DNA of 64,000 nt from an uncultured Opitutaceae bacterium (GTDB taxonomy: Bacteria > Verrucomicrobiota > Verrucomicrobiia > Opitutales > Opitutaceae), in contig OX638348.1 in NCBI GenBank assembly GCA_951813085.1, forward strand, positions 4,039,627-4,103,626, in the 5' to 3' direction. Below the pieces are notes generated by a model that was not told the origin of the DNA, did not search any database, and worked only from the letters and a program-made list of their open reading frames with translations. Positions 1 through 64,000 of the stretch are shown piece after piece. Every line of letters starts with the position of its first letter. Positions within the stretch are counted from its first letter, which is position 1. The translations under genes and the position numbers were made by a program.

Positions 1-182
1 GCTCTGGATCGCTTTCTTCCTGATGGGGTTCTTCCAGAGGGCTGCGAAGTCGGCATAGTGCCTCGAGAAGCGGTCACGGTTTCTGAGATTGGGCCGATGG
101 TGTTCCGCATGGAGGATGGTCGCTTTCTCCCAAAAGGTTCGCTCGATTTCCAAGGCGACGACTTGCGCGTGGCAGTCGACGA
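1..182 (-). pseudogene. AbiEii-type nucleotidyltransferase toxin fragment
   Basis: Minus-strand translation gives ...VVALEIERTFWEKATILH..., then HAEHHRP and RFSRHYADFAALWKNP, which is the conserved C-terminal half of AbiEii/AbiGii nucleotidyltransferase toxins (signature ERTFWEKATILH). Known members are the toxin half of type IV toxin-antitoxin or abortive-infection pairs. No start codon or N-terminal catalytic region is present: upstream the frame runs straight into the gp4-like phage sequence, and downstream it runs off the window. It is therefore a fragment joined to phage DNA. No AbiEi-like antitoxin is visible. The family call is fairly firm; whether the break is real or an assembly join is not known. 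Confidence 0.6.
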
Positions 183-284
183 AATGGCCTTGCGCAGCTG
201 TTCGGGCTCAATGTCGAAATTGTAGTCGGCATAGCCTAGCTCCTCGTAGGCCGCATGGACGAGCTGCCCCTTGCTCCAAGCCAC
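183..284 (-). pseudogene. P22 gp4-like head-completion protein, truncated
   Basis: A GTG start lies 3 bases after the stop of the preceding phage ORF. It opens a frame beginning VAWSKGQLVHAAYEELGYAD and continuing to FDIEPEQLRKA. This resembles the N-terminus of P22 gp4, the packaged-DNA stabilisation protein that seals the portal after packaging (KGDLVRAALRKLG...DVEPQ in P22, from memory). P22 has coat, then gp4, downstream of the portal, and the same order is seen here. Similarity stops after about 34 codons, where the sequence switches to an AbiEii-type gene in another frame. The rest of gp4 and the tail genes are missing. The segment is short, so the call is moderate. Confidence 0.5.
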
Positions 285-287
285 GGA

Positions 288-632
288 TCAGGCCTTCTTG
301 CTTTCAGCAGGAAGCTCGGGCTTTTCAGCAGGAGGCCCGGGTTTCCTAGCGCCTCCCCTAGCGCTTCCCATAGCGCCCCATGAGGAAAGAGCCTCTTCGG
401 GGGAACGGCGCCAGCCTAGCTTTTGAAGCCTTTCAACCTCCTCCTCGCCTTTCGCGCCGATGTAGCGGTAGCCTCCTCCCGCCGGGCCGGGCTTCCCTGA
501 CAGGCCGGGATACCTCGTTCCGCTAACGCATTCGCGGTAAAGGATCTCTGTATAGGTCCCCGCGCCGGCAGGGCCTAGGGGGCTGGTCCGGTCGGGGTTA
601 AGCCCGAGCTCTTTCTTCTCTTCTGAAATCAT
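288..632 (-). CDS. Hypothetical phage protein, 114 aa
   Basis: An ORF between the coat gene and the gp4-like start, on the same strand, with its stop 3 bases from the gp4 start. That tight spacing is typical of phage structural operons. The protein is rich in Gly, Pro and charged residues (PGPAGGGYRYIGAKGEEEVERLQKLGW) and ends in a low-complexity Pro/Glu/Lys tail. I recognise no domain. Position suggests a small head or decoration accessory protein, but that is inference only. The internal motif RYIGAKGEEEVERLQKLGW looks folded and argues for a real gene. Confidence 0.5.
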   Translation of the reverse strand: MISEEKKELGLNPDRTSPLGPAGAGTYTEILYRECVSGTRYPGLSGKPGPAGGGYRYIGAKGEEEVERLQKLGWRRSPEEALSSWGAMGSARGGARKPGPPAEKPELPAESKKA

Positions 633-726
633 ATTGGTAGTATATCTCTAAATTCAGCTAAATGTCAACGTTCATGCTTCGGGCGGGAAAAGCAGGGGCC
701 AAAGGCCCCCGCTGGAGGGAAGGAAC

Positions 727-1956
727 TTATTCTTTATCGACCGCAGCAGCCTCTTGGTTGAAGATCAAGATGCCGTTCATTTCGGGGTTGGTGTTCACGA
801 CTCCGAAGAACGTATCCACGAAGAACACGCTTTCAAACGTCCGGGAACTGTACTCCTTGGTCATCACGATCTCGAGCCCTTGCTCCGTAGTATACCGAAG
901 AAAATCGACGCCTTGCTCGCCTGGCACGTTGTAGCGGCCCGCCCGCAGCTCGATCGAATCCTTGTACCAGAACGGGTTCGCGGCCGTTGCCGTCTTGTTG
1001 AGGAATGTAATCGCGGCCGTTGCGGACGTTGCGGACGTGGTGACGACTTCAGCATTCTTATTCTTGTAGGAGATTTCAGGCGCGGTTGGACTAGCGCCGT
1101 TAGCCCCTATGATTGCAGGGCTGATCGTCATCGTCGTGCCGGTATCGACAGATATGACGCGGAACGTCTTAAGCTGCCCTGTGTTCTCCTTGGACACCAT
1201 GTGAACGCTGTTGATGCCTGCAATGGTGAACGCATCGCCAACCGCAACGCCTGTCGTGGTCGAGACGGTGACCGTCTGGTAGCGGTTGCGCGCTACGGTG
1301 CTCTCGGAAGAAAGCGGCACGTAGCGAACTTGATCGCCGTTGGTGGCTATCGTAATGGTGGCGGCGTTGGCGGCAAGCTGCTTTCCAGCGTCAAGCTTGA
1401 ATGTATCGAACCCTGCGACGTCACCGATCCTGGACTTCTCGTAGGCAGTCAATGCCTTCGTTTCGAGAGTTTGACGATTCGGCAGGTTTCCGGCGAGACC
1501 GTTGTAGTCGCGGGAAGTGATCCCGAGATAGCGGTTCTCGTTGGGGATGCCGACTTCATTCATCAGCGAACTGCACGTTGCAATGTCGTCATAGTCGCCA
1601 GCCGCGCCGATGATCGTGGAAACGAGCGTACCTTGAAGCGATACGCAGTCGCGAACAGCCGTGTTGATGTCGGAAGAAAGCGCGGTTGCTGCTTTCTGCA
1701 AACGAGCTTCCTGCTGCTCATCGTGCATTTCCTTTGCGTTGAGCTTCCACGACGCGCACTTGCTTTGATCAAGACTGCTAGGAGATAGCTGCTTAACGTC
1801 CGTAGTCCCGTAAGGTTGAGGATGCCAAATAGTGTCGTTGGACCGCGCCTTCGTGCTGTAGATGGAGATATTGTTGGAGAGAGCGCAGGCGTCTTCGAAC
1901 CCTGAAAAAATTTTGTCGAATGCTCTCTTCTCCTCTTCACTGAATGTGTTAGCCAT
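727..1956 (-). CDS. P22-type phage major coat protein
   Basis: A 409-aa protein close in length to P22 gp5 (430 aa). The middle region, with RYQTVTVSTTTGVAVGDAF followed by TIAGINSVHMVSKENTG and TFRVISVDTGTTMTISPAI, matches the P22 coat I-domain region as I remember it ([29 protein letters not shown]...). The N-terminus, with SNDTIWHPQPY, parallels P22 RSSNTIWMPVEQE. The product would assemble the HK97-fold icosahedral capsid. Portal, scaffold and terminase genes, expected upstream, are absent: 206 bp upstream lies a defence HNH nuclease gene on the same strand. The coat gene is intact but isolated, so this is a prophage remnant or a captured phage module. Confidence 0.75.
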   Translation of the reverse strand: MANTFSEEEKRAFDKIFSGFEDACALSNNISIYSTKARSNDTIWHPQPYGTTDVKQLSPSSLDQSKCASWKLNAKEMHDEQQEARLQKAATALSSDINTAVRDCVSLQGTLVSTIIGAAGDYDDIATCSSLMNEVGIPNENRYLGITSRDYNGLAGNLPNRQTLETKALTAYEKSRIGDVAGFDTFKLDAGKQLAANAATITIATNGDQVRYVPLSSESTVARNRYQTVTVSTTTGVAVGDAFTIAGINSVHMVSKENTGQLKTFRVISVDTGTTMTISPAIIGANGASPTAPEISYKNKNAEVVTTSATSATAAITFLNKTATAANPFWYKDSIELRAGRYNVPGEQGVDFLRYTTEQGLEIVMTKEYSSRTFESVFFVDTFFGVVNTNPEMNGILIFNQEAAAVDKE

Positions 1957-2162
1957 TATTTTCTATTTTCTAACTGTTTGAATTTCATTTAATTGGTGCG
2001 ATTACCTGTTGTTTGAAGCTATCTCTGTCAGGGTTCCATTTCGAGAGGTCGGATGTTGGCCGAAACCCGAGAGCGACTACTTCCTTTTTAGGAAGAGCGA
2101 ATTGGCATCGCCGATTTTTCCGGCGTGAATACCCCAGAGTGTCCTATTTTCTATGTTCATGG

Positions 2163-2927
2163 CTATTTATGCTTTTGGGTCTGTTTCTGGCGGTGGTGCT
2201 TTAGGAATTTGAAGTGCTCCTGACTGACCCGCTTAAGAGAAACGTTTTCATGAATTCCGAGTAAGGATAGATCGTTTAGATCGTTTGCATTGATTTTAGG
2301 TGCAATGATGATTTTTCCCGAGTCTTCAAAACTGATCATGTGTTTGTCGAATAGGGCATCAAGGTTGGCCGTTAGAAGGAGCCCGTTGTAAACGTTTAGC
2401 CTCTCTGAGTCGCTATCGCAGTCAGCCCAAGATTTGATGTGGCTTGCTCTGAGTGTTTCTGGTATCTGAATTCCGGTTACGGAGCATGAGGCGTTCCAAT
2501 AGTCTATTAGGCTATCCCTAAAAATATTTTGGCCGATGCGTTGCTTGACCAATCTTTCGAGCTCGGTCTGCCCAAGCTCCTCTTTCGCGATAGCTTCCGA
2601 TAGCTCCTTTTTAAATCGTTTTTCTGGTTGGTTGGGTAATGCTCGTGCAAAACGAGCAGCTTGGGATAGTAGTTCGCCGAGTTCGAAGTCGTTAAAAACC
2701 TGAAAGGACTCCACCTGCTCTTCGTTTCGAAGTCTCTTGAGCTCAATAGTGATGCTGCTTTCGTCAAAGCAGACCGCCCACTTTGATGACTTGCTTTCTT
2801 CAATCTTGGCTTTTGCTGAATGGAGCGAGGATTCGAGTTCTACAAGAAGATCACCGCTTTCAAGGACTACCTCCCATCCATTGTCGTATCCGGCCTTTTC
2901 GATGATTGATCGTTCAAGCGAATTCAT
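2163..2927 (-). CDS. HNH_2-type restriction-like endonuclease
   Basis: A 254-aa protein. The N-terminal ~120 residues are an unassigned alpha/beta region. The C-terminal half matches the HNH_2 nuclease pattern seen in putative restriction endonucleases: FRDSLIDYWNASCSVTGI, then LRASHIKSWADCDSDSERLNVYNGLLL and LDALFDKHMISF. The likely metal/catalytic residues are the His of ASHIK, the Asn of NVYNGLLL and the His of DKHM. The ATG overlaps the TGA of the RloB-like gene by one base, so the two are translationally coupled. It is the last gene of the island and probably the DNA-cutting effector of the AbiL-like trio. A stand-alone type IV-like enzyme is an alternative. Confidence 0.72.
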   Translation of the reverse strand: MNSLERSIIEKAGYDNGWEVVLESGDLLVELESSLHSAKAKIEESKSSKWAVCFDESSITIELKRLRNEEQVESFQVFNDFELGELLSQAARFARALPNQPEKRFKKELSEAIAKEELGQTELERLVKQRIGQNIFRDSLIDYWNASCSVTGIQIPETLRASHIKSWADCDSDSERLNVYNGLLLTANLDALFDKHMISFEDSGKIIIAPKINANDLNDLSLLGIHENVSLKRVSQEHFKFLKHHRQKQTQKHK

Positions 2928-3577
2928 CAGAGATCCTTCAATTCCTGTAATTCCTGTAATTTACGAACTACAACCTGAATATTTGTAGACGGGTTTTCGT
3001 TCCAGAATCCTTTAGGAGATCGCTTTTCCGCCTCATACAGAAGCTTGTCTGCATGTTGGAGAGCTGTTTCTAGTCTGCTTTCGAGTTTGTTATATATTTT
3101 AGGGTCGTTCTTTTGGTATCCATGACCAAGGCGAGACTTAGCCTCGAGCCGTCTTACCAGATCGCGCCTGCTGATTCTTGTGTCGTGATAGGCGAAGTGG
3201 AGTAGGTACCAAAGTTCGAAACATTCGTTCGCCCATATAGCAGTTAGATCGTTGTGCTTTTGGGCTTCGTCGAAAGCTTGTTGGTAGTGTTGCTGGGGGA
3301 AGCTGTCTCTGTCGAAAACACAGTAGACATGAATGAATGGGTTCCCGGCTCGTGTTGCTTCTTTTTGCAGCTTAATTCCTTTGCGAACAACGTTAATGGT
3401 ATTGCCCGCTCCGCCTTCTGGGACGATCTCCACCTGCTTTTTGTCGACAGGAAAGCGGAGCAAGTAATCCAGGCTGCTTTTCGAATCTTCCGAAATGATC
3501 AAATACCGTTTGAGTGGACGCGTTTTCTTGGGACGGCTCGGGCTGTTTTGATTTCGGTATCTGCGTGAAGAAGGCAT
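2927..3577 (-). CDS. RloB/AbiLii-family protein
   Basis: A 216-aa protein with the RloB pattern: a basic N-terminus (RRYRNQNSPSRPKKTRPLKRYLIISED), a central VYCVFDRDSFP acidic motif, and NECFELWYLLHF. RloB-like proteins are thought to have a Toprim-like fold and a nuclease role. They pair with an AAA ATPase (RloA, AbiLi) in abortive-infection modules such as AbiL. The acidic E of ISEDS and the D-x-D of FDRDS would be the metal-binding residues. The gene starts 6 bp after the ATPase stop and overlaps the HNH gene by one base. Family assignment is good; the activity is inferred. Confidence 0.75.
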   Translation of the reverse strand: MPSSRRYRNQNSPSRPKKTRPLKRYLIISEDSKSSLDYLLRFPVDKKQVEIVPEGGAGNTINVVRKGIKLQKEATRAGNPFIHVYCVFDRDSFPQQHYQQAFDEAQKHNDLTAIWANECFELWYLLHFAYHDTRISRRDLVRRLEAKSRLGHGYQKNDPKIYNKLESRLETALQHADKLLYEAEKRSPKGFWNENPSTNIQVVVRKLQELQELKDL

Positions 3578-3583
3578 TGGCTT

Positions 3584-5053
3584 TTACATCGCAAACTCTT
3601 CTAATGCGCTGCGTGGCACAGCTCCGAAGATCCCTTGAAGGTATTGACGGTTGAACTTCGTGGTTTGGCGCACGTCTTGTTTGTCGAATTCGTCCAAGCA
3701 CAACAAAGTGGTCGCACCTTGTTCGTCTTTGTCGCAAAACCAGATCTGGTCGCGTCTCATAAGTTCTGGCGTCATTAAGCCTGTATCGTGAGTAGCAAAC
3801 ACAATTTGCGCTCCCTTTCGATTTTGCGGTCCTTGGAACCACTGCAAAATCGCTTTCGTGAGGTTGGGGTGGAGGTGCGCTTCGAATTCATCGATAAGCA
3901 GAATGGAACCTTCTTCTATCGTGTGAAGAATTGGACCGGCTAGGGCGACGAACTTTCGAGTTCCTTGAGATTCATTTTCCTCAAGGTCGAACTCCTCGGT
4001 TCCTACGATATTCCCGTTTTTATCAAATACGCTGTGGCTTGTGAGGATTTCGCTTTTGCTCACTTGGTTCGCAAGTATCCGCTTTCTGGCGTCTGCGGGC
4101 ATGTCCGGTGGAAGATCCTGTTCTGTTAAAGGCTCGGTACCGCTGCGAATGTTGCAGATGTTGAAGTCTGCTTTTTGTACGAATTCAAGCAGGTCGTTTC
4201 GGTGACGTTCCTCGCCGATCCAGTTCGCGGTAAAGCCCATGAAGCCTACTTCGTTAAGGCCCGAGACATAGCGAAACCTTCTCAGCCAATCCATGATTTC
4301 TTCTGCAAAGGCGAAATTGAACTCGGCGCAGACTTTGAGAAACAGCGTATTGGGACGGGTCCGCTCGGCGAAAGGTTTTAGCCCCTTTTCTTGAAGGGTG
4401 TTGGTCTTTATCTCCTGTTTCTGCCTCGCGAAAATCTCGGCAGGTTTGCTTTTGGGCCGCTTGCGAAAGAGCCATTCTTCCTGCACGCCTTTCGCGTCCA
4501 CTGCGAAACCGTAGCGATAAAGGAGTTCGCCAACGAGGAACTCGATCTCGAAGACCGATGGTTTTTTTGCGGAAGATCTCTCAGTATTGCCGGCTAACAC
4601 AGAATCGCCGGCTAACACAGAATCGCCGGTTACATCAACATCGCCGTATACCTTAGCATCGCCGGATACCTTAGCATTGCCGGATACCCAAGCACCGCCG
4701 GATATCACAGCATTGCCGGATATCACAGCATTGCCGGATATCACAGCATTGCCGGATACGATAGTAGGGCGGGATCTCTGTAGCTTGAACGGTTGGACTG
4801 GGATTTCGGGCGATTCGACTTTCTCGGAGATGGATTCGACAATGAAGCGCTTCATCCAAATCATCGCATTAATGACGTTGGATTTGCCGGAGGCGTTGGC
4901 CCCGTAGATGGCGGCTGTCTTCAGAATGCTGTTTCCAGCCTTTTCCATGACATGGCTATGAGCGAGATGCTTGTCGCCTCTGGCTGCCCGCATGATGAGG
5001 GATTGCCGATCGCGAATGGAGCGGAAGTTCTCAACTGAAAAGGAAATCAACAT
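3584..5053 (-). CDS. RloA/AbiLi-type AAA ATPase with hexapeptide-repeat insert
   Basis: A 489-aa SMC/RecF-like ATPase. It begins MLISFSVENFRSIRD, has Walker A GANASGKSN near residue 52, Walker B SILLIDEFEAHLHPNL and a His-switch QIVFATHD. It pairs with the RloB-like gene 6 bp downstream, as in AbiL/RloAB modules, where the ATPase is thought to sense infection and license the nuclease. Between residues ~101 and 155 it carries a tandem hexapeptide array ([VI]SG[ND]A[VK]), where relatives have only a short loop between PFKL and the strand FEIEFLV. The array is in frame and coded by perfect 18-bp units. Such repeats normally build a left-handed beta-helix, which would stand out from the ATPase body. 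Confidence 0.78.
   Translation of the reverse strand: MLISFSVENFRSIRDRQSLIMRAARGDKHLAHSHVMEKAGNSILKTAAIYGANASGKSNVINAMIWMKRFIVESISEKVESPEIPVQPFKLQRSRPTIVSGNAVISGNAVISGNAVISGGAWVSGNAKVSGDAKVYGDVDVTGDSVLAGDSVLAGNTERSSAKKPSVFEIEFLVGELLYRYGFAVDAKGVQEEWLFRKRPKSKPAEIFARQKQEIKTNTLQEKGLKPFAERTRPNTLFLKVCAEFNFAFAEEIMDWLRRFRYVSGLNEVGFMGFTANWIGEERHRNDLLEFVQKADFNICNIRSGTEPLTEQDLPPDMPADARKRILANQVSKSEILTSHSVFDKNGNIVGTEEFDLEENESQGTRKFVALAGPILHTIEEGSILLIDEFEAHLHPNLTKAILQWFQGPQNRKGAQIVFATHDTGLMTPELMRRDQIWFCDKDEQGATTLLCLDEFDKQDVRQTTKFNRQYLQGIFGAVPRSALEEFAM
4589..4750 (-). repeat. 9 x 18-bp tandem repeat inside the ATPase gene
   Basis: Nine contiguous 18-bp units starting GCCGG or GCCGT. Three consecutive copies of GCCGGATATCACAGCATT (4697-4750) are identical, and two copies of GCCGGCTAACACAGAATC (4589-4624) are identical. 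The units between diverge by a few bases. Each unit codes one hexapeptide on the minus strand, so gain or loss of units keeps the frame. The perfect copies imply recent duplication by slippage or recombination. There are no spacers, so this is not a CRISPR array. Confidence 0.9.
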
Positions 5054-5156
5054 GATTAGAAGTTTATGTGCATAAAAAATGCAGAAACAAGGATGAAGTT
5101 AGCTTCCAGTGACTTTTTTAACTATTTTTATTTGGGACAGCCGTTGCGCTCTTCCT

Positions 5157-5654
5157 TTACTCTGTGAAAATTCCGTCGATCAGCTCGGCAGTGGTTCTGA
5201 GCTGGTTGAAAGCCATGCCGGGGTCGGCTAGAGATCTCCCGTTTGGGTGGCAGGCCATATTGCGGAGTTCTCGGGCTGCGGTTAACCGCTTCTCGGTATC
5301 AGTGTCAATGACTCCGTCTTCGCCTAGCTTCTCGATGTTTTTTGCGTAGGTCTGTTTCCCCATGGGGTCGTTCGCTCGAATTCTTACTGCGAGTTCAAGC
5401 GTTCTGTAGCAGTGCTCCATTCCGGGGGTTGCGGGAGGGTAGTAGAAGTAGGAGTAGATCATTGCCCCTCGGCTCGTTTCAAACATCGCTTGGACCTCAG
5501 CGGGAATCGATTCGCTCAGCTCGATACCCATAAAGCGCTCGAGCCAAGTGCGTTCGTCTTTTTGCAGTCCCATCAAACGAGGACCATCGAACTTGAGCCA
5601 GTTTTCTGGATCAATACGCCTTAGCTGTAGGTTGTCGTCGTAGATCGAGGCCAT
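5157..5654 (-). CDS. HEPN-like helical protein of the defence operon
   Basis: A 165-aa, predicted mostly helical protein that I cannot assign to a named family. Near residues 128-135 it reads ARELRNMACHP, which fits the HEPN RNase signature R-x4-6-H (R, four residues, H). The sequence before it, YRTLELAVRIRANDPMGKQTYAKNIEKLGEDGVI, resembles the helical scaffold of HEPN or DUF4145-like proteins. It starts 6 bp after the split SMC-like gene, so it is co-transcribed with it. HEPN proteins in defence loci are usually RNases held in check by a partner ATPase. That role is an inference from one motif and context; a structural, non-catalytic HEPN is possible. Confidence 0.5.
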   Translation of the reverse strand: MASIYDDNLQLRRIDPENWLKFDGPRLMGLQKDERTWLERFMGIELSESIPAEVQAMFETSRGAMIYSYFYYPPATPGMEHCYRTLELAVRIRANDPMGKQTYAKNIEKLGEDGVIDTDTEKRLTAARELRNMACHPNGRSLADPGMAFNQLRTTAELIDGIFTE

Positions 5655-5660
5655 TTGTCG

Positions 5661-6851
5661 TTAGAGGTCCACTCCAAGGAACCGATGCTTTGCCTCAGTA
5701 GTCCGCAGTACTGGTTCCAACAGCCATGGGTCAGTTTGAAGTTCTTGTGGGGGTGGTTCCGTCGTTGTAATTATGTATTGAAACGGTGGATTCGTCTTGG
5801 CTTCCGATTCAAGACGATTGATTAGGCGAAATAGGCTGTGATAAATATGGACTGACAGATCCGCTTCTCTTGGGCTGTCGTGCATCAGAAAACGGGGATG
5901 GTAGGCGTCGTCGCGAATGTAGGCATCGGCCAAGGCTGTAAGGTCGAATGCCAACAATCTGACTGTCTCTAGGGCAGCACTATCGAGACGGCCGTGATAA
6001 TTCAGAAAAGGTGTGATCGATTTACCGTGCCAATTGACGCCGGAGTCGATCTCTTCTCCGAGTAGCTCTTTCACTACGAAGCGATATAGCTCCGAAAAAT
6101 TATGCATCCGCTTTTTATGAACGGACTTTTCTGTATCCAGATTTTTGTCGAGTTTGTCCTTCTCTCCGGAAAAGAGCTTGATCGATTGTTCGTTCTTTTC
6201 TTTGGAATCGAGTGCCTGAACCAAGTTGTTTTTGAGGATATTCGCCGTGTCGACGAGCTTGGTCAAACGACTTGCACGTTGAATGTTCGATAGGTGGACT
6301 TTCTCTATTTTATCGAGTTGAGCTTTTGACGCTGCTTCTTCCTTTTCGCGATTCTGGAGTTCGACGAATAGGCTCATGATGCGCTGATCCAGCAGGGCCT
6401 TTTCGTATTTGAGAGCGTCTGCTTCAGATCGTATTTTGCTTAGCTCTTGATCAAGTTCGCTATCGCTCGTGCGTTCTTTGGCGAAAGGACAAGCATTTAT
6501 AACATCCTTGGAAAGAGGTCGAGAGCAATGGCCACGAAAAGGGAGCCATTCACGTTTTTTGCGCTTTCGCTCATCTTCTTTTTTCGCGCCGGTCTTGATT
6601 GCTATTTCTTCGGTAAGAGCCTCGGCGTCTTCCTTTGTGTCGTTCCAGCGTATTCGAGCTGCAAAGGTTTCGGCAGTAGCATCTCGGAGACTTTGTTGAG
6701 CTTTCTGAAGCTCTGGGTCATCGTCATGCTTGCGTCTTAGTTGTTTCAGCTTCCTTTTCGATGTTGCTGATCTTTTGAGTAACGAATTCTTCGGGAAGAG
6801 GCGAATCGACAGAAAGCCTAATCTCCAGTAACGAAGCGAGACGTTCCACAT
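5661..6851 (-). CDS. SMC-like ATPase, C-terminal half (second frame)
   Basis: The ORF holds a long coiled coil (QKAQQSLRDATAETFAARI, later EELTEEI-like and KYEKALLDQRIMSLFVELQNREK) and a C-terminal ATPase lobe with FLMHDSPREADLS, which fits a Walker B/D-loop of SMC/RecN-like ATPases. It has no Walker A. That lies in the upstream ORF in another frame, overlapping by 128 bp. A +1 shift near 6733 would join the two into one ~660-aa ATPase with both half-sites. CPFAKE within the coil could be a hinge or zinc element. Either the gene is broken, the shift is programmed, or two subunits are made; the internal start MWNVSLRYWRL does not look like a natural N-terminus. Confidence 0.6.
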   Translation of the reverse strand: MWNVSLRYWRLGFLSIRLFPKNSLLKRSATSKRKLKQLRRKHDDDPELQKAQQSLRDATAETFAARIRWNDTKEDAEALTEEIAIKTGAKKEDERKRKKREWLPFRGHCSRPLSKDVINACPFAKERTSDSELDQELSKIRSEADALKYEKALLDQRIMSLFVELQNREKEEAASKAQLDKIEKVHLSNIQRASRLTKLVDTANILKNNLVQALDSKEKNEQSIKLFSGEKDKLDKNLDTEKSVHKKRMHNFSELYRFVVKELLGEEIDSGVNWHGKSITPFLNYHGRLDSAALETVRLLAFDLTALADAYIRDDAYHPRFLMHDSPREADLSVHIYHSLFRLINRLESEAKTNPPFQYIITTTEPPPQELQTDPWLLEPVLRTTEAKHRFLGVDL

Positions 6852-7671
6852 CTGTACGAAGTTGATCGTCTAGCGAGCTTCGTCTCGATACGGCGTTTTT
6901 GTGGTCGGTTGAGAGTTTGGCGAATTTTCTCAACATCACTTGCTCCGTTTCAGAGGCTAGTCCCAGTGCGTATCGCATGACGCTTTCTTTTTCTGCTTCG
7001 ATGAGTTCCGCGCTATTGGATTGGCTAGAGGGATTGCGCCAGGCGAGGAGATTGGAATAGCGGCTTTCTTGGTCCCTGGTAAGCCATTGCAGTAGCATTT
7101 GCCATGATAGCTTTGAGTCATTGATGGGGAGTTTCGGGCCACCATTGTTGCCGAATAACGTAGATTCGATTTCTCTTTGGTAATCGTCCCATCCGGCTCG
7201 AGGGAGTGTGGACTCGTCAATCAGGTCGTTGATTTGACCACCTTGAACAGCAAAACGTTTGGGACCTATCCCTAGCGGTCTACCTACGAGCCACCGTTGA
7301 CCGTTCACCCAAACCTCGGCAATTGCCCATCCTTGAGGGAACTTATCGCGAAAAGCGTTTCGGAATATGTCTGAGCCGTAGTTTGTGTCACCTAAAATAA
7401 AGCGGATGAAACGACAGAAGGTCGTCTTTCCTGTCGCGTGGCCGGATACCTTTGAGCGTGGTTGGTTATCGCCCTGACTCGCCCCTGGTTCTGCCCATAG
7501 GATGTTTAGTCCACGACGAAGCGTCATCGTGCGTAAGAGGGAGTCTTCGCCTAGCGGCAACTCTTTGTAGACCGAAAGGCGTTCAACCCAAAGAGCAGGT
7601 TCGGTCCTCTCGGGCACAGGAACCAGGGAAACGGGTGCTTCAATGAACGAGAACTCCGATTGCTTTTTCAT
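6724..7671 (-). CDS. SMC-like ATPase, N-terminal half with Walker A
   Basis: A 315-aa ORF with an N-terminal ATPase lobe: LRRGLNILWAEPG, then GHATGKTTFCRFIRFILGD (Walker A, residues ~78-84), followed by VWVNGQRWLVGRPLG. It then has the start of a coiled coil (LRKFAKLSTDHKNAVSRRSS). It lacks Walker B, which sits in the overlapping downstream ORF. The start lies only 3 bases after the methyltransferase stop, so it belongs to the same operon. ATPases of this shape occur in several defence loci, where they bind DNA ends or act as infection sensors. The exact family is not recognised. Confidence 0.62.
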   Translation of the reverse strand: MKKQSEFSFIEAPVSLVPVPERTEPALWVERLSVYKELPLGEDSLLRTMTLRRGLNILWAEPGASQGDNQPRSKVSGHATGKTTFCRFIRFILGDTNYGSDIFRNAFRDKFPQGWAIAEVWVNGQRWLVGRPLGIGPKRFAVQGGQINDLIDESTLPRAGWDDYQREIESTLFGNNGGPKLPINDSKLSWQMLLQWLTRDQESRYSNLLAWRNPSSQSNSAELIEAEKESVMRYALGLASETEQVMLRKFAKLSTDHKNAVSRRSSLDDQLRTDVERLASLLEIRLSVDSPLPEEFVTQKISNIEKEAETTKTQA

Positions 7672-7674
7672 CGC

Positions 7675-10600
7675 CTACGCAAGGGCTTGGCCGATTTCGT
7701 TGAGTTTTTGTTGGAAGGCAAGGTGCTCTGTCCCGAGATCGATTATAGATGCTTGAGATTGAATGATTTCCATCGCTACGTTTGCGTCATTGGCAATCGC
7801 GCTCTCGGATATCGGCGCGTCTTTGTTCTTTAGGACTAAACGGCGTTTTGCCTTGGATGTATCGAAACCCAAATTAAGCTCACCCAATTCACTGATAGCT
7901 GCGAATACAGTCTCATGCGAAAAGCCGGGCGGTTCTGTTCGTAGCCAAGAATCTACTACGATGGGTTTTCGCGCATCCGGAGTTTCGGCGAGTTTGCTTG
8001 GTTGGGATAGGAGAAATATCGCTTCAATAAACGTATCGAGATCGAGTGTTTCGTTCTCCGCTGTCCGCAGAAGGGCGGGTATCAACTCTATGAGGTAGTC
8101 GGCCTCGGGTATCGAAGCGCGTTCAACCTGAGTAGATGTCGTTGGCGTATCTTCCGCTTCGAGCGCGGCCCACGCTTCGAGGACGAGACGTTGGGTGCGG
8201 TATTCACCGAATTGCTTCATTTCGTTGTTCTTTAGAACTCGAAATGTCTCTGAAGGGTAGTCGTCCTGATGGATATTGGATGGATCTAGTATGTAGAGAA
8301 GATCTTCCTTAGTCAGTTGGTACAATTTTGCGAAATAGGCATCCATCTCCGCTCTGAGCATGGATCGACGCTCTTGGTCCATTGAAAACGGTTCTCCATC
8401 GAACCCTAAGTCCTCAGCCCATGGTTTCATGCTTGGAGTTGTGTAGGTCAGTTCGAGAATTCTCGGGACAATGTATTTAATATCTTGTGGCTTGTAGTGT
8501 TCTGGTGGAAAGACCGGCAGTTGACGCAGATAGTGAAAACTGAAGCTTGATCCACCTAGTTTTTGTCTCGCGATGTAATCAAGTGTCAGGGAATTGAGGT
8601 TTCCTAGCAGGCATGCGGTCTGTATTGGGGTGGCGCTCGTTGAAATTAGGTAAATGCTATCTCCGGCAGCTGATCTCGGGAAAACAGCGCTGATCAACGT
8701 TCTTTCGTCACCTGATCGAGCAATTTTTCGCCAACCGACGAGCCAACGTGGCGTTCGAGCTTCTATGATTGAGCCGATGGCCGGTCCGAGGCTAGCGCAA
8801 TTATGGATCAGCTTGAGCTCTTCGTCTGTTAATGGCGGGCACGTTCGGGAGGCCTTGAGTTGCTTGGGGTCGAGCCAGGAGGCTGAATCGCGATCGAAAC
8901 GAGAGAAATGGCTTCCACCTTTTTCTAATAGTAGATGGATTGCGAAATCCGTTTGAAGTTCGGTGAGCTCGAAGCTGTCAATGCCAGCGAGGATCCAGGT
9001 GGCTAAGACAATTTTCAGTTGCTCTTCATCTTGATTTTTCCAAGCTTCGCAAAGTCCTTTAGGAACGCGAGCAATCTTGGTGTAGACTTCACTTTCTGGC
9101 ATCCAGTAGCGTGGTGTTACGTCTGTTTCTGGATCACGTTTCATATCAATAGGCAGGTCTCCGATTACATAGCCATTGCTCTGGCTATCCCAACTGTAGG
9201 TTGCCCAGCGATGATCATATTGGTGTATCATTTTTGCCTCGTATAGGGGCAGCGCGCCTTGCTCCTGCTGATTATGGAAAAGATGGCTGTATCTAGACAT
9301 ATCGAACAGGGTTGTCAGTTGCGCTCCCCATGGGTTGATCTCTAGCTGGCCTTCGCGTTTTTCCTTGTGAAGAACGGGAACGCTACCGTATATTTTCTTT
9401 GTTAGCTCTGCGTCTGACTTCGACATGAATATTGGGCATGTTCCGGTATTTGGGTTCAGCAGATCGAAATCGTTCGGTTCAAGTTCAAACCATTTAGACT
9501 CAACCCTTAAATCCTCGATCGTTTTCGCATGGAATAGCATCTTAACACGGTCGGACTTTCCGAGAGTAATCAGGCAGAAGGCTGAGCGATCGTCGGTTCC
9601 TTTGAACCATCTTCGGATTTCATGAAGTCCCGCCAGCTTCACTAGTTTTTTTCCATTTAGTATATGTGAAAAGAAGTCCTTGGCCGTGTCGTCGGTCGCT
9701 ATTCCTATTGGAACGATGAACCCAGCCCACCCAGAGGAGGAGCGTATGCTTAAGATGCATTCCGAAAAGAGTGAATAGGTGTTTACGTCCCCAACTCCGG
9801 TAAGCGGGTAGCGACCGCCTTGAGCGCCATTGACATGCGCGTATGCGCTTGTCGCTTCCGCAAGGCGTTTCGTAGAGATGTATTCATTGTATATGCGCGC
9901 GGAGCATGCATTTTCCTGGCCTTCTTCTAAAAGGGCGCTGATTAGCTTGTCACGTTCGGACTTGTTCTTCGCGTTCGCTATTTCGGGCGCTCTCGTAGCG
10001 AAGAACTCTTTATCCTGTAGTTTGATGCGTTCCCATGGCGGGTTGCCTAGCGCGCAATCAAATCCACCTTTGCCGAAAATGCGCGCGAAACGTATTGGCC
10101 AGTGCAATACGCGCGCCTCCTGACAAATGGCGCGCGCTGCTTCGATTGTCGAAGAGGTATTCGCTCTATCAGGTTCAGCGAAAAGGAGATCGATGAGCGT
10201 TTGAGTTGTGGGGCAGCGCTGCAGCGCGTTCTCTGTTGATTTCTTAGGCGTTAGGAAGGCGGCTATAGCAAGATCTGCTGCGCGCGCGAGAGAGCTGTCT
10301 TGCGCTTCTTTTAGGAAATTCGAGTATGCTTTTGCTTTTGCGGCGACTTCATCGGTCGATCCGTCCGGCATTGCCTCTATTGTATTTAATTTTGCGAATG
10401 CATTTTCGAATACTGCGTCTTCGAAGAGTGGCGCCGTGTTGTCGGCGAGTCGTTTCTTTAGGGATTTGAGCGCCTTGGCATTGATTGCGGCGAGTTGCTT
10501 ACAGGTTTCCTTGTCGTCGCCAGACAAGGCTTTGAAAGCATCTTTTGGGATGCCTTTTTCTAATTGCTTGAAGTCGGCTATGCCGAGGAGGGCGTCACCG

Positions 10601-12378
10601 CATAGCAAGTGGTGGTCGAGGAAAGAGAGAGCTTGCGCGGGCTCGAATCCTTCCAGCCAAAGAGCGGTGCGGGCCAGCTCAATTGCCATAGGGTTGCGGT
10701 CAACTCCGTAGATGCAATGGTTGATTACCTCTCGCAGCGCATGGCGATAATCGGCAGGACGCGCTGATCCGTCGATCGCTCGGAGTTCCGCTAGACGTTC
10801 AGCCAAGCGTCGAGCTGCTCCGAGGAGGAAGTGTCCACTGCCACACGCAGGATCGATGACGGCTATTTCGAGTAACGCTCCGGTTGGGTTGTCTGGGCGC
10901 TCCTTGAGCTTTTGATCGATAACAGGTTCAAGAGCGCTATCGAGCAATTCTTGTACGAGGGAGTCTGGCGTGTAGTAGCTGCCGGATGTTTTTCTCGCAT
11001 GGCCGTCGCTGCTTTCCGCATCGGTGATTCCGGCGAATCCAAAAAAGCGGCCGGGAAGGTCTATCGTCGGAACGAGCTCCAAGAGGCTTTCGTAGACCGA
11101 ACCTAATTCTTCAGGCCCCATATTGCGATAGTCTACAGCGGAACGTTGACCTGAGTTGTCGGACCATCGGAGTTGCCGCATCACGCGTAGGAGACTACGG
11201 TTGGATACAAGGCTCGAATCGAGATCTGGGCATTGGTCTCCTGCGAAAAGCCCGCCGAGGGCGGGGAGGGCAAGATGCGGTTCGCCTTGAGCGAGGCTGC
11301 GGAAGAGGATGCGAACGCATTGCCAAAGGTCATAGTGATTATCGAATCCGGTTTGGCGTAGGGCGCGGTCTCGCAAGCGCTTCAGGGAATAGCCGCGTCG
11401 ATACGCTTCGACGGCCTGTGGAGATGCATCTTCGGCATGAAGAATTTCGCGTTCCTCTACAGTGAAAACGAATAGAAATCGGTAAACGAGCCGGAGGATC
11501 TGTTGGAAATAAGCATCTGTGGTCAGCTCGCCTGATTCGAGACGCTCCCTTAGCTCTCGGTTTGAATGATGTTTAAGGAAGGCGGCGCCTAGCTCTAGCA
11601 ATGCGTCGGTTACGCCGACCCTCATTGCTTTGCGCACGCGCTGGCCTTGCTCGTGGCCCTGTTGCTGCCACGTTTCCCATACGCATTGATCGCCGGGAGC
11701 GGTTGCCTCGCCCGCTCTACTTGCGTGAATGAGAAACCAGAGGGCTCTGAAGTCTGCGTAGCGTTTGTTGCGGAGGATGAGCTCTAGATCGAATTCAAGG
11801 TATTGCGGACGTGTAAGCGTGTCTGCGTCGCGCAAAATCCGAAGCTGCAGGCCATTAGCGACGATGGCCCATGCGCAGGGCTCGCTTGCATTTAGAAACT
11901 GTTGAGCGAGTTGGTAGGGCGATTTGCGGCGCATGCCGGATCCGATGACGTGGAAGCGTTCATCAGCCACATCGAGTCCGACATCGTGCGAAGCAACGAC
12001 AACGGGTACTCTTCCGCGAGCGAGCAAGTGAATAGGGTACCCCCGACTTTCGATTTCGATGGGCTGAGTTTGCTCGGCGAGGTCTCCATAGCCTAGGCAA
12101 TCGCGTAGAAATTCAGCGACGAAGCCGCACGTCGCCTTGTGTGAATCGATGTCGGCGCGCTCGCGCGCCGCGTTGAAGTTTTTCCATTGAGCTGAGGCGA
12201 TTCGGAAGGATCGGCCCTGTTCATCAAGCAGGGTGAGTCCTTTGGCCAATTGGTAGTCGGCTACTGTCTGAAGGTCATGTTTGCCAAGGGCTGCTTTTTC
12301 GAGAATGGCTGGAACGAAAAGGCTGCCTTCCAGCTTGAGGGAATCGAATATAGGAGTATCGGAATTTCGACGCGACAT
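7675..12378 (-). CDS. Large N6-adenine DNA methyltransferase (DrmMI/PglX-like)
   Basis: A 1567-aa protein. Residues ~1-450 are an Eco57I-like N-terminal region without clear motifs. SYYTPDSLVQELLD (about 467-480) leads into motif I DPACGSGHFLL (about 509-519), then RNPMAIELAR (about 561-570) and the catalytic motif IV NPPW (779-782). These are the signatures of gamma-class adenine methylases. The remaining ~780 residues probably include the target-recognition region. DISARM DrmMI and BREX PglX have the same core but are, as I recall, shorter. It lies 11 bp after the SNF2 helicase and 3 bp before the ATPase gene. Likely role: marking self DNA so that the helicase complex attacks only unmodified phage DNA. 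A restriction-modification fusion was considered, but no nuclease motif was seen. Confidence 0.85.
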   Translation of the reverse strand: MSRRNSDTPIFDSLKLEGSLFVPAILEKAALGKHDLQTVADYQLAKGLTLLDEQGRSFRIASAQWKNFNAARERADIDSHKATCGFVAEFLRDCLGYGDLAEQTQPIEIESRGYPIHLLARGRVPVVVASHDVGLDVADERFHVIGSGMRRKSPYQLAQQFLNASEPCAWAIVANGLQLRILRDADTLTRPQYLEFDLELILRNKRYADFRALWFLIHASRAGEATAPGDQCVWETWQQQGHEQGQRVRKAMRVGVTDALLELGAAFLKHHSNRELRERLESGELTTDAYFQQILRLVYRFLFVFTVEEREILHAEDASPQAVEAYRRGYSLKRLRDRALRQTGFDNHYDLWQCVRILFRSLAQGEPHLALPALGGLFAGDQCPDLDSSLVSNRSLLRVMRQLRWSDNSGQRSAVDYRNMGPEELGSVYESLLELVPTIDLPGRFFGFAGITDAESSDGHARKTSGSYYTPDSLVQELLDSALEPVIDQKLKERPDNPTGALLEIAVIDPACGSGHFLLGAARRLAERLAELRAIDGSARPADYRHALREVINHCIYGVDRNPMAIELARTALWLEGFEPAQALSFLDHHLLCGDALLGIADFKQLEKGIPKDAFKALSGDDKETCKQLAAINAKALKSLKKRLADNTAPLFEDAVFENAFAKLNTIEAMPDGSTDEVAAKAKAYSNFLKEAQDSSLARAADLAIAAFLTPKKSTENALQRCPTTQTLIDLLFAEPDRANTSSTIEAARAICQEARVLHWPIRFARIFGKGGFDCALGNPPWERIKLQDKEFFATRAPEIANAKNKSERDKLISALLEEGQENACSARIYNEYISTKRLAEATSAYAHVNGAQGGRYPLTGVGDVNTYSLFSECILSIRSSSGWAGFIVPIGIATDDTAKDFFSHILNGKKLVKLAGLHEIRRWFKGTDDRSAFCLITLGKSDRVKMLFHAKTIEDLRVESKWFELEPNDFDLLNPNTGTCPIFMSKSDAELTKKIYGSVPVLHKEKREGQLEINPWGAQLTTLFDMSRYSHLFHNQQEQGALPLYEAKMIHQYDHRWATYSWDSQSNGYVIGDLPIDMKRDPETDVTPRYWMPESEVYTKIARVPKGLCEAWKNQDEEQLKIVLATWILAGIDSFELTELQTDFAIHLLLEKGGSHFSRFDRDSASWLDPKQLKASRTCPPLTDEELKLIHNCASLGPAIGSIIEARTPRWLVGWRKIARSGDERTLISAVFPRSAAGDSIYLISTSATPIQTACLLGNLNSLTLDYIARQKLGGSSFSFHYLRQLPVFPPEHYKPQDIKYIVPRILELTYTTPSMKPWAEDLGFDGEPFSMDQERRSMLRAEMDAYFAKLYQLTKEDLLYILDPSNIHQDDYPSETFRVLKNNEMKQFGEYRTQRLVLEAWAALEAEDTPTTSTQVERASIPEADYLIELIPALLRTAENETLDLDTFIEAIFLLSQPSKLAETPDARKPIVVDSWLRTEPPGFSHETVFAAISELGELNLGFDTSKAKRRLVLKNKDAPISESAIANDANVAMEIIQSQASIIDLGTEHLAFQQKLNEIGQALA

Positions 12379-12389
12379 GGGAGAGCAGG

Positions 12390-15194
12390 CTATAGGCTAT
12401 CTGGGAGGAGGACGTAGGCGCCGATGCAATCGACTGGGAGACAGGGGCTCACGCTGTAGCTCCCCCTGTCGTCAGCCGCTTCACGGATGCGGCGATGATC
12501 GCTGAGAAGGTCGTTTGCGCGCTCTGTAGCGAGAGATTCGATACGATCACGATTGTTTCCAAAGAAGTCTAGGGCTTTTGCGATATTCCTTTTTGCAGTC
12601 GCCTCATCGAGATTACTTGAGGGGGTGACTTCCAGGAGCTTGGTAACGGAATCGTCACCCAGCCAACGAGGGTTTTGGCTGCCTTCGATTGCGATCGCTA
12701 CGGTTTCTTCGGCCATCAAGTTTCGTTGTCTGCCTTGTTTTCGGTAGGTGAGCTGATGTCGTAGGCGCAGGAGATAGACCACCGTCATGACCTCTACATC
12801 CTCTGTAACGGTTGCGGCGCATCGCGAGGCGAGTGGAGACGATTCTTCAATCGCTGCTTCCAAAACGGTATCTGATAAAATGGATACAAGAGGATGCGTA
12901 CGGTGTATGAACTGAGCTTGGCTATTGGGTGGATAATGAAAGTCGATGCGATGGCCTTTCGATATGCCTTCTTGGCCGAGACGTTCGCGTAGGATTTGGG
13001 GAAGGTGTTCTGGCCGGAAATTCCATCCCGCTTGAGATGAGCCGAGAGGCGAGTTCAGTCGTGCACAGGCGTTTTTAACAAAGCGTTCTATTGCGCTTTG
13101 GTCGCCGATTAGCTTGAGCTGCTTTTCCCACTCGGGAAGGACTTCCTCGGGCTTGATACGGCGCTGAGCGAAGACAGTTCTATTGATTTTCGCTTTTTCG
13201 TATGCGTCTTCCCATTCGGTTTGAAGAGGGAGCAGGTCGGCTGAGGCTTCAGAGAATTCGAGGTCTAGTTCGGCTTGGGTCACGTGGGAGTCACGGTTTC
13301 GTTTGAGCAACGCTGCCTTGATCATGGCTTGGTTGATACGCTTCTCATCTTGAGGCATCGGCACCATGACGCCGAGTTCGCGTTGGATGTCGCGAGCCTT
13401 GCGAATGATTGCGTTGAAGATGAAGCCATCGACGGGGTTGTCCTGACCCCAGAGCATGGTGCAGCGGACTTCGGGCGCTTTCTGGCCAAAGCGGTCGACT
13501 CGACCTTCACGTTGCTCGTGCCGCGTTGGGTTCCAGGCAAGATCGTAGTGGATAACGGCAGTATAACCTTCCTGTAGATTGACGCCTTCGGACAGGCAGT
13601 CTGTTGCGACGAGGATCGGCTGGTCGGTTTCAGCAAGTTCTTGAACTCGAAGTTCGCGTTCCTCTGGCGTGAACTCGCCCGTCACGGCTTCGATGGTGGC
13701 CTTGGTTTTGTAGTGTTTCTTCAGATGTTCAGCGACGTAGTGAGCGGTGGCAACATAGCGGCAGAAGATGACCGGCCGGAATCCCTCAGAGATCAGATCC
13801 TCATCGAGGTGCTTGATGAGCGCCTTTAGTTTTGGGTCGCCTGATTTGCCTTGGAGTTGCTGTGAGGCCTCTATCAATTCCGCAAGCGCTTCCGAGTCCT
13901 CGATTGCTCCGGCGGGTTCGAGATCGCTCTGGGAAAGTTCCTCACCGTCCCCATCCTTGATTCTGTCTTCATCTGCTAGAGCTTGCATTTCCTCCAGTGA
14001 GCCGGTTAGGCGAGTTGTGAGGGCTCGCTCTGCTGCTGCAGGCGACGAGGCTACACAGCGAAGGAGGGCGAGCGTCGCGTACCAAATCATGCGCTTGGCA
14101 GAGCTGTCGCGAGATTCCGCGCGTTCGGCTAAGGTGAGACAGTAAACTTGAACACAGTCGAAGAAGTCTCCCCATGCTCCTGTAAGATTGTAGGTCACCT
14201 CGGTTGTTTTCCGTCGAGGGAATACGCTGAGGTCTTGCCATTCCTCAATGTCTCGGCGGCGGCGCTGAACGAAGTTTCGCGCTAACTCATCGCGAAGGCG
14301 ATTGCGTTGCGTCTGGCTTCCATCCTGTAGCTTCAGGAATTCAGGATTGAGAAGAGAAAGTAGGTTGTGGAAAGCACTGTCGTCGCCTGAGTGGGGTGTG
14401 GCGGACAATAGGATTAAGTGACGCTCGGAATCGCTAGCGAGTTGTTGCAAAAGCTCGAAACGCAATTGTTTGCCACGACCACCCGAAGAGCAGGTATGGG
14501 CTTCGTCGACAATGATGCATTCGGGAGCGATTGATAGAAAGTGGGACCGATGTTGATCGCTTTTGATATAGTCGAGGCTCACAACCACGAAAGGATGCTG
14601 CTCAAAGAGCGAGACACCTGGTGGCAGTTGTTTTTCAATGCGTCTTGCGCTGGAGGAAGTGAGGGCGACGGCTTTAAAGTGAAAATGATTTTCGAGTTCG
14701 CTTTGCCACTGGTCCACGAGGTGGGGTGGACAAAGGACTGCGAAGCGTGTGATTTCACTACGGTCGTAAAGTTCGCGAGCGATGAGACCTGCTTCGATTG
14801 TTTTGCCGATGCCTACGTCATCAGCAACCAGAAGGCGGACAGTGGGCAAACGCATTGCCATTAGGAGCGGAACGAGTTGGTAGGCTCTTGGCTCGACAGC
14901 GATATTAGCGAACGAACGAAATGGACCTGCGCCTGAACGCAGCTTAAGCTGAAGAGCATCCCGAAGTAGAAGAGCGGCTGTGTGGTTGCCCAATTGATCC
15001 GGATTGGGTGGGGGGAAAATAGCGGCTTGAGGCGTTTCGAATTCTAGTTCTGGGACAATGTAGGCGATATCGCGATCCGATCCTCCCAAGGGCCGTAGCT
15101 TTAGCTCTTCTGATGAAGACCCAGGTTGGACAACCCATTGGCGACCGCGGGCTTTTACCAACGATCCAGGTGAAAATTCAGGAGTTGAAATCAT
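12390..15194 (-). CDS. SNF2-family helicase (DrmD-like)
   Basis: A 934-aa Snf2/RapA-like ATPase. Walker A is ADDVGIGKTIEAGLIAR (near residue 130), motif II is IIVDEAHT, motif III is LILLSATPHSGDD, and the C-terminal lobe has ATDCLSEGVNLQ and motif VI HEQREGRVDRFGQ. The region between lobes is an acidic helical insert, and a C-terminal domain of ~250 residues follows. This layout matches the helicases called DrmD in class 1 DISARM. Its ATG overlaps the stop of the DUF1998 helicase by 4 bp (ATGA), so the two are translationally coupled. Expected role: translocation along DNA to discriminate or remodel invading DNA together with the methylase. Assignment to DrmD rather than another SNF2 group needs a profile search. 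Confidence 0.82.
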   Translation of the reverse strand: MISTPEFSPGSLVKARGRQWVVQPGSSSEELKLRPLGGSDRDIAYIVPELEFETPQAAIFPPPNPDQLGNHTAALLLRDALQLKLRSGAGPFRSFANIAVEPRAYQLVPLLMAMRLPTVRLLVADDVGIGKTIEAGLIARELYDRSEITRFAVLCPPHLVDQWQSELENHFHFKAVALTSSSARRIEKQLPPGVSLFEQHPFVVVSLDYIKSDQHRSHFLSIAPECIIVDEAHTCSSGGRGKQLRFELLQQLASDSERHLILLSATPHSGDDSAFHNLLSLLNPEFLKLQDGSQTQRNRLRDELARNFVQRRRRDIEEWQDLSVFPRRKTTEVTYNLTGAWGDFFDCVQVYCLTLAERAESRDSSAKRMIWYATLALLRCVASSPAAAERALTTRLTGSLEEMQALADEDRIKDGDGEELSQSDLEPAGAIEDSEALAELIEASQQLQGKSGDPKLKALIKHLDEDLISEGFRPVIFCRYVATAHYVAEHLKKHYKTKATIEAVTGEFTPEERELRVQELAETDQPILVATDCLSEGVNLQEGYTAVIHYDLAWNPTRHEQREGRVDRFGQKAPEVRCTMLWGQDNPVDGFIFNAIIRKARDIQRELGVMVPMPQDEKRINQAMIKAALLKRNRDSHVTQAELDLEFSEASADLLPLQTEWEDAYEKAKINRTVFAQRRIKPEEVLPEWEKQLKLIGDQSAIERFVKNACARLNSPLGSSQAGWNFRPEHLPQILRERLGQEGISKGHRIDFHYPPNSQAQFIHRTHPLVSILSDTVLEAAIEESSPLASRCAATVTEDVEVMTVVYLLRLRHQLTYRKQGRQRNLMAEETVAIAIEGSQNPRWLGDDSVTKLLEVTPSSNLDEATAKRNIAKALDFFGNNRDRIESLATERANDLLSDHRRIREAADDRGSYSVSPCLPVDCIGAYVLLPDSL

Positions 15195-18100
15195 GGGTGA
15201 GAGGCGAGAGTCGTTCCAAAAACAGTAGTGTGTTTCGAGACAGTGTCCGACCAGGTAGATTTGTCGGAGGAAAATGTTATCAAGGTATAGCCCCTCTCGC
15301 TTGCGTAGTCTGCTAGTCCATCTTCTGCAGTGGACAACAGAATGATGGCTCGGCCTGCTTTGTATAGCCCGTCAGCTGTCCAGGATCCGTCTTTGAGTGG
15401 GAATTCGGTTTTATCCGGCAAGCGAAGGCTATTTGATTCGAGAAAGCTTAGCCAATCTTGCAGCTGTGAAGGGGAGGCAGTCGAAGTTGTTTTAGTCGTC
15501 GATGCTTTTGAAACTGTGCCGTTTGCCAGTTTGGAAAGGATTTCAAGCGCAACTTCATCGCGGCGATTTATTAGTTCGTGGTCGGGCTGGTTAAAATATG
15601 AGAGTAGGCACTGGTAACAGCCTGCCTCGCAGATGCGCTCGCCATTTACCAATTGCTCATGTTCTGGTAGATCGGTTGGCGAGAATGTATCCACATTTTT
15701 AAGATCATAATGCATGATCTTGAGAGCGTTTCTAGCGACGATGGCCAATTGGGCTGGATCGCTACTGAGTCGGCTTAGGACGCCTGCACCGCCTTCCGCA
15801 GCTTCATAGAATAGTAGTGCCTTGCGGTTGGATGAGTTCGGAAGAGACTCTACGGCTAGCTCTGATCCTTCGATTTGGAATGTCTCCGCAATGCCCCGCT
15901 TGAGGGCTGATTGAAGCGTCGCCATAGAATCTTCGAGAAGCGTTTTGTTTGGCGTGAAAATCAAGATGTTCCGATGATCTTCAACAAAGGGCACTATGCG
16001 TTGTGTGGCCTGCTTCTCCTCCTTGGGCTTTCGTGGGGAAGCAATATCTGTTACTTCATTTGAGTCGGGGCTGTCCTTCTTGCTCCAATGACCTGTGATT
16101 GGGTTTATGTAGAAGCCCAGTTGCTCTTTGTCGGCCCGTCTTCGCCATCCCTTGTTGACACGCCAGATACGAGCCGCTGGGGAATAGGCTAAAGTCGCGA
16201 TTTTTTCGTCGCTTATAGATACGTCAGCGTGAGATACCTCAATCGCTCCATTAGCTGCAGGTGTGAAACGGTAAGTCGTTTGCAAGTCATATCCTTGTCG
16301 CTGACGTTCCTCCTCGTTGACGGAAATTCGCTCCTGGATGCGTGTCTCGACTGTTTCAATACGATATAATCCATTGATCCTTCCTTCATCATCTAGAGGT
16401 TCGAAGCAATGTTCGCAAACGTCGCCCAAGGGTTCTGGAGATGCTTCGTCTCCTAGGTGTCCGTATCCGCATTCAGGGCACACTCTAGCAGATATTGTCG
16501 GAAGTGTTGTTTCTGAAGAAATCGAGTCGGAACCATGGATCTTCAGTTTGATTCTATCAACCTTGAACATGCGGCCTTCATGGTAAATCAGGCTTTGCGG
16601 TCCGAATTCAGACAAGGCTAGGAATCTCGGGCGGCTTACCATGCTGCCGCGATCCTCCTTGCCTTTGCGATTGGTCGAGGGGATCCACGCCATTAGTGGA
16701 AGGCGAGGAAAGTTGTAGCCAGGAAGGAAACCTTGGCTAGCAAGATAGCGGAATGTGTAGAAGTCGTTGTTCTGCGAGTTGCCGATTTTTAGCAACAGTC
16801 CAAATTGGTTGTTCGCGTCTTGGTAACGGCGGGTTGCATTTTCACGTTCTTTCGAAGGAGTCGAGGGGCTCTGGATGACGGCATTTGCGCTTTCCATTTG
16901 CTTTAAGACTGCGTCATAAAGCGAACGCCAACGTTCGAAAGCTTGGTTGAAGCAGTCAGATGCACGATCGATTACTTGCTCGGCGTAGTTGGAATGGTAC
17001 CACGGAGCATTTTCTTGATTGAGCTCTGATTGGATCTGCTCAAGGACTCGGTACGCCTCAGTCTTTGCGTTTCTCTGGAGCGAGTCATTGCCAAGCTGGG
17101 CTAATAGACCAGGCACTATTGGCTTTTCAGGAGCATCGAGGTTGAGCATGGGCGCGATGCTAGTGTCTAATTGGTATTTTAAGCTTGATAACCAAACAGC
17201 ATGAAGATGGCTATCAACCATGTCTCGGTTCGAAAGTTCTAGAGTTGGCGCTTTGACAATGCCGTGAACCATGTCGTTGGCATTGTTGAAGAACCACTGA
17301 TCATGTGGACTCATTGCTGCGCAATAGGTGATAACGAGAGCGGCTTGGCCTGATCGCCCAGCTCTTCCACTTCGTTGGGCGTAGTTGGCTGGGGTTGGGG
17401 GAACGTTTCGAAGGTAGACTGTATTCAGAGATGAAATATCAACTCCAAGCTCCATCGTTGGGGAGCAGTATAGAACAGGAAGCTTTGGTAAGGGACCTTT
17501 GTTGTCAGGGTTCTCAGACCATTCCTTGTGATCGCGTTCGTTTCTTCTGAAACAGGCCTCCAAGGACTGGCGTTTAGGAGCTTCAACTTGCGCGGTATGC
17601 TCGTGTGCTTCGAAATCGAATAGTGGATGATCGCCAGACTTTAGACTCAAGGCGACCTCACGGTAGAGTGTGCGGAAGAATTGATTTTGGCTGGATTCTT
17701 CGATGACGTGATCATTGGGAAGGCGCTTCCACAAAAGAACGGCAGACTTTAGAGTCCAGCCAGCTATTTTCTCGTTATCTAATGCCTGTTCTTGAACGTA
17801 TCCGTAGCGAGCGGCTGCACACAGAAATGTTTTCAGGAGCTCTGCGAGTTCTGGGCCTTTTGCGTTTTTTAAGGTGTCCGACAGTGACGAATCTTTCCAG
17901 AATTCGGCATTCTTAATGAGGCGGATCAAGCGTGAACGTGGACCACCGCTAACCAAATCATTCCTAGGGCGACCTTTGTTGTCGGGGCGTTTTCCCAGTA
18001 CGAGGTATCTTGTTGTCGCAAGCTGTTCATCGTCTCCGAATGACCATCTATCAGTCAGGTAGCTGTGGATCCTTTCTTTAACTCTTTCGTGTTCGAGGCC

Positions 18101-20491
18101 GTCGAGGAAACGTGATTCGAGGCAAAGGTTTTTGACCATCTCGCCAAAGACAATTTTAGCAAGGCTTGAGCGTTGCGCTTGGGTTGCAGAGAGAAGTGTT
18201 GTGTTGGAGTCGAATAGGGAATCGCTCGCTGCAAAATCGTCCAATGAGTCATAGTCCAGTTCTACTAGCTTAAGTTGGTGCAGGTTTGGATTGTTGTATC
18301 GCCAGCCTTTTCTGAGGTCGTGTACGAGGCGATAGCCAAGGACGAATCTGAGAGCCTTTTGAGCTTCTTTAAGTCCGATGCCAACGAGAGTTGGGTCGTC
18401 AAGGTACTCGCTCAATGTGGCTACCTCAGAACTCCCAAAATTCAGGGCGTTGAATACGCTCTTGGTAAGTGTTTCTTCCGAAAGGTCGCCGTCGTTTGCT
18501 TCAAGCGCTGCGATGAGTCCTGACCTGATCAACAGCAAGAATATGAAGTCATTGAAGTGGCCCGCTTGCAGAGCGCAGTCTTGTCGATTGTCTGAAAAGC
18601 CCAGCAATTTTCGGAAATCGTCTTTTGCTCCATTTTGAACTCCTTCAGCCTCTGCATACATTCGTAGCAAGGTTGAAAGTGTGAGCATTGTTGTCGCAGA
18701 TGACCTGCCCTCGCCAGAGAGCCCCGATAGTCGGTTGATGTCACGACCGTGCGACTCGTGAAGGTGGCTGCAATGAACGCAAAAGCGAAACCGGCCGGGA
18801 ATGAACCAGTAGTAGTTGGTTCCTTGATCAATGCAGCCTTGCGGGTCTACCTTAAGTTTAGTTAGCTTTGCTTTCTTGTAGTGACTTTTTAACTTCGGTT
18901 CTTCTTTCGAGGTGTCGATCCATGGATCCGGGTAGTCCAAAATGTCGCCTTTAAATTCCTGGTCCTTGCGAATGGGGGCGAGAAACCCAAACGTTACTCC
19001 TTCTTCATTGGAGCTTACGTCATCAATTAGGCGAGGAGTGATGTTCGGCACGTTCGAGCCATCGCTCCAAACAGGGTGATATTCTTGACCGCACTCTCTG
19101 CAAAAATGCGTGTTGAAGAGGAAGACTTTCTCGGATTGACGGCCTGGAGCAAAACGCTGCGCATCCAAGGTTATCACTCGTTCACCTGTGGGTTCGAGAG
19201 TGCTGAATACACCGCCGGGACCGCTTATGAACTGGTGCAATTTGAATGCAAAAGGTGATCTGCCTTCGGAGGTTTGAAGAGACTGGGCAGCGAGAAGAAA
19301 TGATTGAAGCGATTGCTTAGCTTCTGTTTCACTTACTTGAGCGTCGTTTGCCAGTTTAGTTGCTGCGTCAGAAAGAGAGAGGGGACGGGCTCTCTGAGGA
19401 GCGTTTTCTCCATCGATCGATAGACCGAGCGTTAGTTCGCTCCATATTGCGAGAGGGTCTGTTCTGAATTCGTCAAGCGAAGCCCAGTTGTGGTCGGTTC
19501 GCCGGGCTACATCTCGAAGAGTGGCCTTTACTGATTCAATAGATTGTTTCGGGTCTGTAGCTCTTGCCAGTGTTTCATCGATTACGTTGGTCGGAAGGAT
19601 TTGCTGACCAAAGAGTTTAGATGCGACATTCGCTACGGTTGTTTTTCGATCTTCTTGGGTGCCGGTACTGGACATTGTAGCAGAAGTACCAATACAGATC
19701 ATTTTTTTGGCATCGAGGCGTTGGCGAAGTCTTCGAACTAACATCGCTACATCGGCTCCTTGACGCCCTCGGTAGGTGTGGAGTTCATCGAGCACCAGAA
19801 AATTCAGTCCGATACAATGCTCTACGACTTTCCTGTCTACAGGTTCGTATCGAGTAAGAATATACTCGAGCATCATATAGTTTGTCAGGAGGATGTCTGG
19901 AGGCGTATCTGCAATCTGCTCCCGTTCGGCAGTGGATTCTTGGCCGGTGTACCGCGCAACGGTAAGAGAGCTTTGGGTGGGGCCGAGATTGTCGAGAAAT
20001 TTGTTTAACTCTTCGCGTTGGCTGTTAGCGAGGGCGTTCATCGGATAGATGATGATTGCCCGAGTCCTTTCATTCTTGTCAGTCTCTTTGTCGCGAAGGA
20101 TTCTGTTGATGATCGGGATGAAAAAAGACAGCGTTTTCCCCGATCCGGTACCTGTTGTTACAACGAAGCTCTCACCTCTTTCTGCTATGGAGATCGCTTC
20201 TTGTTGGTGCGTGAATAACCTTAGCGGCAAGGCCACACCCGATTCGCCTTTGAAGCAAAAGATATCTGAGCAGAGGGAGTGAAGGCTTCCTTCCCTAGAG
20301 AGTTCTTGGACAGTTTCAGCACTTTTATAGTTCGGATTTATCTGGATGAGAGGTTCCGGCCAAAAACGTAGCTTATTATATTCGTCATCGACTCGCTTTG
20401 CAATGTCCTCGGCTTGGATCTTTGTGAAGCTTCGCGAAAATCTTTCGTATTCGTCTATGACTTTTTTCCGAAAAATGAAGACATTTTTCAT
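15191..20491 (-). CDS. Giant DEAD/DEAH helicase with DUF1998 (DruE/DrmA-B-like)
   Basis: A ~1766-aa superfamily 2 helicase. From the ATG at 20491: Walker A TGTGSGKT (about 113-120), motif II LVLDELHTYRGRQGADVAML, IGTSATMSS, and in lobe 2 VLYCSPTMELGVDISSLN and YAQRSGRAGRSGQ. Zinc-ribbon-like pairs FCRECGQEY, FCVHCSHLH and CPECGYGHLG...CEHC are present, and the C-terminus has the DUF1998 signature EAGCYQCLLSYFNQPDHE. Size and helicase-plus-DUF1998 layout recall Druantia DruE; in DISARM these functions are split between DrmA and DrmB. A TTG at 20554 would extend it by 21 residues, but a candidate promoter would start transcription there, so I chose the ATG. It is the first gene of the operon. 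Confidence 0.82.
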   Translation of the reverse strand: MKNVFIFRKKVIDEYERFSRSFTKIQAEDIAKRVDDEYNKLRFWPEPLIQINPNYKSAETVQELSREGSLHSLCSDIFCFKGESGVALPLRLFTHQQEAISIAERGESFVVTTGTGSGKTLSFFIPIINRILRDKETDKNERTRAIIIYPMNALANSQREELNKFLDNLGPTQSSLTVARYTGQESTAEREQIADTPPDILLTNYMMLEYILTRYEPVDRKVVEHCIGLNFLVLDELHTYRGRQGADVAMLVRRLRQRLDAKKMICIGTSATMSSTGTQEDRKTTVANVASKLFGQQILPTNVIDETLARATDPKQSIESVKATLRDVARRTDHNWASLDEFRTDPLAIWSELTLGLSIDGENAPQRARPLSLSDAATKLANDAQVSETEAKQSLQSFLLAAQSLQTSEGRSPFAFKLHQFISGPGGVFSTLEPTGERVITLDAQRFAPGRQSEKVFLFNTHFCRECGQEYHPVWSDGSNVPNITPRLIDDVSSNEEGVTFGFLAPIRKDQEFKGDILDYPDPWIDTSKEEPKLKSHYKKAKLTKLKVDPQGCIDQGTNYYWFIPGRFRFCVHCSHLHESHGRDINRLSGLSGEGRSSATTMLTLSTLLRMYAEAEGVQNGAKDDFRKLLGFSDNRQDCALQAGHFNDFIFLLLIRSGLIAALEANDGDLSEETLTKSVFNALNFGSSEVATLSEYLDDPTLVGIGLKEAQKALRFVLGYRLVHDLRKGWRYNNPNLHQLKLVELDYDSLDDFAASDSLFDSNTTLLSATQAQRSSLAKIVFGEMVKNLCLESRFLDGLEHERVKERIHSYLTDRWSFGDDEQLATTRYLVLGKRPDNKGRPRNDLVSGGPRSRLIRLIKNAEFWKDSSLSDTLKNAKGPELAELLKTFLCAAARYGYVQEQALDNEKIAGWTLKSAVLLWKRLPNDHVIEESSQNQFFRTLYREVALSLKSGDHPLFDFEAHEHTAQVEAPKRQSLEACFRRNERDHKEWSENPDNKGPLPKLPVLYCSPTMELGVDISSLNTVYLRNVPPTPANYAQRSGRAGRSGQAALVITYCAAMSPHDQWFFNNANDMVHGIVKAPTLELSNRDMVDSHLHAVWLSSLKYQLDTSIAPMLNLDAPEKPIVPGLLAQLGNDSLQRNAKTEAYRVLEQIQSELNQENAPWYHSNYAEQVIDRASDCFNQAFERWRSLYDAVLKQMESANAVIQSPSTPSKERENATRRYQDANNQFGLLLKIGNSQNNDFYTFRYLASQGFLPGYNFPRLPLMAWIPSTNRKGKEDRGSMVSRPRFLALSEFGPQSLIYHEGRMFKVDRIKLKIHGSDSISSETTLPTISARVCPECGYGHLGDEASPEPLGDVCEHCFEPLDDEGRINGLYRIETVETRIQERISVNEEERQRQGYDLQTTYRFTPAANGAIEVSHADVSISDEKIATLAYSPAARIWRVNKGWRRRADKEQLGFYINPITGHWSKKDSPDSNEVTDIASPRKPKEEKQATQRIVPFVEDHRNILIFTPNKTLLEDSMATLQSALKRGIAETFQIEGSELAVESLPNSSNRKALLFYEAAEGGAGVLSRLSSDPAQLAIVARNALKIMHYDLKNVDTFSPTDLPEHEQLVNGERICEAGCYQCLLSYFNQPDHELINRRDEVALEILSKLANGTVSKASTTKTTSTASPSQLQDWLSFLESNSLRLPDKTEFPLKDGSWTADGLYKAGRAIILLSTAEDGLADYASERGYTLITFSSDKSTWSDTVSKHTTVFGTTLASHP

Positions 20492-20561
20492 AGGGGAGGA
20501 GCGAGTGGGATTCAAGAGTAGGATGGGACCGCAACTTTTCGCAATTTGATTCAACTACGCA

Positions 20562-20591
20562 ATAAGAGTAAATTTTGGTTTGTCCTGCCAA
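20562..20591 (-). promoter_or_regulatory. Candidate sigma70-like promoter of the defence operon
   Basis: On the minus strand a -35-like TTGGCA (20586-20591) is followed after 18 bp by a -10-like TCTTAT (20562-20567). Transcription would begin near 20555, leaving a ~64-nt leader before the ATG at 20491. It lies between the helicase start and the IS3-type element. The -10 match is only four of six, so this is a weak prediction. Confidence 0.3.
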
Positions 20592-20776
20592 GGAAAAGCC
20601 TAGAGATAATACCCCTCGTGCATAATTGTAGATGCGCTGAAAGTGGATTGATAGAATAGTGCGAAGTACAGAGAAATTAATTCCTAATACAAAAATCTTA
20701 TGGGAATGTGTTGAGCAAGGTCGAATCAACAAAATAAATAAAAAAAGAGTGAGTGGGTGTGGTTGGACCCCGCAGT

Positions 20777-21571
20777 TTAGCCCGGTTTGAATGAGAGATT
20801 CTCGACGGGTTTCTTGTTGTTGGGCTTGGGTTTAAGCTGCCTGGGGTGGAGATCGCCCGAAGGGCGGTCGGAGCCGCAGGCAGGCTGGATTTGCCTTGTG
20901 GCAAGCTCGCTGGGCGTTAGCGCGCCTGGCGATCCATGGGGCCTATGATTGCTGCAGCAGTCCTTCCAGTCCGCGAAGATCACGCGCGATTCGCTGAGCG
21001 CGCGGATCAGCTCGCGGTCGAGGCGTTCCTCGCGGAAGCGGCCGTTGAAGCTTTCGGCGTATCCGTTCCGCCAGGGGCGGCCCGGATCGATGCATAGAGC
21101 CTCGATCCCGTTCTCGGCGAGCCAGCCCTGGATGGCCTTGGCGATGAGCTCGGGCCCGTTGCCCGAGCGGATGCATTCGGGAGCCCCATGCTCGCGGATC
21201 GCCTCCTGCAGCAGGGCCAGCGCGTCGGAGGCCTTGATCGCCCGGTCGGCATGGATGCAATGGCGCTGGCGAGCGCATTCGCCTATCAGGTCGAAGGCCC
21301 GCAGCCTGCCTCCCCGCTGGGCGTAGTCCGAGACGAGGCCCCAGGCCCGGACGCGGTTGCGGCGAAGCGCCTTCCGCGGAAGGCCCGCGCAGAGCCCCTG
21401 CCGCCGCCTGCGAGGGCGGCGAGGCGGAACCTGCAGCCCCTCCTCCCTGCGGACGCGCTGGACCAGCCTCTTGTTCGCGCGGTAGCCAAGCGACCTCAGC
21501 TTTGCCGAGATCTTCTTGCATCCAAGCGTCGGCTGCTCCCCCGGAAGGCGGACGATCTCCGGCTCCAGCAA
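20777..21571 (-). CDS. IS3-type transposase OrfB, catalytically impaired
   Basis: A 264-aa OrfB with HTH_21-like N-terminus (GCKKISAKLRSLGYRANKRLVQR) and an rve integrase core ending PGRPWRNGYAESFNGRFREE. The DDE motif is damaged: the family WDF appears as WGLVSDYAQRGG, and SDNGPEF appears as RSGNGPELIAK, so two catalytic Asp are Gly. The Glu of YAESFN is kept. The frame is otherwise open. Both copies in the window share the two substitutions, so they predate the duplication or the element is moved in trans. The gene should be treated as non-functional until tested. Confidence 0.8.
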   Translation of the reverse strand: MLEPEIVRLPGEQPTLGCKKISAKLRSLGYRANKRLVQRVRREEGLQVPPRRPRRRRQGLCAGLPRKALRRNRVRAWGLVSDYAQRGGRLRAFDLIGECARQRHCIHADRAIKASDALALLQEAIREHGAPECIRSGNGPELIAKAIQGWLAENGIEALCIDPGRPWRNGYAESFNGRFREERLDRELIRALSESRVIFADWKDCCSNHRPHGSPGALTPSELATRQIQPACGSDRPSGDLHPRQLKPKPNNKKPVENLSFKPG

Positions 21572-21631
21572 GCGCTTCCCCTCGGGCTTGGGCTTCGGAA
21601 GGTAGCGGAGCGTCGAGCGGCTGATCCCCAG

Positions 21632-21862
21632 CTACCGGCACGCGGCTCTCCCGGAACGCGACAGCGCGGACTGGACCTTCGCCGCAACCCCGCGGAGGCG
21701 CTGAGCCTCCTTCAGATCCATGCCTCCGTACTTGCTCTTCCAACGGTAGAAGCTCTGCGAGCTGATGCTGCGCCTGCGGCAGATCCCCTCGGTCCGAAGC
21801 CCCGTGCCGGCCTCCCTCAGTATGCGGATTATCTGCTCGGTCGCGCGTCTTGTCTTTTTCAT
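21632..21862 (-). pseudogene. IS3-type OrfA, truncated by deletion
   Basis: A 76-aa ORF starting MKKTRRATEQIIRILREAGT and containing SSQSFYRWKSKYGGMDLKEAQRLR, the helix-turn-helix of IS3 OrfA (HTH_Tnp_1). The leucine-zipper segment that should follow is missing because of the 113-bp deletion. Copy 2 retains it and also has Asp (EADTG) where this copy has Gly (EAGTG). Normal OrfA binds the IS ends and supplies the N-terminus of the OrfAB transposase. Confidence 0.75.
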
Positions 21863-21991
21863 CGATGATGTCCTTTCGTTGATCGACGAAAATCACCTCA
21901 TCAAAAGTGGGCTAGTTCGCGGGGTCCCAACCAGAGGGGCCGCGTCTTCGTTCTCGTGACGAGGTTCGACTGAAGCTCCTGGAGCGGATCG

Positions 21992-22780
21992 CTATATCAA
22001 GAAATGGAAGCCGATTGAAACGACGCCGACCGCAAAGCAATAGTAGGCGAAGTGAATGAGCTTTCCGCGCGTGACGATGGCAATCATCCATTTGCAAGCC
22101 AAGACGCCCGAAACAAAAGCGGTGGCGAAGCCTGCGAGCAATGGTACGGCCGCCACCGAGCTACTTGCCATTCCCCCGTCGAGTATATCTTTGGCGTTGG
22201 CTCCTATGATAGGAATAAGCACCATGAGGAAGGAAAAGCGGGCGACCTTCTTCTTGTCTACGCCGAGCAACAAGCCGACCGCGATCGTCGATCCGGAACG
22301 CGAAATTCCTGGGAGCACTGCGATCGCCTGGGCGATCCCGATTAGCAGCGCTTTGGAGCGAGTCACTTCTTCTCCTTCAGGTGGAGAATAGTAGGTGAAA
22401 GCCAGAAGCGAGCCGGTGACGATCAGCATGCAGCCCACAAGGAGGACATTGTTGCTGAATAGCCCCTCGATTTGCTCCTTGAATAAAAGTCCGATAATTA
22501 CGACCGGAATCGCGGACAAAACGATTTTGAATATGTAGTCCGTCGATTCATTCCATTGGAATTTCAGCGCCCCTTTGATGAGTTCTACTATGTCGTTCCT
22601 AAATACGACGATGGTGCTCAACACAGTCGCTCCGTGGACAACGACGGTGAAGGTGACATCGCTCGTCGCCTCGATGCCCAGGATCGCTTTACCCAATTCG
22701 AGATGCCCGCTGCTGCTCACTGGCAGGAATTCAGTGAGACCTTGGATGATTCCGAGAATGATTGCTTCGAGCAATGACAT
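21992..22780 (-). CDS. uppP: Undecaprenyl-diphosphatase
   Basis: A 262-aa integral membrane protein of the BacA/UppP family, which converts undecaprenyl diphosphate to the monophosphate so the lipid carrier can be reused for peptidoglycan and other envelope polymers. Both active-site motifs are present: IIQGLTEFLPVSSSGHLELG near the N-terminus, with the catalytic Glu and Ser-rich loop, and LPGISRSGSTIAVGLLLGV in the second half. Length is normal for the family. The gene ends about 60 bp from the right end of the IS3-type element, so the insertion narrowly missed it. It is apparently monocistronic. Confidence 0.95.
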   Translation of the reverse strand: MSLLEAIILGIIQGLTEFLPVSSSGHLELGKAILGIEATSDVTFTVVVHGATVLSTIVVFRNDIVELIKGALKFQWNESTDYIFKIVLSAIPVVIIGLLFKEQIEGLFSNNVLLVGCMLIVTGSLLAFTYYSPPEGEEVTRSKALLIGIAQAIAVLPGISRSGSTIAVGLLLGVDKKKVARFSFLMVLIPIIGANAKDILDGGMASSSVAAVPLLAGFATAFVSGVLACKWMIAIVTRGKLIHFAYYCFAVGVVSIGFHFLI

Positions 22781-22869
22781 GATGATGGCGGATTAGAGCG
22801 CTAATGCGTTGATTGGCGAGATGTAATCTATATCGGCGTTCGCCACGATAAGTTCAGCGAGCCGCTTAT

Positions 22870-23748
22870 CTAGCGGCGCAGCGATTCGATTGTCGTGTCG
22901 ATCATCGCCTGCGCTTGGGCGTCATAGGGAGGGCCGAAGAGGTTGAAATGATTGAGACAGTGATAGAGATTGTAGAGATCTTTTCGACGTGTGTATCCAG
23001 AATCCAATGGAAATTCTTGTTGGTAGGCGTCATAGAAATCGGAGGGGAAACCGCCAAAGAATTGAGTGAACGCGATATCGGCTTCTCGATCGCCATAGTA
23101 GCAGCAAGGATCGAATACCAGGGGGTCGCCGTTTTCTCTGAAGGCTACGTTGCCCGACCATAGATCGCCATGAAGCAGCGAAGGCATTGGACGATAGTCC
23201 TGGAAGAGCTTTGGTAGCTCTTCATAGAGCTTGGATAGGCGCTTAGGAACGAATCCCTTGCTCTCGGCCAATTCGACCTGAAAGCGGAGTCGATGCTCTT
23301 GAAAGAAGGGGAGCCATACATCGCTCTTGGGGTTTCGTTGAGGAGTGGCGCCGATGTAATTGTCGCGATGCCAACCGTAATAGGGTTGCTGTGTTCGGTG
23401 CAACGATGCTAGTTGCTGACCGAAGCGGGCCCAGTTAGCCCTACTGTGATTTTGGATGGAAACGTATTCCAAGGCTAGATACGATCGGTCCTCAACGCAG
23501 CCGGTAGCAATTGGTTCTGGCGCGAAAACGCTGCCATCGCTTCGGAGCGCCTCGAGAGACTCGAATTCCGTTTCGAATGAATCGAGGAACGAAGGAGTGT
23601 TGGACTTGATGAAATAGGCTCTACCGTTTCCGCTAATCCGTTCCGCTAGGCTAATGCAGCCTCCGCCGATCGAATGCCGCGTTTCAATCGTAAAGGGAAG
23701 TCCCGTCGATTCGGAAAGAATGGCTTCTATTGAACGATAGAAGGACAT
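22870..23748 (-). CDS. Fructosamine kinase family protein
   Basis: About 292 aa from the ATG at 23748 (MSFYRSIEAILSE). An ORF extension further upstream would overlap the phosphatase gene and reads as its shadow. Family features are GGGCISLAERISG near the N-terminus, the Lys of AYFIKSN, and the kinase-like catalytic motifs LLHGDLWSGNV and VFDPCCYYGDREADIA. Bacterial relatives phosphorylate ketosamines such as fructoselysine or ribuloselysine, helping reverse protein glycation. It is adjacent to a low-molecular-weight tyrosine phosphatase gene 32 bp upstream, a pairing also seen elsewhere, since some of these phosphatases act on the phosphorylated adducts. Confidence 0.88.
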   Translation of the reverse strand: MSFYRSIEAILSESTGLPFTIETRHSIGGGCISLAERISGNGRAYFIKSNTPSFLDSFETEFESLEALRSDGSVFAPEPIATGCVEDRSYLALEYVSIQNHSRANWARFGQQLASLHRTQQPYYGWHRDNYIGATPQRNPKSDVWLPFFQEHRLRFQVELAESKGFVPKRLSKLYEELPKLFQDYRPMPSLLHGDLWSGNVAFRENGDPLVFDPCCYYGDREADIAFTQFFGGFPSDFYDAYQQEFPLDSGYTRRKDLYNLYHCLNHFNLFGPPYDAQAQAMIDTTIESLRR

Positions 23749-23780
23749 GGTGGCATTGACGAGAATTTGGTCGTCGACGC

Positions 23781-24272
23781 TCAGGGCTGGGCGCCCTGAA
23801 TCGCGTTCAAGATTCCGTTGCACCCATCTTCCAGCAAGTCGAGCACGAGTTCGAATCCTTGCGACCCCCCATAGTAGGGATCGGGTGCTTCCGATTCGGA
23901 ATGCGTTTCGCAATATTCGCAGAATAGCCTTACTTTTCTGAATGCCTCGTCGCTTGGAGCCATACGTCTCAAATCCTCTTTGTTCGAGCGATCCATCGCG
24001 AGTATTAAGTCGAATTCCTCGAAATCGGTCTGGCGTACCCCACGGGCAGTACCGGTCATTGGAAGCCCCCTCCGTTTACCGGCCGCGGACATGCGCGAAT
24101 CGGGTGGGCTGCCTTCATGGGCGTCGAGCGTGCCCGCGGAATCGCAGCGAATGTGGGACAGGCCGGCATTTTCGAGCTTTAGTCTCATGACGTTCTCAGC
24201 GCTGGGCGATCGGCATATGTTGCCCCAGCACACGAAGAGGATCGACTGAATTGAAGATGTGGTATGGGCCAT
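23781..24272 (-). CDS. Low-molecular-weight protein-tyrosine phosphatase
   Basis: A 163-aa cytoplasmic phosphatase. The P-loop VCWGNICRSP near residue 14 fits C-x5-R with the usual Leu replaced by Trp, a change that would sit at the active-site wall. The general-acid Asp is in DPYYGG near residue 131, as is standard. It removes phosphate from tyrosine or from small metabolites. It lies directly upstream of the fructosamine kinase gene on the same strand, which suggests deglycation as one possible substrate context. The start overlaps by 9 bp the open frame of the divergently read phasin-like region but not its likely ATG. Confidence 0.9.
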   Translation of the reverse strand: MAHTTSSIQSILFVCWGNICRSPSAENVMRLKLENAGLSHIRCDSAGTLDAHEGSPPDSRMSAAGKRRGLPMTGTARGVRQTDFEEFDLILAMDRSNKEDLRRMAPSDEAFRKVRLFCEYCETHSESEAPDPYYGGSQGFELVLDLLEDGCNGILNAIQGAQP

Positions 24273-24383
24273 TTTCTGAAAACGGTTGCTCGAGTGGGAG
24301 CGATTCTAGGGAGTTTGGAATCTTTGCTGCAGGGTCGATTTATCCGTTGCGGTGGTAAGAAAATCGAACTAATTTTATCGATT

Positions 24384-24713
24384 ATGATAGATGTTATCAA
24401 AAAAGCGATGTTAGCGGGAGTGGGAGCGGCGACTCTGACCAAGGAGAAAGCGGAAGACGCATTGAGCGATTTGGTTGAGAAAGGGAAGCTTTCGGCGAGC
24501 GATGCGAAGGAAGCTGCCAAGAAAATAGCCGACGATGGAAAGCAAGAATTCGAAACAGCGACGGAACGCGTTCATGAGAAATTCAATGAACTGATCGGAA
24601 AGCTGGGCTGTGATCATGCGAAGCGCATAGAGGAATTGGAGACGAAAGTAGCGGAGCTTGAGAAACGATTGACCGAGACAGGCCCATCAGATGGGGGCAC
24701 GGAGAATTCCTAG
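24384..24713 (+). CDS. Phasin-like coiled-coil protein
   Basis: A ~109-aa protein starting MIDVIKKAMLAGVGAATLTKEKAEDAL. It is almost entirely amphipathic helix, and the C-terminal ~30 residues are a heptad coiled coil (RIEELETKVAELEKRLTE). This is the pattern of short phasin-superfamily (PhaF/PhaI N-domain, poly(3-hydroxyalkanoate) granule-associated) proteins, which are common in bacteria whether or not they make PHA. The open frame extends upstream to 24264, but the ATG at 24384 gives the conserved start. The UbiB-like gene follows on the same strand 40 bp later. Confidence 0.7.
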   Translation: MIDVIKKAMLAGVGAATLTKEKAEDALSDLVEKGKLSASDAKEAAKKIADDGKQEFETATERVHEKFNELIGKLGCDHAKRIEELETKVAELEKRLTETGPSDGGTENS

Positions 24714-24753
24714 CGGTCTCCACTCTCGATTGATGGAAATCTGAATACGCGCG

Positions 24754-26412
24754 GTGCCGATAAAGACTTTCGAACTGTTCGCCAATTTCGCTCGGGCGAA
24801 AGAAATCGTCTCGGTATTGGCGCGAAATGGCTTTGCGGACGTTTTGCAGAGATTGGATCTTCCACCGCGGATATTGAGCGCCTTCGGGGATGCGGGTAGG
24901 ATCAAGTTGAGCCAATGGGAGCGCATGCGGCGCGTTCTAGAGGAGCTGGGGCCCACCTTCATCAAGTTTGGGCAGCTTTTGAGCATGCGTCCGGATGTGG
25001 CCCCCGAACCGCTTATCGACGAGCTTAGAAAGCTGCAGGAACATGTTCCGCCCGATAAATTCGAACAGGTGCTTCCGTTAATCGAGGAGTCTTTGCCCGA
25101 ACCTGTTGACGCTATATTCGAATCCATAGATGAGGAGGCGATCGCGGGAGCCTCCATGGCGCAGGTGCACGCTGCGATACTGAAAGAGACGGGCGAACGG
25201 GTAGCGATCAAGGTCCAGCGGCCAGGGTTGGGCAAGATTATCGAAGCGGATTTCGACATCCTCATGTGGTTTGCCCGTCAAGCCCATGAACGGATGGAGG
25301 AGCTCAAGCCATACGATTTGCCGGGCGTAGTGGAAACGTTGCGTAAGGGACTGGAGAACGAATTGGATTTCAGGTTCGAGGCGCGGAGCATGTCCTTCTT
25401 CTCTTTGCAGAATGCCTACCCTGAATCTATCGGAGCCCCCAAGGTGCATGAAGCGTATTCATCGAAACGCGTGCTGGTCATGGAGTACGTGGATGGCGTT
25501 CCTTTGTCTGAACTCGAAGCGGATTCTGACGAAGCCAAGCGAATCGCGGAAAATGGGTCGAAGTCGCTCTTCCATCAAATCTTGATTACGGGATTTTTTC
25601 ATGCGGATCCTCATGCTGGGAATTTGCGGCTCCTGGAAAATGGTAGGCTGTACCTCTTGGATTGGGGTCTGGTGGGCCAGCTTACCCGTCGTATGCGGTA
25701 TGGTCTGGTAGATTTGTTTCTCGCATTCGTGCAAGGCAACGCGGAGCGTGTCGTCAAAACCGCTATCAACCTGGCGGATTCCGGAATCGCAGTGGATGAG
25801 CGCGGGATGGAACGCGAAGTGATGGTGGCCATGCGGCAGCACTACGACCCGGAAACAGGTGTAGGGAACGTAGGCAGGGCCATACTTGAGCTGCTGTATA
25901 TTTTCGGACGCAACGGAATTGACCTGGCGCGGGACTATTCGCTTACAGCTAAAGCGATTCTCTGCGTAGAGGAAATGGGTAAGACCCTGGATTCCGACTA
26001 CAATCTGAGGGACTCTTTTGAGCCGGTTCTCATGGAAATGATGAAGGAGCGTCGCGATCCGTCACGAATCCTGCGAGGAGTCCGCGATGGCGCCATGACG
26101 GGGCTCCAATACCTGCAAGGGCTTCCAGATGAATTGCGCCGCATTCTCAAGAAGATTGAGAAAGACAGCCTCAAAGTGAATCTTCAGCATAAAGGACTGG
26201 ATAAGCTCGACTATACGATTAGCGATGCCAGCAACAAAATCACGTTCGGTATAATAATTGGGTGCCTGATCGTAGGCTCTTCTCTCGTAATCACGGCGGA
26301 AATTCCGCCACTGCTTTTCGATATTCCGGTGATTGGCTGGATTGGATATGTATTGTCAATGCTGCTTGGAGTGTGGGTTGCGTTCGATATAATCCGCGGG
26401 TCCAAGCGTTAG
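24754..26412 (+). CDS. ABC1/UbiB-family atypical kinase
   Basis: A 552-aa protein starting at a GTG. It has the family-specific KxGQ motif in FIKFGQLLSMRPD (near residue 70), the Ala-rich nucleotide loop in IAGASMAQVHAA, the lysine of VAIKVQRPG, the metal-binding FFHADPHAGNL and the DFG-equivalent LLDWGLVGQ. The C-terminus has two predicted membrane helices (ITFGIIIGCLIVGSSLVI and IPVIGWIGYVLSMLLGVWV). UbiB-type ATPases support lipid-soluble quinone synthesis or trafficking at the inner membrane. Since Verrucomicrobiota often use menaquinone, an isoprenoid-lipid role other than ubiquinone is plausible. Intact and full length. Confidence 0.92.
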   Translation: MPIKTFELFANFARAKEIVSVLARNGFADVLQRLDLPPRILSAFGDAGRIKLSQWERMRRVLEELGPTFIKFGQLLSMRPDVAPEPLIDELRKLQEHVPPDKFEQVLPLIEESLPEPVDAIFESIDEEAIAGASMAQVHAAILKETGERVAIKVQRPGLGKIIEADFDILMWFARQAHERMEELKPYDLPGVVETLRKGLENELDFRFEARSMSFFSLQNAYPESIGAPKVHEAYSSKRVLVMEYVDGVPLSELEADSDEAKRIAENGSKSLFHQILITGFFHADPHAGNLRLLENGRLYLLDWGLVGQLTRRMRYGLVDLFLAFVQGNAERVVKTAINLADSGIAVDERGMEREVMVAMRQHYDPETGVGNVGRAILELLYIFGRNGIDLARDYSLTAKAILCVEEMGKTLDSDYNLRDSFEPVLMEMMKERRDPSRILRGVRDGAMTGLQYLQGLPDELRRILKKIEKDSLKVNLQHKGLDKLDYTISDASNKITFGIIIGCLIVGSSLVITAEIPPLLFDIPVIGWIGYVLSMLLGVWVAFDIIRGSKR

Positions 26413-26650
26413 CGCTGAGCGCTTCTACTCATGTATATGCCCAGGTCTCGATCGAGAATCGATGGGTCTACAATGTTTGAAGCAAAAAACTTCAAAGTTT
26501 TTTAGCAGATTGTTAGTTATTTTAAATCATTCATAATCATTAGGTTAGGAACGAAACGATTGAATTTATGCGTCGAATCAGGGCGTTTAACGTAAAGAAC
26601 TTTTAAAGTAAAACACGCGAAAACCGTAAATTGTATGTAAAGACAAACTT

Positions 26651-26938
26651 ATGAACACGGAAAACGCAGCAGAAATTCAAAACGAAACAAGCCAGAACGA
26701 CGCAAAGGCTTTGGCCGCTAGCTGGGGTCGTCCTGAAGCGTCGGCTCCGAAGGCTCCTGCGTCTCGACTAAAGCTCGAACTGAGCGCAGAAGCTCCTAAG
26801 GCCAAGCGTGTAGGAGGAAAGGTCGTTTCGACTTTCAAGCTTCGCGAGGAATCCGAAATGGAGATCGAGCCTCAATCTAGGCTTCTCGCCCGTCGAGCGA
26901 ATTTCAAGTCGATCTTCGAAGCGGGCGTGAATCGCTAA
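26651..26938 (+). CDS. Small conserved-looking hypothetical protein
   Basis: A 95-aa protein with an Ala/Glu/Lys-rich, low-complexity N-terminal 55 residues and a more ordered C-terminus (KVVSTFKLREESEMEIEPQSR, then ARRANFKSIFEAGVNR). No domain is recognised. A 238-bp AT-rich leader precedes it, containing several A/T tracts and room for its own promoter. The good codon pattern and a downstream gap suggest a real, independently transcribed gene. No function is proposed. Confidence 0.5.
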   Translation: MNTENAAEIQNETSQNDAKALAASWGRPEASAPKAPASRLKLELSAEAPKAKRVGGKVVSTFKLREESEMEIEPQSRLLARRANFKSIFEAGVNR

Positions 26939-26990
26939 GGCGAATCTGGGATAGCGCGTCGTCTATTTCACTGCGCCGAAAAGCGCCGTT

Positions 26991-27692
26991 CTAAATACCT
27001 CCGCCCGTGTAGTAGTTGAGCCGGTTGATCAACGCTTGCGCTTCTCGTGGCAGGTCGAACCAGTCACTAAGCACGATCTCTGGCGCGTTATAGTGAGTAT
27101 TGTAGAAAATCTTCGTGGCTGAGTTGTCAGGCTTTACCCAGCCTGCTTTGACGGAAACGCCTGCAAATAGCCCTTTTGTGGTCGTGTAGACGAGAATATT
27201 GGCGTTCTTGTAGTCATCGCTTTCGTTCGCTTCCGTTCTCACGCCCTTGGGTCCGGCCACGGCAGCGGCATCCGCGCCCAGGTCGAAGCGTCCAGTATAG
27301 GCCTTTCTCACGGTAGCGTCGTCCATGATGACGTAGACCGTATCAATTTCCTTCACGCCCAATTGGAAACCTAAGTTGGCTCCACCCGTCGAAACGAATG
27401 CGGGGACTCCCCATTCTCCATTCAGTAGATTCTTAGCGACGAGAACGCCTCTGCCTGCGTGTCCGCCGAGCATGAAGCCTCCTCGGTAGTTGAGAGTGAT
27501 GATGACGCCTTTTGCCTGCTCGAGTATCGGTGCGGGGATTTGAGTTTCCCGCTTCGCCATGATTTCTTCGAGGGCGTACTCGCTATTGACGATACGCCTA
27601 ACTAGGTTCTCTCGCTTGGGCGCTGCGAATGCGGCCCCGATGAGGATTGGAAGCGCCAGGGCGATCGTGAGTGTCCGGATTGTACGGTTCAT
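26991..27692 (-). CDS. SYLF-domain (Ysc84-like) lipid-binding protein, secreted
   Basis: A 233-aa protein with a signal peptide (MNRTIRTLTIALALPILIGAAFA, cleaved near APKR). The mature region is a SYLF domain: IPAPILEQAKGVIITLNYRGGFMLGGHAGRGVLVAK, then WGVPAFVSTGGANLGFQLGVKEID and a C-terminal GLFAGVSVKAGWVKPD. SYLF proteins bind phosphoinositides in eukaryotes. The bacterial versions are secreted or periplasmic and of unclear role. Length fits the family. It is probably monocistronic and lies opposite the ClC gene. Confidence 0.85.
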   Translation of the reverse strand: MNRTIRTLTIALALPILIGAAFAAPKRENLVRRIVNSEYALEEIMAKRETQIPAPILEQAKGVIITLNYRGGFMLGGHAGRGVLVAKNLLNGEWGVPAFVSTGGANLGFQLGVKEIDTVYVIMDDATVRKAYTGRFDLGADAAAVAGPKGVRTEANESDDYKNANILVYTTTKGLFAGVSVKAGWVKPDNSATKIFYNTHYNAPEIVLSDWFDLPREAQALINRLNYYTGGGI

Positions 27693-27865
27693 TTTAACTG
27701 AGATGAGGAGTCTATGCGGGAAGTTCCGTTTTCTTTGGAAGTTGAATTGCGGAAATTATTGGAGACTAGCGACTAGGATTGCAATAGAAGAGCGCTGAAT
27801 TGGGTTTGGGAGCGCTTAAAAGAGCGTTGATATGGGCTCGAGTCTCGGGCATTTAAGCATTGGAA

Positions 27866-29644
27866 ATGCCATTCAGCCAAAGAGACTCCTATCGGAAAGC
27901 AAGGCGCCGAATATCCAGTCTAATGGAGTCGATGGGGCTGAATCAGCGCCGTCGATTGCCAGCGCTGGCATTGTTGATAGGGATATTGAGTGGCCAGCCG
28001 GCGGTGGCCTTCCACCAGGTAATTCATTGGGCGGAGTCGAATTGGATTCACAAGGCCCCTGAGCTTCCGGGCGGGATGGGAATGGCCGCGCTCATTCTGA
28101 TGCCCGCCGCTGGCGGCCTACTGGTGGGTTTCCTTGTAAAGCATTGGGCTCCCGAAGCTGCAGGAAGCGGGATTCCACAAACGAAAGCGGCTTACTTCCT
28201 CAAATTTGGGCGCATCCGATTTCGGACCGCGATCAGTAAGTTCATCTTGGGCACGATTTCGATTGGCTCAGGAGCGAGCCTGGGTCGCGAGGGACCGACT
28301 GTGCAGTTGTCCGCTGCCTTAGCCTCTTGCGTGGGAAGATGGTTCGGCCTGGCTCCTCGCCAAGTGATGTCTCTAATTCCCCTTGGCTGCGCAGGTGGGA
28401 TCGCCGCAGCCTTCAATACGCCTCTTGCGGCTATCGTTTTCGCGGTCGAGGAGATTATGGGCGATTTGAAGAATCGCGCCTTTGCAGGAATTGTCATGGT
28501 GGCGGTGATTGCCGCCGTGATCGAGCGCTCGATCCTCGGGAGCAGCTCCTTGTTTTCAGTACCTCACCATCCTGACTCGCATACCCTTACGACGCTTGCT
28601 TTGAGTCTTGGGCTTGGGATCGCAGCAGGCCTTGCTTCGCACGCTTTTGTCGAAGCGCTTTTGGTAGCTCGCGAGCGCGTGAAGCTGGTACGTGGACGCT
28701 TCGACTGGATGATGCCCGGACTGGGAGGCTTGGCTACTGGGTGCATAGGGGCATCCATTTACGCGAATACCGGAAGACTGGGAATTTTCGGGATTGGCTA
28801 TGATGATCTCTCGGCGGCGCTCTTTGGAAGCTTGGGCATGGGCTTGCTTGTAGCGCTTTTCCTAGGAAAGTTCGCGGCTACGATATTCTCCTATGCGAGC
28901 GGGGGAGCAGGGTTTGCCCCCACCCTGTTCATCGGGGCGATGCTCGGGGGCATAGTGGGTTCCCTAGCGGATATGGTTGGGTCCGATAGTTCCTCGATGC
29001 CCGGTACGCTGGCTTTGGTAGGCATGGGTGCGATGTTCGCCGGGACCATTCGGGCGGCGGTCACCTCTATCTTAATTATATTCGAACTTACAGGCGACTA
29101 TAACCTGATCCTTCCAATTATGGCGGCGAATCTATCTTCCTATGCCATCGCGAGCAAATTGCGTCAGGTACCCATTTACGAGGCTCTGCTGCTTCAGGAT
29201 GGAATCAATCTGAAGAAGTTCCCAATTCTACGTCCGGATCGGGGTTGGCAGGGATTGCCGGTTAGCGCAATTATGACCAACACGGTGCATACGCTCGAGG
29301 CGCGCTTGCCGCTAGAGCACGCGTATTTGAAGATCAAGGACGAGCGATTTAAAATCTACCCAGTAGTCAATTCTAACGGCAAGTATTTGGGCTTAGTCCA
29401 TCGTAAAGGGGTCATGGTAGTCGGCCAGAAAGAACCGGACAAGCTCGTCAGGGAGATATTCGTATCAGATGACTTTCCTAAAGTGTACCCAGATATGAAA
29501 ATTCGCGACGTAGCGAACCGTTTCGTGGATACGGAGTGGAGCGCTTTACCCGTAGTCAGTCGATTGGATGAGGATCGCGTGGTGGGCATTGTGACGCTTC
29601 ACGACATCACGCGTCAGCAAGTTTTGCAGGAAAACGATCGATAG
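27866..29644 (+). CDS. ClC-family chloride channel/transporter with CBS domains
   Basis: About 592 aa. The membrane part has the three ClC selectivity motifs: GSGIPQTKAAYF, GREGPTVQLSAAL (with the gating Glu kept, which fits a Cl-/H+ exchanger) and GGAGFAPTLFIGAMLGG. The C-terminal ~140 residues contain a pair of CBS domains (SAIMTNTVHTLEARLPLEHAYLK and EIFVSDDFPKVYPDMKIRDV), which in relatives bind adenine nucleotides and regulate transport. Several starts are possible: TTG at 27860, ATG at 27866 or ATG at 27923. The N-terminus is basic, so the membrane core is unaffected. It is followed convergently by proA. Confidence 0.92.
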   Translation: MPFSQRDSYRKARRRISSLMESMGLNQRRRLPALALLIGILSGQPAVAFHQVIHWAESNWIHKAPELPGGMGMAALILMPAAGGLLVGFLVKHWAPEAAGSGIPQTKAAYFLKFGRIRFRTAISKFILGTISIGSGASLGREGPTVQLSAALASCVGRWFGLAPRQVMSLIPLGCAGGIAAAFNTPLAAIVFAVEEIMGDLKNRAFAGIVMVAVIAAVIERSILGSSSLFSVPHHPDSHTLTTLALSLGLGIAAGLASHAFVEALLVARERVKLVRGRFDWMMPGLGGLATGCIGASIYANTGRLGIFGIGYDDLSAALFGSLGMGLLVALFLGKFAATIFSYASGGAGFAPTLFIGAMLGGIVGSLADMVGSDSSSMPGTLALVGMGAMFAGTIRAAVTSILIIFELTGDYNLILPIMAANLSSYAIASKLRQVPIYEALLLQDGINLKKFPILRPDRGWQGLPVSAIMTNTVHTLEARLPLEHAYLKIKDERFKIYPVVNSNGKYLGLVHRKGVMVVGQKEPDKLVREIFVSDDFPKVYPDMKIRDVANRFVDTEWSALPVVSRLDEDRVVGIVTLHDITRQQVLQENDR

Positions 29645-29659
29645 GGGAGCGCTCTGCTA

Positions 29660-30943
29660 TCAGCTCTTGATTTGGCCGTTACCTAGAATCTTGAATTTGT
29701 AGCTGCAGAGCTCGCGAAGCCCCATCGGCCCACGGGCGTGCAGCTTGTCGGTGGAAATTCCTATTTCCGCGCCCAGGCCAAATTCGAATCCATCAGTGAA
29801 TCGCGTGCTCACGTTCCAGTAGACGGTGGCGGAATCGACGCCGATTAGAAACGCGGTCGCAGCATCGGGATCGGTCGTGAGGATGCAGTCGCTGTGCGAG
29901 CTGCCATAGCGATTTATAAATGCGATGGCGTCATCGATAGAGTCGACGATCTTGATAGAAAGAATCAGGTCTAGATATTCGGTCCCCCAATCGGCTTCGG
30001 TCGCGGGCGATGCATCGATCCCGGCGCTTTCTAGGATTTCCAGCGCTCGTTCGTCTGCGCGGAGCTCGACTTGCTCGTCCTTGAGAGCCTTGGCGATCTG
30101 GGGGAGGGCGGATGCGGCGCAGTCTCGATGAACGAGCAGATTCTCTGCGGCATTGCACACCGAAGGCTTTTGGCATTTCGAGTTCACGATCAGCGACTGA
30201 GCCTGGTCGACGTCAAGCGCCTGGTCTGCATAGAGCGTGCAGATCCCATCGAAGTGCTTGATGACAGGGATGTGGCTATTTTCGGAAACGAAGCGAATCA
30301 GGCCTTCACCTCCTCTCGGAATGATGCACTGGACTTGCTGATCCAGCTTTAGGAGCGTGTTGAGGGCGGCGCGATCCTTGGTAGGAATGAACTGGGACGC
30401 CTTTGATGGCAGATGGGTTTCGGTGAGCGCTTGCTCGACGAGGGCGGCCAACGCGATGTTGGTGTGGTAGGCTTCTTTACCGCCTCGAAGGATACTTGCG
30501 TTACCCGATTTCAGACAGAGGATCGCGCAGTCTACCGTCACGTTGGGACGCGATTCGTAGATAATGCCGATCACGCCGATCGGAACGCGTGTCTTCTCGA
30601 TTTCGAATCCTTGCGGATGCGTATAGGTTTCTAGGATTTCTCCCAGAGGATCTGGCAATGCGGCCACTTGTCGCGCTCCAGCCAGCATATCGGATACCAT
30701 TCGATCGCTCAGTTCCAGGCGCTTGAGCATTGCAGGCGTAATTCCGTTTTCTTCCGCAGCGGCGAGGTCCTTCTCGTTTTCCCTTCGAAGCGCTTCCACG
30801 TTCTGCTCGATCAATTCCGCCAGGCGAAGAATGGCTTTGTTCTTTTGTTCCGTGGGAGCATTCGCCAGCGCCAGCGATGCGTTTCGCGCCGCCGCCGCGA
30901 TCGCTTTGACGAGGGAATCGATATCGAGAGCTTCAGTTGTCAT
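29660..30943 (-). CDS. proA: Glutamate-5-semialdehyde dehydrogenase (gamma-glutamyl phosphate reductase)
   Basis: A 427-aa ALDH-superfamily enzyme of proline synthesis. It reduces gamma-glutamyl phosphate with NADPH to glutamate-5-semialdehyde. Diagnostic segments are LEIYESRPNVTVD-like GVIGIIYESRPNVTVDCAIL, ILRGGKEAYHTN, the catalytic Cys region KCQKPSVCNAAENLLVH and GPMGLRELCSYKF at the C-terminus. Length is typical. proB is not in the window. It ends 16 bp from the convergent ClC gene. Confidence 0.96.
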   Translation of the reverse strand: MTTEALDIDSLVKAIAAAARNASLALANAPTEQKNKAILRLAELIEQNVEALRRENEKDLAAAEENGITPAMLKRLELSDRMVSDMLAGARQVAALPDPLGEILETYTHPQGFEIEKTRVPIGVIGIIYESRPNVTVDCAILCLKSGNASILRGGKEAYHTNIALAALVEQALTETHLPSKASQFIPTKDRAALNTLLKLDQQVQCIIPRGGEGLIRFVSENSHIPVIKHFDGICTLYADQALDVDQAQSLIVNSKCQKPSVCNAAENLLVHRDCAASALPQIAKALKDEQVELRADERALEILESAGIDASPATEADWGTEYLDLILSIKIVDSIDDAIAFINRYGSSHSDCILTTDPDAATAFLIGVDSATVYWNVSTRFTDGFEFGLGAEIGISTDKLHARGPMGLRELCSYKFKILGNGQIKS

Positions 30944-31027
30944 TGAATCAGAATGCGAAATTTCGGCGACCCTGCCAGAAAGATTCTATGGTAGCAAACT
31001 TTTCTTGCTGGGTCGAAATGGGATCCT

Positions 31028-32527
31028 TCAAGGTTGCGTATACAGTGGAAGGTAGCGCTCCTTGAGGTAGGCGATTAGCGCCTTGGGAGAGAGGGCGCTA
31101 CCGATCGCTTCGATGGCCAGCGCGTTTAGGGGATAACGTTTTCCTTTTGAGTGCACGGCTTCGCGAAGCCAACTCAACAATCGAGAAAACTCGCCCTTCT
31201 CGATGTCGCGTTCTAGCCCTTCCAACTGCTCGAGAGCCGTGTACCAGAGCTGGGCAGCCAGCATGTTCCCGAGGCAGTAGCTCGGGAAGTAGCCGAAGGA
31301 GCCGCTCGACCAATGGACGTCTTGCAAGGCGCCCTCTGCGTCATTCCTGGGTTGGATGTCGAGGAGCTCGTCGTACAATGAGTTCCAGGCATCGGGAACG
31401 CCATCGATTGGAAGCGAGCCGTCGAAGATCCGCTTCTCGATTTCGAATCGGATTATGATGTGCAGATTGTAGGTAACTTCATCCGAGTCGACGCGAATCG
31501 GATTTTTGGATACGCTATTGATTGCAAGGTAAAGCGCGTCGCTCGAGATGCCGTCTAGTTGTTGGGGAAATCGCGTTCTGAAATCGCTCTCGTAGCGATT
31601 CCAGAACGCGCGGCTACGGCACACTTGATTTTCCCATAGCCGGCTTTGCGATTCATGCGCTCCCATGCCGGCCGCCTGGCCCAAGGCATTGTGTAGCTGG
31701 TCCAATGGGAGACCCTGCTCGTACATGCCGTGGCCCGTCTCGTGAATTGCGCTGAAGAGCGAATCCAATGGGTTGTCCTTGTCGAATCGCGTCGTCATTC
31801 GAATGTCTGCCCCGTTTCCGCCGCAAAAGGGATGCAGCGATTCGTCGATGCGCCCACGCTTGTAGTTGAATCCGAGCGCTGCGGTGATTTCGTTCAAGAA
31901 TGCACGTTGCTCCTCGATGGGGAAATTTCGAAAAATGGATGTGTCGGGTTTCGTGGAAGCGTTTACGATATGGCCTACGATGGGAACGAGTTCTTCTTTC
32001 AGCTCAGAAAACAGTCCATCTATAGTAGCGGCATCCATACCGGGGTCGTGGAGGTCGATCAAGCAATCGTAGGCGCGATCTTCCCAGCCTAGATAGGTGG
32101 CGAACTCTTTGGCTGCATCCACCTGCTTTTGAAGAAACGGGGCGAACTCGGAGAAGTCGGAATTCTGTTTGGCATGGGCCCAAGCGTGGTAGGCAGCGCT
32201 GTCCAATCGCGCTTTGCGTTGTACGTATTCTACCGGCAGCTTCGCGCTGCGATCGAAGTCTTTTCGCGCCTCCCGCACAACGATGCGTTTCTCTTCATTG
32301 AGGGAGTCTATATTCGCTTCCAGGGCATTGAGAGCCTGTCCTAATTCAGGGTCGGTAGATGCAGCGTGGCAAACTTGAGCCATGGCTGCGGATTGCTCGG
32401 CCCGCTGGTCAGCGCTGTCCGCGGGAAGGTTTACGAGTTCATCCCATCCCAGCAATCCGGATACAGATCCTAGATTGTGGATACGCCTGAGCAGCTTGTC
32501 CAAGGTATCATATTCCTGCGAATTCAT
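31028..32527 (-). CDS. M32-family carboxypeptidase Taq
   Basis: A 499-aa metallocarboxypeptidase. The zinc motif HExxH is in AIHETGHGMYEQGLP, and other family signatures are DIRMTTRFD, GMGAHESQSRLWENQVCRS and the C-terminal HWSSGSFGYFPSYCLGNMLAAQ. M32 enzymes trim C-terminal residues with broad specificity and act in the cytoplasm in peptide turnover. It is full length and preceded by a terminator for the neighbouring lipoprotein gene, so it is its own transcription unit or shares one with proA, 84 bp downstream. Confidence 0.95.
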   Translation of the reverse strand: MNSQEYDTLDKLLRRIHNLGSVSGLLGWDELVNLPADSADQRAEQSAAMAQVCHAASTDPELGQALNALEANIDSLNEEKRIVVREARKDFDRSAKLPVEYVQRKARLDSAAYHAWAHAKQNSDFSEFAPFLQKQVDAAKEFATYLGWEDRAYDCLIDLHDPGMDAATIDGLFSELKEELVPIVGHIVNASTKPDTSIFRNFPIEEQRAFLNEITAALGFNYKRGRIDESLHPFCGGNGADIRMTTRFDKDNPLDSLFSAIHETGHGMYEQGLPLDQLHNALGQAAGMGAHESQSRLWENQVCRSRAFWNRYESDFRTRFPQQLDGISSDALYLAINSVSKNPIRVDSDEVTYNLHIIIRFEIEKRIFDGSLPIDGVPDAWNSLYDELLDIQPRNDAEGALQDVHWSSGSFGYFPSYCLGNMLAAQLWYTALEQLEGLERDIEKGEFSRLLSWLREAVHSKGKRYPLNALAIEAIGSALSPKALIAYLKERYLPLYTQP

Positions 32528-32561
32528 TTCGAAAAAGTTAGTTCAAGTGGATACAGAAAAA

Positions 32562-32585
32562 CGGAGCCCTACCCAAAGGACTCCG
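32562..32585 (-). terminator. Rho-independent terminator of the lipoprotein gene
   Basis: On the minus strand CGGAGTCC pairs with GGGCTCCG (8 bp, one G-T pair) around an 8-nt loop, followed by TTTTTC. It sits about 30 bp past the lipoprotein stop and just before the carboxypeptidase start, separating the two units. Confidence 0.85.
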
Positions 32586-32617
32586 TTGCAAGTGTCGAAA
32601 TTGGGATTATGGCCGCT

Positions 32618-33157
32618 TTAGAATAGCTTTGGGACTTTGACGCCGGAGCTTTCTAGCAATGATGACGCTTTCTTCATGAGTTCCAATGCGGCATCGTATT
32701 CCTTCTGATACTTGGTCTTGAATGCTTGAACTTCCTCAATCGATTTCGGGTCGGATTTCGCCACCATGCCCTTGATTTTTTGGACGCTCGATTCGAGGTC
32801 GGGAATTTGCTCTTTCACGACCTTGAGCACTTCGTCAGGAAGGGCGCCCTTGAGCGATTCGTACTGCTTCTTGATGCCGCTCATTTGGCTCGTGAGATTG
32901 CTCGTATTGGCATTGATTTCCGAGAGCAGCTCGTCTCGTTGCTTTGCGAGGGCTGCATTCACTTCCGATTTCAGCTTCGCAGCCTGGTCTTCGGCCTTTT
33001 TCTGAACGTTTGCGAGACCGCTGGTCAGGTCGTCCTTGCTCGCTTTATCTTCGGCAGGCGTAGGAACCGATACGGATTGGGAATTGCTAGATTCTGAACA
33101 ACCCCAAAGGAGAAAGGCAGATGCAATTGAAATAGATATAGTGTGGATCAGCTTCAT
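32618..33157 (-). CDS. Coiled-coil lipoprotein
   Basis: A 179-aa protein from the ATG at 33157 (MKLIHTISISIASAFLLWGC). Signal peptide II with lipobox LLWGC and a Ser-rich linker are followed by a long helical region with many Lys/Glu/Ala (LANVQKKAEDQAAKLKSEV, then ELLSEINANTSNLTSQMSG). It would be anchored in the outer or inner membrane by an acylated Cys. No enzymatic motif is seen. The frame extends six codons upstream, but that would bury the signal. A terminator lies directly downstream. Confidence 0.75.
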   Translation of the reverse strand: MKLIHTISISIASAFLLWGCSESSNSQSVSVPTPAEDKASKDDLTSGLANVQKKAEDQAAKLKSEVNAALAKQRDELLSEINANTSNLTSQMSGIKKQYESLKGALPDEVLKVVKEQIPDLESSVQKIKGMVAKSDPKSIEEVQAFKTKYQKEYDAALELMKKASSLLESSGVKVPKLF

Positions 33158-33202
33158 AGGGGAGGATTGTCTCAAAGCCCTAGTTCGGGAGCAATAGTAA
33201 AC

Positions 33203-34441
33203 TCACTGGGCAGCGGCAGTACCGGCGATGAACCCCGTAGTCCATGCCGCCTGAAAATTGAAGCCTCCCGTAAGGCCATCGATATCCAGTGTTTCACCTG
33301 CGAAATAAAGCTTCGGGACCTTCTTGCTTTCCATTCGCTTGAAATCGATCTCATCCAGCGCGACTCCTCCGCACGAGACGAACTCCTCCTTGTTCATGCT
33401 TTTGCCCGTCACCTGAAACTGGCAGTCGACGATCTCTTTAGCTAGCGTGGCGATTTGGTCTTTGCCCAATTGCGAGAGCTTTGCGGAAGGTTCAATATCG
33501 CTGGTGAGTAGAAACCGTTCCCAAAGGCGCTTGGGCAGCTTGAAAAGAGGTAAGGATCCGATTTGCTTGGCCCCGCTATCTCGCTTGTACGATAGAATTG
33601 CTTCCTTGGCCTGAGCGAGCGATAGGGACCCGGTCCAGTTGACATGCAGATCGAATTGGTAGTCTCGTTTCAGTAGTCGGCGCGCTCCCCAAGCCGAGAG
33701 CTTGAGAATGGCGGGTCCGCTTAGACCCCAGTGGGTAATGAGCATCGGCCCGGATTGGGAGAGATCTTCTGGGTGGCAGGTTACGCGCGCATGAGGAACT
33801 GACAGTCCCTGTAAACCCGCGAGGCGCGGGTCGTCGATGTGGAATGTAAATAGGGAAGGGGCGATTGGGGCGATGGTGTGACCGAATGCTTGAGCGAGCC
33901 CATGGCCCTTCCCAGACTTCCCTCCACCTGTGGCCAGAATCAGGCGTTGAGCTCTAATCAGGTCATCTTTCGAAGTGCGCAACTCAAATTCTCCTGTATT
34001 TATGATCTGGGCACGTTCGATTCCTATGTGAGTATGGAGCGCTATCTTAAATTCCATAGCGGTTTCGGTGAGGCAGTCGATTATCGTTTGTGAAGAATCG
34101 GTAACGGGAAACATGCGTCCGTCGCTTTCCGTCTTCAGTTCTGCACCTCTGGACTCGAGCCATTCCACCATATCGCGAGGCTGCCAGGTATAAAAAGATC
34201 CTAGCAGTTCCTTCGACCCGCGTGGATAGCGCTTAATCAAGTCTTTCGGCTCGAAGCAGGCGTGAGTTACGTTGCATCGTCCCCCACCGGATACTTTTAC
34301 CTTCGAAAGAAATCGTCCTGACTTTTCGTATACAGCGACTTTAGCATCCGGATTTTCTTGGGCTGCGGAAATCGCGGCGAAAAATCCAGCGGCTCCCCCG
34401 CCCACTACCGCGATTTGGACGGGTAGGTGTTCAGGGGCCAT
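33203..34441 (-). CDS. HI0933/BaiN-family FAD-dependent oxidoreductase
   Basis: A 412-aa flavoprotein. N-terminal dinucleotide fold VAVVGGGAAGFFAAI-like (IAVVGGGAAGFFAAISAAQ), the family-specific SGGGRCNVTHACF, LILATGGGKSGKGHGLAQAFGH, and the C-terminal LYFAGETLDIDGLTGGFNFQAAWTTGFIAG. The YhiN/HI0933 family is very widespread; most members have no proven substrate, and BaiN relatives act on bile acids. It forms a likely pair with the adenosine kinase-like gene 26 bp upstream on the same strand, with no metabolic link evident. Confidence 0.9.
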   Translation of the reverse strand: MAPEHLPVQIAVVGGGAAGFFAAISAAQENPDAKVAVYEKSGRFLSKVKVSGGGRCNVTHACFEPKDLIKRYPRGSKELLGSFYTWQPRDMVEWLESRGAELKTESDGRMFPVTDSSQTIIDCLTETAMEFKIALHTHIGIERAQIINTGEFELRTSKDDLIRAQRLILATGGGKSGKGHGLAQAFGHTIAPIAPSLFTFHIDDPRLAGLQGLSVPHARVTCHPEDLSQSGPMLITHWGLSGPAILKLSAWGARRLLKRDYQFDLHVNWTGSLSLAQAKEAILSYKRDSGAKQIGSLPLFKLPKRLWERFLLTSDIEPSAKLSQLGKDQIATLAKEIVDCQFQVTGKSMNKEEFVSCGGVALDEIDFKRMESKKVPKLYFAGETLDIDGLTGGFNFQAAWTTGFIAGTAAAQ

Positions 34442-34467
34442 GGATTGCGCGGTTGATTTACGGTGGG

Positions 34468-35466
34468 CTAGCCGAAAATTTGTGCGTGGAGCGCTTGAGC
34501 AGTGGCCGCGTCGAGTCTCGGTCCAAACTTCGATACTACCCGAGACGAGGCCAGGCTGGCGAGCTTGCCTGCTTCCTCGTATGTTTTTCCATTGGTGATA
34601 CCATAGAGAAAAGCCCCGGCGAGCAAGTCGCCCGCGCCGTTGGTGTCTATAGCATCGGCCTTGTATGGGTCGATCGAGATTTCGGAATCTCCATCGAATA
34701 CCAATGCTCCTTCAGCTCCAAGAGTGACGACGAATGCGCGGGCGATCGATTTGAGCGCTTGAATCGCTTGGCGCACGGAATCGTATTCCGTGAAGAGCAT
34801 GGCTTCCTCCACATTGCAAAAAAGTAGGTCGACACCGGATCCGACAACTTCAGCCATCGGGTCCTTGAAGTACTTGACCATGCTCGGATCAGAAAACGTC
34901 AGGGCTGTTTTGACCCCATTCGATTCGGCGATCCGCTTTGCGGCGATCATAGCGGCGCGGCTGGAATCGCCGGTTACGAGATAGCCCTCTATGTAGAGAT
35001 AGCTTGAATCCTTCAAGGCCGCTTCATCGATTTCCTTTTCCGAGTAGTTTGCTGTGATGCCTAGGAACGTGTTCATAGTGCGTTCCGCATCGGGCGTCGT
35101 CATCACCAGGCATTTTCCGGTAATCCCGTCCTCGTGGGCTCCGGGTTCAAGGTTGGTATCGACTCCATTCGAGGTAAGGTCACCGTGATAGAAATCGCCC
35201 ATCTCGTCGTTGGCCACTTTGCAGGAATAGAAGCAGGAGGCCCCGAATTGGGCGGCGCCGATGACGGTATTCGCTGCAGAGCCGCCGCATTGCCGATCGC
35301 TGCTCGGCAGGTGAATCGCATCCATCAGCTGAGCCTGACGTTGCTCGTCAACCAGTGTCATGAAGCCTTTCTCTATAGCGTGGTCAGTTACGAATTGATC
35401 GGACACTTCCGTAACGATGTCCACGAGGGCGTTGCCCATTCCATAGATATGATATTTGGAGCTCAT
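34468..35466 (-). CDS. PfkB-family sugar kinase, adenosine kinase-like
   Basis: A 332-aa ribokinase-superfamily enzyme. It begins YHIYGMGNALVDIVTEVSD, has the substrate-binding GGSAANTVIGAAQFG, and the C-terminal signature DTNGAGDLLAGAFLYGI with the catalytic Asp and anion hole. The overall pattern (GNALVDI, MTTPDAERTMNTFLG) is that of bacterial proteins annotated as adenosine kinase, which salvage adenosine to AMP; inosine/guanosine or ribose kinase are alternatives. Length is normal. Confidence 0.9.
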   Translation of the reverse strand: MSSKYHIYGMGNALVDIVTEVSDQFVTDHAIEKGFMTLVDEQRQAQLMDAIHLPSSDRQCGGSAANTVIGAAQFGASCFYSCKVANDEMGDFYHGDLTSNGVDTNLEPGAHEDGITGKCLVMTTPDAERTMNTFLGITANYSEKEIDEAALKDSSYLYIEGYLVTGDSSRAAMIAAKRIAESNGVKTALTFSDPSMVKYFKDPMAEVVGSGVDLLFCNVEEAMLFTEYDSVRQAIQALKSIARAFVVTLGAEGALVFDGDSEISIDPYKADAIDTNGAGDLLAGAFLYGITNGKTYEEAGKLASLASSRVVSKFGPRLDAATAQALHAQIFG

Positions 35467-35606
35467 AGGTAATTAGATCGCATTCTCCGATACGTATTGG
35501 ATGAAACCTGGAGATGATGGGCTCAGACGAAATCGCCTAAATTGCAGCGCGCAACATAAATTCGAGGTTGAATGCGCTTGGCGGCGTCGCCTAGTGTCGC
35601 CAGCTA

Positions 35607-35804
35607 ATGAATGAAGTGATCGATCAAATTCGCGAGCTCTTGGAAATGTATCCCCCGTGGCTCGTTACGGTTTGCTTGATCGTGGTGGGAGCAGGCGTTC
35701 TCTATGTGGTTTGGAGAGTGGTCAAGTTCGGTATCGTTCTGGTGGTGACGGCCTTGCTCATCGCTTTGGTCGCATTCGCTGCCTGGACCCTCTTTATTGC
35801 CTAG
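35607..35804 (+). CDS. Small two-helix membrane protein
   Basis: A 65-aa ORF with a short polar N-terminus (MNEVIDQIRELLEMYPPW) and two hydrophobic segments (LVTVCLIVVGAGVLYVVW and IVLVVTALLIALVAFAAW). No family is recognised. It lies 64 bp upstream of pyrG on the same strand. The strongly biased hydrophobic pattern supports translation; the role is unknown. Confidence 0.55.
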   Translation: MNEVIDQIRELLEMYPPWLVTVCLIVVGAGVLYVVWRVVKFGIVLVVTALLIALVAFAAWTLFIA

Positions 35805-35844
35805 CCAAGGCATAGAATGCCCCAATTGGAAACTCCCTAGTTGA

Positions 35845-37497
<1,653 letters not shown>

Positions 37498-37565
37498 CTG
37501 CTGGCTTGCCCGCTCTGAGTTTCTTCTTGTAAGCTGGGACTGTTCGCTCAAAACGAAAACGTATC

Positions 37566-39158
37566 ATGCCGAAGTTGCTGATAGAAGTGCCGATCCCTTC
37601 AATGGGGGCGACTGTTAATGAGATCACCCTGATTGATCTCTTTTGCGAAGCGGGCCAATCCATTGAGAAAGGGGAGAAAATTGCGGAGCTCGAAAGCGAC
37701 AAGTCGATTTTCAATTTCGAGTCCCCATGCGATGGTATCATTGAGCGAATTTGCTGCCGGGCCGGGGACATCCTGAATGTAGGGGTTCCGTTTCTTAGAA
37801 TTAAGACCGATGACTCATCGATGAGCCACTTGGAGGTGGATGAAGCGAGCGAGGGCGCATGCGAAAATGCCGACGTTTCGGAGCCGCCGACAGCGCCAGT
37901 AGAAACTGCTGTGGCCCCGCTGATCGAAGTGTCACCCAAAAGCGCCGCTCCTGAGGTCAAATCCACGCAAGCGAGCAATTCTGCCTCTGGAGTCCGATGG
38001 ACGCCGAGAGCTCGCAAGATTGCCCTTGAGCGCGGCTTGGATCCAGAAGCGATTACAGATATCGTCGGAACAGGTCCTGGGGGCCGCATTACGGGAGATG
38101 ATCTGGATCGATACAAGGGAGCGGGTACATCAGGCGTCGCTGCTGCGTCCCAAGCGATTGACGCCACTCCCGACTCTCAGACAGTTTGCGTTGCAGGCAT
38201 TGGCTACGCCGTTCCGAAGAACGCGCGTTCGAACGAAGAGATACTCAAAGAGTTTCCCGGCAAGACTGCTGAAGAAATTGAAAAGGTGACCGGTATTCAG
38301 CAGCGCTACGTGATTAGCGACGGCGAATCGGCCACCAGCCTTGCGACTGAGGCGACGCGGAAAGCTCTGGAAATGTCGGGAATGTCGGTATCTGATATTG
38401 ATGCGGTGATTGTCGCGACCTTGCTTCCAGATCAACCCGTTCCCGGCGCTGCCAGCGCGTTGGCCAAGGAGTTAGGAATCGGCCAAGCATTGGCGTTCGA
38501 CTTGAATGCGGCCTGCTCGGGATGGCTCTACGCGCTCGAAGTGGGTCGTTCGTTCATCGTGGGCGGTACTGCAAAAAATGCGCTCGTAGTGACGGCGGAG
38601 ATACTTTCGAAAATCACAAACTCGAAAGACCATGAGACCGCATTTCTTTTTGGCGATGGCGCGGGCGCTGCAGTGATGACTCCGCAAGAAGGAGGCCATC
38701 GGTTTTATCGGCATGAACTGAGTGGAGATTCTCGGTATACGCAGGCGATTTGCAGAACGGGTGGCGGGGCCATGAATCCGATACCGCAACCTGGCGATAG
38801 CCTTGAGTCATTCTATATTCAACTCGATGGGGGCGTTGTATTTAAAAGAGCGGTACTTGCCTTTTCCGATATTATCGAAAGCGCGATGAAGCGGCATGGG
38901 CTTTCGGAGGAAGACGTGTCTTGGATTGTTCCTCATCAAGCGAATGCGCGAATACTGAAAGCCGTAAGCAAGCGTGTCGGAATCTCGTATGAGAAGTTTA
39001 TCGTCACCGTTGGTAAGTACGGCAATACCTCTGCGGCGTCGGTTTCCATGGCATTAGGATGGGCTGCCGAAGAAGGTATTTTCGAAGAAGGCGACAAGAT
39101 CATTTTCTGCTCGGTCGGGGCGGGATTCACCTACGCGGGCGGCTTGATGACTTGGTAG
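37566..39158 (+). CDS. Lipoyl domain - PSBD - beta-ketoacyl-ACP synthase III fusion
   Basis: A 530-aa protein with three parts. Residues ~1-82 are a biotinyl/lipoyl domain with the attachment motif ESDKS (Lys46) in the right beta-turn. Residues ~83-140 are an Ala/Pro/Ser linker typical of E2 chains. Residues ~142-184 are a peripheral-subunit-binding domain (WTPRARKIALERGLDPEAI, then VGTGPGGRITGDDLDRY). Residues ~206-530 are a complete FabH-type synthase with catalytic Cys317 (NAACSGW), His457 (PHQAN) and Asn487 (YGNTSAAS). FabH starts fatty-acid synthesis by condensing acyl-CoA with malonyl-ACP. The first two parts belong to 2-oxoacid dehydrogenase E2/E3BP subunits. The frame is continuous and linkers look natural, so it is not a frameshift artefact. 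Direct handover of an acyl group from lipoyl to FabH Cys is my inference. Confidence 0.88.
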   Translation: MPKLLIEVPIPSMGATVNEITLIDLFCEAGQSIEKGEKIAELESDKSIFNFESPCDGIIERICCRAGDILNVGVPFLRIKTDDSSMSHLEVDEASEGACENADVSEPPTAPVETAVAPLIEVSPKSAAPEVKSTQASNSASGVRWTPRARKIALERGLDPEAITDIVGTGPGGRITGDDLDRYKGAGTSGVAAASQAIDATPDSQTVCVAGIGYAVPKNARSNEEILKEFPGKTAEEIEKVTGIQQRYVISDGESATSLATEATRKALEMSGMSVSDIDAVIVATLLPDQPVPGAASALAKELGIGQALAFDLNAACSGWLYALEVGRSFIVGGTAKNALVVTAEILSKITNSKDHETAFLFGDGAGAAVMTPQEGGHRFYRHELSGDSRYTQAICRTGGGAMNPIPQPGDSLESFYIQLDGGVVFKRAVLAFSDIIESAMKRHGLSEEDVSWIVPHQANARILKAVSKRVGISYEKFIVTVGKYGNTSAASVSMALGWAAEEGIFEEGDKIIFCSVGAGFTYAGGLMTW

Positions 39159-39172
39159 ATGCGGGTGCTTGG

Positions 39173-39919
39173 CTAGCTATCGAATTCGTGGCGAAGAATG
39201 CTCAGGGCGCTCACCGCTGCCGTTTCGCATTTTAGAACGTAAGGGCCGAGCGTTACAGGCTGAAAGCGGGCCTTGTTGATGCGAGCGTATTCTGGATCGG
39301 AGAAATCCCCCTCAGGCCCAATCAATATCAGCGCTTTCTGCCCATCGTCTTTATCTGGATCACTGAGGGCCTTTTTTACCGGAACGCTCTCAGCCTGTAG
39401 CGAAGCGACGATTTTCGTGGCGAATTGCGGCGCGCTGGATTCGATAAACTGATCCAATCCTTGAGGATTGTGAATCGTTGGCAGGAAGGGATTTCCACTT
39501 TGCTTCGCTCCCTCGATCAAGGAAGAAACCCATTTGTCCAATTTAGACTGCAATCGATCACGCGGAATTTTCGCTTCTGTGCGGTCTGAGAGAATCGGGT
39601 AGATATGCTGGATACCAATCTCAGTTGCTTTGCGAATGATATTCTCGAGGCCTTTCCCTTTTGGGATGGCTTGCGCGAGGCCGATCTCGTGAATGGGTGG
39701 CGGATGTTTGATAAATGTGCGCCCTTGCAGAAGCGCGTGTCGCTTGTCCGAGTCGACGAGTTTGCAGGTCCATTCCTTTCCATTGCCGTCGAAGACGACA
39801 ACCGGATCCCCTGTTCGCGCCCGATTGGATGAGACTAGATGATGAGACTCGTCTGCGGATAGCCGTATCTCTGGCTGCTCTTCGGAGAGTATCGGGCAAT
39901 AGCTCCTAAAATCAGGCAT
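39173..39919 (-). CDS. rsmE: 16S rRNA m3U1498 methyltransferase
   Basis: A 248-aa SPOUT methyltransferase. N-terminal PUA-like region (RLSADESHHLVSSNRARTGDPVVVFDGNG), then LAQAIPKGKGLENIIRKATEIGI, the SAM-knot segment ALILIGPEGDFSDPEYARI and LGPYVLKCETAAVSAL at the C-terminus, all diagnostic for RsmE. It methylates N3 of U1498 in 16S rRNA. Complete, and convergent with the lipoyl-KAS fusion gene (14 bp between stops). Upstream lies the hairpin-rich spacer. Confidence 0.95.
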   Translation of the reverse strand: MPDFRSYCPILSEEQPEIRLSADESHHLVSSNRARTGDPVVVFDGNGKEWTCKLVDSDKRHALLQGRTFIKHPPPIHEIGLAQAIPKGKGLENIIRKATEIGIQHIYPILSDRTEAKIPRDRLQSKLDKWVSSLIEGAKQSGNPFLPTIHNPQGLDQFIESSAPQFATKIVASLQAESVPVKKALSDPDKDDGQKALILIGPEGDFSDPEYARINKARFQPVTLGPYVLKCETAAVSALSILRHEFDS

Positions 39920-40001
39920 AGCAGGAAGATTGGAGGGCGGTAGCCAGGGATCAAACGGAAATTCGATTCCGAGCCCGATCGCGAGCGATTGGCGTAAAAT
40001 G

Positions 40002-40029
40002 AAAGGGCCCCGCTAAGCGGGACCCTTTC
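40002..40029. terminator. Hairpin unit 1 (bidirectional terminator-like)
   Basis: AAAGGGCCCCGC and its near complement GCGGGACCCTTT around loop TAA, with A/T flanks on both sides. Core CCGCTAAGCGG is shared with unit 2. It lies upstream of rsmE, so it would stop rightward read-through or end a small transcript. Confidence 0.7.
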
Positions 40030-40032
40030 TAA

Positions 40033-40227
40033 CTTATCAAACTACAAACCAGAATTTAGAAAAACTACAACTTCCTCATCTGCCTACGGTAGGCGCAGTC
40101 GGGACGAAAACGTTCAAATTAATTCCACATTCTTCTGGTTTTCGCTTCGTCCAGAGGGAATTTCTGGAAATTGGGCACTAAAAAAGCGCCGCTAAGCGGC
40201 GCTTTTTCGACTTATCAAACTACAAAC
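40033..40227 (+). repeat. 17-bp direct repeat following each hairpin
   Basis: CTTATCAAACTACAAAC occurs exactly at 40033-40049 and 40211-40227, in each case 3 to 4 bases after the hairpin unit. Hairpin plus 17-mer therefore form a duplicated module separated by about 130 bp of unrelated sequence. Its nature (duplicated sRNA terminator or other small element) is unknown. Confidence 0.8.
40181..40207. terminator. Hairpin unit 2 (bidirectional terminator-like)
   Basis: A perfect 12-bp stem, AAAAAGCGCCGC and GCGGCGCTTTTT, with loop TAA. A5 and T5 lie at the two bases of the stem, the classic form of a bidirectional Rho-independent terminator. It shares CCGCTAAGCGG with unit 1. Confidence 0.85.
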
Positions 40228-40783
40228 TAGATACGAAATATGAACAATACCCTACAAAATCGTTACTGAGATAGACGGTCCCGCTCCTAATACGTTCAAA
40301 ATGGCGGTAGAAAAATTAGCCGCTCTGCTATATTTATTTGTAAGAATTTATTTAACAACAACTTACGTTGAAATAAATTTGCGCTTAGTCTAGTGAGGAT
40401 CAAGCCAGAACCGGACTGATTGTCCGGTTGAGTGGAATGAAAACGGAAGCTCGCTCGTTGAGGAAACGTTCTGTTCAGCATTCGTGCGTCGGGGTAGTCC
40501 TGCTGAGCGTAAGGCGTCAACTTAACTATTGATGGCCGCATAGAGGTGCAAAAGATCACGATAATAGATACTGAACGCTGCGATCTTTGTGACTTTTCGC
40601 GCCTTTTTGTGGCTAAATCCCATTCATATCTGGACAAGTTGACGCCTATGCGCTGAGCGTGACTAAGTTTTGCTTATACTTAAATGGCTTGCCCGGGCGT
40701 AGCTTTCGGGTTGGGGGGAATCGTCCGGCTTCTCGTTGATACGCAGGGACAGGCTCCGTCTTCGGCTTACGCCTCGCGGAGCC

Positions 40784-40836
40784 TGGTACCCAGGGTGGGA
40801 CTCGAATCCACACTTCCGAAGAAAGCGGATTTTGAA
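40784..40836 (-). tRNA. 3' half of a tRNA, probably tRNA-Leu(CAA), att scar
   Basis: On the minus strand the sequence runs from an anticodon-loop-like TTCAAAA through a long variable arm (CGCTTTCTTCGGAAGTG), a T-arm with loop TTCGAGT, an acceptor strand CCTGGGT and encoded ACCA. No matching 5' half (ACCCAGG acceptor, D-arm, anticodon 5' stem) precedes it. Homology seems to begin in the anticodon loop, where many tyrosine recombinases cross over. It is therefore likely an attachment-site copy left by an integrated element, not a working tRNA. The isotype is tentative. Confidence 0.6.
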
Positions 40837-41043
40837 TTCAGACCTTATACTCATTCCTCGACGTTGAATAACGTTCCGTGAAGTAGATTAAAGCTCTCTA
40901 TGTTGTTGATATAAAAGGCTTTAATTCTATATTCTGTATATAGAAGGCAATTCTGGTGTTACTCAAGATTTCTCTTGGGATGCAAAAATTACTTCCATTT
41001 GCATCCCAGATTTTGCCAGTGAGAATGAACATATGGGGATCTC

Positions 41044-41349
41044 ATGGGAGCTATATCTGGCAACCGCATCAAATTCAATAAACCGAACCTGAAAGCCATC
41101 GAGAAACGGATTAATCGAGGAGAGTTTACCAAAGAAACCTACATTTATGATGCGGATAGTCATCTGGCTGTTCGAGCAAGGCCTGGCCGTTCCTATATTG
41201 ATAGTGTTTTTTGTATGTATGCTCGTATTCGAGTTCGTGGTGAATATAAGAGTCGGATGTATAAGCGCCAGATAATGAAGGTCGGCGAAGCTCGTAATGC
41301 TGAGATCGCCATTTCAGAACTACGGCAGAAGGTGGATAGCTTATTTTAG
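41044..41349 (+). pseudogene. Possible integrase N-terminal fragment
   Basis: A 101-aa ORF. HLAVRARPG-RSYID-FCMYARIRV followed by YKRQIMKVGEARNAEIAISEL resembles the arm-binding N-terminal domain of tyrosine integrases (pattern GxxVRVxPxGxKSF...RxxxxGxYxxLxLxEAR). This is a faint match from memory. The ORF ends with TAG exactly where the IS1595-type element begins (41349), so the insertion appears to have cut it. A tRNA 3' half lies 208 bp upstream, the arrangement expected for an att site and its integrase. An unrelated short protein cannot be excluded. Confidence 0.35.
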
Positions 41350-41382
41350 GGAATTATGTATTTAACTTGACAAAACCACTCA

Positions 41383-41550
41383 TTATTTGACTTCTTCTAG
41401 CGCGGGTTTCCCACACCTATCTATCCGCAGGACAAATCGCCGTTTCAAATCTTTTGCGCTGGGTATTGGCCGCTTATGATTGGGGAGAGCTCCAGCGCTT
41501 AGTAGCATTTTGACTGCTTCATCTAGGTGCCTTTGTGTATGTCTAGCCAT
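41383..41550 (-). CDS. Short passenger ORF of the IS1595 element
   Basis: A 55-aa ORF from ATG 41550 (MARHTQRHLDEAVKMLLSAG), overlapping the end of the nuclease-like ORF by 28 bp in another frame. The sequence is helical then basic (KDLKRRFVLRIDRCGKP). No family is recognised. Tight overlap with the nuclease-like gene suggests a linked pair. It could be a decayed remnant like its neighbours. Confidence 0.35.
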   Translation of the reverse strand: MARHTQRHLDEAVKMLLSAGALPNHKRPIPSAKDLKRRFVLRIDRCGKPALEEVK

Positions 41551-42206
41551 AATTTTTGGTTCAAGAATCTCCGCCATTTGTCGAAATCGAACCATCCGCA
41601 TCCGATCCGACCATCTTTGTCTTTTCTACTGTTAACTTGCCATTTGCCATCGCCTTCATAAAAAAACCTGATGCCAAGCGGTGTTCCCCGTTTGCCGCGT
41701 GTAGAGCAGCTTTCGCAAGCACGCCTTTTCAGTGAATTATGGCTAACGCTTCCGTTAGGCCTCTTTAGCAATTGAAAATTTCCCCTAATGCCGTTACCCG
41801 GCAGGTTGCTGCACCGTGCTTGCGCTTGCTTCGCTTCTTCATCCCACCCTAGCATGGGAAGCTTACGGTCAAGGGCAAGTTGATTTATTGGCCGTTCCGT
41901 TCCCTCGATTACATCGCGATGGCCCAACGATCCAGATGCCCGTCTGGCAAAGCTAGGCTGCATGCCTGCGCCCTGAACAGGTGATACGAACTGACCTGCC
42001 CATCTGTCCTGCCGCGTTGTCCTGCCGCAATTTCCACAAAAATGATTCGCACGCTCGATTTCAATTCCAGGCCGAGAGCCTGTACCGCGTTCCAAACCCC
42101 GAATACCTCCACCGCCAGCTATTTGCGCGACATTCAATTCTCCATATCCACATTCTCTGCAATGCCACTGCTGATCCTTAAGAATTGAAAAAACGCCCTG
42201 CATCAT
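41523..42206 (-). CDS. HNH/zinc-finger nuclease-like passenger protein, probably inactive
   Basis: A 227-aa ORF with two CxxC pairs (WHCRECGYGEL, HFCGNCGRTTRQDRW) and a C-terminal set RRACESCSTRGKRGTPLGIRFFYEG. As I recall, the same arrangement occurs in a group of type II restriction-type HNH endonucleases (CEnC...KTGKRGTPfGI). The segment equivalent to the family IIDHKFPMERW reads LALDRKLPMLGW, so the catalytic His appears to be Arg. It sits between the IS1595 transposase and the left end, i.e. as a passenger gene. The frame is open but key residues seem lost. Function is an inference. Confidence 0.5.
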   Translation of the reverse strand: MMQGVFSILKDQQWHCRECGYGELNVAQIAGGGGIRGLERGTGSRPGIEIERANHFCGNCGRTTRQDRWAGQFVSPVQGAGMQPSFARRASGSLGHRDVIEGTERPINQLALDRKLPMLGWDEEAKQAQARCSNLPGNGIRGNFQLLKRPNGSVSHNSLKRRACESCSTRGKRGTPLGIRFFYEGDGKWQVNSRKDKDGRIGCGWFDFDKWRRFLNQKLWLDIHKGT

Positions 42207-42235
42207 TCGCTAAGGCACTTATGCTAAGAACCCTA

Positions 42236-43160
42236 TTAAGCCGGCAATGCTTTATAGGCGAGTGCTTTTCCACCCATCCGACTGAACAAACTGCTTAGTC
42301 CTTCCTGCGTATCCCGCCCGCAGCACCCTTCATTCGACCTAAATGAAAACTCGTCTACATAAGCCCGACAATGCTTTCTGCTCCAGCTATGATAAATCCC
42401 GTTGTAACCGCGCTTTGATACCGCCCAGACGCTTTCCATGCCATTTGCGTGGGCCATGCCGTTTACGAGCTCCTTTGCGCTGCGATTGACCGTATCGTGC
42501 CGATAAGCCCTCCCAAGGCCTACATGCCCCTCATGGCCATCGGCGCATAGCTGGCTTCCAGCGGTAGCATTCTCATGGACCGTAGGCTGCAGGGCATGTT
42601 GGATCGGTATTGCTTATTGGAACCGCCCTAACGTGACCGCCGCGCGCTTTCATGCCTATGGCTGCTTGCTTGCCAACCGCCCCCCGTCCTGCCTTGAGCC
42701 TCTTGCTCTCATGCTTGTCGGCTTCCTTGCCGCCAAGGCAGGTTTCGCCAATCCCTATGTGGCCGCTCAACGCCTGGAGGTCTTCACCGCAAGCCAATCG
42801 CGAGCGATGCAACATGCACCATGCCGCCCGTTGCCGTACCCCAATCTCTTTGGATGGTTGCAAAGGAGAGATACCTTTGCGTGAAGCCATCAGGGCGCAA
42901 GAGGCATATATCCACTTGCGGATATCCACCTTGCTACGCTCCATCGGCGTATTGGTGAATGCATTGAAGCATCCACGGCAATCCCCACACCAATAATCCC
43001 CTGCTTTCTTCTGCGCTGTGACCTTCCCATCACAGCCACATTCAACGCATGCTGGCTTATCGCCCCAGCGTATCCCCTCGAAATACCGGATTGCATCCTC
43101 CCCGGTCTTACGCAAGTCCATGATTTCGTACAGGCTTAACGCTGTCGCTTCCTTACCCAT
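42236..43160 (-). pseudogene. IS1595-family (ISXO2-like) transposase, frameshifted
   Basis: From ATG 43160 (MGKEATALSLYEIMD) there is an N-terminal zinc ribbon (CVECGCDGKV...WCGDCRGCF), then the start of the ISXO2 domain IGIGETCLGGKEADKHESKRL, and a stop after PAAYGP. The remaining domain is in another frame from about 42583, through NGMAHANGMESVWAVSKRG to YVDEFSFR. One frameshift therefore splits it. The family VDETYIGG reads IGETCLGG and YTDEH reads CADGH, so at least one catalytic acid is also missing. Non-functional. Confidence 0.8.
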
Positions 43161-43454
43161 GGCATCTCCCCCTGCTTCTTTGCAGAATACTGTAATTAGT
43201 AAACATATTATCGGGGTTTCCCAAGGTTTTGTCAAATTTTGTACTGAAATGGTTTATCCTGTTGCCAAGTTAAATACATGATCCCCCTTTTTAAGGGCCT
43301 GGTTGATGAGGCTCATGGTCGGTATTTGGCTTCGTTGCTCCGGACATGCGTGTCCGTGGTACATACAACGGCCATAATGCGTCTGGATTTAGGGACTCTT
43401 TAATAAGATCTGCCCCCTAAATCCGTCGCCTCTTACGGAATTTTTACCGATCTT

Positions 43455-44239
43455 CTAGCCGAAATCGAGCGAGCTAATCTCCTTGAGGGCCGTTCGGACG
43501 TCCCTAACCTTGACTACTTCGGAGCTGCGTATGTAGGCGGATAGGAGCGCCTTGTCGCAAATATTGTTGATGATGCGAGGAACGCCGTGCGATTTCCAAA
43601 TGGATCCAACGCACTGCCCAGCTCGTGAAGAAGGGGATCCCTTGCCCACCCGCCATAGCGATGCGATGATGAATGTATTGCTCAAACTGGTAGCGATTGA
43701 GTGGGATGAGTTCGGTGTGCACCAAAATGCGCTGCCTGAGTTGGCGAAGCCGCTTTTCTCCGGGGATTCGCTTAAACTCGGGCTGCCCCATTAGGATTAT
43801 TTGCAGCAGTTTCTGCTTGTCCGTCTCTAGGTTCGATAGGAGTCGAAGCTGCTCGAGCAGGTCGAAGGTCAAGTTCTGGGCTTCGTCAATGATTAGCAGA
43901 ATATCCTTGCCGCGTTGAATTCGGTCGAGAAGCACGTCATTGACCTGCTTAACCAGTCCGCTACGGCTGCGGCTGGAACCTTCTTCGCCCAGTTCGGAGA
44001 GAATTGTCTTCAGGAGTTGCGTCTCTGTAATTCGGGGGTTGAGGATCAGTGCGCTCTCGTACTTTTCCTCATCAATTTCATTGATGAAATGGCGACACAA
44101 CGTCGTCTTTCCGCATCCTACTTCACCGGTCAACACGATAAATCCCTTTTTCTCCGCTATGCCGTACTTCAGGTGCTGGAGGGCTTCCTGGTGGGTGGGG
44201 CTCAGATAGAGGAAGTTAGGGCGTTATATTGAACGGCAT
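43455..44239 (-). pseudogene. ExeA-like secretion ATPase, frameshifted
   Basis: An AAA ATPase of the ExeA/GspA type. LSPTHQEALQHLKYGIAEKKG, VLTGEVGCGKTTLCRHF (Walker A), LLIIDEAQNL (Walker B) and RLRQLRQRILVH are all clear. The start MPFNITP at 44239 is out of frame with the rest (a stop follows after seven codons), and a second shift near 43610 separates GIPFFTSWAV from SIWKSHGVPRIINNICDKAL and the end SSLDFG. At least two indels make it a pseudogene. ExeA-type ATPases help assemble secretins through peptidoglycan; the secretin in this window is also broken. Confidence 0.82.
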
Positions 44240-44358
44240 CTCTTTGAGGCCGTAGAAACTTTGATACATGCGGGTAAATTTTTTTCTAAATTAGAAGGAA
44301 CCTGCAATTATATTTTTGCAATGGGGAAAGGTTTATCCGTATTTAGCGTTTGTCCAGC

Positions 44359-44649
44359 ATGAGAACGCCTCGAATACTGAATTTGTGCTTCCTTTGCGCC
44401 ACATTGCTAGTGGGGGCGTTCGCAGGATCCCATACTTGGGAGCGATACCAGAAGTTGGAGGCGACACGTGGCGCTGAGGCTGAGGCCAAGGCGCAGCTCG
44501 ATGCATTGATATCGAAGACCGTCGCTAAGCGCAGTTTGATCGATAAATTGAAACACGATCCTGAATACGTAGAAAAGATGATTCGGCAGAAGCTCAATTA
44601 CGCCAAACCGGAGGAAACGGTCTTCAAGTTCGAATACGACGGGTCGTAG
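44359..44649 (+). CDS. FtsB/DivIC-like septum formation initiator protein
   Basis: A 96-aa bitopic protein from ATG 44359. It has a short basic N-terminus, one membrane helix (ILNLCFLCATLLVGAFAGS), a coiled coil (YQKLEATRGAEAEAKAQLD) and the family C-terminal motif HDPEYVEKMIRQKLNYAKPEETVFKF. FtsB-like proteins join FtsQ/FtsL in the divisome and regulate septal peptidoglycan synthesis. A TTG nine bases upstream is a less likely start. It is followed 62 bp later by the UDP-sugar pyrophosphorylase gene on the same strand. Confidence 0.85.
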   Translation: MRTPRILNLCFLCATLLVGAFAGSHTWERYQKLEATRGAEAEAKAQLDALISKTVAKRSLIDKLKHDPEYVEKMIRQKLNYAKPEETVFKFEYDGS

Positions 44650-44711
44650 TAACCTCTTTCACATTATCGCCTGCAGTTCGGTTCTCAGGGTCGGCTATAT
44701 CCTAAAACGAA

Positions 44712-46130
44712 ATGGATACCATAGAAAGATTCGAGCAATTTGGGCAGGGCCATGTATTCCAATTCTGGGATTCCCTTAACGAGGAAGAGCGAACGTCGTT
44801 ATTGGAACAGGCTGAAGAAATTGACCTGAAGGAGCTAGCTGAACTGGTTAAGTCGCTCGTTGGAGGCGAAGGGACGCAGTCGGAAATCAACTACGATGCG
44901 CTTGAGCCAGCTCCCTACCAACCGATCCCCGACGACATCGAAAGCGATTCCCGTTGGCAGGAGGCCAAGCAGGTTGGAGAAGAAGCCCTTCGAGCGGTTC
45001 GCGTAGCTGCGTTTACCGTTGCTGGCGGCCAAGGGACCCGCCTCGGATTCAATGGCCCCAAAGGGACGTTCCCTATTTCACCTATCAAGAACAAGACGCT
45101 CTTTCAGCTGTTCGCGGAAAAGATACGGGCAGCTCAGGACCGCTATTCGAGCGCCATCCCATGGTTTATCATGACGAGCCATGTGAATCATGAAGCGACT
45201 GAGCGCTTCTTTCGTGAGAACGCTTCTTTCGGATTGAGCGAAAGCGATGTTACCTTCTTCCGGCAAGGACGGATGCCTGCGGTCGATTTTCAAGGAAAGA
45301 TTCTGTTGGAGTCCAACGGGAGCATAGCCATGAGTCCTGATGGGCATGGAGGGGCGCTCCGAGCGTTGTCTCGAAGCGGCGCCTTGGATGAAATGGAATC
45401 TAGAGGTATAGAATACTTAAGCTACTTCCAGGTGGACAATCCTCATGTCCAAGTGGTGGATCCCTACTTTATTGGATTCCATGCCCAGTCGAATACTTCA
45501 ATGTCTAGCAAGATGTTGCCGAAGGCATACGAGAAAGAGAAACTAGGCCACTTTTGCGTTTCTGGCGATAGATTGGAAGTAGTCGAGTATAGTGACATGC
45601 CGGATGAGCTAACGGCTCAGCGCGATGAGAATGGCCAACTTAGATTTATTGCAGGAAGCGTAGCAATTCATATTATATCCACAAAGTTTATACGAGAGGT
45701 TACGAGCGATGCCAGCGCGATTTCGCTACCGTTTCACAAAGCGATTAAGAAAATAGCGCATATTGATGATTCCGGGGAGCAAATTGTTCCTAATGAGCCG
45801 AATGGCGTGAAATTTGAAATGTTCGTATTCGATGCGTTACCCTTTGCGGGGGAACCTATGATCATTGAAACGACTCGATTGGGAGATTTTAGCCCTGTTA
45901 AGAATGCGGAAGGCGTGGACTCAGCAGAAAGCTGTCGAGCTGACCAGCAAAGGCTTTTCGCCCAGTGGCTGATGCAAAAAGGAGTCGAAGTGGAATCAGA
46001 TGAATTGGGTGTACCGATCAATAAGATTGAAATATCCCCATTGTTTGGATACAATTACGAGAGCTTTGCGGAATCATGGGAAAGAAGGGGCCCGGAATTC
46101 GACTTGTCGAAAGAAGCTTATATCGAATAG
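44712..46130 (+). CDS. UDPGP-family nucleotidyltransferase (UDP-GlcNAc/UDP-hexose pyrophosphorylase)
   Basis: A 472-aa enzyme of the eukaryotic-type UAP1/UGP family rather than the bacterial GalU or GlmU type. The nucleotide-binding signature is VAGGQGTRLGFNGPKGTFPI (from about residue 103), followed by FIMTSHVNHEATERFF, LSYFQVDNPHVQVVDPYFIG and VKFEMFVFDALPF. It makes a UDP-sugar from UTP and a sugar-1-phosphate. The motif set is nearest to UDP-N-acetylglucosamine pyrophosphorylases, but substrate cannot be fixed by eye. Full length and probably co-transcribed with the FtsB-like gene. Confidence 0.9.
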   Translation: MDTIERFEQFGQGHVFQFWDSLNEEERTSLLEQAEEIDLKELAELVKSLVGGEGTQSEINYDALEPAPYQPIPDDIESDSRWQEAKQVGEEALRAVRVAAFTVAGGQGTRLGFNGPKGTFPISPIKNKTLFQLFAEKIRAAQDRYSSAIPWFIMTSHVNHEATERFFRENASFGLSESDVTFFRQGRMPAVDFQGKILLESNGSIAMSPDGHGGALRALSRSGALDEMESRGIEYLSYFQVDNPHVQVVDPYFIGFHAQSNTSMSSKMLPKAYEKEKLGHFCVSGDRLEVVEYSDMPDELTAQRDENGQLRFIAGSVAIHIISTKFIREVTSDASAISLPFHKAIKKIAHIDDSGEQIVPNEPNGVKFEMFVFDALPFAGEPMIIETTRLGDFSPVKNAEGVDSAESCRADQQRLFAQWLMQKGVEVESDELGVPINKIEISPLFGYNYESFAESWERRGPEFDLSKEAYIE

Positions 46131-46253
46131 CGGGAGTCTCAGTTGCAGATTCACTGAAGATTAGCAAATATTGCGGGTTCAGCGCTTGCGCCGACATTGT
46201 ATTTGGCGAGTCTGTAGAGGGTGCCCCGAGGCGGCCTTGGTAAATGATCAGTA

Positions 46254-47867
46254 ATGGCGAATCTTGAGGCAGTGAGCGCATTGGTGGTGGAGTCAGACAA
46301 CTCCCGGGCCAAGAAAATTGCGGCTTTGCTGCAAGCGACAGATGAGCTATCAGTATCTTGCGTATTCGCCCACAGCTTGTCGATTGCCCAGGCTACGATG
46401 ACGGAAAAGTCGGTCGATATCGTATTCACTGGTCTCGAATTGTCTGATGCTCGAGGGCTAGATTCACTGGTCGCCTTCAACGAGAGTCGCTCAAGCGTTC
46501 CCGTGGTCGTCGTCGCCGAAGGGAATGAGCCAGATGCGGTATTGGACGCTGCTAGAAGCCTATCGGATGATTGCCTTTTCTGGGAAGGTCTTTGCGAGCA
46601 GGATATGGTGCAGTCTTTGAGGTACGCTATAGAGCGCCAGAAACTCTTGGAGGAGTTGCGATCTAAGCGAATGCAGAACGGACCCCAGCAAGAGTTCTTT
46701 CGAGGCATAGTCGAAAGAATTGATGAAGCGATATTCGTCGTCGCTCGAGATTCAGGCTCCTTGCTCTACGCAAATGAAACCGCCAAGCGTTGGTATGGAG
46801 CCAATATGGGGGAGGCTCTCGAAGATGTACTTGAGTATGACCTGCTGGAAGCGGACGAAGTGGAAATGGAGATTTCCTCGCGTCATGCTTCCGTGACGCG
46901 GGTGGAGCTCCGTTCCTTATCGGCGAAATGGGGCGATATCTCAGCCTGCATGATATCAATGCGCGACCTGTCTAAGCAGAAGCGGGCTGAGGAGGCGTTC
47001 TTGGCCTGCCAGCGCCGCTTGGACTACTCGATTCGTGAATCGGGATTCTGGTGGTGGAATCTAACGAATGACGATATATCGTTCAGCAAGTCGTTTCGTA
47101 ACTGTCTTGGATACGAAGATTGGGAATATCAAAATTCTGTCGCCTCATTCGAGGAGTCATTGCATCCTGAGGACCGGGAAGAGACGCTTGCTCGATTTCG
47201 GAGTTTTGGGGAGTTGCCGATTGTTGATTTTGAAATTAAGTTTAGGATACGGGCGAGCGATGGGCTCTACTTGCAAGCGCTGACAAAGGGTGGGCTCGTT
47301 TCGAACGCCACATCAGGAAGCGTTGTTTACGCTGGTTCTTTGATACGTACGAGCGTAAGCCGTGAGCGTTTTGATTTCGAACCGCAGCTTGAAGAGTCTG
47401 GAGTGGTCGCTGATCCATTGGGCGATAGCAGTTTGAACCCCTCAGATACTCCGGATCATGGCGTTGCATTGATTGTGGATGATGAAGAGGTTTTGCGCAA
47501 AGCGCTCGAATCGATTCTATCGTCCTATGGCTTCGAAACAATTGTTGCCTCGGATGGCCAGGAAGGGATTTCTCTTTACGAATCACACCATGATCGAGTT
47601 AAAATCATAATTCTCGACATGAATATGCCGCGAGTCGACGGAGGTAAAGTTTTTCAACGTATTCGGGAAGATGGGGATCGTATCCCCATAATCATGACAA
47701 GTGGGAATGACGACAAGCAAGCATTGCCTTTCGTTGAAGGCGAAGATAAGAACTGCGAATTCCTATTGAAGCCTTTCGGACTGGCTGAAGTAAAAGAAAT
47801 CGTCGAGCGGTATTTGGCTGCGAGTAAAGTCCCTGCTAAACCTGCTTCGACAGCGGGGACATCCTAG
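46254..47867 (+). CDS. PAS-receiver signalling protein without kinase domain
   Basis: A 537-aa protein. Residues ~1-125 are a receiver-like domain lacking the phospho-acceptor (VDIVFTGLELSD where DLVLLDLxLPD is usual). Residues ~150-245 and ~255-375 are PAS/PAC domains (AIFVVARDSGSLLYANETA; RLDYSIRESGFWWWNLTNDD, then the PAS_3-like SLHPEDREETLARF). Residues ~405-530 are a canonical receiver with IVDDEE, ILDMNMP (acceptor Asp), MTSG and LLKPFG. No histidine kinase or output domain is present, so it must relay or titrate phosphate from other proteins. Its TAG shares the palindrome CTAG with the stop of the convergent E2 gene. Confidence 0.85.
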   Translation: MANLEAVSALVVESDNSRAKKIAALLQATDELSVSCVFAHSLSIAQATMTEKSVDIVFTGLELSDARGLDSLVAFNESRSSVPVVVVAEGNEPDAVLDAARSLSDDCLFWEGLCEQDMVQSLRYAIERQKLLEELRSKRMQNGPQQEFFRGIVERIDEAIFVVARDSGSLLYANETAKRWYGANMGEALEDVLEYDLLEADEVEMEISSRHASVTRVELRSLSAKWGDISACMISMRDLSKQKRAEEAFLACQRRLDYSIRESGFWWWNLTNDDISFSKSFRNCLGYEDWEYQNSVASFEESLHPEDREETLARFRSFGELPIVDFEIKFRIRASDGLYLQALTKGGLVSNATSGSVVYAGSLIRTSVSRERFDFEPQLEESGVVADPLGDSSLNPSDTPDHGVALIVDDEEVLRKALESILSSYGFETIVASDGQEGISLYESHHDRVKIIILDMNMPRVDGGKVFQRIREDGDRIPIIMTSGNDDKQALPFVEGEDKNCEFLLKPFGLAEVKEIVERYLAASKVPAKPASTAGTS

Positions 47868-49138
47868 AGGAAGATCAATGCGGGATGTTCCAGTATCTTT
47901 TTTAGAGCCTGGATATACTCAGCTCCGACTGCGCCGTCGACTACGCGGTGATCGCAGCTTAGGCCGATCTTCATTATTTGCCCAACTTCGATATTTCCGC
48001 TTTCCCGTACAACGGGACGTGCGAACGTAGCGCCTACCGAAAGTATGCCGGCATTGGGCGTATTGATTATGCCGTAGAATACGGACACTCCATACATGCC
48101 GAGATTGGTAACGGTGAACGTGCTCCCCGACATTTCATTGGGAGAGAGTTTTTTAGATCTCGCTTTGGCGATGAGCGCTTTCGCTTCGACGGCGATTGTC
48201 TTTAGCGATTTCGCATCTGCGTTCTTAATAACAGGGGTAAGGAGGCCATCTTCTATTGCTACACCGAAGGCGATGTCCACTGAGCTGTGCTGCTTTATAG
48301 ACGTTCGAGCCCAAGAGCGATTCATGGCGGGCACGCGCCTCAATGCTTCGGTCGCTGCCTTGAGAATAAAGTCGTTTACGGAAAGCTTTACGCCTCCCTC
48401 CTCGGGTGTTAGCTCGGCCAGTTCCGCATTGAGTTGCTTCCGCAATTCAAGAAGGCCTCCCACGTCGATTTCCGACTCGAGGTAAAAATGAGGGGCCTCG
48501 CGTTTACTTTCTTGGAGGCGTTCAGCAATAATCGCTCGCATCTGAGAAAGGGGTACCTCTTCAGCTTTTGCGATACCTGCGCCGGAGCCGGCGCTTGCGG
48601 GCGCTGTGCCGCGCGTTACCGCTGCGCCTTCAAGGTCTTTCTTAACGATTCTACCGTTGGGGCCGGAACCAGAAATTTGGACCAGGTCGATGCCTTGTTG
48701 CGCTGCGAGCTTTCTTGCAAGAGGGGAGGCCTTGATTCGTTCGCTTGAAGGCTTTGCGGGATCGGATTCGGTCGAGGCTGGCGCGGGTGGGTGAGAAGAA
48801 TCGGAATCTGCAGATTCTTTGGTTGGCTCTGAATCGGGTTCGACTTTTTCCTCTGATTCGTCTGCGGGCGCGGGGCTCGCTTCAATCTCGACCGATTCAC
48901 CTGCTTCGCCGATCGCTGCGATAGGTGAACCCACCGGGACTTGGGCTCCCGTTGCCGCGATTTGCTTTAAGAGCACACCTTCTTCAAAGGCTTCAAGCTC
49001 CATGGTCGCCTTGTCTGTTTCGATCTCGGCGATAACATCGCCGGACTCTATTGTGGCGCCTTCGTTTTTCAGCCAATTCGCGACAGTACCTACTGTCATG
49101 GTATCGCTGAGTTTGGGCATATCGATTATGGTAGCCAT
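47864..49138 (-). CDS. pdhC: Pyruvate dehydrogenase E2 (dihydrolipoamide acetyltransferase)
   Basis: A 424-aa E2. N-terminal lipoyl domain with ETDKATMELEAFEEG (Lys is the lipoylation site), an acidic Pro/Ser/Glu linker, a peripheral-subunit-binding domain (IKASPLARKLAAQQGIDLVQI), and a catalytic acyltransferase domain ending GLSCDHRVVDGAVGAEYI with the active His and Asp. It passes acetyl groups from E1 to CoA. The gene is last in the E1alpha-E1beta-E2 cluster (26-46 bp gaps). The E3 gene is not in the window. Its lipoyl and PSBD sequences differ clearly from those of the KAS fusion protein, so that protein is not a recent copy. Confidence 0.95.
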   Translation of the reverse strand: MATIIDMPKLSDTMTVGTVANWLKNEGATIESGDVIAEIETDKATMELEAFEEGVLLKQIAATGAQVPVGSPIAAIGEAGESVEIEASPAPADESEEKVEPDSEPTKESADSDSSHPPAPASTESDPAKPSSERIKASPLARKLAAQQGIDLVQISGSGPNGRIVKKDLEGAAVTRGTAPASAGSGAGIAKAEEVPLSQMRAIIAERLQESKREAPHFYLESEIDVGGLLELRKQLNAELAELTPEEGGVKLSVNDFILKAATEALRRVPAMNRSWARTSIKQHSSVDIAFGVAIEDGLLTPVIKNADAKSLKTIAVEAKALIAKARSKKLSPNEMSGSTFTVTNLGMYGVSVFYGIINTPNAGILSVGATFARPVVRESGNIEVGQIMKIGLSCDHRVVDGAVGAEYIQALKKILEHPALIFL

Positions 49139-49184
49139 GATAAATTAGATTGGTTCGTTCCTTAGATTGTTCTTTGCGTAATCG

Positions 49185-50159
49185 TCAGCAGATTTCCAAT
49201 ACTTTCTTAACTACGACGTTGGGTTTTGGGAGCTGCGCTTCCTCTAGAGGAGGGCTGTAGACTGCCGGGGCGTCGATGGCGGAAACACGTTGCACAGGAG
49301 CATCCAGGTAATCGAATGCGTGGGCTTGAATTAGATAGGCGATTTGCGCATCGACTCCGCAAAACGGCTTGTTCTCTTCTACAAGCACGGCTCGATTCGT
49401 TTTCTTCACGGAATTCAATAGGGTCTCCTCGTCGAGGGGCCGGATTGAGCGCAGGTCCACTACTTCGGCGTCGATCGAGTGTTCCGATTTCAGGATGTTT
49501 GCGGCTTCCAAGCAGACCAGCACTGAAGGACCATGGGCGATAAGCGAAATGTCAGAGCCTTCGCGTTTAACATCCGCCTTGCCAAGCGGTATGACGTAGT
49601 CTTCCTCCGGAACCTCTCCAACATCGTTGTACATGATGGTGCTTTCCATGACGTATACGGGGTCGTTGTCGCGAATGGCAGCTTTGAGGAGTCCTTTGGC
49701 GTCGTATGGAGATGCTGGGCAGACAACCTTAAGGCCGGGTGTATTAGCTATGAAATTTTCGGGCGTATGCGAATGAGTGGCTCCTACTCCGGTACCGCCG
49801 TTGGCCGGGCCGCGTATTACGACAGGGACATTGATTTTTCCTCCGGACATGTACCGTACACTCGCCGCGTTGTTGATGATTTGGTCCCAAGCAACGTAGG
49901 CGAAACTCCAGAACATAAGTTCCATGACAGGACGTATCCCAAGCATGGATGCGCCGATTCCCATGCCTATGAATCCCGCTTCGCTGATGGGAGCGTCGAC
50001 GATTCGCTTTGGGCCAAATTGCTTTAGCAATCCTTCTGTGACTTTGTAGGCCCCATTGTACTCCGCGACTTCTTCGCCAATAATGACGACGTTATCGTCT
50101 CGCTGGAGTTCTTCAATCATTGCGTCTTTCAACGCTTGTCGGTAGCTGATTTCTGGCAT
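49185..50159 (-). CDS. pdhB: Pyruvate dehydrogenase E1 beta subunit
   Basis: A 324-aa transketolase-like subunit. ISYRQALKDAMIEELQRDD, then VVIIGEEVAEYNGAYKVTEGLL with the cofactor Glu, RIVDAPISEAGFIGMGIGASM, and the C-terminal VEENKPFCGVDAQIAYLI. With E1alpha it forms the thiamine-diphosphate heterotetramer that decarboxylates pyruvate and reductively acetylates the E2 lipoyl group. Length and gene order are standard. Confidence 0.95.
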   Translation of the reverse strand: MPEISYRQALKDAMIEELQRDDNVVIIGEEVAEYNGAYKVTEGLLKQFGPKRIVDAPISEAGFIGMGIGASMLGIRPVMELMFWSFAYVAWDQIINNAASVRYMSGGKINVPVVIRGPANGGTGVGATHSHTPENFIANTPGLKVVCPASPYDAKGLLKAAIRDNDPVYVMESTIMYNDVGEVPEEDYVIPLGKADVKREGSDISLIAHGPSVLVCLEAANILKSEHSIDAEVVDLRSIRPLDEETLLNSVKKTNRAVLVEENKPFCGVDAQIAYLIQAHAFDYLDAPVQRVSAIDAPAVYSPPLEEAQLPKPNVVVKKVLEIC

Positions 50160-50199
50160 GTTCGTTCGCTAAAATTTGTATCGAATATTAAGGTACCGA

Positions 50200-51315
50200 T
50201 TAGTCATTAAAGAATATGCGCCCTTGGGATAACTTTTCATCTGGATTGTCTTCTTCCCAGTAAACGTCTTTCACGATATCTTCTTCTTTCGGGAAGCCGC
50301 TCTCTTCCGCGAATTTCGCGGACTGCTCGGCCTCGGCCTTTGCCGCCAGATCAATTTCCTTCACTTGCTCCTCGTTCAGCAGCTTGGATTTCAAGACGAA
50401 TTCCCTGTAGAGCGTGATGGGGTCATGATTCTTGCGATAGTCGTCAATCTCTTCCTTGGTGCGGTATTTCTTATGGTTCGCATCGGCAATCGAGTGCCCT
50501 TGGTAGCGATACGTATGTATTTCGAGAAGAGAGGGCTTGGATTCCGATCGGGCGAGGTCCATCGCTTTCTTGACGCCTTCCCGAATATCGAAAATCGATT
50601 CTCCATTTATTTTCGCCCAGTTCATGTTGTATCCTTCTGCTCGAGCGGCAAGCCCGACTTCGGGATGCACGCTGGACCGTTCCTGGGACGTTCCCATCGA
50701 GTAACCATTGTTTTCGATTATGTATACGACGGGCAAATTCCAAAGGGATGCGATATTGAGGGACTCGTGGAATGCGCCTTGATTGATCGCGCCGTCTCCG
50801 AGAAAGCATAGAGTGCATCCTTTCTTTTCTTGATATTTGAGCGCGTACGCCAGTCCTGCTCCAAGCGGGGTTTGCCCTGCTACGATGCCATGCCCTCCCC
50901 AAAATCGCTTCGATGGATCGAAGTAGTGCATGGATCCTCCTTTGCCTTTCGAGCAACCCGTCTCTTTGCCTAGAAGCTCCGCCATGCACTCGTCCATGGA
51001 CATCCCTACCGCCAGGGCGTGTCCATGATCGCGATACGCGGTAATGACATGGTCATTCTCTTTCATTAAGGAGATGCAACCCACGGCTATGGACTCCTGG
51101 CCAATGTACAGATGCAGGAAACCCGCTATCTTGCCTTGCTGATACGCTCTCAATGACCTTTCCTCGAATCGGCGAATTCGAATCATGTCGCGGTAAAATC
51201 CGACTAGCTCCTCATCGGTTAACCCGGCGTTAGCGGGCGTCTTCGCTTCTTTGGACAGATTTGCCTTAGCAGGCTTTCGTCGACCAGGTTTCTTGGTTGC
51301 GGTAGTGTTTGTCAC
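50200..51315 (-). CDS. pdhA: Pyruvate dehydrogenase E1 alpha subunit
   Basis: A 371-aa subunit with a ~30-residue basic N-terminal extension (KKPGRRKPAKANLSKEAKT). Core motifs are MIRIRRFEERSLRAYQQGKI, HLYIGQESIAVG, and the thiamine-diphosphate signature GDGAINQGAFHESLNIASLW ending in IIENNGYSMGTS. The phosphorylation-loop-like HSIADANHKKYRTKEEI is also present. It is the first gene of the E1alpha-E1beta-E2 cluster, about 100 bp downstream of the Nudix gene. Substrate pyruvate rather than a branched oxoacid is inferred from motif similarity. Confidence 0.95.
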   Translation of the reverse strand: MTNTTATKKPGRRKPAKANLSKEAKTPANAGLTDEELVGFYRDMIRIRRFEERSLRAYQQGKIAGFLHLYIGQESIAVGCISLMKENDHVITAYRDHGHALAVGMSMDECMAELLGKETGCSKGKGGSMHYFDPSKRFWGGHGIVAGQTPLGAGLAYALKYQEKKGCTLCFLGDGAINQGAFHESLNIASLWNLPVVYIIENNGYSMGTSQERSSVHPEVGLAARAEGYNMNWAKINGESIFDIREGVKKAMDLARSESKPSLLEIHTYRYQGHSIADANHKKYRTKEEIDDYRKNHDPITLYREFVLKSKLLNEEQVKEIDLAAKAEAEQSAKFAEESGFPKEEDIVKDVYWEEDNPDEKLSQGRIFFND

Positions 51316-51416
51316 GGAATTGCTTATTTCGGATTTGAGGGGAAGATTGATGCTATATTTCTTAAATGATCAAGGTCATACCGTTCCTGAGGAAATATTG
51401 AGCAGCGGTTGCTCTT

Positions 51417-51947
51417 CTAGGTCTTGCTTTTATGGGAGCCGATTACTTGTTCGATTACGATTTCAAGCGGTTGTCCGGGCGAGCAATCAGCCCTGGCGGA
51501 GACGAATCCATCGCGGTACTGGTCGTAGATCGCCCACAGGCCTTGTTGATCCGTTTCGGGGATCGGGAGAGCGTTGATGGCGTCTCTAGAGAAGAATCCA
51601 AACGGGCCCTCATCGATCGATTCCGGAAGCGCATCCAAGGGCTGCTTGCATTCGAATAGGAACATTAGCCAATGGGTGTTTCCTTCGTAGGCCTTTTCCG
51701 CGATCATGCAAAACAGGTGGAGGTCGGATACGCTTATGCTCAATCCTACCTCTTCACGAGTCTCGCGAATAGCGCATTCGTAGGGGGACTCGCCGCTTTC
51801 CATTTCAAGTTTTCCGCCAATTGGGCTCCATAGACCTTGATTTGGCGACTTGATGCGTTGGAGCATCAAGAAGTGGCCCTCTTTGTTTCGTATGAATACG
51901 AGTACGCTGATTTTGTACTTCATGGCGAATTGAACGCGTTTAGGCAT
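51417..51947 (-). CDS. Nudix hydrolase
   Basis: A 176-aa protein (or 168 aa from the second Met, MKYKISVLVFIRNKEG). The Nudix box is SPIGGKLEMESGESPYECAI then RETREEVGL. The REUxEExGU part is perfect, and the G-to-E spacing is two residues longer than the textbook box, as in one subgroup of 8-oxo-dGTPase-like/NTP hydrolases. It hydrolyses a nucleoside diphosphate linked to another moiety. The substrate cannot be read from sequence. It is upstream of pdhA on the same strand. Confidence 0.88.
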   Translation of the reverse strand: MPKRVQFAMKYKISVLVFIRNKEGHFLMLQRIKSPNQGLWSPIGGKLEMESGESPYECAIRETREEVGLSISVSDLHLFCMIAEKAYEGNTHWLMFLFECKQPLDALPESIDEGPFGFFSRDAINALPIPETDQQGLWAIYDQYRDGFVSARADCSPGQPLEIVIEQVIGSHKSKT

Positions 51948-52049
51948 TGGAAGGCGGGATGCGGGTCAAGCCGAAAGCGGATTGTGTAAAAAGTAGCCTC
52001 CGGGGCGCAAAGACTTGCCGGGAATCGCCGGTAACTCTATGGGTTGATA

Positions 52050-52640
52050 ATGTGCCAACTGTCTTTGTTTGCAGCGATTGCCGCCTTGTTGCTGGGAATC
52101 CCTTTAGGAGTCTCTTCCGTAGGGGTGAGAGAAGTTGAGTTTACGCGTCTCGATAGCGGGTCGAGATCGGGCGATTGGCTCGAGCTGGACGTCCGTCGCG
52201 ACGCTAGTGATGCGACGCGCGTGAATCCAGACTTCATTGATGATCTTGAAATTAGCGTGATGCTGGGGTTCGAAAGGGGAGGATCCGCTAGGGACGGTTT
52301 CGATTTCTTCCGGTCGAAAGCGGAGCTGGTCTCTCTCAAGGAGGGGCGGCATTTCGTGCGATTTTATCTTCCTCCGGAAATCGTCGAGCGCAACCAAGTA
52401 CGCAGCGAGCCCCATTCCTTCCTGATCCGGCTCGCGCGTTCGGGGCGCGTGGTGTCTGAAAGCGTGTCCCGCCAGCTGGAAAGACCGCAGGTACGCGACA
52501 GCTTCTTAGCTCGAATTGACGCTAAAGCCGCTCGAAACGATGGCGTATTGCTGCCCCAATTCAAGTCGCCCTTTTATCTTTCCTATCCTCGTGAAACGCC
52601 TACGTTTCGAGACTCCGATCTGCCGCTTACGACTCAGTGA
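52050..52640 (+). CDS. Pilus-associated periplasmic protein (Amuc_1102-like)
   Basis: About 196 aa with a signal peptide (MCQLSLFAAIAALLLGIPLGVSS) and a mature beta-rich region (VGVREVEFTRLDSGSRSGDW, LEISVMLGFERG, KEGRHFVRFYLPPEIVERNQV). The layout and the position directly upstream of a pilM-like gene match Amuc_1102 of Akkermansia, described as a pilus-associated immunoglobulin-like protein. A TTG at 52044 is an alternative start. It is the only intact gene of the five-gene cluster. With its partners broken it may be on the way to loss. Confidence 0.6.
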   Translation: MCQLSLFAAIAALLLGIPLGVSSVGVREVEFTRLDSGSRSGDWLELDVRRDASDATRVNPDFIDDLEISVMLGFERGGSARDGFDFFRSKAELVSLKEGRHFVRFYLPPEIVERNQVRSEPHSFLIRLARSGRVVSESVSRQLERPQVRDSFLARIDAKAARNDGVLLPQFKSPFYLSYPRETPTFRDSDLPLTTQ

Positions 52641-52885
52641 GTTTACGCAATCTGCGGTTTAGTTGGGAAAAGTGGAAAATTGGGCGTATGCAGGTGAACA
52701 ATTTCGCGATTCGGACTGTCTGGTGAAGTCTTCTGCTCCCTATTTGGAAGCGTATGCCGCAAATTGAAACATTTTCGAAAAAAATAGGGGTTATCCTGCT
52801 TTCATATTCAGTGTAAACGCTTGAATAATAGCCGTTTTTTCTTGTACCTCAGGCGTGCTTTTCAAAAAATAGTAAAGATCAATTA

Positions 52886-54581
52886 ATGAGACCTCCTCAG
52901 TACCTAGTTGTAAGCTGTGGCTCGAGCCACATCGCCGCCGTGCATTTGTCGATGCATATCCAGCGGACGATGCGAGCTGCTCAACTACTGGAGGCAAGAT
53001 CTTGAGCATTCCCTTAGCGAGCCGCTCTTGTGGCTTAAGTCTGTCTCTGACTCCTTTGACGACATCCGTTCCCGTTTCAAGGGAGATATGCCAGTTGGCT
53101 ACTCCTTGCCAGGGAATCTCGTGCTGACGAAATACCTGAAGATCCCGCAGACACCTCTCAAGAAGCGGGGCAAGATCGTCGCATTCGAGGCGAGGCAGAA
53201 TATCCCCTATCCTATAGGGGAAGTCGCTTGGGATGATTTCCTTATCGACGAGGACGATCTGGATTTCGAGACGGTCATAGCGGCTTCGAAGACAGAGCTG
53301 GTAGAATCACTTTCGCTTTACGGCAAGCAGGCGAAGATGGATCCGGATCTGATCGAGCCTGCATTCGTAGGGCTGATAAACGCATTTCGATTTAACGAGC
53401 CCCAGGCAGTGGGCTGCTCGCTGCTTCTTTCGATTGGCGCGAAATCCACGGATATCATTTTATTCAATGGCGCTAAGTTCTACTCACGAAATGTTTCACT
53501 AGGGGGCAATACCTTGACCCAGGAGATTCGAGGAGCCTTGGATCTGCCGTTCGAAGATGCGGAAAAGATCAAGCGTTCAGCGGTTGCTGACGAGCCCCTG
53601 CCTGCAGGAGAGCGTATCGCTTTCAAGCAGGCCTAGGATAATTTCGTTAAGCGATTGAGTACGGAGGTTAGCCGGACACTCGCGATATATAAGAACCATG
53701 GATACGAGGAGAGGCCCGTGAGGTGCTTGCTCACTGGGGGAGGGAATATTCTGTCGAATTTCGAATCCGAGTTGCAAGCGGCGATCAACGTGCCCGTTAG
53801 CCGATTTGATCCTTTGAAAGAAGTGCGACCCGCTACGAGCTGTCCGCAAGATAATTTGGATTCGGACAAGGTATTCCTGGCGGAGGCAATGGGAATCGCG
53901 ATTGGGCGATTTTTGCCTGATTCAACGCAAATCAACTTGTTGCCTAGAAGCATACTTTGGCAGCGACGATTTCGAAAACAGCAGCCGTACTACCTGTTTG
54001 CGGGCCTAGTTGCCTGCGCTGCGATTGCTTTGCCATTGGTCAATACCAAGATCGCGGTTCAAAGATACGAAGAGGAAATTCAGAATTTGGATACTAAGAT
54101 TCAACCTTTGCGGGAATTGAATACACGTATCAATGAAAGGATAGAGGAAATTGAATCGCTACGTTCGGTGATTGGGGAAGCGTCTGAAATCGCTCAATCG
54201 CGCTCGAACTGGATGCTTTTCTTGAACGATATCCAGAACCGACTCGATCAGGTCGAGGATGTTTGGCTGGACAAGATTGAAGTAGCTCGCTCCATACCGG
54301 TCGTGTCCAGCTCGTCGAATCGATTCAACGCGACGCGAACGGATTCCGCTTCAGATAAGGAAGAAAACACTCGGCTCCACCTCGAAGGTCGCCTGTTGGA
54401 TGTGGCCAATCCACTGTCCACAGTGAGTCAGGAATCAAACCGACGCGTGTCTGAGTTATTGGATAGTTTTGCCTCGTCCGACTTTGTGGAGCGCTTGGAA
54501 GATGAGCGATTCGACAACAATGTACCCGGCATTTTGAAATTTAACTTCACCCTGGTCGTGGATTCAACCCGACCCCTTTAG
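52886..54581 (+). pseudogene. PilM/PilN-like pilus assembly protein (Amuc_1101-like), broken
   Basis: The true N-terminus is at ATG 52886 (MRPPQYLVVSCGSSHIAAVH), an actin-like PilM start. The frame is lost near 53000 and resumes with LEHSLSEPLLWLKSVSD. The PilM core continues (YSLPGNLVLTKYLKIPQ, FEARQNIPYPIGEVAWD, LLLSIGAKSTDIILF) to an in-frame amber codon at 53634-53636, after which the same frame goes on DNFVKRLSTEVSRTL and RCLLTGGGNILSNF. The C-terminal third is PilN-like, with a membrane helix (YYLFAGLVACAAIALPLV) and coiled coil. One frameshift plus one nonsense codon make it a pseudogene. Intact, it would form the cytoplasmic/inner-membrane platform of the secretin machine. Confidence 0.8.
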
Positions 54582-54586
54582 TATCG

Positions 54587-55557
54587 ATGTCCTGGCTGAA
54601 ACGAAATCCTTACTTCTACCTTTCGCTGGCCCTGCTAATGTTGGCTGCGGTCGGTGGGATATGGTACACCTCCAGAGATGCCGAGCGGCTGACTGCATTG
54701 AAGAGCCAATACGATTCCAAGAATCAGCAGCTCCAGTTGTTCTTAAAACGCGTTCCCGCGCCCACGAAGGCAAATCTCGAGGTGTTGGATGAAAATTACG
54801 AATTGCTGGCGAGCGAGTTGGATATGGCCCGAAGCGCGCTGAATTTAAGCAGCTACAATCCGGATCTTTTTTTCGGCCCTTCACCGGCTGATAGCAATGA
54901 TGCCTTCTTCATGATCGCAAAATACGTTGAAGACACCCGAAGACTCGCTGTAAGCAGTGGAATAGCGACGGTTGAGGGAAGTCGGTATGGATTTAGCCAA
55001 TACGAGAATGTAGGGCCTGTCTCAGAAGCGATTCCGAGAGTGCATAAGCAAAGAAGATAATGGAGTCTCTCCTGCAAGCGCTATTCGATTCAGGAATTAG
55101 CGAATTCGTATCGATTCAGCGTGAAGCGTCTTTGGTGGGAGAGTCTCAGCCGAAGAGGACATCCGTTCGTGATACGGGAGATATATTCTCCTTGCGCGAA
55201 GAGGATTCCGTAAGAAGGGGCGGATCCTTCGACACACTCGCGTTTCGATTGGAGTTCAAGGGGCAATCGCTTTCGATGCGTAGTTTTTTGAATCGTGTTA
55301 CGGGATCCTCGTTGCCTTTCTCGATAAATGAGATCGAAGTTAGGCTAGATCACGAAATGGGTTCGGCTGAAGGACGGAGCTCAATCCGTGACAATCCATT
55401 CGTCAATAGCGAGAATGTGGAACAGCAAATGTCAGCGGTTCGCGTCCCGATTATTTCAGAGAACGAAAGTCGATTTATCGTGACGCTAGAGTTTCTAGAA
55501 TTAGTGGATGATGTGGTGGCTTCGGAAAATTCGGAAAGGGAGAACGGGAATGTTTAG
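54587..55557 (+). pseudogene. Amuc_1100-like pilus-associated membrane protein, frameshifted
   Basis: Starts MSWLKRNPYFYLSLALLMLA with one N-terminal membrane anchor, then coiled coil (RLTALKSQYDSKNQQLQLFL) and a PilO-like periplasmic region. The frame is lost near 55050 (after SEAIPRVHKQ) and resumes as IMESLLQALFDSGISEFVSI up to the stop at 55557. Position between the pilM-pilN and 1099-like genes and the PilO-like fold match Amuc_1100, an outer-surface protein in Akkermansia. A single 1-base indel separates the two halves. Not functional as it stands unless the shift is suppressed. Confidence 0.7.
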
Positions 55558-56487
55558 GTTTAGCTGGTCAGAATTTCTTGATAAGTTTGCCCTCATTATA
55601 GCGATGTTTGTATTCTTGCTAATGGGATTTGCGAGCATTCGAAATGTCAGATCATTGGATACGCTGTCACGGCAGGATGCCCCTATGCTCTCTGAGAGCA
55701 AGGTCGACGTAGATACATTTGGAGTAGAACGAGTTCAGGCTTCTTTGATCGCTTGGTCGAAGCCAGAAAGTCCATCGCGAGGAGAGGACTGGGTATTTGA
55801 TGTATTCACTCCACCGGTACTGTACTACAATCCGGCGTCAAGGGAGTTCACGGTAACTACACCTGAGCTGTCGATAGCGGATGCTAAAGATCCTTGGAAG
55901 GCCTTTGAAATTGAACTGGTAGAGGTGCGTCAGCGTCCCTACCGATTGCAACTTGTAGGATATGCAGGCGAGGATGGCAACTACCGGGCGTATTTCGAAT
56001 TCCTGAATACTAACGAGCTGCTAATAGCAAAAGAGGGTAAGCTGCTTGTCGAAGCAGGTGTGAAGGTGCTGTCACTCGATGTTAAGCAGATGGAAGTCGA
56101 GCAGGAGGGGAGCATGCCCGTATTTGAAAAGGTCGGGGTGGCTCGCTTGCTTGACTATGAGACTAACGAGGAAGTTTTCCTAACGAATTTGGAGACTAAG
56201 ATATTTTCTGACCTGGAAGCACGGGTGCGTTCTATCGAGAACGGTGACATTTATGTAGTACGTGAAGGAAGCCAGGTTGAAGTGAATGATGGCTCGTCTT
56301 ACGTAATTGGATCTCTATCTCACAATCCTCCCGAGGGGATGGTCACAAAAATTTCAGTTGATGGAGACAAGCGATTGTCAAAGCTTTGGAAGGCCATAAG
56401 TTTCTTAATCAAGAATCTGACGCCGACAATGCCTACAGTCCGTTTGCCATTCGTCCAAAGATCGTTCTACCCAAACCTAAAAGCTAA
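55550..56487 (+). pseudogene. Amuc_1099-like pilus protein, frameshifted near the end
   Basis: ATG 55550 (MFRFSWSEFLDKFALIIAMF) overlaps the preceding stop. It has one membrane helix, then a periplasmic region with DWVFDVFTPPVLYYNP, QLVGYAGEDGNYRAYFE and VGSL-like PilP features. Near 56395 the frame shifts: the natural C-terminus FLNQESDADNAYSPFAIRPK followed by IVLPKPKS and a TAA at 56485-56487 is in another frame. In the present frame translation runs on into the secretin signal peptide. Only the last ~30 residues are affected, so partial function is conceivable. Confidence 0.7.
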
Positions 56488-57396
56488 TTTCCCAGTAATC
56501 GCGCCCACGCCTATGAAATATCCAAACCGAAATTTATCGACAATCGCTATGAGCGCAATTGTCGCCATTGCACTAACGCTTTCGTCGAGCTTGCTCTTCG
56601 GACAAAGCGATATCGACACTAAGATTCGCCTGATGTCGGAGGCGCTCCAGGCGCGCGATTCGGGAGACCTGGATAAGGCTCGAGAGCGTCTGAATCAACT
56701 CCTCGAAATCACTCCAGGCGACCGTTCAGTTGAAAAGCGTGGAGAACATGATCGCGGATCGAACGGGTGGAGGCAGCAATGCATCAAATGCGACGGATCG
56801 GAGAGCAGCTTTGCAAAGCGAAGCGGAGTATCTTGCGAGACTTGAAGCGGAACGCATTGAAAAGTCGATGATAAGCGCTCGCGAGATTCGCGAGATCGCT
56901 CTCCGTCAGTCAAAGCGGGGTGACTATCCGCTGTCGCTACGCATGATCGAAAGCGCCATATCAATGCTTGAGCCGAATCCGCTTCCGCAGACTTTGATCG
57001 ATGAGCTGAAACGGGATCAGCGCGATATTCTGAGGCAGCAGTCTAACAGCGATGCGAGGCGCATCGAGGCAGACTCTACCTCTGGAGGATTGTTGCTGAT
57101 TGATCAGATAAGTCCTGATTTCGTAAATCTTCAGGAGGAAATCGACGCCTTGTCGTTGAGGGGCCGGAGCCAATTTATCGCGGGTGACATTGATGGGGCG
57201 GAGTCCTCCTTCAAGCAGATCGAGGCGCTGGATCCGAATAATGCTATGGCCAAGAGCTTTCTCGTTAAGATCTCTAGGGAACGCCAGTCGCTGGCCTATT
57301 TGATCACGTGAGCAGCTCCTGGAAGAGGTTTCGAGCGCCTGGCAACGCCCCGGCATTTATGAGGAGCGCCCCGACATTAGGGCGACTTCCCCTTTG

Positions 57397-58553
57397 CAAG
57401 GCGTCTTGCAAGGCTTTCAATTCGGTGCCGGACTGAGGCAACAGCAGCAGCAACAGCAGCAACGCGAGCAGCAAACACGGCAGCAGGAATTTCGGGGTGC
57501 CGTTGCTGAATTGGTGAATTCCAACTTCGACCCCCGCCACGTGGCTGAGGTGATGGACCAAGACAAGCGAGCCGCCACCCAGAAGAACGCTTTGAACGTG
57601 TTCATGGCGTTGGAAGGGGGGGTCGCCCGACATTGCACGCGATATGCTCCAACAGCAGGCCGAAGCCGCCGAAAATTCGGGCGATGCTAGGGCGGCAGCA
57701 GGTGCTAGGGCGCTATTGAAAATATTGGAAACCGATCCTGAAAGGGCGAAGTCTTCAATCGGGTTGTTCTTGGCCACCGCGATGGGACCGAAACAGTTCA
57801 ATGATACGTTTGACACGTTGCGGAAATATCGGGGCGATGTTGATCTTACAACTAAGCAACGTGATTACGAATATTATGTTAAACAACAGATCGCTGCCGG
57901 GGAACCCTATTTAAGTTTCAACGAGTGGGACAAGCAAGGAAGAGCAGCCGGGGCAACAACGGTGAATAATAATATTGGGGATAGTAAGTTCGGCCCCATT
58001 CCGCCGGAACACGAGCTTATCGTGGACGAAAACGGGAATGCACGCTATAAACTCGTCCCGGGTGGCCCGGGTGAACGCAAAACTAAAGACGAAGCATTGA
58101 AGCGAGTCAACAGGGCAAAAGCGCTTGTTGCCGGCTTCAACAACACTATGGACAACGCGTACGAAGCTCTCGAGCTTACTGAACGTGGGGCGGCGGGTTT
58201 TTGGGCCTTTGCTCGATATTCTGCCTACAACAGACGCTAGGGATCTTGCAAACATAATAGAAACAATTCAGGCGAATCTTGGGCTCCATGAGCTTCTGGC
58301 ATTGAAGGAATTATCGCTAGGTGTGCTTTTTGGCACATTGTCGGATAAAGAATTGGAATCCCTCCGAGCCACTTTGGCCAACTTGGACACAAAGCAAAAA
58401 CCTGAAACCTTGAGAAAGAACCTTCGAAAGGTTCTTACGCATTACAAAAATTTGCGTAATCTCATAATCAATGAACGGGGGCAAGAGTTGATGGAACAAG
58501 GGATGACCGAAGAGCAGGCATTTGAGCAACTTTTAACAGAATCTTTTCAGTAA
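57397..58553 (+). pseudogene. Phage virion (ejection-type) protein, C-terminal part, frameshifted
   Basis: Three frames give one long protein: a Gln-rich start (FGAGLRQQQQQQQQREQQTR), then DMLQQQAEAAENSGDARAAAG with LFLATAMGPKQFNDTFDTLR, and finally DARDLANIIETIQANLGLHEL with LGVLFGTLSDKELESLRATL, LDTKQKPETLRKNLRKVLTHY. The last block is a motif common in phage structural or DNA-injection proteins and some prophage lytic transglycosylases (SNLgFdrLq...GgalGxlSdxELxlLqxxlaSLD). Shifts occur near the G6 run at 57616 and near 58195. The N-terminus is missing. Confidence 0.6.
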
Positions 58554-58911
58554 TGCCAGAACAGGCAATAGATTCCGCTTCCCAGCAAAAGAAACAGCCC
58601 CAACAAATGGAAGGGGAGGCCGTTGATTTCATTTCCAAGTTCAACCAATGGCAAAGGCAAAAGGAACAGCCTGCAACTGTTGCGGCCCCTGTTGTTGTCG
58701 AGGCAGGCCAAAAACCCTTGATCGCGTTGCCTGAAGGAATGACACGCGAAGACATGTTTGCAAACCGTAAACAGGCTCTGGATGCACGTCTCCCAAGTTA
58801 TTTAGATTATACAAGGTTTTATCGCCCAATTCGTCCTCCCACTAAAATGGATGCATTGTTTTCAGGCGAGTATGCCCAAACGGACGCAATCCTACTGTTC
58901 TCGGACCCGCT
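58553..58911 (+). pseudogene. Start of a second phage ORF, truncated
   Basis: ATG 58553 overlaps the preceding stop (TAATG), typical phage coupling. The product begins MPEQAIDSASQQKKQPQQME and includes VDFISKFNQWQRQKEQP and MTREDMFANRKQALDARLPSY. It is cut at the insert edge. No family is recognised. It is probably the N-terminal part of the next virion protein. Confidence 0.45.
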
Positions 58912-59282
58912 CCTTTGTTGCAGAAGCTCGATCGGATCGTGATTTCAAACGTCAATTTTACCGAGGTACCATTGAATCAAGCCGTCAATACGTTAAGTGC
59001 GATATCGGAGGATTTCGATAACACGGATACCGGACCTCCAGGGTTAAATCTCGTTTTGCTCGATCCTGAGAGAACGAATCCTACAGTGAATATCACTTTG
59101 CGACATTTGTCCCTGAAGCGCATCTTGGATTTCATCGTAGATTCCGTAGGCTTTCAGTATGAAGTGCAGGAAGATGCGGTCGTGCTAAGGCCTGGTGGAG
59201 AGAATAGGAATTTGAATACAGAGGTCTTTCCCGTTCTACGGTTATTCGCATGACGGGTATCACCGGTGGTTCTTCGGAGAGC

Positions 59283-60536
59283 GCTGGTTGGACCCCGCAG
59301 TTTAGCCCGGTTTGAATGAGAGATTCCCGACGGGTTTCTTGTTGTTGGGCTTGGGTTTAAGCTGCCTGGGGTGGAGATCGCCCGAAGGGCGGTCGGAGCC
59401 GCAGGCAGGCTGGATTTGCCTTGTGGCAAGCTCGCTGGGCGTTAGCGCGCCTGGCGATCCATGGGGCCTATGATTGCTGCAGCAGTCCTTCCAGTCTGCG
59501 AAGATCACGCGCGATTCGCTGAGCGCGCGGATCAGCTCGCGGTCGAGGCGTTCCTCGCGGAAGCGGCCGTTGAAGCTTTCGGCGTATCCGTTCCGCCAAG
59601 GGCGGCCCGGATCGATGCATAGAGCCTCGATCCCGTTCTCGGCAAGCCAGCCCTGGATGGCCTTGGCGATGAGCTCGGGCCCGTTGCCCGAGCGGATGCA
59701 TTCGGGGAGCCCCATGCTCGCGGATCGCCTCCTGCAGCAGGGCCAGCGCGTCGGAGGCCTTGATCGCCCGGTCGGCATGGATGCAATGGCGCTGGCGAGC
59801 GCATTCGCCTATCAGGTCGAAGGCCCGCAGCTTGCCTCCCCGCTGGGCGTAGTCCGAGACGAGGCCCCAGGCCCGGACGCGGTTGCGGCGAAGCGCCTTC
59901 CGCGGAAGGCCCGCGCAGAGCCCCTGCCGCCGCCTGCGAGGGCGGCGAGGCGGAACCTGCAGCCCTTCCTCCCTGCGGACGCGCTGGACCAGCCTCTTGT
60001 TCGCGCGGTAGCCAAGCGTCGGCTGCTCCCCCGGAAGGCGGACGATCTCCGGCTCCAGCAAGCGCTTCCCCTCGGGCTTGGGCTTCGGGCGATAGCGGAG
60101 CGTCGAGCGGCTGATCCCCAGCCACCGGCAAACGGCTCTCCCGGAACGCGACAGCGCGGACTGGACCTCCGCCGCAACCCCGCGCCGGCGCTCCGGGCTC
60201 AGAGGTTTTTCCCCAGCGCGATCTCCAAAGCCTTGGTCTTGAGCAGCTGGTCGGCAAGCAGCTTCTTGAGCTCGGTGTTCTCCTTCTCCAGGTCGTGGAG
60301 GCGCTGAGCCTCCTTAAGATCCATGCCTCCGTACTTGGTCTTCCAACGGTAGAAGCTCTGCGAGCTGATGCTGCGCCTGCGGCAGATCCCCTCGGTCCGA
60401 AGCCCCGTGTCGGCCTCCCTCAGTATGCGGATTATCTGCTCGGTCGCGCGTCTTGTCTTTTTCAGCGATGATGTCCTTTCGTTGATCGACGAAAATCACC
60501 TCATCAAAAGTGGGCTAGTTCGCGGGGTCCCAACCA
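59283..60536 (-). mobile_element. IS3-family insertion sequence, copy 2 (in the secretin gene)
   Basis: The same element as at 20760-21933, same orientation, with the same ends (TGGTTGGACCCCGC / GCGGGGTCCCAACCA). AGC lies at 59280-59282 and 60536-60538, a possible 3-bp target duplication; removing the element with one AGC restores the secretin frame (GGSSES-TFDGDP). Compared with copy 1 it lacks 36 bp in OrfB (between two CCAAGCG repeats, 12 codons) but keeps the 113 bp of the OrfA zipper region. A one-base insertion in a G run near 59708 splits OrfB into two frames. The Asp-to-Gly changes at WGLV and SGNGPE are shared with copy 1. Confidence 0.88.
59302..60061 (-). pseudogene. IS3-type transposase OrfB, frameshifted copy
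   Basis: The N-terminal part (MLEPEIVRLPGEQPTLGYRA) lacks the twelve residues GCKKISAKLRSL present in copy 1. The frame changes at the extra G near 59708, and the C-terminal part (ECIRSGNGPELIAKAIQGWL to FNGRFREERLD) lies in the other frame. Two of three DDE acids are Gly, as in copy 1. Inactive on several counts. Confidence 0.8.
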
Positions 60537-61864
60537 GCACGTTCGATGGCGATCCGTTCGCCAGCAATCAGGGAACCTCCTCTCCTGCAAGAGGAATGGC
60601 TAGCGATGCGGTTACCATCCAAAATTTTCTCCAGCAGGCGGGCGTGGATTTCGATGGCGCTGAAGGAAGTACGATGGCGTACGACGGTTCCGCTATGATC
60701 GTAACGCAAACGACCCGTAATTTGGAGCGGATACGGAATATCTTGAATCGATACACTGACGTGAAGCAGGTTGAGATCGAAGCGAAATTTCTTGAAGTGC
60801 AGGAAGGCACTATTGAAGAGCTCGGCTTCGATTGGGTCCTGACTCACAATGATAGTAGAAATAGCGGCAATCCTACAGGAACAGGTGAAGACTACCGCAG
60901 TTCACTGCGGGATCTCGCGGACATCAGTTCTCCATCCAATGTATCCAGTTCAATATTGATTAATGGCAACGAAGTGGATCGCATAACCCCTCCGGACCTA
61001 CCTGGAGGAGTGCCTCTTGGCGTAGGTTCGCAGCCTTTGACAAATGTATTTGGTGACGTTGGGAAGATGAACTTGGATGTCGCGGTACGGGCGCTATCGC
61101 AGACTTCGGGATCGGATTTGCTCAGCGCTCCTAAGGTAACGGTCCTTTCCAGTAACCAAGCGGAGATCAATGTAAGCCAAGAATTTCGCTATCCAACGCG
61201 CTACACGGATACCGAAAGCAACGTGGGAAGCACTAGTGGCGGCTTGGATTCTGGAGCGGCAGGGGTGACCATCACTCCTGGTACGCCTGAAGATTTCGAC
61301 ACTCGGAATATAGGGGTGGAATTGTCGGTCACGCCTATCGTTGAAGAAGACGATTACAGCATTACCTTAGAATTGAATCCACGAGTTACCGAGTTTGAAG
61401 GATTCGTCGAGTACGGAGGCCCAAGCGTCGCCCTCACCGCGAATCAGACGGTAAAAGTATCTTCCGGATTCTATCAGCCGATCTTCGCGGTTCGCGAGGT
61501 CTCGACCAAAGTCACAATTTGGGATGGCGCTACAGTCGTAATGGGCGGCCTTACGCGAGAGGATGTGATTACGGTTAACGATAAGGTGCCTTTCTTGGGC
61601 GACATTCCGTTCTTTGGACGGTTTTTCCGCTCCGAAGGTGAAAGCTCCTCCAAACGTAACTTGCTTATATTCGTAACAGCCAACTTGGTAAGTCCAGGTG
61701 GTTCTCCAAAGCGCCAAACTTTGCGCGGCGTTCAGCCAGGAGCTCTATTTCAGAACCCGACCATTGTAACGCCGGGTGGCAGCGAATCGCGCAGCCAATA
61801 GCCAATAGTCGGATATAGGCATTTGGTATTTGATATCCCTCGCGCAATGGCGCGAGGATGGGCC

Positions 61865-62755
61865 ATGGCTAAGTACCTGCTTGTAGACGGATTCAATATG
61901 GCGTTCCGCGCCTTTTACGCGGTTCATGAGCTAACTCGATCCGACGGATTTCCCACGAACGCCTTGTATGGCTGGGTGCGTTCCATGTGGAAACTGGTTG
62001 ATGACCAGAAACCCGATGAGACGATTGTATTTTTCGATTTAGGCGGCGCCCAGGCGAAGCTTGAACTACTGCCAGAGTACAAGGCCAATCGTGGTGAGAC
62101 TCCGGTAGAATTCGAAAAGCAAGTTCCGATCATAAAGGAGCTTACGCATGCCATGGGATTCGGCCTTTACGAAGAGAACGGAGTCGAATCAGACGATCTG
62201 CTGGCAGCGCATGCGAATCGGCTTTGCGCGGCGGATCCAAAGGCGAACGTCTTAATCGTAAGCGCGGACAAGGACTTCGCCCAATCGGTAAATGATCGAA
62301 TTCACATGTTGCTTCCGCCACCTACTGCGAACCCCAGGCTAGGCTGGCGAACGCTCGATCCGGATGGAGTGGAAGCGAAGTTTGGCGTGAAAGCATCTCA
62401 AATGGCGGATTACCTTTCCTTGATTGGCGATACTTCAGACAATATTCTAGGAATTCCAGGCGTGGGCCCTAAAACGGCAACGAAGTGGTTAAATGAATAC
62501 CAGGATATAGAGGGAATCTCTGAAAATGCGAGTCGGCTAAAGCCTGTACGCTTTCAAGAGATTGTACCTGAAATGCAGGAAACGCTGGCGATCAATCGAA
62601 AGATAATCACTTTTGATCCAGAGTGTGGCCCTGAGAGTATTCCTTCAGGGCAGGTAGATCCTAATAATCTATTTCGTATCCTTGAGGAGATGGAAATGAA
62701 TACCCATTTGACTGAGGCAAGAAAGCGTTATTCCCAAGGAGAGCTGGCTTTGTAG
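61865..62755 (+). CDS. 5'-3' exonuclease (FEN/PolA N-domain-like)
   Basis: A 296-aa stand-alone flap-endonuclease-type nuclease from ATG 61865 ([20 protein letters not shown]); the frame extends 14 codons upstream without family likeness. Metal-binding and helix-hairpin-helix motifs are present: [47 protein letters not shown] and [19 protein letters not shown]. It removes 5' flaps or RNA primers. Many bacteria carry such an ORF in addition to polA. It follows the broken secretin gene by 63 bp and is intact. Confidence 0.93.
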
Positions 62756-62822
62756 AATCTCGGTTGAACAGGATGGTCGCCAGATTCGGTGCCTGTCAGT
62801 TTCTACGAAATTGGGTGAGTGG

Positions 62823-62898
<76 letters not shown>

Positions 62899-62942
62899 AA
62901 CCGTTAGGAAGGGAGCAAACGCTGCTCCAAATCTAAGTCAAG

Positions 62943-64000
62943 TCAAGTTTCGTATGAGTGATTCGAGCGCTCTGCTTCGACGAAGGAAGTGATCTGTTCC
63001 AACGCCGCTCGTGGTCCATTCTCTTGCTCAAGGAGATCTTTGCAATCTTCGGCGCATTCCAGTAATTTTTTCGAACTCTCGATCGTTTCGACTTTGCTAT
63101 AGAGTTGTTCCGGCCATTTCCGTTTCAGGCATTCCAGGCCGCAACCCAGACGAGAGACTTCGGAGCCAAAGAAGTCTTGATCGCCGATGTGGGGAACCAC
63201 TATTTGAGGCTTGCCTGCGTGGAGAGCAGATGCAGTCGTGCCTGCACCTCCGTGATGGATGATGACAGATCCGTGCCGGAAGAGCTGATCATGCGAAACG
63301 GGACCGATCTGAAGGATGTTCGCTGCGGATTTCGGAACTTCGAATCCAGACCATCCCGTTTGGATGATGAGCTTCTTGTCCTTTGGCCAATGCGCCAGGA
63401 GCCGCCCTACGTAGGCGTCTGGATCTTGGTAAACCATACTTCCGAATGTTAATATCGGGACCCGCTGATTCTCACGGAAGGCTTCTATTTCCTGATCCAG
63501 CTTGTCCAATTGAGGCGATTGCCAACGGCAATAGCCAGTGAACCTAAAACGCTTGTTCAGTTTGGTTTTGGGCTGCATGAGCGCTGGCGAAACTGCGACC
63601 AATACTAGGTTCGCCGATTTGGAGAAGAAGTCTTTAACCGGGGATAGGCCCTTCTTTTTTAGCTTTCGAGAAATTGTCTGATTGATAGCTGTATCTACAG
63701 CGACATTACAAATTTTCCATGCAAAACGATTCCATCGCAATTGTATTGGCTGGGGGAGCCCTCGCAATCTGGGCATCCCATGAGGAGGATAGTATCTGGA
63801 TGGAACTGTGTTGTGGGCAAAAGCGTAGGTAATGAATGGAATTTTTCGTCGCTTCGCAATCGCTCCGTTTATGGGGAAGAGGTAAGAGGAGATCAAGCAG
63901 TCGGCACCTTCTAGGATCGAGTCCATAGCGTCTATTGACTCTTCAAGGTAGGGGAGAGTCGCCTTATAGAGAATCTTCAACTGCTTGATTGGGGATTTCA
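62943..64000 (-). CDS. GT1-family glycosyltransferase, 5' end outside window
   Basis: At least 350 codons, open to the window edge, so the N-terminus is missing. The C-terminal nucleotide-sugar domain is clear: VPILTFGSMVYQDPDAYVGR, LIIQTGWSGFEVPKSAANIL, then the family signature HDQLFRHGSVIIHHGGAGTT followed by HAGKPQIVVPHIGDQDFFG. This is the UDP-glycosyltransferase (MGT/sterol-glucosyltransferase-like) group that acts on lipids, macrolides or other aglycones. The acceptor is unknown. A tRNA-Met gene lies 45 bp downstream on the same strand. Confidence 0.88.
   Translation of the reverse strand, partial: KSPIKQLKILYKATLPYLEESIDAMDSILEGADCLISSYLFPINGAIAKRRKIPFITYAFAHNTVPSRYYPPHGMPRLRGLPQPIQLRWNRFAWKICNVAVDTAINQTISRKLKKKGLSPVKDFFSKSANLVLVAVSPALMQPKTKLNKRFRFTGYCRWQSPQLDKLDQEIEAFRENQRVPILTFGSMVYQDPDAYVGRLLAHWPKDKKLIIQTGWSGFEVPKSAANILQIGPVSHDQLFRHGSVIIHHGGAGTTASALHAGKPQIVVPHIGDQDFFGSEVSRLGCGLECLKRKWPEQLYSKVETIESSKKLLECAEDCKDLLEQENGPRAALEQITSFVEAERSNHSYET

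Follow-up and report, generated by a model that had tools for sequence, protein, structure and literature searches.

In the standard scheme, acyl-CoA is both the end product of 2-oxoacid dehydrogenase complexes and the starting material of fatty-acid synthesis. In the Bacillus type, a branched-chain 2-oxoacid dehydrogenase feeds FabH through acyl-CoA. The E2 component of such dehydrogenases has the order lipoyl-PSBD-CAT, with a lipoyl domain, a peripheral-subunit-binding domain (PSBD) and the CoA-acyltransferase (CAT) domain. FabH is a KAS III with the catalytic triad Cys-His-Asn (C112, H244 and N274 in E. coli) and with K214 and R249, which we take to be its ACP-facing residues, and it is known to have a transacylase side activity. 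For the E. coli type, the accessible part of PMC4606726 describes how CoA is held: T28 and W32 lie with the adenine, R151 is the stacking residue and R36 is on the pantetheine.

In Streptomyces, similar parts are grouped in the gene clusters for polyoxypeptin and aurantimycin, for which the available portions of PMC3943440 and PMC5031334 report an orf5-10 operon. There, orf6-10 encode a KAS III of 312 aa, an ACP of 82 aa, a 'dihydrolipoamide succinyltransferase' of 82 or 77 aa, an E1 beta of 326 aa and an E1 alpha of 303 or 279 aa, and are thought to make an Ile- or Val-derived branched malonyl-ACP unit; in the same portions, the authors do not propose a transfer from lipoyl to KAS III. We infer that the 82/77-aa 'E2' is a lone lipoyl domain, because its size is too small for CAT and leaves no further room. 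The KS III-like acyltransferases ChlB3 and CerJ also share the KAS III fold. According to the accessible part of PMC9573744, their triad is Cys-His-Asp and a carrier protein serves ChlB3 as acyl donor, and no lipoyl or PSBD domain is mentioned there.

Our analysis concerns a window of 64,000 nucleotides (the whole stretch of DNA that was analysed), in which one gene joins the front part of an E2 to a KAS III. Its features are as follows.

37566..39158, + strand: lipoyl-PSBD-KAS III fusion gene, 530 aa (ORF, family matches, homologues)
37584..37802, + strand: lipoyl domain, aa 7-79 (Pfam Biotin_lipoyl, 1.3e-12)
37701..37703, + strand: Lys46 codon; predicted site of lipoylation, within LESDKS (sequence)
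37803..37997, + strand: Ala/Pro/Ser/Glu-rich E2-style linker, aa 80-144 (sequence; variable in the alignment)
37998..38105, + strand: PSBD (E3-binding domain), aa 145-180 (Pfam E3_binding, 2.7e-11)
38181..39155, + strand: KAS III domain, aa 206-530 (NCBIfam NF006829, 8.3e-96; best PDB FabH chain, 2.1e-59)
38262..38288, + strand: former CoA-nucleotide site, K233, E237 and V241 replacing FabH T28, W32 and R36 (alignment)
38514..38516, + strand: catalytic Cys317, E. coli C112 (alignment)
38631..38633, + strand: His356 replacing FabH R151, the adenine-stacking Arg (alignment)
38934..38936, + strand: catalytic His457, E. coli H244 (alignment)
39024..39026, + strand: catalytic Asn487, E. coli N274 (alignment)

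The gene is a single open frame with an ATG start and no break. Like an E2, it has by sequence a lipoyl domain with a DK motif, a flexible linker and a PSBD; unlike E2, it has no 2-oxoacid_dh (CAT) domain (PF00198, Pfam at E<=1), and a ketosynthase stands in its place, with Pfam matches to ACP_syn_III at aa 311-386 (4.8e-25) and ACP_syn_III_C at aa 442-530 (2.8e-29). The score against the NCBIfam KAS III model NF006829 is above the cut-off (320.7 bits, cut-off 249) and that against the fabH model TIGR00747 slightly below it (283.2 bits, cut-off 292.1), with 33-38% identity to stand-alone FabHs. Lys46 is invariant, [LFM]ESDKS being found in 81/81 distinct lipoyl segments that passed a filter leaving out those below 36% identity or with a late start. 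The AlphaFold model of the fusion (13 sequences) is poor, with a mean pLDDT of 62.8 and a pTM of 0.50, aa 95-141 being of low confidence. On the whole, what an earlier note had read at this locus, namely an uninterrupted 530-aa frame of lipoyl domain, linker, PSBD and KAS III, Lys46 within ESDKS, all three catalytic residues in the FabH part (C317/H457/N487) and no acyltransferase domain, agrees with the ORF, Pfam, NCBIfam and alignment results. This domain order recurs in 12 named Verrucomicrobia contigs and many further genomes, which rules out a chance ORF or a misassembly. The fusion is real.

The fusion is present in three families of the order, and its named carriers are Opitutales, including Pelagicoccus. 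Among 38 genomes, the window's own included, the full one-frame fusion is found in 10 of the genus and in 9 others; one further genome has a frame break (G008), two have two genes (G013 and G016), two have contig-end fragments (G021 and G024), and such a KAS III is absent from the other 14. A sample of 387 genomes of the phylum contained 21 with a match at E<=1e-90, all within the window's own family, 16 of them with fused and 5 with split forms (G013, G016, G314, G192 and G379). Two other families of the order, f8 and f95, have fusions as well. In the split lineages, the lipoyl-PSBD and the KAS III are two adjacent genes, and in G013 their ORFs as listed share 4 bases. The KAS III tree places the lipoyl-type enzymes in one clade (100/100), in which five split members cluster (100/99) within a larger group that also contains fused ones (96/96), so the split of these five is probably derived; 8 further split pairs are absent from the tree. 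Two draft copies are interrupted: that of G431 (L261:1330-2934) has an in-frame stop, and that of UBA7389/G008 (L016:5986-7915), one of the 12 named contigs, is the copy with the frame break. Outside the phylum, coverage consisted of plasmid records and a contig scan reaching close relatives only, and of the 501 plasmid records that match the fusion none covers 80% of it. A literature search, in which subscription journals were thinly covered, gave no naming of such a fusion; one review that was checked deals with other KAS IIIs.

Two genes frequently neighbour the fusion.

35869..37497, + strand: pyrG (CTP synthase), 68 bp upstream of the fusion (named from sequence)
39173..39919, - strand: rsmE-type rRNA methyltransferase, convergent (Pfam Methyltrans_RNA)

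No terminator-like site was found in the 68-bp gap between pyrG and the fusion, and a functional link is not implied by this position. The f8 genome G031 has the order pyrG-kdsA-fusion-rsmE. In the stretch around the fusion, pyrG was not seen in G014, G012, G015 and at a second copy of G009. This second copy (L043:9327-10979) is divergent, being 60% identical to the window's, lies away from pyrG and adjoins an oppositely oriented gene, a TetR-type regulator by eye.

We then compared 37 distinct lipoyl-type KAS IIIs with 27 stand-alone FabHs, which include that of E. coli and the one encoded beside plsX in the window's genome, a gene separate from the fusion. As in FabH, the triad C112, H244 and N274 as well as K214 and R249 are retained in all 37, Asn included at the position where ChlB3 and CerJ have Asp. 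Unlike in FabH, the residues T28, W32, R36 and R151 are replaced in 37/37, whereas all 27 stand-alone FabHs retain them; T28 becomes K/R/M/E, W32 becomes E/D/A, R36 becomes V/L/I/T and R151 becomes H/P/Y. F304, invariant like these four across the 27 FabHs, becomes V. The four CoA residues are also gone in a further 28/28 complete rows, at least three of which come from genomes already counted. Overall, 19 of 317 positions separate the two groups, and they include 4 of the 6 CoA contacts named in the accessible part of PMC4606726 (hypergeometric 1.3e-4, a figure to be read with the loss of the CoA site being one ancestral change, not many). Judged by these residues, the lipoyl-type KAS III is predicted not to bind CoA in the FabH manner. 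Of 11 other KAS IIIs from the order, 9 likewise have no W32, so the loss argues against FabH-like use of CoA and not for lipoyl.

The possible sources of acyl groups are the following.

47864..51315, - strand: Pdh operon, with E2 at 47864-49138, E1 beta at 49185-50159 and E1 alpha at 50200-51315
G000:C1:4571481-4573535, - strand: orphan E1(alpha-beta), 685 aa (E1_dh + Transket_pyr + Transketolase_C)

Pdh genes had been placed 10 kb from the fusion in the earlier note; they are present, at a measured distance of about 8.7 kb, and a role as partner finds no support, the operon having its own complete E2. We rejected it as the likely partner, because the E1 that co-occurs with the fusion is moreover encoded elsewhere. 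The partner is probably this orphan E1. In the window's one-contig genome, three 2-oxoacid dehydrogenase E1s are above the Pfam cut-off (Pdh, 2-oxoglutarate and the orphan), and there are only two CAT-bearing E2s, which adjoin the Pdh and the 2-oxoglutarate E1s. No E2 is found beside the orphan E1; its flanking ORFs are, by eye, dnaA, hprK, an ABC ATPase and a helix-turn-helix gene. The orphan E1 is about 493 kb from the fusion in this genome, and 10-18 kb from it in G001, G002, G006, G009 and G022.

The same holds for other carriers. We surveyed 28 genomes, and an extra E1 is found in 17/17 of the fused or split ones, with none of their E2s belonging to it by position. Two E2s are present in each of these 17 except G006 (one), G031 (none) and G016 (three, one of them in a separate 1,140-aa E1-E2 chain), and a Pdh-type E1 is present in 15, none being seen in G006 and G031. 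In seven of the 11 surveyed genomes without the protein (G019, G020, G025, G027, G028, G034 and G036), an E1(alpha-beta) is joined to an E2 or adjoins one; in G026, the E1 is separate and made of two genes, and its contig gave no E2 match; the extra E1 was not seen in the remaining three (G032, G033 and G035). A search with the orphan E1 gave an ortholog of 54-100% identity in 17/17 fused or split genomes tested, in two pieces in G013; this set shares six genomes with the 17 surveyed before. Of the 11 genomes newly surveyed for E2s here, 10 have two and G314 has three. The orphan E1s form a clade of their own, separate from the other E1s compared. Their E1 alpha loop reads GHA(A/G)YDT in 34/34 rows (for example L066:5479-7536), the usual loop being GHS-x-SD, and this might be relevant to lipoyl-domain recognition. 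Several families of the order also have all-in-one 2-oxoacid dehydrogenases of about 1,000-1,140 aa (L074:3991-7002, L078:5063-8167, L085:3965-7384, L098, L099 and L100), which consist of E1 alpha-beta, a lipoyl domain and a divergent CAT domain; Pfam finds no PSBD in L074.

With a probability of about 0.62, we propose that the lipoyl arm of the fusion feeds its KAS III from the orphan E1, and that acyl chains are thus started from a 2-oxoacid without acyl-CoA. The fusion would be a kind of E2 in which a ketosynthase has taken the place of the CoA-acyltransferase core. The orphan E1 would decarboxylate the 2-oxoacid and reductively acylate the lipoyl group on Lys46, with the PSBD holding E1 and/or E3. 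The acyl-dihydrolipoyl arm would then enter the KAS III tunnel, the mouth of which is without the CoA-nucleotide-binding residues, and pass its acyl group to Cys317, after which the His/Asn pair would condense it with malonyl-ACP to 3-oxoacyl-ACP and E3 would reoxidise the arm. Fatty-acid or related acyl chains might in this way begin from the 2-oxoacid. The direct hand-over to the KAS III Cys bypassing CoA, which was the core idea of the earlier note, is plausible and gains support from the lost CoA site, the orphan E1 and the Streptomyces gene sets; a partnership with the nearby Pdh operon gains none. Like the fusion system, the Streptomyces operons group a KAS III, a short 'E2' and an E1; unlike it, their parts are separate genes of secondary metabolism, and no PSBD is reported in the accessible text. 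By analogy, these operons would be an independent grouping of the same parts. The proposed route would resemble the Bacillus type in supplying iso/anteiso starters, and would differ from it in needing no E2 and no CoA thioester. If this reading is true, one protein joins a dehydrogenase to the start of fatty-acid synthesis by a lipoyl arm and bypasses the shared acyl-CoA pool, a cell could set its choice of starter by the specificity of E1, and a ready-made module for branched or unusual chains is at hand.

The E1 and the lipoyl-PSBD go together. Our prediction that family members without this KAS III would lack the orphan E1 was wrong, as 14 of 16 had it. After this failure, a stand-alone lipoyl-PSBD gene was found in all 14, which follows pyrG and kdsA, has no KAS III next to it and is near rsmE in the 12 stretches where rsmE was seen. 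A KAS III of lipoyl type is nowhere in these 14 genomes. Their FabH-level KAS III keeps W32, R36 and R151 in 14/14; among their more distant KAS IIIs, L208, L209 and L210 are without W32, and L212 keeps W32 and has lost R36 and R151. No PSBD outside E2 frames is found in the four E1-less genomes tested (G053, G305, G019 and G020). Overall, the E1 is found in 86 of 372 genomes searched. For a later set, 33 were taken from the 47 genomes of the order in which the E1 had newly been found, including the already known fusion carrier G691 (DG1235), together with 6 E1-less ones, four of which (G025, G033, G034 and G035) had previously been examined with other queries. A non-E2 PSBD is present in 31 of the 33 and in 0 of the 6 (Fisher p = 8.6e-6, the relatedness of the genomes being ignored). 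The lipoyl-PSBD was not found in E1-bearing G470 and G473, drafts of 390 and 900 contigs. Among the 31 loci, 18 are fused (one truncated at the end of its contig), 1 has an in-frame stop, 8 are split with the KAS III adjacent, and 4 have the lipoyl-PSBD only, within the stretch read. Thus E1 and lipoyl-PSBD form a pair, to which the KAS III is added as a third partner in most. The 14 genomes count against our proposal, since the two must there have some function or past in which this KAS III plays no part. It is possible, though we hold it only tentatively, that the whole is a CoA-free branch of the 2-oxoacid dehydrogenases, in which a lipoyl carrier loaded by E1 would pass acyl groups directly to a ketosynthase and so couple oxidative decarboxylation to chain initiation. 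After splitting of the genes and loss of the special KAS III, the stand-alone lipoyl-PSBD would then be a free acyl carrier supplying another acceptor, such as the general FabH.

As for the substrate, our main reading, transfer from the orphan E1 to the KAS III, goes most readily with branched 2-oxoacids from Val, Leu and Ile, although this points only weakly to iso/anteiso starters. For the alpha half of the orphan E1, human BCKDH is the closest match at 102.9 bits, the highest-scoring bacterial PDH entry reaching 88.4, and for the beta half BCKDH-type and PDH structures match almost equally. DG1235 has only two E2s, as does one Pelagicoccus genome of two; the other Pelagicoccus has a third, divergent one, and P. 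mobilis is listed with anteiso-C15:0 in the accessible part of PMC13274419. Lacunisphaera limnophila, however, has 48.6% iso-C15:0 (PMC5303756), and in its genome (G305) no orphan E1 and no lipoyl-PSBD are found, so branched lipids can be made without the system. Branched fatty acids were accordingly dropped as a marker of it, since they are also contained in Puniceicoccus and Coraliomargarita and are not diagnostic. A supply of branched starters is still the likely purpose, but a weak one, because species without the system branch too and the E1 is only slightly more BCKDH-like than PDH.

A variant that does not exclude the main reading, and that we consider unlikely, keeps the same mechanism with acetyl from pyruvate, by way of the orphan or the nearby Pdh E1. 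In NCBIfam, each half of the orphan E1 is best matched by PDH models, none of which reaches its cut-off, and the Pdh genes are not far from the fusion. G006 and G031, having no Pdh-type E1 seen, are genomes where the orphan E1 might act on pyruvate. In G031 and G466 (L039 and L252, genus g22), moreover, the only PSBD found is that of the fusion. Against acetyl stand the separate Pdh-type E1 in the 15 other surveyed carriers, the E2 of the Pdh operon itself, the BCKDH-like alpha half and the Streptomyces precedents, which in the text available concern Ile- and Val-derived units.

Still less probable is that the KAS III domain is a transacylase, moving acyl groups from the lipoyl arm to ACP or another thiol with no condensation; a KAS III-like acyltransferase would then have taken over from CAT. 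The lost CoA site would suit such an enzyme, as would the existence of KS III-like acyltransferases and the side activity of FabH noted above. The Cys-His-Asn triad in 37/37 members, with Asn where ChlB3 has Asp, nevertheless speaks for condensation over simple transfer.

Least probable, in our view, is that the lipoyl-PSBD is a tether or redox arm only, placing the KAS III on a dehydrogenase/E3 assembly or protecting its Cys while acyl groups still come as acyl-CoA or acyl-ACP: the lipoyl-PSBD does persist without this KAS III in the 14 genomes and probably in 4 more, but the CoA-nucleotide residues are gone, Lys46 is invariant and an E1 without E2 co-occurs.

Elsewhere in the window, two G+C-rich hairpins are located just upstream of the rsmE-type gene, at 40002-40053 and 40181-40231. 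They match no Rfam family. A 22-nt sequence comes after each of them, almost unchanged between the two (95% identity), at a spacing of 178-179 bp. In addition, a tRNA-Met (cat) gene is found at 62824-62898 on the - strand.
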